Shown in pieces: positions 1-64,000 of a DNA stretch of 64,000 nt. A program made the translations under genes and the position numbers. Source of the DNA: Chroococcus sp. FPU101 (lineage in GTDB: Bacteria > Cyanobacteriota > Cyanobacteriia > Cyanobacteriales > Microcystaceae); assembly GCF_017312365.1 (NCBI RefSeq), contig NZ_BLJI01000001.1:124001-188000 (forward strand), given 5' to 3'. The number at the start of each line of letters is the position of its first letter. Position 1 is the first letter of the stretch. The notes under the pieces are model-generated. The model was not told the origin of the DNA. It saw nothing but the letters and a program-made list of their open reading frames with translations, and did not search any database.

Positions 1-666
1 CCAATTGGAACCTTAGAATTTGAACAGCTACAAAAACAATTTCAATTAGAACAAAGTCAAATATTATTACATAGTTTTGTCGGTGGTAAAATTGCTCCTG
101 CTTGGTTAAATCAATGGCTACAACCTCAGCAAACAGGTTCAATTACTGAACAATTAAAACAATTTCTACATCAGAAATTACCAGAGTACATGATACCTTC
201 TATTTATTTATTAATTGAAGCTTTACCCTTGACAGTTAATGGAAAAGTAGACCGAAAATTATTACCGAAACCCGATAGTTTATCTTTATCTCCTCAAACT
301 ACATTTGTTGAACCAAAAACAGAACTAGAAAAAGCAATAACAGAAATTTGGTCAAAATCACTTAATCTAGATAAAATTGGAATTTATGATAACTTTTTTG
401 ATTTAGGAGGCAATTCATTTTTAGCGACTCAAGTTTTAGCAAAAATTCGCAATACTTTTCAGGTTGATTTAACAATTAGACAGTTTTTTGAAATGCCTAA
501 AGTTTCTGATTTAGCAACTTGGTTAGAAAAAAACAAACAGCAACAAGAAATAGAAATAATTGAGAAAATGAATCGAGATGCGATAGAAGATGTGAGTCAG
601 TTATCTGAAGAAGAAGTAAATTTAATGTTGGCAAACTTGTTAGAAGAAGGGGTTGACAATGAATAA
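1..666 (+). CDS. Nonribosomal peptide synthetase, C-terminal end (adenylation tail and carrier domain); 5' end outside window
   Basis: The frame is open from the first base, so only the last 221 residues are visible. Residues 60-80 carry the end of an adenylation domain (LPEYMIPS, then the A10 motif NGKVDR). A peptidyl carrier domain follows, with phosphopantetheine site LGGNS near residue 137 of the fragment. The tail is acidic and helical (SEEEVNLMLANLLEEG), a typical end for subunits that dock onto a following synthetase. The 58 residues before LPEYM do not resemble the usual A8-A9 stretch, in which GEIE lies about 45 residues upstream, so a tailoring domain may be inserted in this A domain. 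The stop codon overlaps the ATG of the next synthetase gene by 8 bp, which implies one operon and translational coupling. Confidence 0.9.
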   Translation, partial: PIGTLEFEQLQKQFQLEQSQILLHSFVGGKIAPAWLNQWLQPQQTGSITEQLKQFLHQKLPEYMIPSIYLLIEALPLTVNGKVDRKLLPKPDSLSLSPQTTFVEPKTELEKAITEIWSKSLNLDKIGIYDNFFDLGGNSFLATQVLAKIRNTFQVDLTIRQFFEMPKVSDLATWLEKNKQQQEIEIIEKMNRDAIEDVSQLSEEEVNLMLANLLEEGVDNE

Positions 667-3600
667 TCATCCAATAAATATTAATCAACTTTCTTCCGAT
701 GAAAAAAGAAAATTATTAGCAGAATTAATGAGAAAAAAAGCGGCTAAATCTCAGTTTTTTCCGCTTTCGTTCGCTCAATCGAGATTATGGTTTTTAGACC
801 AATTAGACTCAGGGAGTTCAGTTTATAATCTTCCCATAGCCTTAAGTTTGAGAGGAAAACTAGATATTGCGCTTTTAGAAAAAAGTCTTAATCAGATTGT
901 CAGACGACATGAAATATTACGAACTTGTTTTACAGAAGTCAAAGAAGAAGTTTTTCAAAAGGTATTACCGAGTTTATCGGTGAAGTTAGATTTAATTAAT
1001 TTCCCCACTTCAGTTAACCAACAAGAAATTCAAACCTATATTAAACAAGAAGCATCTACTAAGTTTGATTTAACTCAAGTACCTTTATTTCGTAGCCAAT
1101 TACTCAAACTTGCTGAAGATGACTATGTATTGCTATTGACCATGCACCATATTATCTCAGATTATTGGTCGATGCGGGTTTTAATACAAGAACTATCAAC
1201 AATTTATCAAGGAAATGCTAGTGCTTTAAAAGAGTTACCTATTCAATATGTAGATTATGCGGTTTGGCAAAAAAACTGGTTAGAAAAAGAAGCAAAAACC
1301 ACTCAACTCGCTTACTGGAAAAAACAGCTAGAAAATCATTCACCTTTATTACAACTACCAACAGATTATCCGCGTCCATCTGTTCCCAGTTTTCAGGGTG
1401 CTACACAATATTTTACGCTAACGACTGAATTATCGGAGTCTCTTAAAACTCTCTCGCGTCGTGAAGGGGTAACACTTTTTATGACGCTACTCGCAGCATT
1501 TAAAATATTGCTGTATCGTTACACTGCTCAAGAAGATATCTTAATTGGTTCAACAATAGCAAATCGTAATCGTCCTGAACTAGAAAATTTAATCGGTTTA
1601 TTAGTCAATAACTTAGTCTTTCGCTCAAATTTATCGGGTAATCCTCGTTTTATAGACTTTTTACATCAAGTACGAGAAACAACTTTAAATGCTTACACTC
1701 ATCAAGATTTACCCTATGAATATTTGGTAAAAGAACTACAACTAGAACGAGATTTAAGCTACAATCCGTTATTTCAGGTGATGTTCATTCTCCACAATAC
1801 TCCATCACAAACGGTACAGCTTCCCAATTTAACTTTAAAATATCTTACACCAGACAGTCAAACAGCACGATTTGATCTGAGTTTGGATATGTCTGAAACT
1901 TCTACAGGATTAACAGGAGTATTTGAATATAATACAGATTTATTTAAGTCAGAGACAATTCACCGTTTAATCGAACATTTTGAAACATTACTCACTGGAA
2001 TTATAGCGAATCCCGAACAGCGATTATCAGAGTTACCCCTACTAACTCCCGATGAACAACAATTATTCAGTCAATGGAATGACACCCAACAAAATTATCA
2101 GCAAATCTGTTTTCATCAGTTATTAGAAGAACAAGTTGAGCGCATACCTGATAAGATAGCGATCGTATTTGAAGATCGATCATTAACTTACCACGAATTA
2201 AACACTAAAGCGAATCAACTTGCTCATTATCTCCAAAAACAGGGAGTCACACCAGAAACAAGAGTTGGAATCTGTGTTGAACGGTCTTTAGAAATGATAG
2301 TTGGACTTTTGGGAATCATTAAAGCAGGTGGGGTATATCTTCCACTTGACCCAACATACCCCAAAGAACGACTCGACTATATTATACAAGATGCTCTTGT
2401 ATCAATCTTGCTCACTCAATCAGAAATCATAGAGACGCAAAATTTTTCGTCTGTAGCTAGTAACATAATTTGTTTAGATAGAGACTGGGAATTAATTAAC
2501 CAAGAAAATCCCAAAAATCCTCAGAGTCGGGTTACTCCAGAAAATTTAGCCTATATTATTTATACTTCTGGTTCGACAGGTAATCCGAAAGGTGTAGAAA
2601 TTACCCAAAGTGCTTTAGTGAATTTTCTCCAGTCGATGCAGGATGCTTTACAACTCTCTTCTAACAACACACTGTTAGGAGTCACCACCCTATCGTTTGA
2701 TATTGCAGCATTAGAACTCTATTTACCTTTAATAGTCGGTGCAAAAGTCGTTTTAGTTAGTCGAGAAGTCGCGAGTGATGGATATCAGTTACTTGACAAA
2801 ATGAACGAGATAACCATCATGCAAGCCACCCCTGCAACTTGGCGATTATTATTATCCGTCGGATGGTCTGGAAATAAACAATTAAAAATTCTTTGTGGTG
2901 GGGAAGCTTTAGATACACAACTCGCACAACAATTATTGGAACGAAGTCAAGAAGTCTGGAACCTATACGGGCCAACAGAAACAACGATTTGGTCATCAAT
3001 GTATCGCCTAAATAGTTCATCTGTTCTGATTGGTCGTCCCATTGCTAATACACAATTTTATGTTCTCGACACTCACTTACAACCAGTACCGCTCGGGGTT
3101 TCAGGAGAATTATACATTGGTGGTGCAGGACTAGCCAGAGGATATTGTAATCGTCCAGACTTAACCGCAGAAAGATTCATCCCTCATCAAAATGGTCGTC
3201 TCTATAAAACAGGAGATCAGGTACGCTATTTAAGTGATGGTAATCTAGAATATCTCGGTCGTTTAGATTATCAAGTCAAAATACGGGGTTTTCGGATCGA
3301 ATTAGGTGAAATCGAAAGTATCCTAAATCAACATCCTGATATTGAAAAGAGTATTGTTATTGCGCGAGAAGACGACGAAAACGAAAAACGGTTAGTTGCA
3401 TACTTAATCAGTGAAAAATCACCAGATTTAAGAAACTATCTTAAAGATAAACTCCCGCATTATATGATTCCTGCGTTGTTTATCTCCTTAGATGCGTTTC
3501 CCCTGACACCCAATGGTAAGATCGATATACGATCGCTTCCTATCCCCAATTCAATCTCATCTGAAAATCTTGTCGTTACACCTTGCACACCTACCGAAGA

Positions 3601-6600
3601 GATATTACTATCTATATGGCAAAATATCCTTAATCTAGAACAGATTAGCATTCACGATAACTTTTTTGCTTTGGGAGGACATTCGTTACTTGCAACAAAG
3701 GTTATCTCCCAAATAAGACAACATTTTTCTATTGAAATTCCTTTACGTTTTCTCTTTGAAGCTTCTACGATCGCTGAATTAGCCAAAAAAATCGAAGTCA
3801 CCCAACTTGAAACACTGGGGTTAGACATTCCACCTATTTCTAAAACAGACAAAACACTTTTATCTTTTGCACAACAAAGACAATGGTTTCTAGCACAGTT
3901 AGAACCCGATAGCTTCTTTTATAATATACCTGCGGCGATTCGTCTACAGGGTCAATTCGATATAACCTTACTGGAAAAGTGTTTTAATCAAATCATCCAA
4001 CGTCATGAAAACCTACGAACTGCTTTTCATACCGACGAAGGTAAACCATTTATCGTCGTTACCCCAAAAATTAACTTAAATATACCCATTATTGAACTAA
4101 AACCAGACCAAGTAGAAAGTTATAGCCAAAAAGAAACCCAACAACCCTTTAAACTTGATGAACTTCCCCTGTTTCGAGTCAAAGTCTTACGTCTATCTCC
4201 AGAAGAACACATTATATTACTCACCATACATCATATTATTGCTGATGCTTGGTCTGTCGAAATCTTAGTCCAAGAAGTAGCGACACTCTATCATGCTTCT
4301 ACTTTACCCGACTTACCCATTCAATATAAAGATTATGCAGCTTGGCAAAGAGAAGTATTACAAGGGAAAATTTTAGAAACACAGTTAACCTACTGGAAAA
4401 AACAACTAAAAGATGCATCTACTGTTTTAGCATTACCCACCGACTACCCACGTTCGGCTATACAGACATATCAGGGTGATACAGTCAGGTTTGAAATATC
4501 CCAAGAATTGACTACATCTCTAAAAACCTTCAGCCAACAACAGGGATGTACAATCTTCATGACCCTGTTAGCAGTCTTCAAGATCCTACTTCATCGCTAC
4601 ACTAACAACGAAGATATCATCATTGGTACCCCGATCGCTAATCGAAATCGTCCTGAACTAGAATCACTAATCGGCTTTTTTGTCAACACATTAGCCTTGC
4701 GAACCGACTTATCAGGAAATCCCACCGTTGAGACTCTATTACTAAGGATAAAAGAAACTTGTTTAAATGCCTATGCTCATCAAGATATCCCCTTTGAACA
4801 GTTAGTCGATGAACTACAACTACCAAGAGACTTAAGTTATACTCCATTATTCCAAGTCATGTTTGTCTTGCAAAATACCCCCAGACAAACACTAAACCTA
4901 TCGGGTTTAACATGGAGTCCCATAGAAACACAAAGTAAAACAGCAAAATTTGATTTAACCCTATACATTACTGAAACTGAACAAGGATTTATCGGAACCT
5001 TTGAATACAACACCGATTTATTTAAAAAATCAACCATTCAACGCATGATAGGACATTTTCAAACCATTATTGCTGCAATTCTTACTAATTCTAAAGTACA
5101 GACGCGATATATCTCGTCTCTACCTCTATTAACTCAAACCGAAAAACAGCAAATATTAGAAGAATGGAATAACACTAAAACAGAATATCCCAAGACCTGC
5201 GGACTACATCAACTCTTTGAAGAACAAGTTAAACGAACCCCTAATACAATTGCTCTTATCTTAGAAAACCAACAACTCACTTATCAAGAACTCAACCAAC
5301 AAGCAAATCAAGTCGCACACTACTTACAAAATCTTGGAGTAAAACCAGAAGATAGAATCGGTATCTGTATCGATCGCACTTTCCATCTGATTATAGGACT
5401 CCTTGGTATCCTCAAAACAGGTGCCGCTTATGTACCACTTGACCCAAACTACCCATCAGAACGATTAGCGTTTACTATTCAAGATGCGGGATGTTCAGTA
5501 ATTCTAACGCAACAGAAGTTTAGCGAAATATTACCGCGAACTCGGAGAACAATTATTTGTCTAGATAACTATCAATTTGTAGAAGTAGAGAAACCAAACT
5601 CATCACAAGATCAAAATAATTTCATTAATACCATCAATGCTAATAACCTAGCATACATCATCTATACTTCGGGTTCGACAGGAAAACCCAAAGGAGTCGC
5701 AATTACTCATCATAGTGTAGTTTCATTCATCAACTGGGCAAAAAATATCTTTACCTCTGAACAACTTAAAGGAGTTCTCGCATCAACCTCCATTTGCTTC
5801 GACTTATCCGTCTTTGAAATTTTTGTCCCCTTAAGTTGTGGAGGAACCGTCATCTTAGCCGAAAATGCTCTACAATTACCCAACATCTCGACAAATATCA
5901 CTCTGATTAATACCGTACCATCAGCCGCCACCGAATTACTTAGAATTAATGGTATTCCCGAAAGCGTCGTCACCATTAACCTAGCAGGAGAAGCATTATC
6001 TAATCAACTTGTCCAACAACTCTATCAAAAACAACATATCCAACAAGTCTACAACCTCTACGGGCCATCGGAAGATACGACCTACTCAACCTATACCCTA
6101 ACATCCAAAGACGATACTCATTCCCCGACTATCGGTCGTCCTATTACTAATACCCAAACTTATATTCTTGATCGCTATCTTAACCCCGTTCCGATTGGTG
6201 TGCCAGGTGAACTGTATCTAGGTGGGGAAGGACTAGCGAGAGGATACCTCAACCAACCCCACTTAACCGCAGAAAAATTTATCCCCAACCCTTACCAACA
6301 CTCACACCGTCTTTACAAAACAGGAGACTTAGCAAAATATCAACCCAATGGAAAAATCGAATATTTGGGTAGACTCGACAATCAAGTTAAAATACGGGGA
6401 TTTCGCATCGAACTCGGAGAAATCGAAGCCATATTAAACCATCATCCCGAAATCTCGCAAACAGTCGTCAATCCTTGGCAAGACGACGCAGGAAATCAAA
6501 GATTAGTTGCATATCTCGTTGCATCTGGGGTTCCTCAAGACTTGCGAAACTTCCTCAGTTCAAAATTACCCGAATACATGATCCCGTCGATATTTGTCCC

Positions 6601-7000
6601 GCTAGAAACCCTCCCGCTAACCCCCAACGGCAAAATCGACCGCAAATCACTGCCTCGCCCACAACTCGCCGCCCATGCACAAAAAAATAAATTTGTCAAG
6701 CCCCAAACCGAAAAAGAAAAACAACTCGCGCAGATTTGGGGTCAGTTATTAGCAATCGAACAGATAGGGATATACGATAACTTTTTCGAGTTAGGAGGAG
6801 ATTCAATTTTAGCCATCCAAGCGATCGCCAAAGCCAATTTATACGGTTTACAATTAACTCCAAAACTTTTATTTAAACATCAAACCATAGCTGAATTAGC
6901 CTCAGTCATCGAAACCTCAACAATTCAAGCAGAACAGGACTTGTCACAGGTTTTGTTCCCCTCACACCGATACAGCAGTGGTTTTTTGAACAAAATCTAA
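659..7000 (+). CDS. Nonribosomal peptide synthetase C-A-PCP-C-A-PCP, cut off from its epimerization domain by a frameshift
   Basis: The start is ATG 659, preceded by AAGGGG at 647-652; an in-frame TTG at 653 is less likely. Domain order: condensation (about 37-480, active site HHIISDYW at 162), adenylation (A3 TSGSTG near 635, A10 NGKID near 951), carrier (LGGHS near 1004), condensation (HHIIADAW near 1190), adenylation (TSGSTG near 1668), carrier (LGGDS, 2045-2049). Aligned by eye to GrsA, the first A domain reads D-I-L-Q-L-G-L-I-W, the glycine code, and the second reads D-L-F-N-N-A-L-T-Y, an alanine code. LGGDSI is the carrier signature usually seen before an epimerization domain. That domain follows in the +1 frame. 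The present frame leaves the homology near base 6937 and ends 20 codons later. Both condensation motifs lack the glycine of HHxxxDG. Confidence 0.9.
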   Translation: MNNHPININQLSSDEKRKLLAELMRKKAAKSQFFPLSFAQSRLWFLDQLDSGSSVYNLPIALSLRGKLDIALLEKSLNQIVRRHEILRTCFTEVKEEVFQKVLPSLSVKLDLINFPTSVNQQEIQTYIKQEASTKFDLTQVPLFRSQLLKLAEDDYVLLLTMHHIISDYWSMRVLIQELSTIYQGNASALKELPIQYVDYAVWQKNWLEKEAKTTQLAYWKKQLENHSPLLQLPTDYPRPSVPSFQGATQYFTLTTELSESLKTLSRREGVTLFMTLLAAFKILLYRYTAQEDILIGSTIANRNRPELENLIGLLVNNLVFRSNLSGNPRFIDFLHQVRETTLNAYTHQDLPYEYLVKELQLERDLSYNPLFQVMFILHNTPSQTVQLPNLTLKYLTPDSQTARFDLSLDMSETSTGLTGVFEYNTDLFKSETIHRLIEHFETLLTGIIANPEQRLSELPLLTPDEQQLFSQWNDTQQNYQQICFHQLLEEQVERIPDKIAIVFEDRSLTYHELNTKANQLAHYLQKQGVTPETRVGICVERSLEMIVGLLGIIKAGGVYLPLDPTYPKERLDYIIQDALVSILLTQSEIIETQNFSSVASNIICLDRDWELINQENPKNPQSRVTPENLAYIIYTSGSTGNPKGVEITQSALVNFLQSMQDALQLSSNNTLLGVTTLSFDIAALELYLPLIVGAKVVLVSREVASDGYQLLDKMNEITIMQATPATWRLLLSVGWSGNKQLKILCGGEALDTQLAQQLLERSQEVWNLYGPTETTIWSSMYRLNSSSVLIGRPIANTQFYVLDTHLQPVPLGVSGELYIGGAGLARGYCNRPDLTAERFIPHQNGRLYKTGDQVRYLSDGNLEYLGRLDYQVKIRGFRIELGEIESILNQHPDIEKSIVIAREDDENEKRLVAYLISEKSPDLRNYLKDKLPHYMIPALFISLDAFPLTPNGKIDIRSLPIPNSISSENLVVTPCTPTEEILLSIWQNILNLEQISIHDNFFALGGHSLLATKVISQIRQHFSIEIPLRFLFEASTIAELAKKIEVTQLETLGLDIPPISKTDKTLLSFAQQRQWFLAQLEPDSFFYNIPAAIRLQGQFDITLLEKCFNQIIQRHENLRTAFHTDEGKPFIVVTPKINLNIPIIELKPDQVESYSQKETQQPFKLDELPLFRVKVLRLSPEEHIILLTIHHIIADAWSVEILVQEVATLYHASTLPDLPIQYKDYAAWQREVLQGKILETQLTYWKKQLKDASTVLALPTDYPRSAIQTYQGDTVRFEISQELTTSLKTFSQQQGCTIFMTLLAVFKILLHRYTNNEDIIIGTPIANRNRPELESLIGFFVNTLALRTDLSGNPTVETLLLRIKETCLNAYAHQDIPFEQLVDELQLPRDLSYTPLFQVMFVLQNTPRQTLNLSGLTWSPIETQSKTAKFDLTLYITETEQGFIGTFEYNTDLFKKSTIQRMIGHFQTIIAAILTNSKVQTRYISSLPLLTQTEKQQILEEWNNTKTEYPKTCGLHQLFEEQVKRTPNTIALILENQQLTYQELNQQANQVAHYLQNLGVKPEDRIGICIDRTFHLIIGLLGILKTGAAYVPLDPNYPSERLAFTIQDAGCSVILTQQKFSEILPRTRRTIICLDNYQFVEVEKPNSSQDQNNFINTINANNLAYIIYTSGSTGKPKGVAITHHSVVSFINWAKNIFTSEQLKGVLASTSICFDLSVFEIFVPLSCGGTVILAENALQLPNISTNITLINTVPSAATELLRINGIPESVVTINLAGEALSNQLVQQLYQKQHIQQVYNLYGPSEDTTYSTYTLTSKDDTHSPTIGRPITNTQTYILDRYLNPVPIGVPGELYLGGEGLARGYLNQPHLTAEKFIPNPYQHSHRLYKTGDLAKYQPNGKIEYLGRLDNQVKIRGFRIELGEIEAILNHHPEISQTVVNPWQDDAGNQRLVAYLVASGVPQDLRNFLSSKLPEYMIPSIFVPLETLPLTPNGKIDRKSLPRPQLAAHAQKNKFVKPQTEKEKQLAQIWGQLLAIEQIGIYDNFFELGGDSILAIQAIAKANLYGLQLTPKLLFKHQTIAELASVIETSTIQAEQDLSQVLFPSHRYSSGFLNKI

Positions 7001-8328
7001 CAGATTCTTATCACTGGAATCAATCGATCTTACTCGAAGTTCAACAGAAACTAAATCCAACATTAATAGAACAAGCAATCCAGAAATTAATAGAACATCA
7101 TGACGCATTACGGCTAAAATTCGAGCAAACCGAGACAGGATGGCAACAAAACATAGCACGTCTAGGTCAAACAATACCCGTTACTTTCCATGACCTTTCA
7201 GAAATATCTAACATAGATACAGAAATTGAGAAAATCGCCAATCAACTACAAGCGAGTTTTAACCTTTCTGTAGAACCCCTAATCCGAATCGCCTTTTTCA
7301 ATCTCGGTGAAAACCGTACAGACCGATTATTAATCATCATCCATCATTTAATTATAGATGGAGTTTCTTGGCGAATTCTCTTAGAAGATCTTCAAAATGC
7401 CTATCACCAACTGACTCAGGGAAAAACAGTACAACTTCCCCCTAAAACTACCTCATTTAAAGAATGGTCAAAACGTAATTACACCCCATCAGATCAAGAA
7501 TACTGGTTAAATGAATCTCGTCTGAAAGTAACTCCGCTTCCTGTAGATATTCCCAACGGCAAAAACATCCAGTCTGAAGCGCAAACAATTTCCGTCTCTC
7601 TAACACAAGCAGAAACCCAACAACTCCTTCAAGAGATTTCAGCAGTCTATCACACCCAAATTAACGATATTCTACTCACTGCTTTAGTCAAAACCTTTGA
7701 ACAATGGACAGGAAAACCGCAACTATTATTAGAACTAGAAGGACATGGAAGAGAAGAAATCTTTGAGGATATAGATATATCTCGTACCGTTGGCTGGTTT
7801 ACGACTCTATTTCCCTTATTGTTATATTTAGAACATAAAAATAATTTAGGGGATGCACTTAAGTCCATTAAAGAGCAATTACGTCAAGTACCCATGAGAG
7901 GATTTAGTTATGGAGTATTGCGCTATCGAAGTGACGAAACAATCCAAAAAAAATTACAAGCATTCCCTCAAGCTGAAATTAGATTTAATTACTTAGGACA
8001 AACTGACCAACTTTTTACCCAGTCATCTCTATTTTCACCAGCCTTTGAATCAACTGGATTTTCTCGTAGTCCCAGAAATCAACGTGACACCCTCATCGAA
8101 ATCAATGGAATGATCATAAGAGGACAATTACAAATCAATTGGACATATAGCCAAGGAATACATCATCAAACAACAATAGAAAATCTAGCTCAAAATTACT
8201 TAAATATCTTGCGTGAATTAATCCAACATTGCTTATCAACTGAAACAGGAGGTTATACCCCATCAGATTTCCCCCAAATGGATTTTAGCCAAACCGAATT
8301 AGACGAACTTTTAAACGAACTAATATAG
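6937..8328 (+). pseudogene. Epimerization (E) domain of the preceding NRPS, out of frame
   Basis: This frame is open for 463 codons but has no ATG, GTG or TTG before 7819, so it cannot be translated on its own as an entire domain. It begins in the sense expected after the carrier (VPLTPIQQWFFEQNL) and carries every E-domain signature: HHLIIDGVSWRIL at about 7342, EGHGRE, RTVGWFTTLFP, PMRGFSYG and FNYLGQ. Restoring one G in CAGGA near 6937 would rejoin it to the upstream gene as a C-A-PCP-C-A-PCP-E synthetase ending at 8328. The domain shows no decay beyond the shift. The lesion is therefore either very recent or a sequencing error in a short G run. A programmed frameshift is possible but nothing in the sequence supports it. 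Confidence 0.85.
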
Positions 8329-8503
8329 ATAGCCATCAATTCACGCCATTTGTCAATTACCTCTTTATACTCATCGATTAATTCCAATTCTAATGGTAAA
8401 TTTAGATTAAGTGGATTAGAGAAGTATATAAACTAGATTAGGTATTAATTGACGAGATTTTGTAACTCTGAGTGTCAGCTACACTTAGACATCGCTAAAA
8501 AAG

Positions 8504-9967
8504 CTAAACATCGACAATTTCACCATCTTCCGACACGACCGTTCTCCCCCATTCTGGACTTTTTGGTAATAGCCAACTGAGCAGGATCGCAGTCAAACCC
8601 CCAGTCGAAGTCGCCGAAGCAAACATATTTTTAATCAAAGGTGGCTGATTACTAAATAACTCTGGCACAAACACGACACCTAAACCCAGTGCCAAGGAAA
8701 CAGCAATAATAATCGTAGCACGACGATCCAAACGTTCAGACGCGATAATCTTGACACCAGCAACGGCGATCGAGCCAAACATAATGGTAGTCGCTCCCCC
8801 TAAAACAGGCTGAGGGATTGACTGGAAAGCACTGCCCACAATAGGCAGCAGCCCCAACAACACCAGAATTCCAGCAACAAAGAAGCCAACATAGCGACTA
8901 CCCACCCCCGTCATTTGAATCACCCCCGTGTTTTGGCTAAATGTGGTGATGGGGAAGGTATTGAGCAAAGATGCTAAAGAAGAATTCAGACCGTCCGCCA
9001 GCACTCCAGCTTTGATTCTGCGAATGTATACCGAACCTGTGATCGGTTCTTTAGAAACCACAGAAGTCGCTGTCATGTCACCCACCGATTCAATAGCAGT
9101 TAGTGGATAGAGAATCAGAAACGGAACCAGCGCACCGATCTCGAAACTCATACCGTAGCGGAACGGAATTGGCAGACTAATCAATGGGAGTTTGCTGAAA
9201 ATATTGAAATCGACCATACCCATGAATGCAGAGACGATATAGCCCACCAATAAGCCAATAGCGATCGCTCCCATCCGAATATACTGATTTTTAGAAAGCG
9301 TTAGCACAATCACAATTAGAAACACACCGCCACCCAGTATAAGGTTTTGACCATTCGCAAACGTATTGTTCTGCAAAGCCGCAGTCCCCCCCGCCATACT
9401 GGTAACGCCCGTTTTAAGCAGACTCAACCCGATCAGCATCACCAGTGTTCCCGTTACGATCGGCGTAACGATTTTGTTAAGCAAGTGCAAAAAGCGGCTC
9501 AGAATCACATTAGCAAACGCACCAAAAAAGCAAACACCGAAAATTAATGCTAGTGCTTGTTCTGGTGTCCTACCGCTTTGTATTGCTGTGCTGCCCACGC
9601 CCAAAATCGCACCAAGAAACGCAAAGCTAGTCCCCTGTAAGCTGAGTAAACCAGATCCCACAGGGCCAAAAGTTTTACATTGAATAAAGGTACAAATGCC
9701 AGAGGCAAGCAATGACATACTGATAATGAAACTGGTGTTGGCAGGATCAAGCCCCAGGCTAGTACTGATGATCAGTGGTGGTGTCACAATGCCGACGAAT
9801 GCTGCGAGAACGTGCTGAACGGCAACAAAAATCGACTCAACCAGTGGTGGTCGGTCATACAGTCCGTAAATTAGTTCTGAGCCAGTTGTTTCTAACTCTG
9901 GAAAGCTTTGAGCTTCAGGTACTTCAGATTCTTCGTAGAGGGGGTCAATTTCTTTTCGTTGTGCCAT
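8504..9967 (-). CDS. NCS2 family nucleobase permease (xanthine/uric acid type)
   Basis: An inner-membrane permease of 488 residues from the preferred ATG at 9967 (MAQRKEIDP); an upstream in-frame ATG at 10105 would add a 46-residue leader unlike the family. It has many hydrophobic segments from about residue 45 on. The NCS2/NAT signature is visible as QNTGVIQMTG, where glycine after threonine is the variant seen in uric acid and xanthine carriers such as YgfU. QPVLGGATTIMFG near the end is also typical. It should import a purine with protons. It lies between two synthetase genes but on the opposite strand, so it is not in their operon, and nothing links it to peptide export. The exact substrate is an inference. 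Confidence 0.85.
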   Translation of the reverse strand: MAQRKEIDPLYEESEVPEAQSFPELETTGSELIYGLYDRPPLVESIFVAVQHVLAAFVGIVTPPLIISTSLGLDPANTSFIISMSLLASGICTFIQCKTFGPVGSGLLSLQGTSFAFLGAILGVGSTAIQSGRTPEQALALIFGVCFFGAFANVILSRFLHLLNKIVTPIVTGTLVMLIGLSLLKTGVTSMAGGTAALQNNTFANGQNLILGGGVFLIVIVLTLSKNQYIRMGAIAIGLLVGYIVSAFMGMVDFNIFSKLPLISLPIPFRYGMSFEIGALVPFLILYPLTAIESVGDMTATSVVSKEPITGSVYIRRIKAGVLADGLNSSLASLLNTFPITTFSQNTGVIQMTGVGSRYVGFFVAGILVLLGLLPIVGSAFQSIPQPVLGGATTIMFGSIAVAGVKIIASERLDRRATIIIAVSLALGLGVVFVPELFSNQPPLIKNMFASATSTGGLTAILLSWLLPKSPEWGRTVVSEDGEIVDV

Positions 9968-10208
9968 AATGTTTGGGTACGCCTCTAAACTGCCACAATT
10001 CTCTCTAAAGTTAGAGAAAAACTCAAGGAAAGCTAAATTGTGTATTGTATGCGCGAATAATGACCCTAAATAGTAGCATATGTTACATAACAGACCGACT
10101 TTCATCAGCCCCTTGAGACGGTTTGAAACTTAAGTTGTTGAGTAAGTCTGATGCTTTTACCATTCTTTCATTATTTGAAATTCAACCAAAATCATCAACA
10201 GTCAAACA

Positions 10209-13200
10209 ATGAACAAACCCAACAATATAGAAGATATCTATCCTCTCTCACCCATGCAACAGGGAATTCTGTTTCATGTTCTTTTTACTCCTGATGCAGG
10301 GGTTTATCTACCTCAGATTTGTTTAACTCTTGAAGGTTCTCTAGATCATCTTCAGTTTAGACAAGCATGGGACAAAGTATTAGTTAGACATCCCGTTTTA
10401 CGAACGGCTTTTAATTGGGAAAAACGCGATAAACCCTTTCAAATCGTCTATCAGCAAGCTACATTACCTTGGGTTGAACAAGATTGGCGTAATTATTCAC
10501 CCGATGAGCAACAACAATTATTACAAAACTTTTTAGAAAAAGACCGTCAACAAAGCTTTGACTTAAAAAAGCCACCATTAATCAGACTAAACCTGATTCA
10601 ACTTACTGAAAAAAAATATTATTTAATCTGGACACAACACCATATTATTTTAGATGGTTGGTCATCAGGATTAGTGATTAAAGACCTTTTCGCTCTTTAT
10701 CAAAATCAAGATTTATCTCATAACCGACCCTATAGCGAGTATATCGCATGGCTCAATCAACAAAACCAATCATCGGCTCAAGAATTTTGGCAAAATAAAC
10801 TAAAAGGTTTTACGGCCCCCATAGATTTAAGGATTGATCGTCCTTCAAATACAATAGGATTAGATGAGCAAGAAATCTCTTTACCTCTAACCCCCCTTCA
10901 ATCTTTCGCTCAACAACATCAAATCACCATAAATACTCTTATTCAAGGGACTTTTGCAATTCTACTGAGTCATTATAGTGGTGAAGAGGATATCGTTTTT
11001 GGGGCTACTTCTGCGGGTCGTCCACCTACTTTAATCGGAGTTGAATCGATGGTAGGGCTGTTTATTAATACCTTACCAGTACGTGTCCAAGTCTTCCCTC
11101 AAGCTTTATTAATTCCTTGGTTAAAAAATCTACAAACTCAACAAGCCGAAACTTTACAGTATGAGTATAGCTCATTACTAGATATCCAACAATGGAGCGA
11201 TTTAAGTGCGAGTTTATCTCTATTTGACAGTATTTTAGTCTTTGAAAATTATCCTATAGATACTGCTTTAACTCAACAAAACCAATTAAGTATTAGTAAA
11301 GTAAATGCTGTTGAATGGACAAGCTTTCCTCTAACAGTTTTAGTTAGCTTAGGTGCCGAACTAACGATTAAAATAAAATATCAATGCACACGCTTTTCAT
11401 CAGATACCATCACCCGAATGTTGGGTCATTTTCAAACATTGTTAGAAGAAATTATAGCCAATTCTGAGCAACGTTTAGGTGAAATCTCAATCCTGACCCC
11501 AAGCGAACAAAAATCACTAAAAGAATGGAATAATACTCAAACAGAGTATCCGAAAAATCAATGTTTACATGAACGTTTTGAAAGACAAGTAGAAAAAACA
11601 CCCGAAGCAATAGCAGTAATTTTTGAAAAGCAACAATTAACTTATTTAGAGATAAATAATAAAGCCAATCAACTCGCCCATTACCTACAAACTTTGGGAG
11701 TTAAACCAGGTGTTTTAGTCGGAATTTGTCTAGAACGTTCTCTAGAAATGGTCATCGGGATTCTCGGAATCATAAAAATAGGTGGTGCATATGTACCAAT
11801 TGATCCGACTTATCCCATCGACAGACAATCTTTAATGTTAACCGATGCTCAAGTATCTATCTTACTCACTCATTCGGGAATAGTAGAAACGCAAAATTTC
11901 GCATCTGTAACTGAGAAGATAATTTGTTTAGATCGAGATTGGACGATAATTGCTCAATATTCCCATCTAAACCCAGTGAGTAAAGTAACGACTGAACATG
12001 AGGTTTATGTCATTTATACTTCTGGTTCAACAGGAAAACCAAAAGGAGTCATCAACACCCACCAAGGACTAATTAATCGTTTAGTTTGGATGCAGGAAAC
12101 CTATCAGTTAACTGTAAGTGACAAAGTTCTCCAAAAAACATCGATTAGCTTTGATGTATCAGTCTGGGAAATTTTCTGGCCATTATTTGAAGGTTCTTGT
12201 CTCATTTTAGCCAAACCCGACGGGCAAAAAGATAGTGCTTATTTAATTGAGTTAATCATTCAGCAAAAAATTACTACCCTGCATTTTGTCCCTTCGATGT
12301 TAAAAGTTTTTCTCGATGAACCCAGAATCAAAGATTGTCACTCGCTTAAACGGGTAATTTGTAGTGGAGAAGCTTTACCTCTTGAACTTCAAAATCGTTT
12401 CTTTTCTTGTCTTGATGCAGAACTACACAACCTTTACGGGCCAACAGAAGCAGCAATTGATGTCACTTATTGGTCATGTCAACCCACATCTTTATTGGTT
12501 CCAATTGGTAGAGCGATCGCCAATACTCAAATTTATATTCTTGACAAAAACGCCAACTTAGTATCCATTGGGGTAGCTGGAGAAATTCACATTGGAGGAG
12601 ATGGACTAGCAAGAGGATATTATAATCGTCCAGACTTAACAGCAGAAAAATTTATTCCAAATCCCTTTGAATCAGGAAAACGATTATATAAAACAGGTGA
12701 TCTAGCGAGATATTTATCGGATGGGACAATCGAATATTTAGGACGGATCGATCACCAAGTTAAAATTAGAGGTTTCCGTATTGAATTAGGAGAAATTGAA
12801 GCGGTACTATCTCAACATTCGACTGTCAAAGAAGCGATCGTTATCACCCAAGGAGAAGCAGAAAATCAATATTTAGTAGCCTACCTTATTTCTGATCTTG
12901 AAACAATTTCGTTTAATGATTTACGTCATTTCCTTCAACAAAAGTTACCTCATTATATGATTCCTGCCGATTTTGTTGTGCTGAAACAATTTCCATTATC
13001 TCTTAACGGTAAGCTTGAGCGTAAAGCTTTACCAACAGTCAATCACTTTAATAATAACTATGTTGCGCCTCGAAAGCCTACAGAAGAAAAAATAACGACG
13101 ATTTGGATAGAAGTCTTAAAAATACAGAAAATTGGCATCTATGATAACTTTTTTGAAATTGGTGGAAATTCTTTATTAGCAATTCGGATTAATAGTCGTC

Positions 13201-13352
13201 TATGTCAGGCTTTTGATCTCCAATTACCATTACGAACTTTATTTGAAAAAAACACTATTGCTAGTTTAGCCGAACGAATCGAAGTGATGCAAACAACCCT
13301 CAATCAACTTTCGCAATCTCCCCCTCAAAAAGAAAATGTTTGGGTGATCTGA
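10209..13352 (+). CDS. Nonribosomal peptide synthetase module C-A-PCP, predicted serine-activating
   Basis: A 1047-residue single module. The condensation domain begins IYPLSPMQQGILFH, the form typical of DCL domains that accept a D-residue donor, with an intact HHIILDGW at 144. This fits the epimerization domain that ends the preceding synthetase. The adenylation domain has TSGSTG near 603 and LYGPTE near 742. Aligned by eye to GrsA its code reads D-V-W-H-I-S-L-I-D, close to the serine code. The carrier site IGGNS lies near 983. The protein stops about 60 residues later with no thioesterase, reductase or terminal condensation domain, so either release happens elsewhere or the pathway is incomplete. 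A small perfect hairpin (TATCTTT/AAAGATA, 13364-13379) follows the stop without a T run. Confidence 0.92.
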   Translation: MNKPNNIEDIYPLSPMQQGILFHVLFTPDAGVYLPQICLTLEGSLDHLQFRQAWDKVLVRHPVLRTAFNWEKRDKPFQIVYQQATLPWVEQDWRNYSPDEQQQLLQNFLEKDRQQSFDLKKPPLIRLNLIQLTEKKYYLIWTQHHIILDGWSSGLVIKDLFALYQNQDLSHNRPYSEYIAWLNQQNQSSAQEFWQNKLKGFTAPIDLRIDRPSNTIGLDEQEISLPLTPLQSFAQQHQITINTLIQGTFAILLSHYSGEEDIVFGATSAGRPPTLIGVESMVGLFINTLPVRVQVFPQALLIPWLKNLQTQQAETLQYEYSSLLDIQQWSDLSASLSLFDSILVFENYPIDTALTQQNQLSISKVNAVEWTSFPLTVLVSLGAELTIKIKYQCTRFSSDTITRMLGHFQTLLEEIIANSEQRLGEISILTPSEQKSLKEWNNTQTEYPKNQCLHERFERQVEKTPEAIAVIFEKQQLTYLEINNKANQLAHYLQTLGVKPGVLVGICLERSLEMVIGILGIIKIGGAYVPIDPTYPIDRQSLMLTDAQVSILLTHSGIVETQNFASVTEKIICLDRDWTIIAQYSHLNPVSKVTTEHEVYVIYTSGSTGKPKGVINTHQGLINRLVWMQETYQLTVSDKVLQKTSISFDVSVWEIFWPLFEGSCLILAKPDGQKDSAYLIELIIQQKITTLHFVPSMLKVFLDEPRIKDCHSLKRVICSGEALPLELQNRFFSCLDAELHNLYGPTEAAIDVTYWSCQPTSLLVPIGRAIANTQIYILDKNANLVSIGVAGEIHIGGDGLARGYYNRPDLTAEKFIPNPFESGKRLYKTGDLARYLSDGTIEYLGRIDHQVKIRGFRIELGEIEAVLSQHSTVKEAIVITQGEAENQYLVAYLISDLETISFNDLRHFLQQKLPHYMIPADFVVLKQFPLSLNGKLERKALPTVNHFNNNYVAPRKPTEEKITTIWIEVLKIQKIGIYDNFFEIGGNSLLAIRINSRLCQAFDLQLPLRTLFEKNTIASLAERIEVMQTTLNQLSQSPPQKENVWVI

Positions 13353-13448
13353 AAAAGAAACGTTATCTTTGTAAAGATATGGCGCGTCTCTAATATCTAT
13401 CTCCCTCACTATTCATGAAAATTGTCGAATTGAAGCCTAAATAGTAGT

Positions 13449-13829
13449 TCAATCTTGAATATATTCTTCACCACTGATTAGAGCATCTTGAGCGCGAACA
13501 AATTCTCGTCCCAGATAAGCTGCATGGTCGAGAAAACTGATAGGACAAGGTTTCATTTCCTCAAAAATTTTCACACAAAGTTCTTTGGCGGTTCTCCCAG
13601 TATAAATAATTTGGGCGGTGCGTTCGACTTTTCCTTTAGCGGGGATGACTTTTCCCGTCTCTGGATCAACCGCTAATCCTTTTTCATTAATAATATTGGT
13701 AAAATGCTTGGCACAAATTAAACCCGCGTCTCGATCTAGATAAATAATAAAGTAGCCTGCTGGATCAAGCGCAATATACCGCTTAGATAGCTCATCGTCT
13801 ATCGTTTTAATTGTGTCTGCAATGCTCAT
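13449..13829 (-). CDS. DUF4346 family protein
   Basis: A 126-residue soluble protein that I recognise as the cyanobacterial DUF4346 family by LDPAGYFIIYLDRDAG and ICAKHF in its first half. The family has no established function; some members are joined to dihydropteroate-synthase-like domains. No signal peptide or membrane segment is visible. The C-terminal end (PCPISFLDHAAYLGREF) is well conserved in my recollection of the family. It stands alone, reading toward the NRPS gene, with no clear operon partner; the nitroreductase gene on the same strand ends 131 bp upstream of its start. Confidence 0.75.
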   Translation of the reverse strand: MSIADTIKTIDDELSKRYIALDPAGYFIIYLDRDAGLICAKHFTNIINEKGLAVDPETGKVIPAKGKVERTAQIIYTGRTAKELCVKIFEEMKPCPISFLDHAAYLGREFVRAQDALISGEEYIQD

Positions 13830-13903
13830 AAAGTTTTTGGAAAAAATAGCACAATTTTGTATTATAACGCTTCAGCTAAAGAACTTACTTTACCTCCCCC
13901 TAA

Positions 13904-13925
13904 TCCCCTCCTGTGAGGAAGGGGA
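13904..13925. repeat. Palindromic interspersed repeat
   Basis: TCCCCTCCTGTGAGGAAGGGGA forms a CCCC-T-CCT/AGG-AA-GGGG stem with a three-base loop, next to TACCTCCCCCTAA. It resembles the dispersed CCCCTAA-type hairpins common in cyanobacterial intergenic regions. It lies just downstream of the nitroreductase gene and may also act as its transcription end, but no T run follows on that strand. Confidence 0.55.
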
Positions 13926-13960
13926 ACTATAAGGAATTAGTTTATGGGAATTATTACGAT

Positions 13961-14608
13961 TTAATCAATATATTGAATTACATCTTCTAACTTATAACGA
14001 ACTTTGGGTCTGTTGGCGGGTGTAGATTTATCATCTTCGGCACGATAACCCGCAGGACAAGCAACAACGGTGGCATAATCAGTCAATCCGAGGATTTCAT
14101 CGTATTTAGCAGGGTTAAGCCCTTCCATGGGACAAGTATCAATGTTTAGCATCGCCGCACAGGTCATAAACTGTCCTAGTGCAATATAAAGCTGTCTTGC
14201 TGACCATTCATCCATATTAAGGGGATAAGGTGGCTTAACTAAGAAATTTTTAACAACATTACCAAATCCCTGTAAAGCTTCAACGGGTGTGCCTTGAACC
14301 TGGGACATCCGTTCTAAATAGCGATCGACTTCTACTGCATCAATATTTTTTTTAATGGCAAAAACGACTAAATGAGAAGCGTCTACTACTTGAGTTTGTT
14401 TCCAGGAATGTTCTAATAATTTTTGGCGAACATCGGGGTTACGCACTTCGATAAATTTCCAGGGTTGTAAGCCAAATGAAGACGGTGCAAGGACTAAACT
14501 CTGTTCTAAAACTTTCCAAAGATCATCAGGAATCTTTTTCGTCGGATCAAACTTTTTTGTCGCATAACGCCATTGAAGCTGTTTAAGGACGTGTTCGGAC
14601 ATTTCCAT
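13961..14608 (-). CDS. NAD(P)H-dependent nitroreductase family protein (NfsB/DrgA-like)
   Basis: A 215-residue FMN-dependent oxidoreductase of the nitroreductase fold. The N terminus (RYATKKFDPTKKI), APSSFGLQPWKFIEV at about 41-55, and the C-terminal LGLTDYATVVACPAGYRA stretch are characteristic. The family reduces nitroaromatics, quinones or dihydropteridines using NAD(P)H. The length matches bacterial NfsB and the cyanobacterial DrgA protein, and DrgA is the closest named relative I can suggest. Start is ATG 14608, with a second in-frame ATG two codons later. No operon partner is apparent. Confidence 0.8.
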   Translation of the reverse strand: MEMSEHVLKQLQWRYATKKFDPTKKIPDDLWKVLEQSLVLAPSSFGLQPWKFIEVRNPDVRQKLLEHSWKQTQVVDASHLVVFAIKKNIDAVEVDRYLERMSQVQGTPVEALQGFGNVVKNFLVKPPYPLNMDEWSARQLYIALGQFMTCAAMLNIDTCPMEGLNPAKYDEILGLTDYATVVACPAGYRAEDDKSTPANRPKVRYKLEDVIQYID

Positions 14609-15009
14609 AATGTTATTTCGTTGTTATAGGTTAGTTGTTGAGGGTTAATAGTCCCCATGTTATTTTAAAAGCTTTTGAGACTCAACTTATGTTCAATCTA
14701 ATTTTTTCCGTTAAGTATTGCCTGCAAGCTGCTAGATTTTGCAAAAGTTATATAAACTGCCACAAATCTTTATTTTTTGTTTAGAATTTATCTTTAAAAA
14801 TAAGTTTATGCTTTAAAAGCTGTTTTTCTCAATTTTTGGCTCAACATCGACTTAAATCTATCTCAGTTCTATTTTGGGCGGATATTTCAGATTTAATTCA
14901 ATTAAATGAAAAAAAATAAACTTTAGATCTACTAAAGGCTCTTTTTAAAGAAAAAAACTGACAATCAATCACCGCAAATTATTATTCAACCCTCAATCTA
15001 TTTTCTAAC
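14609..15009. other. Intergenic region between divergent genes
   Basis: About 400 bp, very AT-rich, between the nitroreductase and the surface protein gene, which diverge. It should hold both promoters. I see no convincing -35/-10 pair, no long ORF and no RNA gene. A clean Shine-Dalgarno ahead of the ATG at 15010 is also lacking. Confidence 0.5.
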
Positions 15010-17265
15010 ATGACTCAATTTACTCTAGTTGTTAATACGACAGCCGATCAAAATGATGGTAGTGCAAGCAATAGTTTATCGCTACGAGACGCGATTATGA
15101 TCGCAAATAGTGATCCCATTGCTAATGATTATGAAATTGTGTTAACCAGTGGAGCAACCTATCAACTAACAGCGATTAATTTAACAACTGATAGTGATCG
15201 AGGTGGCGATTTAGATATTTATGCAAAAGGAGAGGTCACAATTACAACAGATGGGAATCAAGCAGCAACCATTGACGCATCAAGATTAGCAACACGCGAT
15301 CGAGTAATTGAAGTAGGAATACGCGAAGATTCTGTCACCCTAGCTACAGGTAATTTAAAACTGGACAATATAGTAATCACTGGAGGTTCTGATAACAGTG
15401 CTTTTAAAGGAGGAGGAGGTATTTATATTGGTTCGCGCAGTTCAGTATTATTAAATTCTGTAGTTGTTACAGAGAATTTTAGTAGTGATAGCGGGGGAGG
15501 ACTTGCTAATGTAGGCACTCTACTTTTACTGGCTAGTGTAGTTAAAAATAACAGAGTAAGTGGTGGTAGTTTTGGTATTGGAGGTGGTATTAATAACATT
15601 GGAACTCTGACTATACTTGACTCAACGATTGAGAATAATCAGTCTAACAACGGTGGTGGAGGAATCGGTAATTTTGAAGTTGCCACAATTATAAATAGCA
15701 CTATTCATAACAACAGTAGCCGTGATGGTGGGGGAATTTATAACAATGGCGGTACTCTAGGTTTAACTAACGTTACAGTGAGCAGCAATACATCCACATT
15801 TGATTATGGAGGAGGTTTAAATAATAATAATGGTTCGATCGCTACTCTTACTAACAGTACAATTACCAATAATACAGCTACTTCTCAATTCTCTTCTAAT
15901 GAAACAAGTGGAGGAGGAATCGGTAACTTTAATGCAACACTAAATCTGCGAAATACAATTGTTGCAGGGAATACAGCGGAGCTAGGTGCTGATATTCGTA
16001 GTTGGTTTGGTAGTCATATTGTTAATGATGATGGCAGTAATCTCATTGATCAACTTCTTTTTGGCGACGACACAGCCATTGACAACAATATCGATCCTAA
16101 ACTTGGCCCATTACAGAATAACGGGGGATTAACTCTCACCCATGCCCTTTTAGAGGGTAGTCCAGCTATTAATGCAGGTAATAATGCTAATATCGCGGCT
16201 GATAGTTTAGATAGTGATAACGATGGTGATACAACCGAATTAATTCTATACGATCAGCGTGGTAGTGGTTATCCTCGAATTTATGGAAATGCTGTTGATA
16301 TTGGTGCTGTTGAATTCCAACCCCCACCACCCTCGATTAGTCTTAGTAACGTCGCTACAACAACCGATGATTTAGCCAATTCTAACGCCGTTTTTACAGT
16401 AACTTTAAGTTATGCAAGTGGTTCTCCAATTACTGTACAGTATACAACTCAAGATGGTTCAGCGATCGCAGGAAGTGATTATATCCCTACTTCAGGAACT
16501 TTAACTTTTAGTCCAGGTCAAACCGCTTTAGCTCTAGCTGTTCCCATTATTACTGACACTGTTTTTGAAGGTGATGAACTTTTTTTCGTAACGCTTTCTA
16601 ACCCTAGTAATGCAGCAATCTCTAATTTTATTGGGACTGGTATTATTACAAATATTGATCCTGCTGAATATGCTGCCTCCAATCCCGATTTAATCGCTGC
16701 TTTTGGTTACAATTTGGATGCTTTGCGTAATCATTATTATAGTAACGGGATTAATGAAGGAAGAAGTACAAACAGTTTTGATGAATACCGTTATATTGCC
16801 TCTAATACTGATTTAATTCCTGTTTTCGGTTTAAATACGGCTGCTGCGATTCAACACTATCTTACAAATGGCTATACTGAAGGACGTTCTACTACATCTT
16901 TTGATCCTGCGCGTTATTTGGATTCCTATGATGATTTATTAAGTGTGTATGGAACGAATACTGTAGGAGCAACGCAACATTATATTACGAATGGTTATAC
17001 TGAAGGACGCAATCCAAATTTATTCAATAGCGATCGCTATATTGCCTCACACGGCGATCTGATTCAAGCATTCCATTACAATTTAGAAGCAGGTTCTAAC
17101 CATTATCTATATTCGGGTAGAAACGAAGGAAGACAAGTAACATTTGATCCCTATTCTTATCTGTCTTTTAACTCTGATGTTGCAAGTGCCTACAATAATG
17201 ATCCGATTTTAGCTACAAAGCATTATATTGAATCTGGTTACGGTGAGGGTCGTCGCGTGGCTTAA
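15010..17265 (+). CDS. Large secreted/surface protein: beta-helix repeats, Calx-beta domain and five C-terminal HY/EGR repeats
   Basis: 751 residues. Residues 1-100 resemble the CSLREA-type start of extracellular beta-helix proteins (NSLSLRDAIMIANSDP). Residues about 130-390 are glycine/asparagine-rich strands of the form GGGI-N-G-LT-NSTI-NN, typical of a right-handed parallel beta helix. A Calx-beta domain follows at about 443-548 (GSAIAGSDYIPTSGTLTF). From about 551 to the end there are five repeats of roughly 41 residues with pattern Y-ASxxDLI...A...HY...G..EGR. No classical signal peptide is present, so type I secretion is the likely route. The protein at 43692-46535 ends in the same repeats and shares nothing else obvious. 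A surface or adhesion role is inferred. Confidence 0.8.
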   Translation: MTQFTLVVNTTADQNDGSASNSLSLRDAIMIANSDPIANDYEIVLTSGATYQLTAINLTTDSDRGGDLDIYAKGEVTITTDGNQAATIDASRLATRDRVIEVGIREDSVTLATGNLKLDNIVITGGSDNSAFKGGGGIYIGSRSSVLLNSVVVTENFSSDSGGGLANVGTLLLLASVVKNNRVSGGSFGIGGGINNIGTLTILDSTIENNQSNNGGGGIGNFEVATIINSTIHNNSSRDGGGIYNNGGTLGLTNVTVSSNTSTFDYGGGLNNNNGSIATLTNSTITNNTATSQFSSNETSGGGIGNFNATLNLRNTIVAGNTAELGADIRSWFGSHIVNDDGSNLIDQLLFGDDTAIDNNIDPKLGPLQNNGGLTLTHALLEGSPAINAGNNANIAADSLDSDNDGDTTELILYDQRGSGYPRIYGNAVDIGAVEFQPPPPSISLSNVATTTDDLANSNAVFTVTLSYASGSPITVQYTTQDGSAIAGSDYIPTSGTLTFSPGQTALALAVPIITDTVFEGDELFFVTLSNPSNAAISNFIGTGIITNIDPAEYAASNPDLIAAFGYNLDALRNHYYSNGINEGRSTNSFDEYRYIASNTDLIPVFGLNTAAAIQHYLTNGYTEGRSTTSFDPARYLDSYDDLLSVYGTNTVGATQHYITNGYTEGRNPNLFNSDRYIASHGDLIQAFHYNLEAGSNHYLYSGRNEGRQVTFDPYSYLSFNSDVASAYNNDPILATKHYIESGYGEGRRVA

Positions 17266-17301
17266 TACCAAATCCACCATAAATCACATCCTTAAACTTA
17301 T

Positions 17302-17336
17302 GTAGGGATTTGGAGACTCAATCCCCTACTGTTTTT
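17302..17336 (+). terminator. Probable terminator of the surface protein gene
   Basis: GTAGGGATT and AATCCCCTAC pair with one bulge around a short loop, followed by TGTTTTT, 36 bp past the stop codon. The arms resemble a TGTAGGGGTTTGG palindromic repeat also found near 39584, so a dispersed repeat may have been used as a terminator. Confidence 0.6.
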
Positions 17337-17365
17337 AACAGGGTATAATTTAAGCACCGACAGAC

Positions 17366-17397
17366 AAAAAACAGGAGCAATGATTAAATTACTCCTG
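17366..17397 (-). terminator. Rho-independent terminator of the rbc operon
   Basis: Read on the - strand, CAGGAG-T-AAT and ATT-G-CTCCTG form a stem, followed directly by six T (complement of 17366-17371). It lies 26 bp beyond the rbcS stop codon. Confidence 0.85.
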
Positions 17398-17422
17398 CAA
17401 AAGTTTAGTTTAGGCTAAAACT

Positions 17423-17764
17423 TTAGTAACGGCTGTTGTTCGCATTGGGTTTGTGAACAATAAAGCTCATGGTTTGACATTGTTTGATGTTGTCGAAACC
17501 AATCACGCGAATGTAAGAATCACCATATTCGTTACGGCACTCACGAACTTCATTTAAAACATCTTGAGGGCTGTTAGCTCTGAATAGGGGGAGTTTCCAA
17601 AGTGTCCAGTGGTGATCACTAGGACGAGGATCTTTTTCAAATTCAACCGCAGGAATATAACCTTGCTCTAACATATATTGGATTTGTTTAGCAATTTGCT
17701 GATCCGTTAGAGGAGGTAAGTAGGATAGAGTTTCGTAACGCTTTTCTTTATTTAATGTTTTCAT
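17423..17764 (-). CDS. rbcS: Ribulose bisphosphate carboxylase small subunit
   Basis: A 113-residue form IB RuBisCO small subunit. Family hallmarks are [15 protein letters not shown] near the start, GYIPAVEFE at about 35-43, WTLWKLPLF in the middle and [14 protein letters not shown] near the C terminus. Eight copies cap the L8 core in the carboxysome. It is the last gene of rbcL-rbcX-rbcS, 35 bp after rbcX, and is followed by a clear terminator. The length and sequence are normal and I see no lesion. The small-subunit-like domains of CcmM, encoded about 4 kb upstream, resemble this fold. Confidence 0.98.
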
Positions 17765-17799
17765 GGTCTTGTGAATGTTCCTTTGGGATGAAAAACTAA

Positions 17800-18201
17800 T
17801 TAATCAGGTGGAGTTTCGGGTTCTTCAAGACGAGACTCAGGTTGCACTGAAGATGATTCGGTTTGCGTCTGGGTTAAACGTTCTAAAAGATGACGGCGAT
17901 GCTCGATGTTAGCTTGACTAATTCCAGTCTTGACCATTTCTGGCAGAAACTCTAGAACCTGTTCGGCTAAATGTTCTCTAACTGTCATGATTCGCAAAAC
18001 TAATTCTTTATTCTCTGACATTAACCCGTCTAAATATGCTTCTCCGTCTTGTATTTTGTTGGTAGAAGAATATTGACTTAGCCAAATGGCTTGAGTGGGG
18101 TTAGTTTCGGAGAGTTGTTCAATAATTGTGCGAACGGCTTGATAAGTCAAGTAACTTTGTAAGATTTTCGCTGTATCTTGGGCAACTTTTTTAGGATACA
18201 T
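17800..18201 (-). CDS. rbcX: RuBisCO assembly chaperone RbcX
   Basis: A 133-residue all-helical chaperone that clamps the C-terminal tail of newly folded RbcL and helps form the L8 core. The family is recognised by [16 protein letters not shown] at about 13-28, [10 protein letters not shown] near 33, and the second half [21 protein letters not shown]. The last 20 residues are an acidic, Gln/Ser/Glu-rich tail that is usually variable. It sits between rbcL and rbcS, the standard cyanobacterial order, with 132 bp to rbcL that contain two blocks of degenerate heptamer repeats, and 35 bp to rbcS. Confidence 0.97.
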
Positions 18202-18209
18202 TTTTCAGC

Positions 18210-18237
18210 TATCAGTTATCAGTAATCGGTTACCAGT
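18210..18237. repeat. Degenerate heptamer tandem repeat, rbcX side
   Basis: Four consecutive heptamers (TATCAGT, TATCAGT, AATCGGT, TACCAGT) lie just upstream of the rbcX start. They belong to the short tandemly repeated repetitive sequences common in cyanobacteria. Confidence 0.75.
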
Positions 18238-18290
18238 GTTTTTTAAACGATATTTTAATGAAGGACTATTTTAATTTCCTATCATGATGT

Positions 18291-18332
18291 TAACCGTTTA
18301 CTGCTAACTGTTCACTGATAACTGTTCACTGT
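18291..18332. repeat. Degenerate heptamer tandem repeat, rbcL side
   Basis: Six heptamers in register (TAACCGT, TTACTGC, TAACTGT, TCACTGA, TAACTGT, TCACTGT) end one base from the rbcL stop codon. The unit is related to the repeats near 18210, 20936 and 28709. Confidence 0.8.
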
Positions 18333-18333
18333 T

Positions 18334-19752
18334 CTAGAGGGTATCCATTGCCTCGAACTCGAACTTGATTTCTTTCCAGAGTTCACAAGCTGCGGCTAAT
18401 TCAGGTGACCAGCGACAAGCTTCACGAATAACGTCGTTACCTTCACGAGCTAAAGAACGTCCTTCGTTACGAGCTTGAACACAAGCTTCTAGAGCAACAC
18501 GGTTAGCAGTTGCACCAGGAGCATTACCCCAAGGGTGACCGAGGGTTCCACCACCGAACTGTAAGCAAGAATCATCGCCGAAGATTTCAACTAACGCGGG
18601 CATATGCCATACGTGAATACCACCTGATGCTACAGGGAACACACCGGGTAAAGACGCGTAATCTTGGGTAAAGAAGATACCACGTGCGCGATCTTCTTCA
18701 ACGTAATCTTCACGCATGAGGTCAACAAAACCCATCGTGATACCGCGTTCGCCTTCTAATTTACCGACAACGGTTCCAGAGTGTAAGTGGTCGCCACCCG
18801 ATAGTCTTAAGCACTTGGCTAAGACGCGGAAGTGAATCCCGTGATTTTTTTGACGATCGATTACAGCGTGCATCGCACGGTGAATGTGAAGCAGTAAACC
18901 ATTAGCGCGACAGAAATGGGCTAAAGTGGTATTCGCTGTAAAGCCACCTGTTAGGTAGTCGTGCATGATGATCGGGGTTTTGATTTCTTTGGCGAATTCA
19001 GCCCGTTCCATCATTTGTTCACAAGTCGGAGCAGTCACGTTGAGGTAGTGACCTTTCATCTCGTTGGTTTCAGCTTGGGATTTTTCGATCGCCTCTTGGA
19101 CAAAGAGGAAGCGATCGCGCCAACGCATGAAGGGTTGTGAGTTGATGTTTTCGTCGTCTTTGGTGAAGTCTAGACCACCGCGTAAACACTCATAAACGGC
19201 ACGACCATAGTTTTTAGCCGATAAACCGAGTTTGGGTTTAATGGTACAACCGAGTAAAGGACGACCATATTTATTTAATTTGTCACGCTCAACGGTGATA
19301 CCGTGAGGGGGGCCTTGGAAGGTTTTGATCAAAGCGACGGGGAAGCGAATATCTTCTAAACGTAGGGCGCGTAGAGCTTTAAACCCAAATACGTTACCGA
19401 CGATCGAGGTCAGAATGTTAGTAACTGAACCTTCTTCAAATAGATCTATAGGATAAGCAACAAAGCAGAAATACTGATTATCTTCGTTAGCAACGGGTTC
19501 GATGTTGTAGCAACGACCTTTGTAACGATCTAAGTCGGTTAGGTTGTCTGTCCAAACGGTTGTCCAAGTTCCTGTTGAAGATTCAGCCGCTACTGCTGCT
19601 CCTGCTTCTTCGGGAGGTACACCGGGTTGGGGTGTCACACGAAAACAGGCGAGAAGATCGGTATCTTTGGGGGTGTAGTCGGGGGTGTAATAAGTTAAGC
19701 GATAGTCTTTTACACCTGCGTCAAACCCTGTTTTTCCTTTAGCTTGCACCAT
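18334..19752 (-). CDS. rbcL: Ribulose bisphosphate carboxylase/oxygenase large subunit, form IB
   Basis: 472 residues, full length. The catalytic core is intact: [16 protein letters not shown] contains the carbamylated lysine and its Asp/Glu neighbours, TIKPKLGLS carries the substrate-binding lysine, and loop 6 is visible as [11 protein letters not shown]. It fixes CO2 onto ribulose bisphosphate inside the beta-carboxysome. The start is supported by GGAGGA (complement of 19763-19768) about 10 bases before ATG 19752. It is the first gene of rbcL-rbcX-rbcS. The carboxysome genes lie upstream on the same strand, about 540 bp away, so co-regulation with them is plausible but a separate promoter is likely. 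Confidence 0.99.
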
Positions 19753-19768
19753 CTGGCTTTATTCCTCC

Positions 19769-20293
19769 ATAAACTGCATGATTATTTCTCTCTATCAAGT
19801 TAAGACCTCTGAAGCTCTCAATCTTCTATAAGGAGAATTCTTTATTTTGTAAGTCCCTTGGCGAGTTGCTGAGGGTAAATATGATTATTTCTTTTTTCGG
19901 GTAATCATCTTATCATAAATCTTAAATTATTCTGACCATTTTTTTTACTCTATTTTCTAAAATTTTGATTGCTTTTTTTTCTGAGGCTGATTAAGTTTTC
20001 TAATGAACCCTTCATGAGTCTTAACAAAACTTAATACTAACTAAAAAAACACAAGCCTTGACCTTAGAAGCTTTTTAGCATCAAAGTTCTAGGCTATTTT
20101 TCTAATAGCAATATTTAAGACTGTCAAAAAATTGACAAGCCAATTTTTTTTAGCTTTTATGCTAAGTGTAATTACTCATCCTCTTTTAATTTTTGCCTCT
20201 TACACTTTAAATCAATAATTAGGTTAGAGGGCTCCTTGCTTTGAAAGACAAATTGATCGCTCATTCACTCAAAAATGAACTAAGTATAATGAC
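19769..20293. other. rbcL upstream region between ccmN and rbcL
   Basis: About 525 bp, AT-rich, with no ORF of note. It contains the rbcL leader and promoter (reading on the - strand). An inverted repeat ATGATTA/TAATCAT with a 14-base spacer lies at 19881-19908, a candidate binding site for a LysR-type regulator such as RbcR. Its spacing does not match a motif I know, so this is only a suggestion. I see no strong terminator for the ccm genes. Confidence 0.5.
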
Positions 20294-20932
20294 TTATTCC
20301 TTCTTTTTTGGCGATTGATTCTGTTTAGAATTGTTTTGATTTCGTCTTTCTGGAAAAAGAGTAAACAAGAGTTGATTAATATAAACTTGTCCAACGACAG
20401 GCCCTTCTGTTACTAAAGTTGTTTCGGTTTTGGCTGTTGACGGCTGATTTTCGACACACACTTCGGCTTCTTCTAAAAATGGATCAGGAAATTCATCTGT
20501 TACTGGCGGTTCTGAGCCATTCAGCATTTCTTTTGAAAGTTGATCCTTTTCTTCAATGAGTTCCGCCGTTAGAATAGTCTGACGAGTGCGATCGCCAATT
20601 AAAGATCCTGCGGGAATCACCGTCATTGGCTCAACAGAAGTATTTAGAATCGTTGTTGTCGAACCGATACAAGCATTCTGTCCGATTTCACCGTGTCCAA
20701 TGATTAGCACTCCCGCCCCTAAAATAGCCCCTGATTTGATTTCGAGATCACCTTGATAGGCATTTAGAATCACACCCATACCGATACAGGCACCTTCTTC
20801 GACAATAATACGACTTTGGGGGCCTGCTTGCAGAATAGCACCAGGGGCTACTACCGCGCTTTCATGAATGGTGACATCACCACTCACGAAAAAATCTAAG
20901 GTACTAATAGTATGAATCGGCGGTAAGTGCAT
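20294..20932 (-). CDS. ccmN: Carboxysome assembly protein CcmN
   Basis: 212 residues. The first 120 form hexapeptide (left-handed beta helix) repeats, for example VVAPGAILQAG and SGAILGAGVLIIGHG. A long, flexible Pro/Glu-rich linker follows. Near the C terminus is the amphipathic encapsulation peptide VYINQLLFTLFPERR, which binds CcmK shell hexamers, while the N-terminal part binds CcmM. The very end is Asn/Gln/Lys-rich. CcmN links the RuBisCO-CcmM condensate to the shell. It is last in the ccmK-ccmL-ccmM-ccmN series, 65 bp after ccmM, with a CAGTAAA heptamer array in the gap. Confidence 0.96.
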   Translation of the reverse strand: MHLPPIHTISTLDFFVSGDVTIHESAVVAPGAILQAGPQSRIIVEEGACIGMGVILNAYQGDLEIKSGAILGAGVLIIGHGEIGQNACIGSTTTILNTSVEPMTVIPAGSLIGDRTRQTILTAELIEEKDQLSKEMLNGSEPPVTDEFPDPFLEEAEVCVENQPSTAKTETTLVTEGPVVGQVYINQLLFTLFPERRNQNNSKQNQSPKKKE

Positions 20933-20935
20933 CTT

Positions 20936-20962
20936 CAGTAAACAGTAAACAGTAAACAGTAA
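20936..20962. repeat. Perfect CAGTAAA heptamer tandem repeat
   Basis: CAGTAAA occurs three times followed by CAGTAA, between the ccmN start and the ccmM stop. More degenerate units (TGACTGA, TAACTGT) continue to about 20998, so the repeat tract runs right up to the ccmM stop codon. Confidence 0.9.
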
Positions 20963-20997
20963 GTCTTCAGTAGTAAATCACTGATGACTGATAACTG

Positions 20998-23001
20998 TTA
21001 GGGGCGTTGGATAATGGTTTCTAAGACGCGGCGTTTCGCTTTAGAATCAATGCCTAACAAGCGGACATATTCGCCTTGATGTTCAGCGACACAGCTTTCG
21101 AGTGCGGCAAACACATCCGACTCTCTGTTGCTTTCAACCGGAGTACAACTTTGCCATGAACCCGTCCGAAAACGTCGTTTATCAGCGTGTTCCATACCAA
21201 TTTTATGACCTTGAGCCAGTAAAGCGCGAACTTGAGCGACAACTTCTGGACTGAGGCGGTTATGACCCGCATAAGTTTTAGTCGTTGTTTTAGCAGGACT
21301 GCTGTAGCTAGAGGTTGTTTCAATGGCAGAGCGTGACATGGTTTGCGCTTTCTCATCAGGACGATGAATAATCGCTTCTAGGACACGGCGTTTAGCTTTA
21401 GGATCAATACCTAACAAGCGGACATATTCGCCTTGATGTTCAGCAATACAAGCTTCTAAAGCCGAAATAACGTCAGATTCGCGGTTACTTTCGATGGGTG
21501 TACAACTTTGCCATGAACTGGTACGGAAACGACGTTTGTCGGCGTGTTCGGTGCCAATTTTATAGCCTTGAGCCAACAGAGCGCGAACTTGACTAATCAT
21601 GTCTGAAGCGATATTTGCTTTAACCGCAGAACCGCCACGACTGCTACCGTAGGAAGATTGAGCATGAGAAGTACCGTTAGAATCTAGGCTGACTTTTTCG
21701 CCTGGTCTTTGTACGATTAGTTCTAAAACGCGGCGTTTTACTTGTGGATCGATGCCAACGACACGAACGTATTCGTCTGAATGCTCGGCAAGTAAAGTTT
21801 CTAAGGAACGAATGACAGCGTTTTCGTTTTGTCCCTCGAGGGTGGGACCGGTTTGCCAAGAACTGGTTTTAAAACGGCGTTGGTTGGCAAACTCTGTGCC
21901 GATTTTATAACCTTGATTCATTAGCGATCGCAGATGAGAGCGAACATTTGAGTTGACTTGTCCGTTGTTGCTATTGCCGTGATGGGCGGGCGAACTTTTA
22001 TAATGACCGTTGTTACCTGAAGAAGTGATCTGAGTTGGGTTATCACCAGGGCGTTGAATAATCGTTTCAAGAACGCGGCGTTTTGCTTGTGGATCGATGC
22101 CGATTAAACGAACATATTCTCCTTGATTATCTTGAAGAAATGCTTCAATTTCATGGAGAATTTGGTCTTCACGTTGTCCTGTGATTGAGCCACAGCTTAA
22201 CCAAGAACTGGTTTTAAAACGACGCTGATCTGCGTGTTCTGCTCCTACTTTATAGCCTTGAGAGAGGAGAGAGCGCACTTGATCACGAAGGGATATGGTT
22301 GTAGTACTCATAGGTGTTTCTGTATTTTTATAGAGTTCCTCAGTAGATTCTTTTATAGGGGCTGGCTGTTCTCTCACGCTTTTTTGACTAGCCGTGTTTT
22401 CAGAACTTTGATAGCCTGCCCGTAATGCTTCTTTTATTTCTACAACATGATTAGCAAAAAGACGATCGCTTTTTTGAATATCGGGTAAGCGATCAGCCTG
22501 TTGCTGAGTGGTTATAATTGAGCCAGACGGGACAAATTTACCGCTTGGGATTTCGACATCTTGAATTAGAGCGTGCATCATCACAATACAGCCCTCACCG
22601 ACACGGGCATTAAAGATCGTCGAACGAAAGCCGATAAAAGAATTATTCCCCACATAGGCGGGGCCGTGAATCAGTGCCATATGGGTGATACAGACTTTGC
22701 TCCCGATCCAGACAGAATATTCTTTTCCGTCATCTCCGACGACTCGCCCTTTAGATAGTCCGTGAATCAACACGCCATCTTGAATATTGGTGCTTTCCCC
22801 GATGTAAAACGGAGCCCCTTCATCGGCTCGAATCGATGTACCAGGGGCGATTAAAACATTCGGCCCAACTGTAACATTACCAATAAGGTTAGAGAAGGAG
22901 TGAACAAAAGCACTTGCATCAATTTGAGGTTCTTCTAAGTTTTTTGACCACGGAGTCGGGGGGGCCGCCGTTGTTTGGGAAAAGACAGTGCGGGCTGCCA
23001 T
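20998..23001 (-). CDS. ccmM: Carboxysome scaffold protein CcmM, gamma-carbonic-anhydrase domain plus four RuBisCO small-subunit-like domains
   Basis: 667 residues. Residues about 20-200 form a gamma-carbonic-anhydrase-like beta helix with the metal-ligand histidines in place (VLIHG and ITHMALIHG). Four small-subunit-like domains follow, starting near residues 235, 350, 460 and 580. Each has [20 protein letters not shown] and ends in GEYVRLxGIDxxAKRRVLExIxxRP or a close variant. They bind RuBisCO and condense it in carboxysome assembly. The segment after the helix reads [10 protein letters not shown] where I would expect a cysteine pair, suggesting an inactive anhydrase. An ATG at 22311 ([12 protein letters not shown]) just before the first small-subunit-like domain is a candidate internal start for the short form. 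Domain 2 lacks the cysteine found after the SSW motif in the others. Confidence 0.98.
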
Positions 23002-23034
23002 ATTTGATCCTCCTAACGTTTGACTGACTCCTCT

Positions 23035-23340
23035 TTAGACACGATTTTCGCCTTTTTTGCTGTATAGCTGACGGTTATCGACTGAAACTGTATCGATAAT
23101 GCCGACGACCATCGCATCTAAGGGACGGTGATGATACCCGTCATCAATGCGGGCTGCACCGCCTCTAGACACTAACACCCACTCATCAATACCTGCACCA
23201 ACTGTATCTCCTGCGACTTCGTATTTCGGGAGGAGTTGGCCATCGGCATCAACAAACTGTAATAAAAGGAGTTTCACGCCTGTTAGACTACGAGTTTTAT
23301 GGGTACTGACTACTGTGCCGCGAACTTTGGCAATTTGCAT
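23035..23340 (-). CDS. ccmL: Carboxysome vertex protein CcmL
   Basis: About 101 residues of the EutN/CcmL pentamer family, which caps the vertices of the icosahedral shell. It begins MQIAKVRGTVVSTHK and contains SLTGVKLLLLQ, GIDEWVLVSRGGAAR and a C-terminal MVVGIIDTVSVD. I chose ATG 23340 because family members start MQIAKV; ATG 23346 would add two residues. It lies 33 bp upstream of ccmM and 18 bp after ccmK1 on the - strand, a tight operon arrangement. Confidence 0.97.
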   Translation of the reverse strand: MQIAKVRGTVVSTHKTRSLTGVKLLLLQFVDADGQLLPKYEVAGDTVGAGIDEWVLVSRGGAARIDDGYHHRPLDAMVVGIIDTVSVDNRQLYSKKGENRV

Positions 23341-23358
23341 GAACAATGCCTACACCGA

Positions 23359-23697
23359 TTACATTCTTCTTAGGGGCGGAGGGTTAACACTTTCACGAAA
23401 CTGTTCTACGGCTTCGGTATAGCGAATGGGTAGCACGTATTCTAGGTTTTCGTGGGGGCGGGCGATGATGTGGGTTGAAAGAACTTCGCCTCCGTTGACT
23501 CGTTTAACGTTTTGGGTTCCTGCTGATACAGAGGCTTGTACTTCTGAAACATCACCCCGCACGATGACGGTAACACGACCACTGCCGATTTTTTCGTATC
23601 CAACTAAAGTGACGCGGGCGGCTTTCACCATTGCGTCAGCCGCTTCGACGACGGCGGGAAACCCTAGTGTTTCTACCATTCCTACTGCAATTGACAT
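23359..23697 (-). CDS. ccmK1: Carboxysome shell hexamer protein CcmK1
   Basis: 112 residues with one BMC domain ([20 protein letters not shown] at the start, then [20 protein letters not shown]). Hexamers tile the shell facets, and their central pores are thought to pass bicarbonate and RuBP. The C-terminal extension after [15 protein letters not shown] makes it longer than the neighbouring copy, as in CcmK1 of other species. The first 60 codons are identical at the DNA level to ccmK2. Name assigned by position next to ccmL and by length. Confidence 0.92.
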
Positions 23698-23700
23698 AAT
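23517..23700 (-). repeat. 184-bp identical block, copy in ccmK1
   Basis: Base-for-base identical to 23960-24143 (offset 443), covering codons 1-60 of ccmK1 and a few bases upstream. The flanks diverge sharply on both sides, as expected of gene conversion. Confidence 0.9.
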
Positions 23701-23828
23701 TTAACTCCTGGGGGATGTATTGCTGATTGACCAAACAAGTCATCTAAATTGCGGGTTCATAGTTGATTTTCTATAAAAAAGTGATAAACTATTGTTTATA
23801 GACTATGAACAAGAGGAAACGATCGTAC

Positions 23829-24140
23829 TTAGTAAGCGCGGAACTGTTCTACTTCTTCGGTATAACGAATGGGTAGCACATATTCTAAGTTTTCGTGGGG
23901 ACGAGCGATGATGTGGGTTGAAAGAACTTGACCGCCGTTAACTCGGTTGGCTGCTTCAATTCCTGCTGATACAGAGGCTTGTACTTCTGAAACATCACCC
24001 CGCACGATGACGGTAACACGACCACTGCCGATTTTTTCGTATCCAACTAAAGTGACGCGGGCGGCTTTCACCATTGCGTCAGCCGCTTCGACGACGGCGG
24101 GAAACCCTAGTGTTTCTACCATTCCTACTGCAATTGACAT
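23829..24140 (-). CDS. ccmK2: Carboxysome shell hexamer protein CcmK2
   Basis: 103 residues, single BMC domain, the major shell hexamer. The sequence matches CcmK1 except in the middle ([12 protein letters not shown] instead of [13 protein letters not shown]) and at the C terminus, which ends EEVEQFRAY without the proline-rich tail. It is the standard CcmK2 length. The 131 bp between it and ccmK1 and the 48 bp to the broken third copy are consistent with one - strand transcription unit. No terminator is seen between them. Confidence 0.93.
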
Positions 24141-24143
24141 AAT
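23960..24143 (-). repeat. 184-bp identical block, copy in ccmK2
   Basis: Partner of 23517-23700. Identity covers the start codon and first 60 codons and stops within a few bases of the ATG. Confidence 0.9.
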
Positions 24144-24188
24144 AAATAAGGACTCCTATCCTCGGTTGAGTAAATTTTCAAACTTTTG

Positions 24189-24502
24189 TTAGTAACTACG
24201 GAATTGTTCTACTTCTTCGGTGTAGCGAATGGGTAGCACGTATTCTAAGTTGTCGTGAGGACGAGCTTTTGATGTGAGTTGAAAGAACTTGACCACCGTT
24301 AACTCGGTTAACCGCTTCAGTTCCAGCCGAGACGGAGGGCTGCACTTCCTTTACGTCTCCACGAACCATAACGGTAATGCGACCGCTTCTGATTTTTTCG
24401 TATCCGACTAAAGTGACGCGGGCGGCTTTCACCATCGCGCAACTCCGCTTCGACGACGGCGGGAAACCCTAAAGTTTCGTTCATTCCTACTGCAATTGAC
24501 AT
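24189..24502 (-). pseudogene. Third ccmK copy, two frameshifts
   Basis: Begins [19 protein letters not shown] and would end EEVEQFRSY if read through. Compared with ccmK2 there is one extra base near 24438 (CGCGCAACTCCGC in place of TGCGTCAGCCGC) and one near 24270 (GAGCTTTTGATG in place of GAGCGATGATG). The two insertions do not cancel, so no reading frame makes a full BMC domain. The remaining sequence is still very close to the intact copies, apart from real substitutions such as [15 protein letters not shown]. It lies first in the - strand ccm series. It is a recent pseudogene or two sequencing errors. Confidence 0.82.
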
Positions 24503-25270
24503 CTTTGCTTTGTCCTCTCTATATCAAGCCAAACTAAAAAATTGAGGGCGTCATTTGATCTTTTGCTATTGCGTCAAATTTTTTCCCTAATTGATTACTC
24601 GCTTTCAATTTAAGATTGCTTGACAAGGGAAAATGGATTGACTAGACCATCCCGAATTTTACCGTGATTGGGATCGCTTTAATTTCTTTTTTTGCGATTT
24701 AAGCAAGGTAGTAAAATCTTACGGGTGTGGCTAATTTAATTCACCTAAAAATAAGAATAGAGAACCTTGACCTCTTTGACAATATAATTCATGATGATGA
24801 TTTCTAATTCTATAGTTAATGAAAATTAATCAGTCATGATATTCTAGCTTAACACTAAAGACAAGGCTAGGCTTTGAAAGCGTCGCTTCAAACTGTTTTA
24901 TAATTTTTTTATACTAATCCCTCAAAACTCAAACATAGTTGACAGAAGTCATTAAGCTAATTTAATGGGATCACGGCAGCATAAGGAATTAGCTTAGGTA
25001 AAAAGACTTATCTAAGTTTAAAAGAGACAAGAGTCAGCTTGTCCTAGATAATGCTGATGAGTGTATTTTTGTCAAGCACTAAAACAAAGGATTTAAAATC
25101 GATTGAAAAAAGTTGTACAAATAAGAGTGAAAACGGTAAATAATATAAAACAAAATTTACCGCAGAGCGATAGTTCAGTGTCCCAGACTTGGTTATGCTA
25201 AGGAAAGGAAATTAGTTACAAAAAATAAATCCCGCGTTCTGACCTCCCGTTCAAGACTATTTTTTAATAA
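24503..25270. other. Divergent regulatory region between ccm and ndhF
   Basis: 768 bp between divergent carbon-concentrating operons, AT-rich, with no credible ORF or tRNA. It must carry the promoters for the ccmK series (leftward) and ndhF-ndhD-chpX (rightward). A hairpin TTTGAA-A-GCG/CGC-TTCAAA lies at 24873-24892, followed within 20 bases by a T tract on the + strand, which could mark the end of a small RNA. I cannot assign a CcmR/NdhR or CmpR site by eye. Confidence 0.5.
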
Positions 25271-27166
25271 ATGAGTAATTTTTTTCTCTTTAACAGTTGG
25301 TTTATTCCCTTTTATGGTCTAATTGGGTCAATCTTGACTCTACCTTGGTCATTAGGTATTGTGCGACGAACTGGCCCACGTCCAGCCGCCTATTTAAACT
25401 TATTAATGACAGTGCTGGCTTTAATTCATGGTGCGATCGCATTTAGTCACATTTGGCAAGTGCAAACTCAGCAATTAGTCTATCACTGGCTCACCGTAGC
25501 CGATTTAGATCTCACTTTAACGATAGAGTTATCTCCTGTTAGTCTCGGCGCATTAGAAGTCATTACGGGTATTAGTTTACTCGCTCAATTCTACGCCCTT
25601 GGCTATATGGAAAAAGATTGGTCATTAGCTCGTTTTTTTGGCTTAATTGGCTTTTTTGAGGCAGCATTAAGCGGAATTGCCTTGAGTGACTCGTTATTGT
25701 TGAGTTACGGCTTACTGGAAATGCTTACCTTTTCAACTTATCTTCTGGTGGGTTTTTGGTATGCTCAACCGTTAGTCGTAACGGCTGCCCGTGATGCCTT
25801 TTTAACCAAACGAGTCGGCGATATCCTATTATTAATGGGTTTGGTTGCCCTATCGAGTTATGGGGCGGGTTTGACTTTTTCTCAACTAGAAACTTGGACA
25901 GAGACATCGACTTTACCACCTTTAACCATTACTTTAATCGGTTTATCGTTAATTGCAGGCCCGACGGGTAAATGCGCTCAATTTCCTCTCAACCTGTGGC
26001 TAGATGAAGCGATGGAAGGGCCGAACCCAGCGGGAATTATGCGAAACTCGATCGTTGTTTCGGCGGGTGCTTATGTTTTGATTAAACTACAGCCCGTTTT
26101 TAGTTTATCTCCCATCGCTTCGAGTACCTTAATTGTTCTAGGAACGGTCACAGCGTTAGGGGCCTCATTAATGGCTTTAGCTCAAATTGATATTAAACGC
26201 GCCTTATCTCATTCCACCAGTGTATTCTTAGGCTTAGTCTTTATTGCTGTGGGTTTGGGTCATGTGGATATTGCCATTTTATTATTGTTCTCTCATGCCA
26301 CTGCTAAAGCTTTACTCTTTATGAGTATTGGTGCAATTATTACATCGACTAGCAACCAAAATATTACGGAAATGGGGGGGTTATGGTCAAAAATGCCCGC
26401 TACCACGACCGCTTTTGTTGTTGGCTCGGCTGGTCTCATTACTCTAATACCAATGGGATTATTTTGGACGCTACAACGCTGGTTTAATGGCTCTTGGGCG
26501 GTGCCTAGCTGGTTATTGGCGGTTTTGATGTTTGTGAACTTTTTTAATGCTCTAAACCTGACCAGAGTCTTTCGTTTGGTCTTTTTGGGAACCCCTCAGA
26601 GCAAAACTCGCCGCACTCCCGAAGTCGCTTGGCCGATGGCGTTTCCGATGGTGACTTTGACTTTAATTAATTTAATCGTTCCAGTAATACCCATTCGTTG
26701 GAATTTGTGGCTGTCGAATGTTCCCCCTTTGATGGAACATGATTTAGAGTTTGTACGATGGGGAATACCTTTACTGGTTTTTTCTGGATTTTTGGGCTGT
26801 ATCATTGGTTCAAAAATGGAACTACGACGTGCTTGGGCTAGATCAACCCAATTATCTCTAAGATTTTTACAAGATTTATTCGCCTACGATTTTTATTTAG
26901 ATCGAATTTATCAAGTGACGGTGGTTTGGGTTGTTGCTACACTATCTAAAATTACGTCTTGGCTTGATCGTTATGTGATTGATGGGTTAGTAAACTTGGT
27001 AAGTCTAGCGGCTATTTTGAGTGGGAATACGCTGAAATACAATGCTACTGGACAATCGCAGTTTTATATCCTCACGATTATGATCGGCGTTAGTTTATTA
27101 CTATGGTCACTGGTTAATGGTCAATGGTCAACGATGACAAATTATTGGTCATCTTTAATTAATTAA
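25271..27166 (+). CDS. ndhF4: NDH-1 subunit NdhF, CO2-uptake type (NdhF4)
   Basis: 631 residues, a proton-pumping antiporter-like membrane subunit of the NDH-1 CO2-uptake complex in the thylakoid. It has about 15 hydrophobic segments. The start (SWFIPFYGLIGSILTLPWS in outline, then RRTGPRPAAYLNLLMT) is typical of the NdhF3/F4 branch and differs from respiratory NdhF1. GPTGKCAQFPLNLWLDEAME includes the conserved charged segment. It is followed by ndhD and a CO2 hydration protein but by no cupS, which favours the constitutive F4/D4/CupB set over the inducible F3/D3/CupA/CupS set. That numbering is inferred from context. Confidence 0.92.
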   Translation: MSNFFLFNSWFIPFYGLIGSILTLPWSLGIVRRTGPRPAAYLNLLMTVLALIHGAIAFSHIWQVQTQQLVYHWLTVADLDLTLTIELSPVSLGALEVITGISLLAQFYALGYMEKDWSLARFFGLIGFFEAALSGIALSDSLLLSYGLLEMLTFSTYLLVGFWYAQPLVVTAARDAFLTKRVGDILLLMGLVALSSYGAGLTFSQLETWTETSTLPPLTITLIGLSLIAGPTGKCAQFPLNLWLDEAMEGPNPAGIMRNSIVVSAGAYVLIKLQPVFSLSPIASSTLIVLGTVTALGASLMALAQIDIKRALSHSTSVFLGLVFIAVGLGHVDIAILLLFSHATAKALLFMSIGAIITSTSNQNITEMGGLWSKMPATTTAFVVGSAGLITLIPMGLFWTLQRWFNGSWAVPSWLLAVLMFVNFFNALNLTRVFRLVFLGTPQSKTRRTPEVAWPMAFPMVTLTLINLIVPVIPIRWNLWLSNVPPLMEHDLEFVRWGIPLLVFSGFLGCIIGSKMELRRAWARSTQLSLRFLQDLFAYDFYLDRIYQVTVVWVVATLSKITSWLDRYVIDGLVNLVSLAAILSGNTLKYNATGQSQFYILTIMIGVSLLLWSLVNGQWSTMTNYWSSLIN

Positions 27167-27172
27167 TGAAAA

Positions 27173-27193
27173 TGGGTGGGCTAGACTCACCCA
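27173..27193 (+). promoter_or_regulatory. Hairpin in the ndhF-ndhD junction
   Basis: TGGGTG and CACCCA pair around a 9-base loop, ending at the base before the ATG at 27194. It would hide that codon and argues for the downstream ATG 27224 as the ndhD start, or for control of coupling between the two genes. Confidence 0.45.
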
Positions 27194-27223
27194 ATGATTA
27201 AAAAACAAGGGAAAACGGCAAAT

Positions 27224-28729
27224 ATGTTAAATGCTTTTATAGTCATACCGATTTTAGGCGCAATTTTAATTACTTTTTTACCTGCTCAGTTAGACGAAAA
27301 TAAAATTAAAAAAATAGCGACAGGAATCGCTTTAATAGTATTAATTTTAAATATTATTTTGGCGTTTCGATTTGAAGCAAATAATCCTGAAATTCAGTTC
27401 ACAGAGTACTTACCCTGGATTAAAGGATTAGGTTTAAATTACCATCTTGGAGTAGATGGTTTATCCTTTCCGATGCTTTTTCTCAATAGTTTACTGACTC
27501 TTATAGCGATAGGGAGTACCAGTAGAACCATACATCGACCTCGTTTTTATTACGCGCTTCTATTTTTGCTCAGTACAGGAGTAGCTGGCGCATTTTTAGC
27601 CCAAGACTTACTTTTATTTTTCTTATTCTATGAATTAGAAATTGTTCCCCTATACTTTCTTATTGCTATTTGGGGAGGAGAAAGACGCGGTTATGCTGCG
27701 ATGAAATTTCTCCTATACACTTCAGTATCGGGCTTTTTAGTCTTGATTTCCTTTTTAGGTTTAGTTTGGTTAAGTGGAGCAACGAGTTTTGATTATGCCT
27801 TTTTGCGAGAAATGAGTCTAGGGGCAGACGCTTTACCCTTGGGAACGCAACTGTTATTACTCGCGCCGTTACTCGTCGGTTTAGGGATTAAAATTCCGAT
27901 TTTTCCCTTTCATACTTGGTTACCCGATGCCCACGTGGAAGCATCTACCCCCGTTTCGGTGTTATTAGCGGGTGTTTTACTGAAATTGGGAACCTATGGA
28001 CTGTTACGCTTTGGCGTAGGGTTATTTTTAGATGCTTGGGAATATCTCGCGCCGAGTATGGCGACACTAGCGGCTATTAGTGCATTATACGGGGCGAGTT
28101 GTGCGATCGCTCAACGGGATATGAAAAAAGTTGTGGCTTATTCTTCTATTGCCCACATGGGTTATATTTTACTCGCCGTTGCTGCTGCGACTCGTCTAAG
28201 TATCACCGCGTCTATTTTTCAAATGGTGAGTCATGGCTTAATTTCTGCTTTGTTATTCTTGTTGGTGGGTATTGTCTATAAGAAAACAGGTAGCCGCGAT
28301 GTGTATTATCTTCAAGGTTTACTCAACCCCCAAAGAGGTTTACCCCTTGTGGGAAGTCTCATGATTTTAGCAGTAATGGCAAGTGCTGGTATTCCAGGGC
28401 TGGTCGGTTTTATCGCAGAATTTCTCGTTTTTAGGGGCAGCTTTCCGATTTTTCCCATTCAAACTCTACTTTGCTTAATCAGTAGTGGTTTAACGGCAGT
28501 TTACTTTCTTTTAATGATTAACCGTGTCTTTTTTGGTCGTCTGACGAATGAACTTTCTCGACTACCAAAGGTTTTATGGTCAGAACGCGCCCCCGCCTTT
28601 GTTTTAGCTATATTAATTATTGTGTTAGGAATACAACCGAGTTGGATGGTGCGTTGGAGTGAACCCCAAGTTTCGGTTTTACTAACGGGTACTTCGGATG
28701 TAGCTTTATCAGTGAACAGTAATCAGTAA
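27224..28729 (+). CDS. ndhD4: NDH-1 subunit NdhD, CO2-uptake type (NdhD4)
   Basis: 501 residues from ATG 27224 (MLNAFIVIPILGAIL), the usual family N terminus; ATG 27194 would add ten polar residues and has no ribosome site. It is an antiporter-like subunit that pairs with NdhF in the NDH-1MS' complex. Conserved elements include ELEIVPLYFLIAIWGG, the HTWLPDAHVEA loop and GIPGLVGFIAEF. The gene follows ndhF by 57 bp. Its last codons run into a heptamer repeat (28709-28736), which has supplied the C-terminal SVNSNQ. The tail is therefore probably not functional sequence. Confidence 0.93.
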   Translation: MLNAFIVIPILGAILITFLPAQLDENKIKKIATGIALIVLILNIILAFRFEANNPEIQFTEYLPWIKGLGLNYHLGVDGLSFPMLFLNSLLTLIAIGSTSRTIHRPRFYYALLFLLSTGVAGAFLAQDLLLFFLFYELEIVPLYFLIAIWGGERRGYAAMKFLLYTSVSGFLVLISFLGLVWLSGATSFDYAFLREMSLGADALPLGTQLLLLAPLLVGLGIKIPIFPFHTWLPDAHVEASTPVSVLLAGVLLKLGTYGLLRFGVGLFLDAWEYLAPSMATLAAISALYGASCAIAQRDMKKVVAYSSIAHMGYILLAVAAATRLSITASIFQMVSHGLISALLFLLVGIVYKKTGSRDVYYLQGLLNPQRGLPLVGSLMILAVMASAGIPGLVGFIAEFLVFRGSFPIFPIQTLLCLISSGLTAVYFLLMINRVFFGRLTNELSRLPKVLWSERAPAFVLAILIIVLGIQPSWMVRWSEPQVSVLLTGTSDVALSVNSNQ

Positions 28730-28736
28730 TCAATTA
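28709..28736. repeat. Heptamer tandem repeat overlapping the ndhD stop
   Basis: TCAGTGA, ACAGTAA, TCAGTAA, TCAATTA in register, across the ndhD stop codon and into the 15-bp gap before the CO2 hydration gene. Same family as the arrays at 18291 and 20936. Confidence 0.75.
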
Positions 28737-28744
28737 AGATAAAC

Positions 28745-29875
28745 ATGGTAACAACACAACTTAAACCCTCTAATCATCCACTAGCAGAAGCCATTCATCG
28801 CATCGAAACAGGAGAAGCATTACTAAAAGATTCTCCAGAGAATGTCTTAGAGGTTGTAGGAATTTTGAAAAGTTATGGCGTGGTTTTAGATGCCTATTCC
28901 AAAAACTTAATCTATATTGCAGAAAATCAGTTTTTAGTTTTGTTTCCCTTTTTTAAATATTTTAATGGCGATGTGACCTTTTCTCGCTTGCTGAAACATT
29001 GGTGGCACGATCGCATTAATTTTGAATATGCTGAATACTGTATGAAAGCCATGTTTTGGCATGGTGGAGGTGAATTAGATACTTATGTCGATAGTCCAGA
29101 GTTTTTGGAAGTCGTAGAACAAGTCGTTCAGGCTAAGTTTAAAGGGAATTTATTCATGATGTCGCTGCATAAAGCATTCCCTGATTTTTTGCCAGAACAG
29201 ATGCGGATGATGGCTTATTACAGTGGTTTAGGGCAGTTTTGGCGCATCATGGCGGATATGTTTTTAAGTTTATCCGATCTTTATGATCAAGGAGAAATTA
29301 AAAAAATCCCTGATGTTGTACAACACGTTCTAGATGGTTTAGTTGCAGGCGCAAATACACCCATCACCTATCAAGTCAAAGTGAATGAACAAACTTATGA
29401 TGTTATTCCCAAAGAAGCTAATTTAACCTTTTTAATGGATACTGCGGTACCTTATGTCGAAGCAGTATTTTTTAGGGGAACGCCTTTCCCTGGCACAATT
29501 TCTTATAATGCTCAAGCTTACCAAATTCCCTACGATCAGGGAATGTTTACCTATGGTGCATTATACGCTGACCCGTTGCCTGTTGGTGGTGCAGGAATTC
29601 CCCCCACTTTATTGATGCACGATATGCGCCACTTTTTACCCGAATACTTACATCAATTGTATCGTCAGAGTTTTCGTGCTGAGGAAGATTTACTGGTACA
29701 AATTTGCGTATCTTTCCAAAAATCAATGTTTTGTGTCACAACAGCAGCCATTAAAGGTTTAGCACCTTATCCTATGGATACCACAGATTTGATACAACAA
29801 AAAGCCAATCGCGCCTATTTAGAGAAATGGATGAATCGTTTTACTACTTCTCGTATTCTCGATGTTAATCAGTAG
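28745..29875 (+). CDS. chpX: CO2 hydration protein (CupB/ChpX family)
   Basis: 376 residues, soluble, the specific partner of NdhF/NdhD in the cyanobacterial CO2-uptake complexes, where it converts CO2 to bicarbonate at the thylakoid. Recognised by NYLxYIAENQFLVLFPFFKY-like sequence at about 55-75, HWWHDRINFEYAEYC and GGAGIPPTLLMHDMRHFLPEYL. Several conserved His and Cys residues lie in these stretches, consistent with a zinc site. The ATG at 28745 is 15 bp past ndhD. The absence of cupS points to CupB rather than CupA. Confidence 0.93.
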   Translation: MVTTQLKPSNHPLAEAIHRIETGEALLKDSPENVLEVVGILKSYGVVLDAYSKNLIYIAENQFLVLFPFFKYFNGDVTFSRLLKHWWHDRINFEYAEYCMKAMFWHGGGELDTYVDSPEFLEVVEQVVQAKFKGNLFMMSLHKAFPDFLPEQMRMMAYYSGLGQFWRIMADMFLSLSDLYDQGEIKKIPDVVQHVLDGLVAGANTPITYQVKVNEQTYDVIPKEANLTFLMDTAVPYVEAVFFRGTPFPGTISYNAQAYQIPYDQGMFTYGALYADPLPVGGAGIPPTLLMHDMRHFLPEYLHQLYRQSFRAEEDLLVQICVSFQKSMFCVTTAAIKGLAPYPMDTTDLIQQKANRAYLEKWMNRFTTSRILDVNQ

Positions 29876-29897
29876 ATGCTTTGGGAGTCTATAGAAA

Positions 29898-30341
29898 ATG
29901 GCGATATTGTATGAAGCTGACTATAACCAATGGGTAGAAGAGACTGTTAAGCAACTCCAAAACAAAAATTATGCAGCAGTAGACTGGGAGAATTTAATCG
30001 AAGAGGTTGCTGATTTGAGTGGACGAGAACGCGATAAACTAGAAAGTCTATTGACCGTATTGTTTGAACATCTACTCAAAATAGCCTATTGGGAATCTTA
30101 ACGAGACTATAACTTACGGGGTTGGCTGGGTGAAGTTCAAAATTTTCGGATTCAAATTAGAAGACTTCTCAAAAAAAGCCCCAGTTTAAAGTCTTATTTA
30201 TTTGTAATTTTCGATGAATGCTACCTAGATGCCCGAAAAATTACTATAAAAAAAACAGGTTTAAACTCGGAAATTTTCCCAGTGTCTCCCATTGCAACTC
30301 TAGACGAAGTTTTAGACGATGATTGGCTTCCGTCACTTTAG
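29898..30341 (+). pseudogene. DUF29 family gene with an in-frame stop
   Basis: Would encode 147 residues, but TAA at 30099-30101 interrupts it after residue 67 (IAYWES, stop, RDYNLRGW). The frame continues without further lesions to TAG at 30339. The second half (FDECYLDARK, then a C-terminal DDDWLP) aligns well with the intact paralog at 31832. DUF29 proteins are short and abundant in cyanobacteria, and their function is unknown. The truncated 67-residue product could be made but would lack the conserved second half. Confidence 0.85.
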
Positions 30342-30364
30342 CCTAAAATGATTAATTACTACTT

Positions 30365-31792
30365 ATGTCTGTTGATTATGACTTAATTGTCATCGGGAAC
30401 ACGTCTGAGGCGATTTATGCGGCGGCTCAAGCTTCTAACCTCAAAATGCGGGTTGCTTTAGTCGAACATTCGTCTAAGAAGAATTTAAATAGATCTGAAG
30501 CAATTTTAGGACGTAGCTGCACCTATTTTACAAATCTGTTTGCTCAAGTGAATCAGGTTGTACCCAATTTAGATAAACCAAATTGGCAATTATTACAAGC
30601 TTGGACGAAAGAAGCAGAGGCAATTTTATCTGAATATAATACGTTACCGCTTTTAGCAGCGAAGGGAGTCGATATTATTTCAGGTTCAGGAGAGTTTTGT
30701 CGGCTTCCCCATCTAGCTTTTATTGTAAATCAAAGACGATTGCGATCGCGGATTTATTTACTGGCGACTGGTTCGGTTTTTGTGCCACCTAAAATTATTG
30801 GTTTAGATGAGATTAATTATTTAACTGTTTCCGACGTTTGGCAAAAAGATACACTCGATAATTTACCTGAAATTTTAACCATTATTGGAGAGTCTGTATC
30901 TGCTATTCAACTCGCCCAAAATTTGATTCGGTTTGGTAAACAAGTAACGCTTTTAGTAAAAAGTGAAAGACTCTTGCCTCAAGAAGATTTTGAGATTTCT
31001 TGGTTATTACAAGCACAACTGGAAGCCGAAGGAATTCAACTTTTTACAAATACCTTGGTGACTCATGTTAAATTCATTGATGGTCAAAAATGGCTACAAT
31101 TTGGAAATCAAGCGATAGAAACCGATGAAATTATTATAGATTGTCAGCCTCTACCTAATACAGAAGGTTTAAACTTAGAAGGAGTTGGAGTAAAAGTTAA
31201 TCTAAATAGAGTGTTGGTTAATGAAAAATTACAAACCACTCATTCTAGAATTTATGCTTGTGGTGGTGTAGTAGCGGGTTTTTCTCCGTTTAATATCGCT
31301 CAAGCTGAAGTGGATATTATATTAAAAAATATTTTATTCTATCCTTTGTTTAAAATTAACTATACTGCTTTACCTTATTGTATATTTACTCATCCTACTA
31401 TTGCTAGAGTTGGACTAACTGAAAGACAAGCTAGGCAACTAGCTAAAAAAGAGATAAGTGTCATCCAAATACCCTATAAAATGAATGCTCAAGCACAGAT
31501 CTTAGGAACGACAGGTTTTATAAAATTGATTATCAATGAACAAGGGGATCTTTTAGGTGGACATATTATTGGAGTACAAGCAGAAGAAATTATTAGTCCG
31601 ATCGCCATAGCAATTCAACATAAAATAAAAATACAATCCTTAGCAAAATTGCCTTTTCCGTCTTTAACGATTTCAGAAATTATTCATCAAGTAGCCTTAG
31701 AATATCAAAATCAATCTTTACAAAAGAAGAAAAAATTATTGAACTGGTATGAAACTTTATTAATTTGGCGCAGAAAATTAGTTAAGAAATAG
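30365..31792 (+). CDS. Degenerate class I pyridine nucleotide-disulfide oxidoreductase-like flavoprotein
   Basis: 475 residues with the overall plan of dihydrolipoamide dehydrogenase/mercuric reductase: FAD domain, NAD domain (near 178-205), and the C-terminal dimerization domain (FTHPTIARVGLTERQA, then GTTGFIKLIINEQGDLLGGH). Key catalytic features are missing. The FAD glycine motif reads VIGNTSEAIYAA, there is no CxxxxC redox pair (ILGRSCTYFTNLF at that place), the second Rossmann motif reads IIGESVSAIQLA, and the C-terminal His-Pro-Thr is FPSLT. It should not act as a normal disulfide reductase. The frame is intact, so a non-catalytic or altered role is possible. The neighbours give no clue. 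Confidence 0.75.
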   Translation: MSVDYDLIVIGNTSEAIYAAAQASNLKMRVALVEHSSKKNLNRSEAILGRSCTYFTNLFAQVNQVVPNLDKPNWQLLQAWTKEAEAILSEYNTLPLLAAKGVDIISGSGEFCRLPHLAFIVNQRRLRSRIYLLATGSVFVPPKIIGLDEINYLTVSDVWQKDTLDNLPEILTIIGESVSAIQLAQNLIRFGKQVTLLVKSERLLPQEDFEISWLLQAQLEAEGIQLFTNTLVTHVKFIDGQKWLQFGNQAIETDEIIIDCQPLPNTEGLNLEGVGVKVNLNRVLVNEKLQTTHSRIYACGGVVAGFSPFNIAQAEVDIILKNILFYPLFKINYTALPYCIFTHPTIARVGLTERQARQLAKKEISVIQIPYKMNAQAQILGTTGFIKLIINEQGDLLGGHIIGVQAEEIISPIAIAIQHKIKIQSLAKLPFPSLTISEIIHQVALEYQNQSLQKKKKLLNWYETLLIWRRKLVKK

Positions 31793-31831
31793 ATGAGAGC
31801 AATTATAATGATTGTAGAGTGAGAGAAAAAA

Positions 31832-32299
31832 ATGCAGAATCCTATTACGTCTAGTCCCAACAAAACTTTATACGAACAAGATTTTTATCAATGGATACAA
31901 AATACAGCTACTTTATTGAAAGAAAAACAGTTTGATCAAGTAGACTGGGAAAATGTTATCGAAGAACTAGAAAGTATGGGAAAAAGTGAAAAGAAAGAAG
32001 TTCAAAGTCGTTTGATTACTATAATTGAACATTTACTTAAACTTCAATATTGGGAAGCAGAAAAAGCCTATAATGAGAGAGGCTGGAGAGGAACGGTAGT
32101 CGAACAAAGAATCCAACTAGAATTAACCTTAGAAGATAGCCCTAGTCTAAAACCTATATTAGAGGAAGTTTTTTTAGATTGTTATCAAAAAGCTCGAAAA
32201 GTTATTCTAAAAAAATACAAACTTTCTTCTACTCTATTTCCCTTAAAACCACCTTTTACGGTAGAAGATGTTTTAAACTCAGATTATTTTCCCGAATAG
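31832..32299 (+). CDS. DUF29 family protein
   Basis: 155 residues, intact. Begins TLYEQDFYQWIQNTATLLKE and contains DWENVIEELESMGKSEK, the typical DUF29 core, then HLLKLQYWEAEKAYNERGW. No enzymatic motif is visible and the family has no agreed function. It is a paralog of the broken copy at 29898, which lies on the other side of the flavoprotein gene. The thymidylate kinase gene starts three bases after its stop, suggesting co-transcription. Confidence 0.85.
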   Translation: MQNPITSSPNKTLYEQDFYQWIQNTATLLKEKQFDQVDWENVIEELESMGKSEKKEVQSRLITIIEHLLKLQYWEAEKAYNERGWRGTVVEQRIQLELTLEDSPSLKPILEEVFLDCYQKARKVILKKYKLSSTLFPLKPPFTVEDVLNSDYFPE

Positions 32300-32302
32300 C
32301 AA

Positions 32303-32926
32303 ATGAAATCATTATTTATCGTTTTTGAAGGGATTGATGGTTCAGGAACATCAACTCAAGCGAATTTATTAAAAGAATATTTTATTACACAAAATCAAGC
32401 AGCCATTTTAAGTCCAGAACCGACAAGTGGAGTCATTGGGAAACTAATTAGAGAAGCGATGCAAACCTCAATTATTCCCATTCAAGACAAAAAAAAGTTT
32501 GATGAACAGATGGCGTATCTTTTTGCAGCCGATCGACACTATCATATTTATAATGATGTGGATGGTGTCTTAAAATTAACGCAACAAGATCACTGTCATG
32601 TGATTACCACACGATATTATTTTTCATCCCTTGCGTATAACTGTAATACTCCCGAAGAATTTCAGTTTGTTAGTCAACTTAATGCAAAATTTCCTCAACC
32701 TGATGTAATAATTTATCTCGATATACCCGTTCAAATTTCGCTTAAAAGAATAGCCGAAAGACAGCTAAAAGAAGTCTATGAGAATGAAGAAAAGTTAAAT
32801 CATGTTAGAGAGAACTTTATTAAGATTTTCTCTGAGTATGAGGGAAATCAATTAATCATCGATGGACAGAATACTATCGAAAATATCCATCAACAAATTA
32901 TTCAGTATTTAGAAGCGCAATTTTAA
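32303..32926 (+). CDS. tmk: Thymidylate kinase, divergent
   Basis: 207 residues that phosphorylate dTMP to dTDP. The phosphate-binding loop is FEGIDGSGTSTQ, in which threonine replaces the usual lysine. Other landmarks are LSPEPTSGVIGKLIRE, FAADRHYH and TTRYYFSSLAYN, where the family normally has DRY and a glutamine after AY. Length and order of motifs fit the family, but several key residues vary. It could be a second, acquired copy, or an enzyme of altered specificity. The gene begins 3 bp after a DUF29 gene. Genes for a ThyX-like protein, dUTPase and dCMP deaminase lie within 6 kb. Confidence 0.8.
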   Translation: MKSLFIVFEGIDGSGTSTQANLLKEYFITQNQAAILSPEPTSGVIGKLIREAMQTSIIPIQDKKKFDEQMAYLFAADRHYHIYNDVDGVLKLTQQDHCHVITTRYYFSSLAYNCNTPEEFQFVSQLNAKFPQPDVIIYLDIPVQISLKRIAERQLKEVYENEEKLNHVRENFIKIFSEYEGNQLIIDGQNTIENIHQQIIQYLEAQF

Positions 32927-32984
32927 AGACTATAAATGGGAATACTAAGAATTAAAAGTTGTTTGAGACAAGGAAAGTCATTTA

Positions 32985-34060
32985 ATGCCGTTCACATCTT
33001 TTGATACTTATCTTAAATTGCTGCAAAAAAATCTACCAAAAGGTAGTGAAAGAAGTCATTATCCAGCATTGAAAGATTTACTAGACGATCCAGAAAAAGG
33101 AATTGATGCTGTTATTGAAGAAAAGGGCAATAAAGCAGGTATTCCAGATTTTACCGTAAAGCGGCGGGAATTATTAGTAGGTTATGTAGAAGCCAAAGAT
33201 ATTGGGATAGATTTAGATCAGACTGAAAAAACAGAACAGTTACAACGCTATTTAGAATCATTTTCTAATTTAGTACAGTTGCGATGGATTATCCTAGAAC
33301 GATTTTCCAACAACATGGAATTCAAGAAAACATTTTTATTAATATTTGCAGACAAACTAAAGCTGATCATTGGGGTCATGCACTTGTAGCCAATACTCCG
33401 ACTCCTGCGTTGTATGTTGAATTAAAAGATGGTAGTAATGCTTTTCCTCTCTATCTTTATCCTGATACCACAAACCAACAAGGTAATTTATTTGTTGAAA
33501 AAACTTCTAATATTTCATCAGATTTTTTAAGTACAATTAAAGAAAAACTAGGCTATATTCCTACACCTGAAGCAATATTTTACTACATCTACGCTATTTT
33601 CCATAGTCCGACTTATCGCCAACGCTACGCCGAATTTCTTAAAATCGATTTTCCTCGTGTTCCTCTCACCAGCAATAACCAACTATTTAAAAATTTAAGT
33701 GAAAAAGGTCAAGAATTAGTACAATTACATCTCATGAAATCAAAAAAGCTTAATAAACTAATTACGAAAGTTGTAAGTAATGGTGATAATACTGTTACTG
33801 AAGTTACCTATAAATCTGATACACAGTGCGTTTATATTAACAAAAATTGCTATTTTGAAGGAATTGAACCTCAAGTCTGGGAATTTAAAATCGGGGGTTA
33901 CCAAGTTTTAGATAAATGGCTGAAAGACCGCAAAAAAGCCAAAAGAACCTTATCATTTGATGATGTGCTGCACTATCAAAAAATTGTTGTTGCACTCAAA
34001 GAAACGATGCAACTGATGAGAGAAATTGAGCAATTCATTCCCAGTTTTCCAATTGAGTAA
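32985..34060 (+). pseudogene. Remnant of a type ISP/IIG restriction-modification enzyme with its middle deleted
   Basis: The first part (32985 to about 33275) encodes the start of these giant enzymes: SFDTYLKLLQKNLPKGSE, then PDFTVKRRELLVGYVEAKDI, a PD-(D/E)XK-type nuclease core. The second part, in another frame (from about 33275, open to 34060), encodes the C-terminal specificity region: YPRTIFQQHGIQENIF, NAFPLYLYPD and FYYIYAIFHSPTYRQRYAEFL. The helicase and methyltransferase domains, normally many hundreds of residues, are absent and the two halves are out of frame. A single internal deletion explains this. Without the methyltransferase it cannot protect DNA, so it is probably inactive. 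Confidence 0.8.
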
Positions 34061-34158
34061 GATACAATTATAAAATATTTTAAGGAGAAAATGAGAGGAA
34101 AATCAGTATTAAAGAGTAATTAAAAATTTTACACAAACTTTTAAAGTTACTAAAACAT

Positions 34159-34482
34159 ATGAATGCAATAAATGTAAACAATATTAAACTGCCGATAGAA
34201 CAAATTAAAAATTTTTGCGATCGCTGGAACATTACAGAATTTGCGCTGTTTGGTTCCGTGTTACGTGATGACTTTCGTTCTGATAGTGACATTGATGTAT
34301 TAGTGACATTTACCCCAGAATCTCATCATACTTTGTTTGATTTGGTACAGATGGAAAATGAGCTAAAAAATATCTTTAAACGAGATGTAGATTTAATTAG
34401 CCGTCGGGGAATAGAAAGAAGCTTAAATTATCTACGTCGTCATGAAATTCTTTCCTCGGCTCAGGTGATTTATGCAGCGTGA
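34159..34482 (+). CDS. mntA: MNT-type nucleotidyltransferase, antitoxin of a HEPN/MNT pair
   Basis: 107 residues of the minimal nucleotidyltransferase family. The catalytic motif GSVLRDDFRSDSDIDVLV has GS, DxD and a third acidic residue (RDVDLI) downstream. In MntA-HepT systems this protein modifies the HEPN toxin by adding AMP to a tyrosine and so silences it. It overlaps the following HEPN gene by 11 bp, the usual arrangement. It lies directly downstream of a decayed restriction enzyme, suggesting a small defence or stability island. Confidence 0.88.
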   Translation: MNAINVNNIKLPIEQIKNFCDRWNITEFALFGSVLRDDFRSDSDIDVLVTFTPESHHTLFDLVQMENELKNIFKRDVDLISRRGIERSLNYLRRHEILSSAQVIYAA

Positions 34483-34786
34483 TGTACAGTTATTATTAGA
34501 TATGTTGGAATCAGCAAAATTAGCAATTCGCTATGTTTCTCAAAAATCTAAAACTGATTTTCTTTCAGACATTCAACTGCAAGATGCTGTAATTAGACGA
34601 CTTGCTATTATTGGTGAAGCTGCACGTCGCATTTCAGAAATAACCCGTCAAACTTATCCTAAAATTCCCTGGAGTAATATTAATGGAATGCGAAATCGCT
34701 TAATTCATGAATATGATGATCTTGATTTAGATATTGTTTGGGATACGGTGCTAACAAGTCTTCCATTACTAATTGAGGAAATATAA
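34472..34786 (+). CDS. hepT: HEPN (DUF86/HepT) toxin
   Basis: 104 residues, helical. The ribonuclease motif R-x4-H-x-Y is intact as RNRLIHEY near residue 75, including the tyrosine that the MNT partner modifies. The N-terminal half (LLDMLESAKLAIRYV, RLAIIGEAARRISE) is typical of DUF86. HepT toxins cut RNA, including tRNA ends. It is coupled to the MNT gene by an 11-bp overlap. Both genes look intact. Confidence 0.88.
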   Translation: MQRDVQLLLDMLESAKLAIRYVSQKSKTDFLSDIQLQDAVIRRLAIIGEAARRISEITRQTYPKIPWSNINGMRNRLIHEYDDLDLDIVWDTVLTSLPLLIEEI

Positions 34787-34869
34787 AAGATTATGTTATC
34801 TAATTCTTAGTATAAAAGTCTTATTATATTTGCTAAAATAACGCTCAATTGTGACTAGGATTAATTAGG

Positions 34870-35439
34870 TTATTTCTGTTCTAAAATAACATTTTCATAT
34901 AAAGATTCTAGTGTACCTTTAAAATTAACACTTTTTAGTTCAAAGTTTTCCTGAGTAGTAGAATAAGATTGATATAGCCAGAGATTTTCATTAGTACGAC
35001 GAAAACAGTCAATACGCTGCTGTTTGGTATTGATTAAAACATATTCTTGTAAAGTGTCCAAAGTTTGATAATCATTAAATTTATCTCCCCTGTCAAAAGC
35101 TTCTGTAGAGTTAGAAAGAACTTCAACAATAAGACAAGGAAAACGTTTATAAGTAGAAGTTTCTTGATCTTTTGGATCACAAGTAACCATAATATCAGGG
35201 TAATAAAAACGATTAATGGTTTCTATTCTAGCTTTCATATCTGAGATATATACTCGACATCCTGAACCTCGTAAATGACTTAAAAGTAGTGCAAAAAGAT
35301 TACCAGCAATTGTTACATGAGCATCGTTTGCACCTGCCATTGCATAAGTTTCGCCATTAATATACTCATGTTTGATGTCACTTTGTTCTTCTAGTTTAAG
35401 ATATTCATTAGGAGTAAGATAAAGAGGTTGAGCAATCAT
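34870..35439 (-). CDS. Uma2 family (DUF820) endonuclease-like protein
   Basis: 189 residues of the Uma2 family, abundant in cyanobacteria, with a PD-(D/E)XK nuclease fold. It begins YLTPNEYLKLEEQSDIKHEY and contains GETYAMAGANDAHVTIAGNL. The catalytic residues are likely in YYPDIMV and the LIVEVLS segment. Its biological role is not known. The ATG overlaps the stop of the ThyX-like gene by four bases, placing it third in a dut-thyX-like-uma2 operon. Confidence 0.85.
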   Translation of the reverse strand: MIAQPLYLTPNEYLKLEEQSDIKHEYINGETYAMAGANDAHVTIAGNLFALLLSHLRGSGCRVYISDMKARIETINRFYYPDIMVTCDPKDQETSTYKRFPCLIVEVLSNSTEAFDRGDKFNDYQTLDTLQEYVLINTKQQRIDCFRRTNENLWLYQSYSTTQENFELKSVNFKGTLESLYENVILEQK

Positions 35440-37061
35440 AATTTCTCCTGAATTGCTTGTAATTTATCATCGATGCGTTGTTCGGCAGCTAATCGTTCTA
35501 AGGCATAATCATTCATGTCTACAAAACTCATTTTAGCGGTTAATGTGGGATGAATGGCTTTAATTTGTCGATACATTTCTTGAGCAATTATCCGATAAGA
35601 TGGATGTCCTTGTCTTGAACTTCTTAACTCTGCAAGATGATAGACTTCCCTTAAGTTTAGTTTAATACGCCAACGAATTTTATATGCAAATGGAACAAGA
35701 TACTGTGCAGCGTCAAAGAAATCTTTACTAATTAATTGAGTAGTTTCGGCGGCATAATCTAAGGCATCACAATACTTTTGAGCTAATTTTGCTTCTTCTA
35801 ATTCTATGGGAACACCATAACCATGAATAACGGTATAGCGTTGACGTTCTTGTGTCATCACTCGATGGCGATGTAAGTCACGATATGCCCCTAAATCAGC
35901 TAATATATCAAAAGTATAATAGGTTTCTTCAAAAGCTCGCCCAGGTCGATGAAATCTTGTTTCTCTTTCTCCTACATAAGTATTAATAATTTCAATTCGT
36001 TCCGAGGTTGTTAAATTGGTGGTGTACTCTAAAACTTGTTCAAAGGTTAAGTCTGTATGTGGGTATAAAATAGCTGCAATGACTTTAATTTCTGCGTCTG
36101 AATCAGATTCTACTAACTGTACATTAGAAGATGATTCAAGTTCATAATCTTTAAAATGCTTTTGTGTGAGTTGTTGAGTTTGTGCTAAATTATTTGATAT
36201 GTAATGACTATACTGCGCCCCTCTGTCGCTTTTTGCGCGTTTGACGAAAGAAGGAATAATTTGATCGAGTTCTTGTTGCATCGATGAGCCTAATGCTCTA
36301 ACTTCAGAATGGGGTGATGCAGCAAGTTTAACCAATAAATACTCAAATGCTCTACCATTGCCGAATAAACCAACATTAGTTAGAGTCGCCATCGGTAGCA
36401 ACCCTCGTAATAAATCTAAAGCTTTGGCTCTTGTCGCATTATTATACGCTCGTTCTGTGGTATCTGCATCCTTCGGTGTACAAGATTTGAGCCAAGTTAT
36501 AAGCGGTTCGATTAAAGTGCTATAAGTATCAAATAAATGATCGAGTGTTTTTTCATAATTGTCCGCATATTGAGAAGATAGGATAGACGGTTCTCGGTAG
36601 TAGCGATAATATCCGTTAATTTTGCGATTAAATGGAACGTAGCGCGTTGATTTTTCAAGAGGGGAAATACCCAAACGGCTATCTTCTAAGGCTTTTGCTG
36701 CGATATTACTAATACCCTCACAGGCTAAATGTGCGCCTCCAAGTTCGGCAACCGAGTCATCACCATAACCAATTAAAACGCGATCATAAAATGCTTCTGC
36801 ACTTTGAATCGCTACAATTTGATTAGCATTATCTTGACTTCCGACAAGATCGTTAAAATTGGCTTCAGGTGCTTTAATAAATTCATCTAAAAGAATACGG
36901 CGTAAACTTTTATCACTGCGACTATAACGGGAAAATAAAGCCCCTTTGACAACTTCTGGTAAATTCCGCAAACCAAAAACCGATTGATCTAAGTTTGTCA
37001 CAAAAGGCAGTAATAATGTGCCTTCAGGTTTAGTAAAATCTTCTTCCAAAAAATTAATCAT
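35436..37061 (-). CDS. Two-domain ThyX-like protein
   Basis: 541 residues from ATG 37061 (MINFLEEDFTKPEG), which overlaps the dut stop by eight bases; an upstream in-frame ATG at 37136 lies inside dut. Two ThyX (flavin-dependent thymidylate synthase) domains appear in tandem, about 1-260 and 300-541. ThyX normally has RHR-x7-S near FAD and dUMP. In the first domain the region reads SRLGISPLEKSTRYV: the STRY part is kept and RHR is lost. In the second it reads HRHRVMTQERQRYTV: RHR is kept and the serine position is arginine. Each half therefore lacks what the other keeps. Whether the pair makes a composite site or is inactive cannot be told here. Its neighbours are all dTMP-pathway genes. Confidence 0.8.
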   Translation of the reverse strand: MINFLEEDFTKPEGTLLLPFVTNLDQSVFGLRNLPEVVKGALFSRYSRSDKSLRRILLDEFIKAPEANFNDLVGSQDNANQIVAIQSAEAFYDRVLIGYGDDSVAELGGAHLACEGISNIAAKALEDSRLGISPLEKSTRYVPFNRKINGYYRYYREPSILSSQYADNYEKTLDHLFDTYSTLIEPLITWLKSCTPKDADTTERAYNNATRAKALDLLRGLLPMATLTNVGLFGNGRAFEYLLVKLAASPHSEVRALGSSMQQELDQIIPSFVKRAKSDRGAQYSHYISNNLAQTQQLTQKHFKDYELESSSNVQLVESDSDAEIKVIAAILYPHTDLTFEQVLEYTTNLTTSERIEIINTYVGERETRFHRPGRAFEETYYTFDILADLGAYRDLHRHRVMTQERQRYTVIHGYGVPIELEEAKLAQKYCDALDYAAETTQLISKDFFDAAQYLVPFAYKIRWRIKLNLREVYHLAELRSSRQGHPSYRIIAQEMYRQIKAIHPTLTAKMSFVDMNDYALERLAAEQRIDDKLQAIQEKL

Positions 37062-37527
37062 CACCTTTATCCTCAACATAACTAACCCCAGTTGAACCAA
37101 AACCCCCGCTACCCCGAACCGATGACGAAAGTTCATCGACTTCCTGAAATTGACCTAAAATCACAGGTGCAATGACTAATTGAGCTATTTTTTGGCCTTG
37201 GGTGATGTGGAAGGGATCAGACCCCAAATTAATCAAAATAACCTTGATCTCGCCTCTATAGCCCGCGTCGATGGTTCCAGGCGTATTTAAAACAGTGATA
37301 CCATGCTTGAGAGCTAACCCACTTCTGGGACGTACCTGTAATTCGTATCCGATGGGTATTTCTGCTGATAAACCAGTAGCGATCGCAAAACGTGACAAAG
37401 GTTGTAAGGTATAGTCAATAATTGACACTAAATCCGCCCCAGAATCGCCAGGATGTTCGTATCGCGGTAATTTTGCGTTATTGTTGAGTCGCTTGATTTT
37501 GACTACGACTTGGCTATTCAAAGTCAT
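37054..37527 (-). CDS. dut: dUTP diphosphatase (dUTPase)
   Basis: 157 residues with all five dUTPase motifs: DSGADLVSI, RPRSGLALKHG, NTPGTIDAGYRGEI, QKIAQLVI and the P-loop-like C-terminal RGSGGFGSTG. It hydrolyses dUTP to dUMP and pyrophosphate, supplying dUMP for thymidylate synthase and keeping uracil out of DNA. Active as a trimer. First gene of the - strand operon, with its last codons overlapping the start of the ThyX-like gene. The hicA gene diverges from it across 86 bp. Confidence 0.96.
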   Translation of the reverse strand: MTLNSQVVVKIKRLNNNAKLPRYEHPGDSGADLVSIIDYTLQPLSRFAIATGLSAEIPIGYELQVRPRSGLALKHGITVLNTPGTIDAGYRGEIKVILINLGSDPFHITQGQKIAQLVIAPVILGQFQEVDELSSSVRGSGGFGSTGVSYVEDKGDD

Positions 37528-37612
37528 GTAGATTGGCTTGATGATTGAAAATTGTCCAAAGTTAACTATACTATCTTACAGACTCAATAAATTTTAATGA
37601 CTTGCTAATAGG

Positions 37613-37798
37613 ATGAAAGTTAAGGAGGTAATCAAAATACTTGAGGACGACGGTTGGTATTTAGTACGAACAAAAGGTAGCCATCGTCAGTTTAGACATT
37701 CCAGCAAATTAGGAACAGTTACCGTATCTGGAAAATTAAGTGTAGAGATTCCAGTTGGAACATTAAATAGTATTTTTAAGCAAGCAGGATTAAAGTGA
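37613..37798 (+). CDS. hicA: HicA family mRNA interferase toxin
   Basis: 61 residues, the full length of HicA. Double-stranded RNA-binding-like fold with the catalytic histidine in KGSHRQFRH; the start MKVKEVIKILEDDGW is typical. HicA cleaves mRNA and tmRNA when not bound by HicB. ATG 37613 is preceded at a distance by AATAGG. The antitoxin gene starts four bases after its stop. Confidence 0.92.
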   Translation: MKVKEVIKILEDDGWYLVRTKGSHRQFRHSSKLGTVTVSGKLSVEIPVGTLNSIFKQAGLK

Positions 37799-37802
37799 TA
37801 AG

Positions 37803-38018
37803 ATGCGTTATGCAGTAGTAGTTGAAAAAGGTAACACAAGTTATGGGGCGTATGTTCCAGACTTACCAGGTTGTATTGCAGTTGGTGAAACTAGAGAAGA
37901 AGTATTAAATTTAATCCAAGAAGCAGTAGAGTTTCACATAGAAGGATTATTAGAAATAGGAATAGCAGTTCCTCAACCTTCTTCTACTATAGAATATGTT
38001 GAAATTCCAGCCGCTTAA
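37803..38018 (+). CDS. hicB: HicB family antitoxin
   Basis: 71 residues with the degenerate RNase H fold of short HicB proteins: YVPDLPGCIAVGETREE and LIQEAVEFHIEGLLE. No C-terminal DNA-binding domain is present, so it neutralises the toxin but may not autoregulate. Directly after hicA; the pair looks intact. Confidence 0.92.
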   Translation: MRYAVVVEKGNTSYGAYVPDLPGCIAVGETREEVLNLIQEAVEFHIEGLLEIGIAVPQPSSTIEYVEIPAA

Positions 38019-38049
38019 TTTTTTGAATAAGTAATATTTTGGCTAAATT

Positions 38050-38604
38050 ATGAATTTAGAAAAACAACGACCCTCTTGGGATGAGTATTTTTTAATGATA
38101 GCCAAGTTAGCCGCTACACGCTCGACTTGTTTAGCGTTTCCAGTGGGTGCAGTAATTGTTAAGGATAAACAAGTGTTAGCGACGGGTTATAATGGGACAC
38201 CATCAGGATCAATTCATTGTACAACACAGGGTTTCTGTTATCCTGGTTTGACGAGTTGTGATGAATCTAGTAGTTTACCATCACGTGCGATTCATGCCGA
38301 AGCAAATGCGATCGCACAAGCGGCTAAACATGGTATATCTACACAGGGGGCGTGTATTTACGTTACCCTAGAACCGTGTTTATCTTGTCTAAAACTGATT
38401 ATTTCTGCGGGAATTAAAGAAGTTTATTACGAAACGGTTTTTAATAGTGGGAATAAACAGTTAGTCAGAGATGCTTTTGTTGCAGATGGGTTAGTTACTC
38501 TCAAACAAATTCAGTTAAGAGAGGAAATAGCTAAACAAGCTAGTTCATTTTTACTAAACCCTACTTCAATTGCAAGAACTGTTTTAGAATCATCTACGAC
38601 CTAA
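38050..38604 (+). CDS. Deoxycytidylate (dCMP) deaminase
   Basis: 184 residues, zinc-dependent, converting dCMP to dUMP. The zinc and catalytic residues are visible as HAEANAIAQA and EPCLSCLKLI, with an extra metal-type segment CTTQGFCYPG-LTSCDESSS as in ComEB-like enzymes. It begins RPSWDEYFLMIAKLAATRS, typical of the family. With dUTPase and the ThyX-like protein it would supply dUMP. It overlaps the following gene, on the opposite strand, by 15 bp at their 3' ends. Confidence 0.93.
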   Translation: MNLEKQRPSWDEYFLMIAKLAATRSTCLAFPVGAVIVKDKQVLATGYNGTPSGSIHCTTQGFCYPGLTSCDESSSLPSRAIHAEANAIAQAAKHGISTQGACIYVTLEPCLSCLKLIISAGIKEVYYETVFNSGNKQLVRDAFVADGLVTLKQIQLREEIAKQASSFLLNPTSIARTVLESSTT

Positions 38605-39429
38605 AAAATTGACGATTAAAGGACTAATTTCTTTATTCCAGTGTTCTTGGGGATAGTGTTTCGCTTCTTCTAGGGTGACTAACTCAATATTTTTGTTTTC
38701 TTTAAGTTTATTAACATCGGTGAAATTTAACCAAGAGTCAGCCATTCCCCAAATAACGAGAGTGGGTTTTTCCCATGTAGCTAAACCTTTTTCGATTTCG
38801 CTCATAGATTCTGCTAATTTTAAATTACGGATGGTAGAGACTAATGCTCGTCCAACTGAAGAACTTTTGAGATAGGGTTGACGATACATCGCTAAATCAT
38901 GATCAGAAATAACAAAACCGCTTCCCTTTTCTAAGGTACGATCGACTAATATGGGATCTTGTGTCAGCATTTCCCCCGCTAAAGGAATTCCCCATTGTTG
39001 CATCACCCAAGGTAGTTTTACTGTAGTGGAAAGGGGTGTATTTAAAATGACTAGGCGATCAATTGTATTAGGAAAACGTAACGCATATTGTAAACCGACT
39101 GAACCTAAATATCCTTGTACTACTAAAGAAATTTTTTCTAATTCTAGGGTTTGAAGTAAGTTAGAGAACGCTTTAAGATAAGCTTCTGGAGTATAAGCAA
39201 ATTCACGTTGACTAGGTTTGTCGGATGAACCCGAACCGAGCCAATCAGGAGCGATCGCTTTTAAATTATAATCATCTAAAATGGGTAATAATTGTCGCCA
39301 AGTATAACTATGAGATGGCAAACCGTGTAAAAGTAAGACTGGGGATACATCACTTGCTTGTTGGGGTGTTACTTCTCGATAAAACCATTTTAAAGAGTTA
39401 ACATTGATCGTTTTTTCCGATATAGACAC
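38590..39429 (-). CDS. Alpha/beta-hydrolase fold protein, haloalkane-dehalogenase-like, without a clear nucleophile
   Basis: 279 residues. The oxyanion-side motif LLHGLPSHSYTWRQLLP near 30-47 and APDWLGSGSSDKP near 60 are typical. At the nucleophile elbow the sequence is VVQGYLGSVGLQYA, where relatives have an aspartate (haloalkane dehalogenase) or serine; here glycine occupies that place. The acid (WGMADSW) and final histidine (EAKHYPQE) regions remain. It may be a non-enzymatic member, or the elbow may be shifted. No operon partner. Confidence 0.75.
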   Translation of the reverse strand: MSISEKTINVNSLKWFYREVTPQQASDVSPVLLLHGLPSHSYTWRQLLPILDDYNLKAIAPDWLGSGSSDKPSQREFAYTPEAYLKAFSNLLQTLELEKISLVVQGYLGSVGLQYALRFPNTIDRLVILNTPLSTTVKLPWVMQQWGIPLAGEMLTQDPILVDRTLEKGSGFVISDHDLAMYRQPYLKSSSVGRALVSTIRNLKLAESMSEIEKGLATWEKPTLVIWGMADSWLNFTDVNKLKENKNIELVTLEEAKHYPQEHWNKEISPLIVNFLGRR

Positions 39430-39583
39430 TTTTTTGTTCTTATAATTAATAATTTATTAACCATTTTCCCATCATCTAGGTACGTTGGATTAATTATTTG
39501 TAAGGGATTGATTCCCAAACCCAATCAACGTATATTATTAATTTGTGATCTTTTATAAGACTATTAAAAAATTCATTGATTAA

Positions 39584-39602
39584 GGGTTTGGTATCCAAAC
39601 CC
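39584..39602. repeat. Palindromic repeat of the TGTAGGGGTTTGG family
   Basis: GGGTTTGG-TAT-CCAAACCC is a perfect inverted repeat continuing into CCTACAG. A second partial unit, CAAACCCCTACAG, lies about 50 bp to the right (39639-39658). The hairpin at 17302 resembles it, so this is a dispersed family. It may also help terminate the YqeY-domain gene. Confidence 0.6.
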
Positions 39603-39675
39603 CTACAGTCTAATGATATTTCTCAAAAATATAAGGAAAAAATATCAAACCCCTACAGTTTAGATTAAAGTTAAC

Positions 39676-40812
39676 TTAACTGACTTTTGACCAGTCTTGA
39701 ATTTTTTTACCGTCTGCTTTACCTTTTAATTGTTTGATCGCTACACCCATTACTTTACCTAAATCTTTGGCTGAAGTTGCCCCAACTGATGTAATAATTT
39801 CATCGATAATATCTGTTAATTCGTCATCTGTTAATTGTTTGGGTAAATAGGTTTCAATGATAGCAAGTTCTTGGGCTTCTTTATTAGCCAGATCCTCGCG
39901 ACCTGCTTTGGTATACTGTTCAATAGAATCTCTTCGTTGTTTTGCTTGTTGAGTTAAAACCTCTATTTCTTGTTCGGGTGTTAAGCTATCTTGTCCACTG
40001 GGACGTAAAGCAACTTCTTTTTCTATAAGAACTTTTTTGATCCCTCTAACTGTCTCTAAGCGTATCTTATCTTGAGCTTTCATGGCATTTTTGATATCTT
40101 CTCCAATTCGCTCTTTTAGACTTGTAGAACTGATATCTTTATTAGTTGGTGTCTCTACAGCTTTCACAGGTTCTTCATTAAGCTTATCAGCGTCTAATGC
40201 GTCATCATCTTTAACAACAGCAGAAGAAGTGGATGAGATTTCTTCATCATCATCGTCTAATTCAGCGTCGCCTAATTCTTCATCTAGTCCATCTGTTTCT
40301 TCATCATCATCGTCTAATTCAGCATCGCCTAATTCTTCATCTAGTCCATCTGTTTCTTCTTCAACTTCTGAGGATTGATTTAGGATAATTTGTTCTTCAT
40401 CCTCATCTAAAATTTTAGAAGGTTCAACAGTAGGTTTACGTTTATCTTGTACCATTTCAGTAATTGATGTAGATGATTCTACTTTAGATGATGTGAAGGT
40501 TGGATCTTCAGTAGCGATCATCAAGTCTTCTTTTAAGAGAATATGACGAATAATACCTTGATCCAGAGAGAGTTTACCACGTTCAGTCGAAAGCTTGACA
40601 ATTAGATGACCTATTTTTTCGCCTAGACTTTGAACTTGTGCTGTACTATTAAAAGGTAATTTTGCATTTTTTTTAATTAGGACATCTAATTCTTGATTGC
40701 CTTTTTTGGTATTGGGATCAATGCCATTTTCTAAAATAATCTTTTTGATGCTCTTTTTCAGAAATTTATACAAATCCTTTTTCGATAATTCTTGTTGTTC
40801 TAGAAAAGTCAT
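39676..40812 (-). CDS. GatB/YqeY domain protein with an N-terminal extension and acidic tandem repeat
   Basis: 378 residues. The last 150 (LKERIGEDIKNAMKAQDK to the end) form a complete YqeY domain, related to the tail of the GatB amidotransferase subunit and probably tRNA-associated. Free-standing YqeY is about 150 residues, so the first 225 are an addition. They hold a helical region (about 1-95), then a Ser/Thr/Glu linker with two exact 19-residue acidic units ETDGLDEELGDAELDDDDE near 155-192. The linker is probably disordered. The extension's role is unknown. Confidence 0.8.
   Translation of the reverse strand: MTFLEQQELSKKDLYKFLKKSIKKIILENGIDPNTKKGNQELDVLIKKNAKLPFNSTAQVQSLGEKIGHLIVKLSTERGKLSLDQGIIRHILLKEDLMIATEDPTFTSSKVESSTSITEMVQDKRKPTVEPSKILDEDEEQIILNQSSEVEEETDGLDEELGDAELDDDDEETDGLDEELGDAELDDDDEEISSTSSAVVKDDDALDADKLNEEPVKAVETPTNKDISSTSLKERIGEDIKNAMKAQDKIRLETVRGIKKVLIEKEVALRPSGQDSLTPEQEIEVLTQQAKQRRDSIEQYTKAGREDLANKEAQELAIIETYLPKQLTDDELTDIIDEIITSVGATSAKDLGKVMGVAIKQLKGKADGKKIQDWSKVS
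40241..40354. repeat. 57-bp tandem repeat, two copies
   Basis: 40241-40297 and 40298-40354 are direct tandem copies differing at one base (GCGTCG versus GCATCG). They encode the acidic repeat in the YqeY-domain gene and keep its frame, so copy number could vary without breaking the gene. Confidence 0.9.
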
Positions 40813-40963
40813 TTTTTTACTCCTTTGCTATCTAAAAGATATGACAAGAACTTAAGTAAAGCGTTTAAACCGATAAAAAACAACTTTCTTTAGTATAGTA
40901 GCAATATCGAAAAAAGTTAGTTTAAGCTTAATTTAAAAAGTTTAATCTTGTAAGTTTTAAAAT

Positions 40964-42331
40964 TTATGTAATATAAAAAACACAATTGCGTCCATTTTGT
41001 TTAACACGATACAAAGCTTCATCAGCCACCCGAAACAGTTGATCATAAGTCGTACGATGATAGGGGAAAACTAGAAATACCAATCGAGACACTAATTAAT
41101 GCTAATTCTTTGCCTTCTGTATACACTTTTAGTTGTTTAATGCCTTGTCGAATTTCTTCAGCCTGCATTTTAGTATGTTCAATAGAAGTATTAGGCATAA
41201 TGTCCACTAATTCTTCCCCACCGTAGCGACAGGGAATATCAGATTGACGTACATTTTCTTGTAAAAAATTGCTGTTTCCGCTTCGGCAACCGTTAAGCAA
41301 GCTTGTAGAAAATCGGTCATTTCTCCTAAACGAATCATTTTTTGGGTTCGTTTTTCAAGTTCAATTAATCGTTCAGAAAATTGATGATTAATTTCTTGTA
41401 ATTCAAGTTCAGTTTTTTTACGTTCTGTAATATTAGACGCAATACCTAAAATCTGTTTCGGTTTGCCATTACTGCCTTGTTCAATAAAAAGTATCACGAG
41501 CGTTGAACCAGTGCCAATTCCCACGACTGTCTTTGATTTGATATTCTATTTCTAAATAGTTCCCTGGTGTTAAAGATGAACAACGGACAAGATGTTGTCG
41601 TACTGCTTCTCTATCAGAAGGGTGTATGTATTCATCAAGAGGATTTGTATCTGGACTTTTAATTTCATCTGGAGTGTAACCTAAGATATCGCTAACAAAA
41701 CGATTACAATAAATAGTCTGTTTTTCGTTCAAGTCATAAATATAGATGATATTAGGCGTAAATTGGGTGATTTGTTCGCTAAATTGTTTGCTTCTAATTA
41801 AAGCTAATTCGGCTTGGTGACGTTCTACAATTTCTATTTGTAGCTGTAAATTTGCGTGTTCTAAGTCTGCTGTACGTTCTTCAACCCGTTCTTCAAGTTC
41901 TGCGTTTAAATTACGGACTTCTTGTTCAACAATTTGACGTTCCTTGATTTGATTGGCTAATTCAGAGTTGAGATGTTCTAGCTGTAGCGGTGACGGGAGA
42001 ACAAGGGCTTGAGGAATTAAAGGGTATAATTCTATGGCAGTATAAAGAGAAACAACAGCAGTTAAAGCTTTTGTTGCACCAGATAGCCAATAAGCAGGAT
42101 ACCATAATGTTCCAAACTTCTAAAACATGAGTTGTTCCACATGAAAGAATAAACAGACTAAATAGTATAAATATTGCTTTAAATGGAACGTCTTGTCTTT
42201 TTTGGACAAAGTACACTAGCATGATGGGAATTGATGGGAATTGAATAGTATGCAGCCGCAATTCATAAATCTGAGACGACGTGTAGCCAAATTAGCGGGG
42301 TTTGCCATCAATAACAATGTCCATGAGGCAT
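40964..42331 (-). pseudogene. Ethylene-receptor-like (ETR1-type) sensor with PAS and GGDEF domains, decayed
   Basis: Reading leftward from ATG 42331: PHGHCY, TGA (42308-42310), WQTPLIWLHVVSDL, TGA (42263-42265), IAAAYYSIPI, then a 10-bp tandem duplication (GATGGGAATT at 42223-42242) that shifts frame. The next frame has FKAIFILFSLFILSCGTTHV, with the Cys and His of ethylene-binding domains, and then another shift near 42110. A coiled coil and a PAS domain (41481-41760) follow, then a shift near 41490. A junction near 41275 joins LTVAEA, the start of a GAF-like domain, to the second half of a GGDEF domain (RYGGEEL), with the middle missing. A last shift lies near 41070. At least two nonsense, four frameshift and one deletion lesion make this clearly dead. 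Confidence 0.85.
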
Positions 42332-42454
42332 ATAATTACTAGGCGATACTAAATTGATGAGCCATTTCTGCATAAAGTTCTATCCTGTGTACAGATAAAA
42401 TACTGATTTCTGTGTTATTTCACCAATCTGCCTGAATTTTGCTTGAAAGCGACG

Positions 42455-43642
42455 ATGATCAAACAAGTTCTCTTCCTTAGTAATGGGCATGGAGAAGATT
42501 TAAACGCTAGTCTAATTCTACAAGCCCTTTTAGAGAGTAATCCAGCACTTACAATCGCTGCGATGCCTTTAGTGGGTGATGGCACAACCTATCGTCGTCT
42601 TAATATTCCCATTATCGGGCCAACACAAACACTTCCATCAGGGGGTATGATTTACACTCATGTTTTTAATTTAATCAAAGATTTATGGTCTGGTCTGATT
42701 AAGTTAACGTGGCGACAAATCCAAGCTATTCTAAAATATAGTAAAAACTGCGATTTATTGATTGCAGTTGGTGATATTTTTCCGATTACAGTGGCTTATC
42801 TCTCTGGTCGTCCTTTTGTCGCTTTTATTGTCTCTACTTCTAGTTATTACGAAGGACGGATTAAAATTCCTTGGATTACTCGATGGTGTCTTAAATCTCC
42901 TAAATGTCAGCAAATCTTTACCAGAGATGCTTTTACTGCCCAAGATTTACAGCAACAAGGTTTTAAAAAGGCGGTTTTTTCAGGTTACCCTGTGATGGAT
43001 GTTTTACATCGCACAGAAACGGATTTAGCATTAGATAAATTTTATCAGCCGATGATTGCTCTTTTACCTGGCAGTCGTTTACCCGAAGCTTTAAATAATC
43101 TGGCTTTACTTTTAAATATTTGTGAAGAAATTGCTAAAATTCGACCCATTCAATATAGAGCAGCTTTAGTCTCGAATTTTACTGAAGATGATTTGAATAC
43201 TCTAGGTCAAAAAGTTGGCTGGCGATATATCGGGGAAGGAAAGTTAATTAAACGAACCGAGAAAGATGAGATTGTGATGGTACGCTGTTTTTACAATGCT
43301 TTTGCAGATATTGTCTATGAATCTGATTTAGTGTTGGGAATGGCAGGTACAGCCGTTGAACAAGCCGTTGGTTTAGGAAAACCTGTATTACAAATACCAG
43401 GTTATGGGCCACAATTTACCTATCGTTTTGCTGAAGCACAAATGAGACTCTTAGGTTTATCGGTGACAACAGTCGGAAAAAAACCGAATGAGGCTAATCT
43501 TTTTCCTCATGCGGCACAAGAAGCTATCAAAATTCTTCATGATCCAGATTATTTACATAGTTGTGTGGCGAATGGTCGAGAAAGAATGGGATCTCAAGGT
43601 GGTTCTCAAGAAATAGCTAAAAAAATTAGTTATTTCCTTTAA
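42455..43642 (+). CDS. LpxB-related cyanobacterial glycosyltransferase-like protein
   Basis: 395 residues from ATG 42455 (MIKQVLFLSNGHGEDLNA); a TTG at 42443 is the alternative. I recognise it as the cyanobacterial lipid-A-disaccharide synthase-related family, with a GT-B fold. Marks are SNGHGED near the start, PLVGDGTTYRRL, VSTSSYYEGR and the C-terminal donor-site region GMAGTAVEQAVGLGKPVLQIPGYGPQFTY. Cyanobacteria often lack standard lipid A, so the true substrate is unknown. A second LpxB-like gene lies 3 kb downstream on the same strand beyond the surface protein. A bidirectional terminator follows. Confidence 0.82.
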   Translation: MIKQVLFLSNGHGEDLNASLILQALLESNPALTIAAMPLVGDGTTYRRLNIPIIGPTQTLPSGGMIYTHVFNLIKDLWSGLIKLTWRQIQAILKYSKNCDLLIAVGDIFPITVAYLSGRPFVAFIVSTSSYYEGRIKIPWITRWCLKSPKCQQIFTRDAFTAQDLQQQGFKKAVFSGYPVMDVLHRTETDLALDKFYQPMIALLPGSRLPEALNNLALLLNICEEIAKIRPIQYRAALVSNFTEDDLNTLGQKVGWRYIGEGKLIKRTEKDEIVMVRCFYNAFADIVYESDLVLGMAGTAVEQAVGLGKPVLQIPGYGPQFTYRFAEAQMRLLGLSVTTVGKKPNEANLFPHAAQEAIKILHDPDYLHSCVANGRERMGSQGGSQEIAKKISYFL

Positions 43643-43650
43643 CATCACAG

Positions 43651-43685
43651 AAAGCAGGTACGACAGTATAGCCCTACCTGCTTTT
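43651..43685. terminator. Bidirectional terminator between convergent genes
   Basis: AAAGCAGGTA and TACCTGCTTT form a perfect 10-bp stem around a 14-base loop, with a TTTT end on the + strand. It serves the LpxB-related gene (+) and lies 7 bp from the stop of the surface protein gene (-). Confidence 0.85.
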
Positions 43686-43691
43686 GATTTG

Positions 43692-46535
43692 TTAAACTAC
43701 TCTATCTTCAAAATAACCAAACTCAATATAATGACGCGTCGGATCACTACCATAAATGGGATCAGCCGCGACATCTGAATTATTGGCTAGATAAGAAGCA
43801 GGATTAAAGATTTCTCTGGCTCGTCCTTCGGCTCTACCAGCAACAACATAATGCGCGCTACCATAGTTGATCTTACTCGAATAATTACCACTATTGATCG
43901 GTTGTAAGGCTTGAATTAAATCGCCATAGGAAGCAACATAGATATCTGGTTTAAACGCCAGAGGATCACGACCTTCAGCCCCTACAGAGAATTGAGAACC
44001 AAAGAGAATATAATGTGCAGTTGCTCCTACGACATCACTTTCATAGTAATCCAGTAAATCATCATAGCCCGCTAAGTAACGATACTCATCAAAAGTATCA
44101 GCCGCTCGCCCTTCACCAAAACCAGATTGAATATAATGGATACTGCCTGCCATTATATTGTAACCTAGGCTACTGATTAAATCACCATAAGATGCTATGT
44201 ACTGATCACTCTGGAAACTGGTTAGCGATCGCCCTTCATTTAATCCAGATTCGATATAGTGTCGCGCTGCGGCATCACCATCCATACCAATGATCGGAAT
44301 TAAATCTGTATTTGATGCTACATAACGAAACTCATCAAAAAGATCTGGACTTCTTCCTTCAGCCCGTCCTAAATCTCGATAATGATCTCTTAAGCCCGAT
44401 AAATCATAGCCATAAGCGGCACTCAAATCAGGATACGATGCCCCATATTGAGCCGCATCAATATCGATATTGAGGGCAAAAACATCACTAATAGAGGCAC
44501 CAGAACTATCGGTTGCTACTACATTAATTTCAAGCGCACCGTAATCGGCAACAGATGGGGTACCCGAAAAGGTTTCGCTGATTGGCTCAAACGTTAACCA
44601 ACTTGGTAGAGGGCTTCCATCAACTAAAGAAGCTGAGTAATTTAAGATCTCCCCAGGATCGATATCGGTAAATGTATTGTCAGGAAGCTCATAACTAAAA
44701 GAACGATCAATAACAGTACCTTGATCGGAAATTGGGATTGCAAGGCTCGGCGCATCATTAACATTCGTGAGGGTTAGAGCAAAATCATCTGAAACACTGG
44801 CATTTTCAGGATCAGTTGCTGTTACTCTAATCGAGTATGTAATTGAAAAAGTAGGAATATCTGAATTAGTAGGTGTTCCGCTAAGAGTGCTAGTTGCAGG
44901 ATCAAATGTTAGCCAACTTGGTAAGGGCGTTCCATCTGTTAATGTAGCCGAATAGGTAAGAGGATCGGCATCGATATCATCAAAGGTATTTTCTGGAACT
45001 TGAAAGCTAAATAACTGATCTTCGGTGGTACTTTGATCAGCGATCGCATTTGCCACACTTGGAGGATTATTGATTGTAGGATCGGAAATATTTAAAGCAA
45101 AAGTATCAGTAACGCTGGCTCCCGCTTCATCGGTTGCCGTAACGTAAACATTAAAAGTACCTGCATCGGCATTCGTAGGATTACCGCTAAAAGTACGAGT
45201 CGTGGCATTAAAGCTTAACCAACTCGGTAAAGGCGAACCGTTCTCCAGAGTCGCGGTATAAGTAAGACTATCGCCTAAATCTTCGTCGGTGAAAGTATTA
45301 TTCGCAAAGGTAAAATTAAAGTTTTGCCCAACTGCTGTATTTTTATCAGCGATCGCATTGGAAACAACTGGGGCATCATTGACATTAATTACATCTAGAT
45401 TAAACCGAGTCGAAGTAAAAGCACCATCCCCATCAGTTGCTCTAACCAAAATATTGAGGCGACCAACTTGAGAATTATTGGGTGTGCCACTAAAAGTACG
45501 AGTCGCAGCATTAAAACTTAACCAACTTGGTAAAGCTCCCCCATCACCAAGACTAGCGGTATAAACTAAGGATGAATTATCAAACGGATCAAAATCAATA
45601 ATAGTATTCGCTGGAATGGTAAAGCTAAAAGCTTGATCTTCCTGCGCCTGTTGGGATGAGATCGGAGTTACTACAATCGGGGCATAATTCAAACCTGAGC
45701 TATTATTAGAAACAATGACATCACCACCAGAAATTTCTTGAATGAGATATTCACTAGAATCTAATTGTTGAGAAATAGCGATTCTGCTTCTAGTTCCTGT
45801 AGCTTTAAGCTGTAGAATTTGACCGACAACACTATTTAACCTAATTAATGAAATTTGTCCCCCGTTAATCGCATCAACGTTATTATCACCAGCATAAGTC
45901 GACAGTCTTTCTAAATAAAGAACGCTATTATCGGTACTGAGATCAACTTCTTCAAGATTAGTAACCTGAGCTAAATTAATAAATCCAGCATTGCGAGTTT
46001 TGATTAAAGACCGAGTAAAATCATCATCTATAAATTCAGTGAGCCTAGATAAATTGATCGAACTTCCCGCACCATCGGCAAATACTTCCGTTGTACCGCC
46101 ACTAATTCTCGTTACATTACTTAAATTGATTTGACCACCCTGTGACGCATCGATATTTAGGACTTTTAACGTTCTTCCACCATTAAGGGAAGTTACATCA
46201 GATAGATCAATTACACTACCATTTCCCCTAGCTTCGATACTAATATCATTTGCATTACTGCCGCGATAAGTGGTTAAACCCGTCAGCTTAAGACTTCCAC
46301 CATTATTCGCTAGTAAATTTAAGCCACCATATGCTGGGTTACCATTAGAAAAGGTAATTTCGTAAGTCGTGCCTCTCGTCGTATTCTCGATCGTTACTAG
46401 ATCATTTGCGGTGGGGACTCTTCCAGTACTCCAATTAGCCGTATCATACCAATCACCATTAGTCCCAATCCATCTAACAGGAGTTAAGCTTGGTTGTACT
46501 GCATTAATTGTTGGATTCTCTTCTAAAGTTGTCAT
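43692..46535 (-). CDS. Giant surface protein: N-terminal repeat region, four cadherin/Ig-like domains and six C-terminal HY/EGR repeats
   Basis: 947 residues. Residues 20-60 (WIGTNGDWYDTANWSTGRVP) match the start of autotransporter-like beta-solenoid proteins, followed by leucine/glycine-rich strands to about 280. Four roughly 95-residue putative-Ig (He_PIG/cadherin-like) domains follow from about 285 to 690, each with PSWLxFxxxTxTFSGTP or similar. From about 692 six repeats of 40-48 residues end the protein (for example YIASYGDLISSLGYNIMAGS then HYIQSGFGEGR). These match the C-terminal repeats of the protein at 15010. No signal peptide is visible. Export by a type I system and calcium-dependent adhesion are plausible but inferred. 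Confidence 0.8.
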   Translation of the reverse strand: MTTLEENPTINAVQPSLTPVRWIGTNGDWYDTANWSTGRVPTANDLVTIENTTRGTTYEITFSNGNPAYGGLNLLANNGGSLKLTGLTTYRGSNANDISIEARGNGSVIDLSDVTSLNGGRTLKVLNIDASQGGQINLSNVTRISGGTTEVFADGAGSSINLSRLTEFIDDDFTRSLIKTRNAGFINLAQVTNLEEVDLSTDNSVLYLERLSTYAGDNNVDAINGGQISLIRLNSVVGQILQLKATGTRSRIAISQQLDSSEYLIQEISGGDVIVSNNSSGLNYAPIVVTPISSQQAQEDQAFSFTIPANTIIDFDPFDNSSLVYTASLGDGGALPSWLSFNAATRTFSGTPNNSQVGRLNILVRATDGDGAFTSTRFNLDVINVNDAPVVSNAIADKNTAVGQNFNFTFANNTFTDEDLGDSLTYTATLENGSPLPSWLSFNATTRTFSGNPTNADAGTFNVYVTATDEAGASVTDTFALNISDPTINNPPSVANAIADQSTTEDQLFSFQVPENTFDDIDADPLTYSATLTDGTPLPSWLTFDPATSTLSGTPTNSDIPTFSITYSIRVTATDPENASVSDDFALTLTNVNDAPSLAIPISDQGTVIDRSFSYELPDNTFTDIDPGEILNYSASLVDGSPLPSWLTFEPISETFSGTPSVADYGALEINVVATDSSGASISDVFALNIDIDAAQYGASYPDLSAAYGYDLSGLRDHYRDLGRAEGRSPDLFDEFRYVASNTDLIPIIGMDGDAAARHYIESGLNEGRSLTSFQSDQYIASYGDLISSLGYNIMAGSIHYIQSGFGEGRAADTFDEYRYLAGYDDLLDYYESDVVGATAHYILFGSQFSVGAEGRDPLAFKPDIYVASYGDLIQALQPINSGNYSSKINYGSAHYVVAGRAEGRAREIFNPASYLANNSDVAADPIYGSDPTRHYIEFGYFEDRVV

Positions 46536-46712
46536 TATTGTTTCGTTTAATCTACCTAGCTATAGAGTGTTATTGACTAGGATTACAGTCTAAAGTTTCG
46601 CGTTTTAGTCTAGGTTCAGATCGATTTTTAGACAGGTTCTTTCGTCAACGCTCATCATTCTACGTCACAGAAGCCTTAAAATCCGATCAGCCATTTAACA
46701 CTCTAATTAAAA

Positions 46713-47963
46713 ATGCAACCTTTTGATATTTTGATTCTTTCTAACGGCCCTGGTGAAGTGACAACTTGGGTACGTCCTGTGGTTAAAGTCTTACGTCAAA
46801 AATTGGGCTTTGATGTGGCTAAAGTACGAATTTCTGTGGTGTTATCGCCTTGTGGTCATGCCATGGGAACTGAGGCTGATGTTGTCCGTAGCTATCCTGA
46901 AGTCAACCGAGTTCAATCACCTGAGTATTTTTTCCCATTTTTGTTACAGGGGAAAACGTATGAAAATTGGGATTGGCGAGACAAAGGACTTGTATTGTTT
47001 TTAGGAGGTGATCAGTTTTTCTCTGTAGTCATCGGACGACGTTTAGGTTATCGAACTGTAATTTATGCTGAACATGAGGCGCGTTGGTGGCGTTGGATCG
47101 ATCATTATGGCTTAAAAAGTGAGAAAGTTCGGGCGGCGGTTCCTGCTCGCTATCAGTCTAAATTAACAGTGGTTGGAGATCTGATGGTCGATTTATCCCC
47201 CCTGTCTTCTGCTCTGGTTGATTCGACTTCACCTCTCATTGCTCTCCTTCCAGGCTCAAAACCTTGGAAACTCGATCAAGGGGTTCCTTTGTGTTTGGCG
47301 ATCGCAGAACAGATCGCTCTACAGTTTCCCCAAGCGCGTTTTGTGCTTCCTGTCGCGCCGACTCTAACTCTACCAACTCTAGCGAAATTTGCTGATCCCA
47401 AACTTAGTCTAATTATTCAAAAATTTGGCTGGGCTAATGCTCAACTCTTTACCCCTGTTGACCAAACTCCTTATTTAAAAACGGCACAGGGTTTAAAAGT
47501 CGAACTAATCACCCAATTTCCTGCTCATGAAATTCTCGTTTCATGTCACTTTGCTTTAACGACGGTAGGGGCGAATACGGCTGAATTAGCGACCTTAGGG
47601 GTTCCTTTTATTGTCCTACTCCCCATTCAACAACTCGACGCAATGCGCACATGGGATGGTATTCCAGGGATTTTAGCGAGTCTTCCCCTAGTCGGTGCAA
47701 CGATGGCTAAAATCATTAATCTTATTGTTTTAGCTCAAGGTCGTCGTTTATATGCTTGGCCAAATATTTGGGCTAAACGTGAAATTGTTCCCGAATTATT
47801 AGGTCTGCTAGATCCCGCAGAAGTCGCTCTTATTGGCATTGATTGGCTAAATCATCCCGAAAAACTCGAAAAAATTCGTTCACAACTGCGTCAACTGGTT
47901 GGGCAACCTGGAGCCGCCGACAAAATGGCTCAAATTGTCTGTGATCTCGTTATCGATTTCTAA
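46713..47963 (+). CDS. LpxB-like GT-B family protein
   Basis: 416 residues. The first motif SNGPGEVTTWV, the central VVGDLMVDL and ALLPGSKPWKL, and the C-terminal TTVGANTAELATLGVPFIVLLP follow the plan of lipid-A-disaccharide synthase (LpxB) and UDP-sugar epimerase-type GT-B proteins. It is a conserved cyanobacterial protein whose substrate I do not know. It differs from the LpxB-related protein at 42455 in length and motifs, so they are distant paralogs. The next gene starts within 82 bp on the same strand. Confidence 0.78.
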   Translation: MQPFDILILSNGPGEVTTWVRPVVKVLRQKLGFDVAKVRISVVLSPCGHAMGTEADVVRSYPEVNRVQSPEYFFPFLLQGKTYENWDWRDKGLVLFLGGDQFFSVVIGRRLGYRTVIYAEHEARWWRWIDHYGLKSEKVRAAVPARYQSKLTVVGDLMVDLSPLSSALVDSTSPLIALLPGSKPWKLDQGVPLCLAIAEQIALQFPQARFVLPVAPTLTLPTLAKFADPKLSLIIQKFGWANAQLFTPVDQTPYLKTAQGLKVELITQFPAHEILVSCHFALTTVGANTAELATLGVPFIVLLPIQQLDAMRTWDGIPGILASLPLVGATMAKIINLIVLAQGRRLYAWPNIWAKREIVPELLGLLDPAEVALIGIDWLNHPEKLEKIRSQLRQLVGQPGAADKMAQIVCDLVIDF

Positions 47964-48044
47964 AATATAAATAGGATGTTAAAATATGTGGACACTCGGA
48001 TGTGTCTAAAAAAGCATAAAACCGATCGCCGATGGGAAAAAGCC

Positions 48045-49376
48045 ATGAACAAATTTACAGGACTGAATCGTCAAAGTGCAATTGTTACCACAGTAAGTTT
48101 TTTAATGTCCTATGTCAGTCTTTTTCCTCAAACTCAAGCAGCTACTCTTCATTATCCATCTGCTTCGAGTTTTCAGTCATCGCTTGAGGGATTTGCACAA
48201 ATTAATCAACAGTTTTTAGTCAGTAATGTCTTGACGATTGATTCGATTGATTCTCAAATTATGTCCGCTAAATTATCTTCTGAGCAAACTAAAAAATTGT
48301 TTGAGATGAACATAGCTTTGAGTCAGCCTAATGTGGTTAGTCGTTCAGCATTATCTTTTGAGAGAGTCATTAATAGCTTAAAACAATTAGAATTTACTTT
48401 TAATACCGATCAACAGCTTGACGTTCGTACTTTGCCTCAAGTGGATTTTGCCGATGTTTATGAGGGAATTTACGAATTTACACCGTTAAACACAAGAAAA
48501 GGCCCTGTTGATCGATTGGTTGGAGATTATTTAGCATTTGACCATAATTCCGTTTCTGATAATGAATTACCTAAGAATTATTTTTACAATAAAAATTCAA
48601 TTTCCATTGGTATATCAAGAGCAATTGCTTCAGATACGTCCGATAAAGTCGCCATTAGTAGTTTTTTAAATAAAGCAACTGGAGCAATTACTTTTCCAAA
48701 TGTTCAAGAGGGTTTACAACTCAATCGAACTAAACCTGAAGATCAACAGTTAAACTCAATGCTACAGTTATGGCCGCGAAATCCTTTATCAATGGAAGTG
48801 AAAAGCTATGGAGCAAATTCTCAAAATAATCTTGAGTATCTTAATACGTTTGGTAATTTAGCGGTTTCGGTGAATTTACCCCTAGTACCACGAGACATTT
48901 TAGTTAATCAATTAGATTTAAAAGTAGATTGGGTCAATGGAGGTACATATTCTAATCAATTAAGAGAAAGCACTCAACTTATTACCGAGCATAACCGCGA
49001 AAGTCAAGAAGCTTTTCAAAGTCGAATAGAAGACCAACAAACCAAATTTTCTACTCAGCAACAAAAATATCAAAGTGAGCTACAAAACCAAATGAGTCAA
49101 AGCTATCAAAACTCCTCTTATCAACAGCAAAGGAGTCAGCAGGTACCTGGTTTATCACGTTATCAGACTCCGAAAACAAGCTTAAAGTTAACGCCAAAAA
49201 ATCTACCTCTTGCCCCTCGAACGGTTTCATCATCTCAGAACTCAAATTCATTTAGTTCTTCTAACAACACTTCGACATCAAACAATAATTACAACAGAAG
49301 CAATTTAACTAGACCCATTCAGGGGGTGAATAATTCTTTAAATAAAAAATCGTCTATTTCCCCCCTATCAAAATAG
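48045..49376 (+). CDS. Predicted secreted protein of unknown function with a Gln/Ser/Asn-rich C-terminal half
   Basis: 443 residues from ATG 48045, chosen because MNKFTGLNRQSAIVTTVSFL followed by a hydrophobic stretch and QTQAAT forms a signal peptide; an ATG at 47976 would add 23 charged residues in front of it. Residues 40-300 look globular with no motif I recognise. The last 140 are low-complexity (Gln/Ser/Asn/Thr-rich, with repeated YQ and SS patterns), probably disordered or surface-exposed. Its stop codon abuts the stop codon of ffh with no gap. I cannot assign a function. Confidence 0.7.
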   Translation: MNKFTGLNRQSAIVTTVSFLMSYVSLFPQTQAATLHYPSASSFQSSLEGFAQINQQFLVSNVLTIDSIDSQIMSAKLSSEQTKKLFEMNIALSQPNVVSRSALSFERVINSLKQLEFTFNTDQQLDVRTLPQVDFADVYEGIYEFTPLNTRKGPVDRLVGDYLAFDHNSVSDNELPKNYFYNKNSISIGISRAIASDTSDKVAISSFLNKATGAITFPNVQEGLQLNRTKPEDQQLNSMLQLWPRNPLSMEVKSYGANSQNNLEYLNTFGNLAVSVNLPLVPRDILVNQLDLKVDWVNGGTYSNQLRESTQLITEHNRESQEAFQSRIEDQQTKFSTQQQKYQSELQNQMSQSYQNSSYQQQRSQQVPGLSRYQTPKTSLKLTPKNLPLAPRTVSSSQNSNSFSSSNNTSTSNNNYNRSNLTRPIQGVNNSLNKKSSISPLSK

Positions 49377-50825
49377 TTAAAGATCCCCAAATCCTTTTTT
49401 CTTTTTGACTTTTTTGGTTTGCTTTTTCTGTGAACCACCTGCATAGCCTCTAAAACCAGGGTTAGAAGCCCCACCCAACATCCCTTGACCCCCGCCCATA
49501 CCAGGCATACCCGCCATACCAGGCATACGTCCTTGTCCCATTTGCTGCATCATTGAGCGCATCCGTGTAAAATTAGTGATCAGCTTGGTGACTTCTGATT
49601 CATCATGACCTGAACCTCTGGCAATACGACGACGACGACTCGGTGACTTAGCCAATAAATCAGGATTAGACCGTTCTTCTGGTGTCATTGAGCTAATCAT
49701 GGCAGATGTGCGTTTGAGTTCACTTTCACCTCGTTCAATGTCCGCCCCACTCAATTTACCCATTCCTGGAATTAGTTTTAAGACTCCACCCAAAGATCCC
49801 ATATTCTTGAGCAGTTTCATTTGTTTGAGGAAGTCATTAAAATCAAACTGAGCCTGAAGAATTTTGTTTTGCATTTTCTCGACATCGGCTAAGTCGAGTT
49901 CTTCTTGTGCTTTTTCAACCAGCGTCAGTACGTCACCCATATTTAAAATACGGGAGGCCATGCGATCGGGATAAAATGGCTGTAAGGCTTCTACTTTTTC
50001 CCCAAGTCCAACAAATTTAATCGGTTGACCCGAAATTTGTCGCACCGATAGAGCCGCCCCACCTCGCGTATCACCGTCTAACTTGGTTAAAATTGCCCCT
50101 GTAATGCCGATTTGTTCATGAAAAGTACGGGTTAAGTTAGCCGCTTCTTGCCCCGTCATCGCGTCAACGACTAATAATGTATCATTAGGCTTGACTTTTG
50201 CTTTGATTTGTGCTAGCTCCGCCATCATACTTTCGTCAATTTGCAGACGACCCGCAGTATCAATAATGACGGTATCAACTTTAAGCTCTTTAGCTTTTTC
50301 AACCCCTTTTTGAGCAATTTCAACGGGATTCGCTTCGGTACCGAGTTCAAAGACGGGAACCTCGATCTGTTGTCCGAGGGTGATTAACTGATTAATTGCC
50401 GCAGGACGATAAATATCGGTCGCAACCATTAAACAACTACGCTTTTCTTTTCGTAAATAGAGAGCGAGTTTGGCTGTAGCGGTGGTTTTGCCCGCCCCTT
50501 GTAATCCTGCCATTAAAATTACAGTGGGGGCTTTGTCAGCTTGAGCAAGGGGTACATTACTTTCCCCCATAACTTTAACTAATTCATCGTAGACAATTTT
50601 AATAAACTGTTGCCCTGGATTAATACCCGAAATTACTTCAGCACCTAAAGCGGCTTTTTCAACTTCGCTAATAAAAGATTTAACAACTTGTAAATTTACA
50701 TCGGCTTCTAAAAGTGCGCGGCGAACTTCTTTTAGTGCCTCTTGAATGTTCGATTGGGAGATTTTATCTTGACCCCGTAATTTTTTCCAGGCATCATCGA
50801 GGCGTTCAGCAAGAGCATCAAACAT
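49377..50825 (-). CDS. ffh: Signal recognition particle protein Ffh (SRP54)
   Basis: 482 residues. NG GTPase domain with P-loop GLQGAGKTTATAKLA near 105, DTAGRLQID and TKLDGDTRGGAALS; the M domain (about 300-440) has the methionine-rich GMGKLSGADIE and RMRSMMQQM segments that bind signal sequences and 4.5S RNA. The C-terminal tail is glycine/methionine-rich and ends KKKKGFGDL. It targets membrane proteins cotranslationally to the plasma and thylakoid membranes. It stands alone and is tail-to-tail with the preceding gene. Normal length. Confidence 0.98.
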   Translation of the reverse strand: MFDALAERLDDAWKKLRGQDKISQSNIQEALKEVRRALLEADVNLQVVKSFISEVEKAALGAEVISGINPGQQFIKIVYDELVKVMGESNVPLAQADKAPTVILMAGLQGAGKTTATAKLALYLRKEKRSCLMVATDIYRPAAINQLITLGQQIEVPVFELGTEANPVEIAQKGVEKAKELKVDTVIIDTAGRLQIDESMMAELAQIKAKVKPNDTLLVVDAMTGQEAANLTRTFHEQIGITGAILTKLDGDTRGGAALSVRQISGQPIKFVGLGEKVEALQPFYPDRMASRILNMGDVLTLVEKAQEELDLADVEKMQNKILQAQFDFNDFLKQMKLLKNMGSLGGVLKLIPGMGKLSGADIERGESELKRTSAMISSMTPEERSNPDLLAKSPSRRRRIARGSGHDESEVTKLITNFTRMRSMMQQMGQGRMPGMAGMPGMGGGQGMLGGASNPGFRGYAGGSQKKQTKKVKKKKGFGDL

Positions 50826-50954
50826 AAAGCGTGTTTTAGATGTATGTTAGTCTAGATTAATATTAATAATGCTTATTCATCCTATCACAGTCGTCCTAGG
50901 TTACGAGGCTTTAAAAGGCTGAAGATAAAAACCTAAGAAAGCAAAGAAAAGTTT

Positions 50955-51935
50955 ATGGCTAAAGCTGAACGTCGTCCCTTTCTCCTCGATTTTGAAAAAC
51001 CCCTTTGTGAGTTAGAAACTCGAATTGAACAAATTCGGAAACTGGCTGAAGAAAATGGCGTAGATGTCTCCAAAGAAATTGATCATTTAGAAGAGAGAGC
51101 CGAACAACTGCGAAAAGAGATTTTTAGTAATCTCACACCGTCTCAACGTCTACAATTAGCGCGTCATCCGAAACGCCCCAGTACGTTAGATTATATTCAA
51201 GCTATCACAGAAGAATGGTTTGAACTTCATGGCGATCGCAGAGGTTATGATGATTTAGCTCTAATCAGTGGTGTAGCCCGTTTAAATGGTCGTCCAGTAG
51301 TGATTATCGGTCATCAAAAAGGACGCGATACTAAAGATAATGTTGCCCGTAATTTTGGGATGGCTGCCCCAGGTGGTTATCGTAAAGCCCTACGGTTGAT
51401 GGATCACGCTCACCAGTTTAGTTTACCGATTTTGACTTTTATTGATACCCCCGGTGCATTGCCCAATGTCGAAGCCGAAAAACTGGGACAAGGGGAAGCG
51501 ATCGCCTATAATCTCCGTCAGATGTTTTGCTATGATGTGCCAATTATTTCAACCGTCATCGGTGAAGGGGGTTCGGGTGGCGCATTAGGGATCGGAGTCG
51601 CAGATCGATTATTAATGCTAGAACATTCGGTTTATAGTGTGGCATCACCTGAAGCTTGTGCCGCGATTTTGTGGAAAGATGCTAAAAAATCGGATCAAGC
51701 GGCGGTGGCTCTGAAGATGACTTCTCGTGATTTGATGGAATTAGGACTAATCGATCAAATTGTGACTGAACCCTCTGGCGCAGCGCACAATAATCCTATG
51801 AAAACGGCAGCTTTGCTTAAACAATCGTTAATTGATAATCTAGAAGAATTAACAGCGATGACTCCACAACAACGCAAAGATTTACGATATCAAAAGTTCC
51901 GTCAAATGGGCGTTTATCTGGAAGTTCCTGCTTAA
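50955..51935 (+). CDS. accA: Acetyl-CoA carboxylase carboxyltransferase subunit alpha
   Basis: 326 residues, full length. The alpha subunit, with the beta subunit, transfers the carboxyl group from biotin to acetyl-CoA, giving malonyl-CoA for fatty acid synthesis. Landmarks are [49 protein letters not shown] and the CoA-site [15 protein letters not shown]. It diverges from ffh across about 130 bp that contain no strong motif. A 64-residue membrane protein gene follows 36 bp later on the same strand. Confidence 0.98.
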
Positions 51936-51971
51936 AGTATTGTTTTTGTATTAATTAAGGATTGGTGATTT

Positions 51972-52166
51972 ATGGGTTTAATTAAATTTTTACTTTTAGG
52001 AATTTATGTCTACGGTGCGTGGAAATTTTGGACGGGCTATCGTTCGACTAATTTTAGCCCTAGTCTTCCTAATCGAGCCGTATTAACGCTTTTATGGCCA
52101 GTTTTATTAGCGGTTAATCCAGCTTATCGTCAGAATTTTAGAAAAGCTCTTAAAGGGCGAAACTAA
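51972..52166 (+). CDS. Small membrane protein of unknown function
   Basis: 64 residues. One hydrophobic segment near the start (LIKFLLLGIYVYGAWKF) and a second weaker one (VLTLLWPVLLAVNPAY), ending in basic residues. It looks like a conserved small cyanobacterial protein, but I cannot place it in a named family. AAGGATT precedes the ATG by about 8 bases. It follows accA by 36 bp and may be co-transcribed with it. Confidence 0.65.
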   Translation: MGLIKFLLLGIYVYGAWKFWTGYRSTNFSPSLPNRAVLTLLWPVLLAVNPAYRQNFRKALKGRN

Positions 52167-52172
52167 TCATGG

Positions 52173-53387
52173 TTAGTGTTGTTGAACATATTGTTTGGTT
52201 AACTTCTTGAGGGCTGAAACCGCATGAAGTTTGACTCGGATATTGTCGTCTTGCGTCAATTGCTCTAATACTTCTTGTCCCTCAATTCCTAACTCTCCTA
52301 AAGACGTGGCTAAAGCTTGTCTAACACTCGGATTTTGGAGAGTTTTGTGTTGAGAGTGGAAAAATTGAATAATGATGCGGGTAGCTTTCTGTTTTAATTG
52401 AGGTTGATTGGCACGACTCAAAACAATAATTACCTCTTGACAAATTACCTCATCGCCCCATTCAAGGACTTTTTGTAAACACAAAAGTGCATCTTCTGTT
52501 TCTATCCAACCTAACGCCGTGATCATCTCTATTTTTAATTCAGTTGGGGTTAGGGGTGACTGAAGAACTGGAAATAAAGCAGCGATCGCATTAGGTGTCC
52601 CAATTCGTCCTAATGCAATCACGGTTTGCTGACAAATTTCGGGTTTAAGATCATACAGCAAGGGCGTTAAATGAATGACGGTATCCTGTGAAGTCTCTGC
52701 CTCAGTTAGATAACCTAAAGCAACAACTGCCTCTTTTCTGACTTGGGTGGCAGGATCTTTTAATGCGGCAATGAGAATGGAATAAATTTGGGGATGATGA
52801 AAACTGCCTAAAGCTTCAATCGCAGTTGCTCGCACGTTAGGATCAAGATCATCAATCACAGTGAATAAAGGGAAAATTGTTTCAGAACGACGCATTACCG
52901 ATAATGCTTGTGTGGCCAAAAGTCGTGTTTCTGAATTTTTGAGTAATTCTGTTAAAGACGATACAGCAGATATTCCAATTTCTGCTAATGCTTGGGCTGC
53001 CATCGTCGATAATTCTTCTTCTTCTGTTTGTTGGAGGAGTCTGGCTAAAGCTAAAACAGACTCAGGGTGCTTAAATTGACTTAAAATTCGACCGACAAAC
53101 CAGCGAATTTCTAGATCTAAGGTTTCGTCTTCTAAAAGATTAATTAACGGTGCGATCGCACGCTCACCCAATCTCGGAAACAGTTTCGCAATTTCCCAAC
53201 GTTGGCCAAAATCACTTTCAGATAAAATTTGGATGGCTAACTCTAAAACCGTCTCCCATTCAGTTTCGCTTAAATTGGATTCAGCAATGCCATGTGAGAA
53301 CAAAGGAAGTTGCTGTAAGATTTCGTTGACAAGTGACCAGTTTGCGTCTTGAATGGCAATTTTGGCTGTATTTAGCTTGGCTATCAT
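52173..53387 (-). CDS. HEAT-repeat protein (PBS lyase-type repeats)
   Basis: 404 residues made almost wholly of HEAT-like helical repeats of about 30 residues, for example VRATAIEALGSFHHPQIYSI and VRKEAVVALGYLTEA. Such proteins are scaffolds; the PBS-lyase subgroup includes phycobilin lyase subunits (CpcE/CpcF type), but the length and repeat number here do not identify a lyase. No phycobiliprotein genes are nearby. Start ATG 53387. It converges on the small membrane protein gene with a 6-bp gap. Confidence 0.8.
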   Translation of the reverse strand: MIAKLNTAKIAIQDANWSLVNEILQQLPLFSHGIAESNLSETEWETVLELAIQILSESDFGQRWEIAKLFPRLGERAIAPLINLLEDETLDLEIRWFVGRILSQFKHPESVLALARLLQQTEEEELSTMAAQALAEIGISAVSSLTELLKNSETRLLATQALSVMRRSETIFPLFTVIDDLDPNVRATAIEALGSFHHPQIYSILIAALKDPATQVRKEAVVALGYLTEAETSQDTVIHLTPLLYDLKPEICQQTVIALGRIGTPNAIAALFPVLQSPLTPTELKIEMITALGWIETEDALLCLQKVLEWGDEVICQEVIIVLSRANQPQLKQKATRIIIQFFHSQHKTLQNPSVRQALATSLGELGIEGQEVLEQLTQDDNIRVKLHAVSALKKLTKQYVQQH

Positions 53388-53500
53388 GGGGGAGTCGTTT
53401 GATGCGTGTCTTTAAAACATTATCGACTTTCTCAAAAATTTATGCGATCTGATATGTCGATTAGACATTAATAATTTGCTTTTTTTACATCAAAATGAGT

Positions 53501-54778
53501 TTAAGGACGAATTTGTTTTAAACAGGATAAATCGGCTTTGCCAAAATGGATACTAAAGCCGACTTGGAGATTTTCTAAAGATTTGACTAACCAAGGAACG
53601 CCATCGCTAGAAAAGCCTTCATAGTGATTAAATAAAATTGATAGACGTTTATCCAAATAGGGTTTAACTTTACGACACATCAAGACGAGCTTTAGTAGTA
53701 GTCCGACGGTACGAGTAACGCCCATATTCGTGATCATATCAATAAAAATGTAATGCTCTGGCTTTTGCGCGCTTTCGACAATTAGATGATTGAGTAACTG
53801 ACTTGATGTTCTTAAAACCAAAAATTCACTCGGTTTTTGATGATTACATTGAGGTAAGGTATTTTGTAAAACATCGTATAACTTCCGATTAAATTGACCT
53901 TTTCCATAATCGGCAGATGTTACCAGATATTCGTATAATTCGTCTTTAAAAGCTTGATAGGTGGGCGCGTACACGGTCTGGGTCACAAAATTTTGTGATA
54001 GCTCTCGATAGGTATGCCCCGTCTCTACTGTACCAATATACTGTTTTAAAGCGCGATTTAATTCACGATCGCTTAACAGGGTGGGATTTTTCACTGGTTG
54101 AATAATTCGTCCTCCTTCGGCTGAAAAATCCGAGGAGTTGGATAATTGAGCCAAACGCACTTTATAAGTCACGTAGCGAGATAAATTCACCTCAAAGCGA
54201 CGCTCAGTTTTAGATTTAATATGTCTTACCGTCTGTTGGTGTTCTTGAGAACTTTCATCACTCAATAAACAATGATCATACAGATAAGGATAACGATTAA
54301 TTAAAGTACCAACCGAACTTAAATTCTTTTCACTGTACTTACTGCTAATAATACGGGCGAGGCGTTGAAGTTTAATGTAATGATCTGATAGCGTAAAATT
54401 TTTGACTAACTGACGCAAATGGTTCGCCGTACTGTGGTGACCTTGCCTAGCGGGTGCTAAATTCTCTAACATAGCAACTAATTCGGGAATGGCTGGCTGA
54501 TGTTGCGGGTTCATTTGCCAACGGTTAACCAAAATATGACAACAACGATTAAAAAAATGATAAAAGCTTAATTCTACGTCTCTAGATTTGACAATTCTTT
54601 CAAGAGCCAAATAAACTTGAGCATCTCGATAACCTCGCCCCTCGATAAACAAACGGCGAAAATCTTCCAGTAATAACTCAGGCGACTCTCTCTGTACACT
54701 ATCGAGCAAATAGTCATACAGAAATTGTTCTTCTTCTCTCGTATATTTTGTGTTTCCTTGGGGACTAGCAAGTGTCAT
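53501..54778 (-). CDS. Conserved-looking cyanobacterial protein of unknown function
   Basis: 425 residues, soluble, with no signal peptide or membrane segment. I do not recognise a domain. It is rich in helix-forming, charged sequence (NKYTREEEQFLYDYLLDSV-like start, then RLARIISSKYSEKN). The C-terminal part (HYIFIDMITNMGVTRTVGLL, then LDKRLSILFNHYEG) looks well ordered, which argues against a spurious ORF. Basic residues suggest nucleic acid or protein binding, but that is a guess. A long gap (54779-55174) separates it from murF. Confidence 0.6.
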   Translation of the reverse strand: MTLASPQGNTKYTREEEQFLYDYLLDSVQRESPELLLEDFRRLFIEGRGYRDAQVYLALERIVKSRDVELSFYHFFNRCCHILVNRWQMNPQHQPAIPELVAMLENLAPARQGHHSTANHLRQLVKNFTLSDHYIKLQRLARIISSKYSEKNLSSVGTLINRYPYLYDHCLLSDESSQEHQQTVRHIKSKTERRFEVNLSRYVTYKVRLAQLSNSSDFSAEGGRIIQPVKNPTLLSDRELNRALKQYIGTVETGHTYRELSQNFVTQTVYAPTYQAFKDELYEYLVTSADYGKGQFNRKLYDVLQNTLPQCNHQKPSEFLVLRTSSQLLNHLIVESAQKPEHYIFIDMITNMGVTRTVGLLLKLVLMCRKVKPYLDKRLSILFNHYEGFSSDGVPWLVKSLENLQVGFSIHFGKADLSCLKQIRP

Positions 54779-55174
54779 TCTAGTCAGCCCTCCCTAATAG
54801 TTATAAGCGAATGAAATGTTAGATCTAGATAAATAAAGTTATTAAATAGTCTATGTTAATTAAGTCTTTAAATAGCCATAGTTACCAGCATCAGTATAGT
54901 CTTAATAGTTTATCTAGACAGGAGTTTTTAGTTCTAAAGGCTGCCTGACAGACAGTGAACGATTGAGCCAATGAACCACAAGCCTAAAAAACTGATGTAT
55001 GGCTACGATGGCTATTTATTGCTAAATTGATTAAACCAAGCGCTCAGCATACTGACCTCCAGATGATCAATTATGTTGTAATACCTAAAATATCGGAACA
55101 AAACACACTTTGTCAGTGATCTTGATCACTATAAAAGTATTTTTTTAAAATATCCAGTCAATAATTTAACTTCT
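54779..55174. other. Intergenic region upstream of murF
   Basis: 396 bp between divergent genes. AT-rich, with no ORF or tRNA. It contains a CRP-type palindrome at 55115-55130 and a likely -10 hexamer TATAAA at 55130-55135. Nothing else stands out. Confidence 0.55.
55115..55130. promoter_or_regulatory. CRP-type palindrome upstream of murF
   Basis: AGTGATC-TT-GATCACT is a perfect inverted repeat. It matches the CRP core GTGA-N6-TCAC, and GTGATCTTGATCAC differs by one base from the E. coli consensus core GTGATCTAGATCAC. Cyanobacterial SyCRP1 uses a similar sequence. It ends 45 bp before the murF ATG and abuts a TATAAA, so a bound protein would overlap the promoter, favouring repression. Function is inferred. 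Confidence 0.6.
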
Positions 55175-56542
55175 ATGTTTTCTCAGTTAACACTTAGTCA
55201 AATTAACGCTATTCTTAAACCCATTCATTGTAACTTGTGTGAAGGAAGCGGTACCACAAAAATTACTGGAATTACGACAGACACCCGAACCTTAGAGCCT
55301 GGGCAACTCTTTTTAGCATTAGTAGGTCATCAATTTAATGGTCATCATTTTCTAAACGATGCGGTTGTTCAAGGTGCATCAGCGTTAATTATTAGTGAAC
55401 CGATTACAGTAAAGTTATCTAAGCAAATTCCACAGTTATTTGTCGAAGATACTTTAGTGGCATATCAAAAGCTAGCTAATTGGTGGCGGAAACAATTTTT
55501 AATTCCAGTCGTCGGGATCACAGGTTCGGTCGGCAAAACCACCACCAAAGAATTGATCGCGGCTGTTTTAGGTACCCAGGGTCAAGTTCACAAAACCCTT
55601 GGAAATTACAATAATGAAATCGGTGTCCCCAAAACTCTACTTGCTCTTGATGAGAGTCATAACTACGCGGTGATTGAAATGGGGATGCGCTCTAGTGGTG
55701 AAATTGCCTTATTAACTGAAATTACTCAGCCAACCATTGGTGTGATCACAAATGTTGGAACCGCCCATATTGGACGACTTGGCTCAGAAGATGCGATCGC
55801 GCAAGCCAAATGTGAATTACTAGCCGAAATGCCCGAAACCAGTATCGCTATTCTCAACCATGATAATGAGCGTTTGATCAAAACTGCCCATCAAGTTTGG
55901 TCTGGCACTACTTTAACCTATGGGCTAGAGGGTGGAGATCTCAAAGGACAAATGATCGATTCTCAAACCCTAAGAGTTGATGGCTTAGATTTTCCGTTAC
56001 CTCTGCCTGGTCGTCATAACGCACTGAATTATTTAGCGGCCCTTGCGGTGGCTAAAGTTTTAGGGATTGACTGGACTCCTTTAACTTATGGGTTAGCGGT
56101 GCAATTACCCAAAGGACGAGCGCAACGTTATGAGTTACCCAATGATTTAGTGATTCTCGATGAAACCTATAATGCAGGTTTAGAATCAATGCTGGCGGCA
56201 TTACATCTGCTCAAAGAATCCCCAGGAGCGCGTCATATTGCGGTTTTAGGGACAATGAAAGAACTCGGTGAACAATCTTGGCAATATCATTATCAAGTGG
56301 GTGAAATGGCTCAGAAATTGGAGATTAATCGGCTTTTGGTTTATGTCGATGAACCCGAAACTGAAGCAATTGCAAAGGGGGCTACAGGCGTGGTCACAGA
56401 ATGCTTTAATACTCATGAGGCACTAATCCAACGGTTACAAGATATGGTGAATCCTGGCGATCGCATTTTGTTTAAGGCTTCTAATTCGGTTGGCTTAAAT
56501 CAAGTGGTGACTCAATTTCGTTCTATTTATGATCATTTTTAG
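55175..56542 (+). CDS. murF: UDP-N-acetylmuramoyl-tripeptide--D-alanyl-D-alanine ligase
   Basis: 455 residues. The Mur ligase plan is clear: N-terminal substrate domain (TDTRTLEPGQLFLALVG), central ATP-binding domain with GITGSVGKTTTKELIA near 115 and NYNNEIGVPKTLL, VIEMGMRSSGEI, and a C-terminal domain with LPGRHNALNYLAALAVA and DETYNAGLESM. It adds D-Ala-D-Ala to the peptidoglycan precursor in the cytoplasm. Full length. A glycosyltransferase gene follows 18 bp after the stop on the same strand, so the two are probably one operon. Confidence 0.97.
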   Translation: MFSQLTLSQINAILKPIHCNLCEGSGTTKITGITTDTRTLEPGQLFLALVGHQFNGHHFLNDAVVQGASALIISEPITVKLSKQIPQLFVEDTLVAYQKLANWWRKQFLIPVVGITGSVGKTTTKELIAAVLGTQGQVHKTLGNYNNEIGVPKTLLALDESHNYAVIEMGMRSSGEIALLTEITQPTIGVITNVGTAHIGRLGSEDAIAQAKCELLAEMPETSIAILNHDNERLIKTAHQVWSGTTLTYGLEGGDLKGQMIDSQTLRVDGLDFPLPLPGRHNALNYLAALAVAKVLGIDWTPLTYGLAVQLPKGRAQRYELPNDLVILDETYNAGLESMLAALHLLKESPGARHIAVLGTMKELGEQSWQYHYQVGEMAQKLEINRLLVYVDEPETEAIAKGATGVVTECFNTHEALIQRLQDMVNPGDRILFKASNSVGLNQVVTQFRSIYDHF

Positions 56543-56560
56543 AGCTTTTGATTTTTGGTT

Positions 56561-64000: not shown

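Follow-up and report, generated by a model that had tools for sequence, protein, structure and literature searches.

The EGR repeat, a tandem repeat family and candidate swappable terminal module of T1SS-type exoproteins

Two exoprotein-like genes of Chroococcus sp. FPU101, both located in the 64,000-nucleotide stretch of DNA analyzed here (the window), encode proteins that end in tandem copies of the same repeat of about 41 residues. Judged from sequence comparisons, these EGR repeats form a real family that is absent from the libraries and literature searched, and they appear to be one of the terminal modules that T1SS-type exoproteins exchange. Our proposal, which we advance tentatively as a reading that may well be correct but falls short of being probable, is that the EGR cassette is swapped between T1SS-exported proteins, folds outside the cell, and retains its cargo on the cell surface, probably via polysaccharide.

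Gene 1 (15010–17265, plus strand) encodes a protein of 751 amino acids with a beta-helix-type N-terminal half, a choice-of-anchor Q domain (residues 362–437, positions 16093–16320; NCBIfam NF041518, E 5e-19), and a Calx-beta domain (residues 461–534, positions 16390–16611; Pfam PF03160, E 1e-19). A CSLREA match was also obtained, with a score under the cut-off. Five tandem EGR repeats occupy residues 549–751 (16654–17262), and the end of the array is the final residue of the protein. Repeat 1 (IDPAEYAASNPDLI...HYYSNGINEGR) is encoded at 16654–16776, repeat 2 at 16777–16899, repeat 3 at 16900–17022, repeat 4 at 17023–17142, and the C-terminal repeat 5, ending ...HYIESGYGEGRRVA, at 17143–17262, all on the plus strand.

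Gene 2 (43692–46535, minus strand) encodes a protein of 947 amino acids with four He_PIG (Ig-like) domains at residues ~283–690 (44466–45689; Pfam PF05345, 4 stretches, E 1e-79), followed by six EGR repeats that span residues 692–947 (43695–44462) and again finish at the final residue. On the minus strand, repeats 1 through 3 lie at 44343–44462, 44220–44339, and 44097–44216. Repeat 4 (43962–44093) has a 5-residue insertion before EGR, repeat 5 (43812–43955) has an 8-residue insertion between helices, and repeat 6 (43695–43808) is C-terminal, ending ...HYIEFGYFEDRVV. Elsewhere in the window are non-ribosomal peptide synthetase genes (653–7000 and 10209–13352) with condensation, AMP-binding, and carrier domains, and a gene for a CcmM-like protein (20998–23001) with RuBisCO-small-like repeats (4 stretches), near a RuBisCO large-subunit gene (18334–19752).

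The preliminary description of this DNA had reported five and six copies of one repeat at the ends of these proteins, and our analysis agreed, with the correction that gene 2 is on the minus strand. Its statement that the two proteins are otherwise different also held, the domains being choice-of-anchor Q and Calx-beta in gene 1 versus He_PIG in gene 2. For gene 2 it had given a solenoid plus Ig-like domains; the Ig-like domains were recovered, and the N-terminal region called a solenoid had no Pfam match. Neither protein has an N-terminal hydrophobic segment as judged by a hydropathy window, the measure used here rather than a signal-peptide predictor, in keeping with the reported lack of signal peptides.

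The residues Y, D, HY, G, E, and R were unchanged in all 11 window copies. A profile made from the five repeats of gene 1 alone matched the C-terminus of gene 2 with 203 bits, whereas the best of 5000 shuffles reached 10 bits; because of this difference, the sharing of the repeat is not due to chance. None of the other reading frames of the window contained the repeat. Membership in the family was defined by the signature Y-x5-D-x14-H-x4-G-x2-E-x-R in tandem units of ~41 residues, which the window repeats possess. Three flavours were told apart by eye. Flavour A (Y-AS-x2-DLI...HYI...EGR) was found in 12 proteins of the source genome, including those of both window genes; flavour B (YYL..NPDV...) is C-terminal and occurs on 5'-nucleotidase and sorbosone dehydrogenase; and flavour C was seen at the N-terminus, its carriers being one RTX protein and proteins with PPC domains. 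Among 292 repeats of all three flavours, six positions were nearly invariant (Y 100%, D 96%, H 96%, G 100%, E 94%, R 97%).

Searches of Pfam, NCBIfam, PHROGs, and PDB sequences gave no match to the repeat, nor did any of the 11 single repeats match Pfam at E≤10, so the earlier remark that no named domain was known for it was borne out. No EGR repeat was found in phages, and the published literature searched, which covered papers outside subscription, nowhere describes it. The 205-residue module of gene 1 was predicted to form three helices per repeat (pLDDT 96, pTM 0.87). When this predicted structure was used for a fold search of the PDB, the best Foldseek match had an E of 1.8 and VIA gave none at Z≥2, a result that is no proof of a new fold. 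Sel1 and TPR repeats are similar to EGR in unit length and helical content; EGR differs from them in its three helices per unit, and neither a Pfam match nor a PDB fold match connects them.

To examine the order of repeats within the array, we compared the eight proteins whose array consists of five flavour-A repeats, using 2000 label shuffles. Repeats of the same rank in different proteins were 64% identical, versus 42% for repeats of different rank (p≤0.0005; no shuffle of the 2000 was as high). The similarity of equal ranks therefore indicates that the entire ordered cassette, not single repeats, was copied between proteins. The last repeat was considered as a specially conserved signal and rejected as such, its conservation being the lowest of all ranks (54%). 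In five orthologue pairs with a congener genome, the dN of the module was well below its dS, as in the cargo, which points to purifying selection on the EGR module.

The source genome (5.29 Mb, 104 contigs), for which one congener genome was sampled, gave 98 matches to the repeat. In the 18 proteins that were read, the array ended 0–1 residue from the C-terminus in 14 and was N-terminal in four, and none had a signal-peptide-like N-terminus by hydropathy. The cargo was varied: beta-helix/choice-of-anchor Q, Ig-like, beta-propeller-type, subtilase plus PPC, cyclophilin, 5'-nucleotidase, and sorbosone dehydrogenase. An EGR-bearing subtilase (L036, 6438–10534) is split into two frames (ORFs of 424 and 937 aa) with a break near 7636, caused by either a frameshift or an assembly error. 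A 15-repeat protein (L035, 15963–19343) seems to reiterate the cassette every ~4–5 units, and three tandem genes (L041, 8480–14245) each have 7–8 N-terminal EGR repeats, with PPC confirmed in the third and the others alike by eye. The genome also contains C39-type ABC exporters, HlyD proteins, and many RTX matches.

In other organisms the position of the array was less uniform. With a broad profile, 28 of 241 good cyanobacterial genomes (~12%) and 20 of 230 alphaproteobacterial genomes (~9%) were found to contain the repeat. In 43 other cyanobacterial proteins the array was N-terminal in 19, C-terminal in 16, and internal in 8; thus C-terminal placement, which the two window proteins had suggested, is not a general rule. 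The terminal bias is nevertheless strong, with 15 C-terminal arrays observed among 40 complete frames versus 2.1 expected at random placement. Most EGR proteins of cyanobacteria lack RTX. RTX-like motifs were present in 23 of the 31 alphaproteobacterial EGR proteins sampled, with the array C-terminal in 12 and N-terminal in 10. Stappia proteins have RTX, then 7–9 EGR repeats and the terminus EGRTDDVIV, and the C-terminal arrays of Niveispirillum are mostly followed by a tail of ~7 residues after EGR, as in IITAADAGWLG. One alphaproteobacterial protein of 1943 aa (L396, 5601–11429) contains at least 16 EGR repeats across 1400 residues and no Pfam domain.

Proximity to type I secretion genes had been suggested as a check, and such links are clear outside the source genus. 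On a Sphingobium plasmid, 38 bp separate an EGR/RTX gene from the T1SS ABC gene and HlyD that follow it. Near the EGR genes of Aureimonas and Rhodospirillum rubrum there are likewise T1SS genes, and near that of Azospirillum ramasamyi, genes of the HlyD/TolC type. In the source genome, no EGR gene adjoins the T1SS genes examined.

The evidence that EGR is one among several interchangeable ends comes from cargo swaps. Twelve other sampled cyanobacterial genomes encode homologues of the cyclophilin cargo of EGR protein L040, most of them 52–62% identical; here the place of EGR is taken by RTX at six loci and by DUF4214 in L196 (Pfam-confirmed). By eye, other homologues end in a DUF4214-type (L202) or DUF4114-like (L197) module. 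The cyclophilin cargo of L198, L200, L201, and L203–L205 carries a C-terminal short repeat, YRFQN..GTYLFVGEEE..I..N, a candidate interchangeable end module. Among the 20 homologues of the 5'-nucleotidase that were examined, RTX-like motifs occurred in 9, and EGR was absent from all. DUF4214 (PF13946) thus resembles EGR as a C-terminal domain on the same cyclophilin cargo (L196); it differs in that its profile matched neither window protein nor any of the 11 single repeats (E≤10).

A close parallel is with RTX (PF00353), whose proteins are T1SS substrates with an uncleaved C-terminal signal of ~60 residues (PMC3034196). Like EGR, RTX is tandem, is found at the C-terminus of the same cargo, lacks a signal peptide, and is interchanged with EGR on homologous cargo; in Alphaproteobacteria both modules occur in one protein. 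Unlike RTX, EGR is a ~41-residue three-helix unit that can be N-terminal and has no GGxGxD motif and no calcium-site motif that we could see, and a PF00353 search of both window proteins gave no match. LPXTG, PEP-CTERM, and T9SS tails are likewise interchangeable ends, and gene 1 holds a choice-of-anchor Q domain (NF041518), such cargo being named for its varying C-terminal anchors. Those sorting tails depend on a Sec signal peptide or T9SS. In contrast, EGR is a folded repeat array by prediction, and the window proteins have no N-terminal hydrophobic segment; neither of them gave a Pfam or NCBIfam sorting-tail match, their C-terminus being the repeat itself. The repeat family is new, and the kind of system to which it belongs, a swappable end of T1SS-type exoproteins, is already known.

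Two kinds of genomic context were considered as further evidence and rejected. EGR genes are found in polysaccharide clusters; however, RTX metallopeptidases without EGR, used as controls, are likewise placed, with polysaccharide or glycosyltransferase genes near 4 of 6. Co-occurrence with HlyD was pronounced phylum-wide (26/28 with EGR versus 76/216 without, p 3e-9), but this signal was gone within the order of the source genome (20/22 versus 45/54, p 0.49), and the phylum-wide association is therefore ascribed to lineage and genome size. The controls thus failed to DISCRIMINATE both for polysaccharide neighbours and for HlyD presence within the order.

Some EGR proteins are of the sugar-transfer type, including a DUF4422 protein (L173), a WsaF-type glycosyltransferase (L388), and a methyltransferase/glycosyltransferase (L246) encoded inside a dTDP-rhamnose gene cluster. 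These members carry single or multiple copies, and their expected site of action is the cytoplasm; occurrence in cytoplasmic proteins, which the preliminary description would have counted against its suggestion, thus applies to a minority of members. In addition, the best fold matches among viral predicted structures were giant-virus glycosyltransferases and other giant-virus proteins (E 2e-6 and weaker). Because of these members and matches, the repeat alone is no sign of export.

The sequence data show that the cassette is shared, ordered, and placed at protein termini; they also show the cargo swap with RTX, the RTX/T1SS links in relatives, and purifying selection. The mechanism we propose would build on these as follows. 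An alpha-helical EGR module may have been moved by evolution between signal-peptide-less cargo proteins of the T1SS (ABC transporter, HlyD, and TolC). In the source genus, a fixed five-repeat cassette forms the very C-terminus of at least 12 unrelated cargo proteins; with the cassette in that place, an uncleaved T1SS signal would have to overlap the last repeat or repeats. Both export by T1SS in the source organism and the location of the signal there are putative, the pointers to such export being indirect: the cargo swap, the gene neighbours, and the lack of a signal peptide. After export the cassette would fold outside and most likely tether its cargo to the cell surface, where polysaccharide is the probable ligand. 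The analogy is with RsaA, an RTX-family protein of the Caulobacter S-layer, whose helical N-terminal domain binds O-antigen and holds the protein on the surface (PMC6978808). As an all-helical terminal domain of a T1SS/RTX protein it is a precedent, not a relative; no RsaA chain was among the PDB sequence or fold matches to EGR. Similarity to known lectins was found by neither sequence nor fold, and glycan binding is a possibility raised by the domain company of EGR. We prefer glycan-dependent retention because surface glycan is the common denominator of the exported and the glycosyltransferase settings.

The first alternative is that the cassette itself is the T1SS export element, a substitute for RTX that supplies an export-competent C-terminus and signal, with no anchoring. 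We regard it as unlikely, although nothing follows the last repeat in the source genus, EGR stands in the place of RTX on homologous cargo, and RTX is missing from most cyanobacterial EGR proteins. The N-terminal arrays in 19 of the 43 other cyanobacterial proteins do not fit an export element, nor do the many alphaproteobacterial arrays that precede a separate tail (RIITAADAGWLG in Niveispirillum) or lie beside RTX, the sugar-transfer enzymes, or the low conservation of the last rank (54%). Moreover, RTX is unfolded at low calcium (PMC3034196), whereas EGR is predicted to have a compact helical fold. The preliminary description had offered a secretion signal or a surface anchor as the role of the shared module. 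That the module is shared, has a strong terminal bias, and sits on export-type cargo without signal peptides was upheld; because it also occurs N-terminally, before separate short tails, and on glycosyltransferases, it is probably not a secretion signal and nothing more. An anchor or binding module is more likely than a pure secretion signal.

A role in self-assembly, in which the cassette would be a protein–protein lattice module (S-layer-like oligomerisation) and not a glycan binder, seems to us quite improbable. One cassette on many cargo types in one genome looks as if these proteins join one matrix, and tandem helical repeats commonly serve as interaction scaffolds, but single-copy and glycosyltransferase-fused members fit such a lattice poorly. 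Slightly less credible again is a purely passive role, with the repeats serving as a stabilising cap or a spacer that has no particular partner. The presence of arrays at both termini and in the interior of numerous proteins would suit this; on the other hand, the six near-invariant positions of the 292 repeats, the ordered cassette, and purifying selection suggest a specific role, and the excess of C-terminal arrays (15 versus 2.1 expected) also argues against it. Finally, the lack of signal peptides by hydropathy, the glycan-enzyme members, and the giant-virus relatives would be consistent with cytoplasmic proteins whose repeats work inside the cell, like those of the glycosyltransferase-type members, but the Calx-beta, beta-helix, Ig-like, subtilase, and PPC cargo is typical of exoproteins and relatives have RTX or lie beside T1SS genes, making this reading very improbable.

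Surface retention of exported cargo through polysaccharide remains our preferred reading. A broader version of it, more doubtful than the retention model itself, is that EGR might be a general glycan-recognition repeat, used inside cells on the enzymes that build glycans (in bacteria and giant viruses) and outside on T1SS cargo kept on those glycans; in the source genus it would have displaced RTX and come to serve as the standard tag at the C-terminus of a whole set of surface proteins. Naming the EGR repeat would annotate many exoproteins now listed as "hypothetical" or "calcium-binding". The interchange of EGR and RTX provides an experimental handle on the roles of T1SS C-terminal modules beyond that of a signal, and EGR bears on how cells without LPXTG or T9SS choose which of their exported proteins remain bound to the surface.
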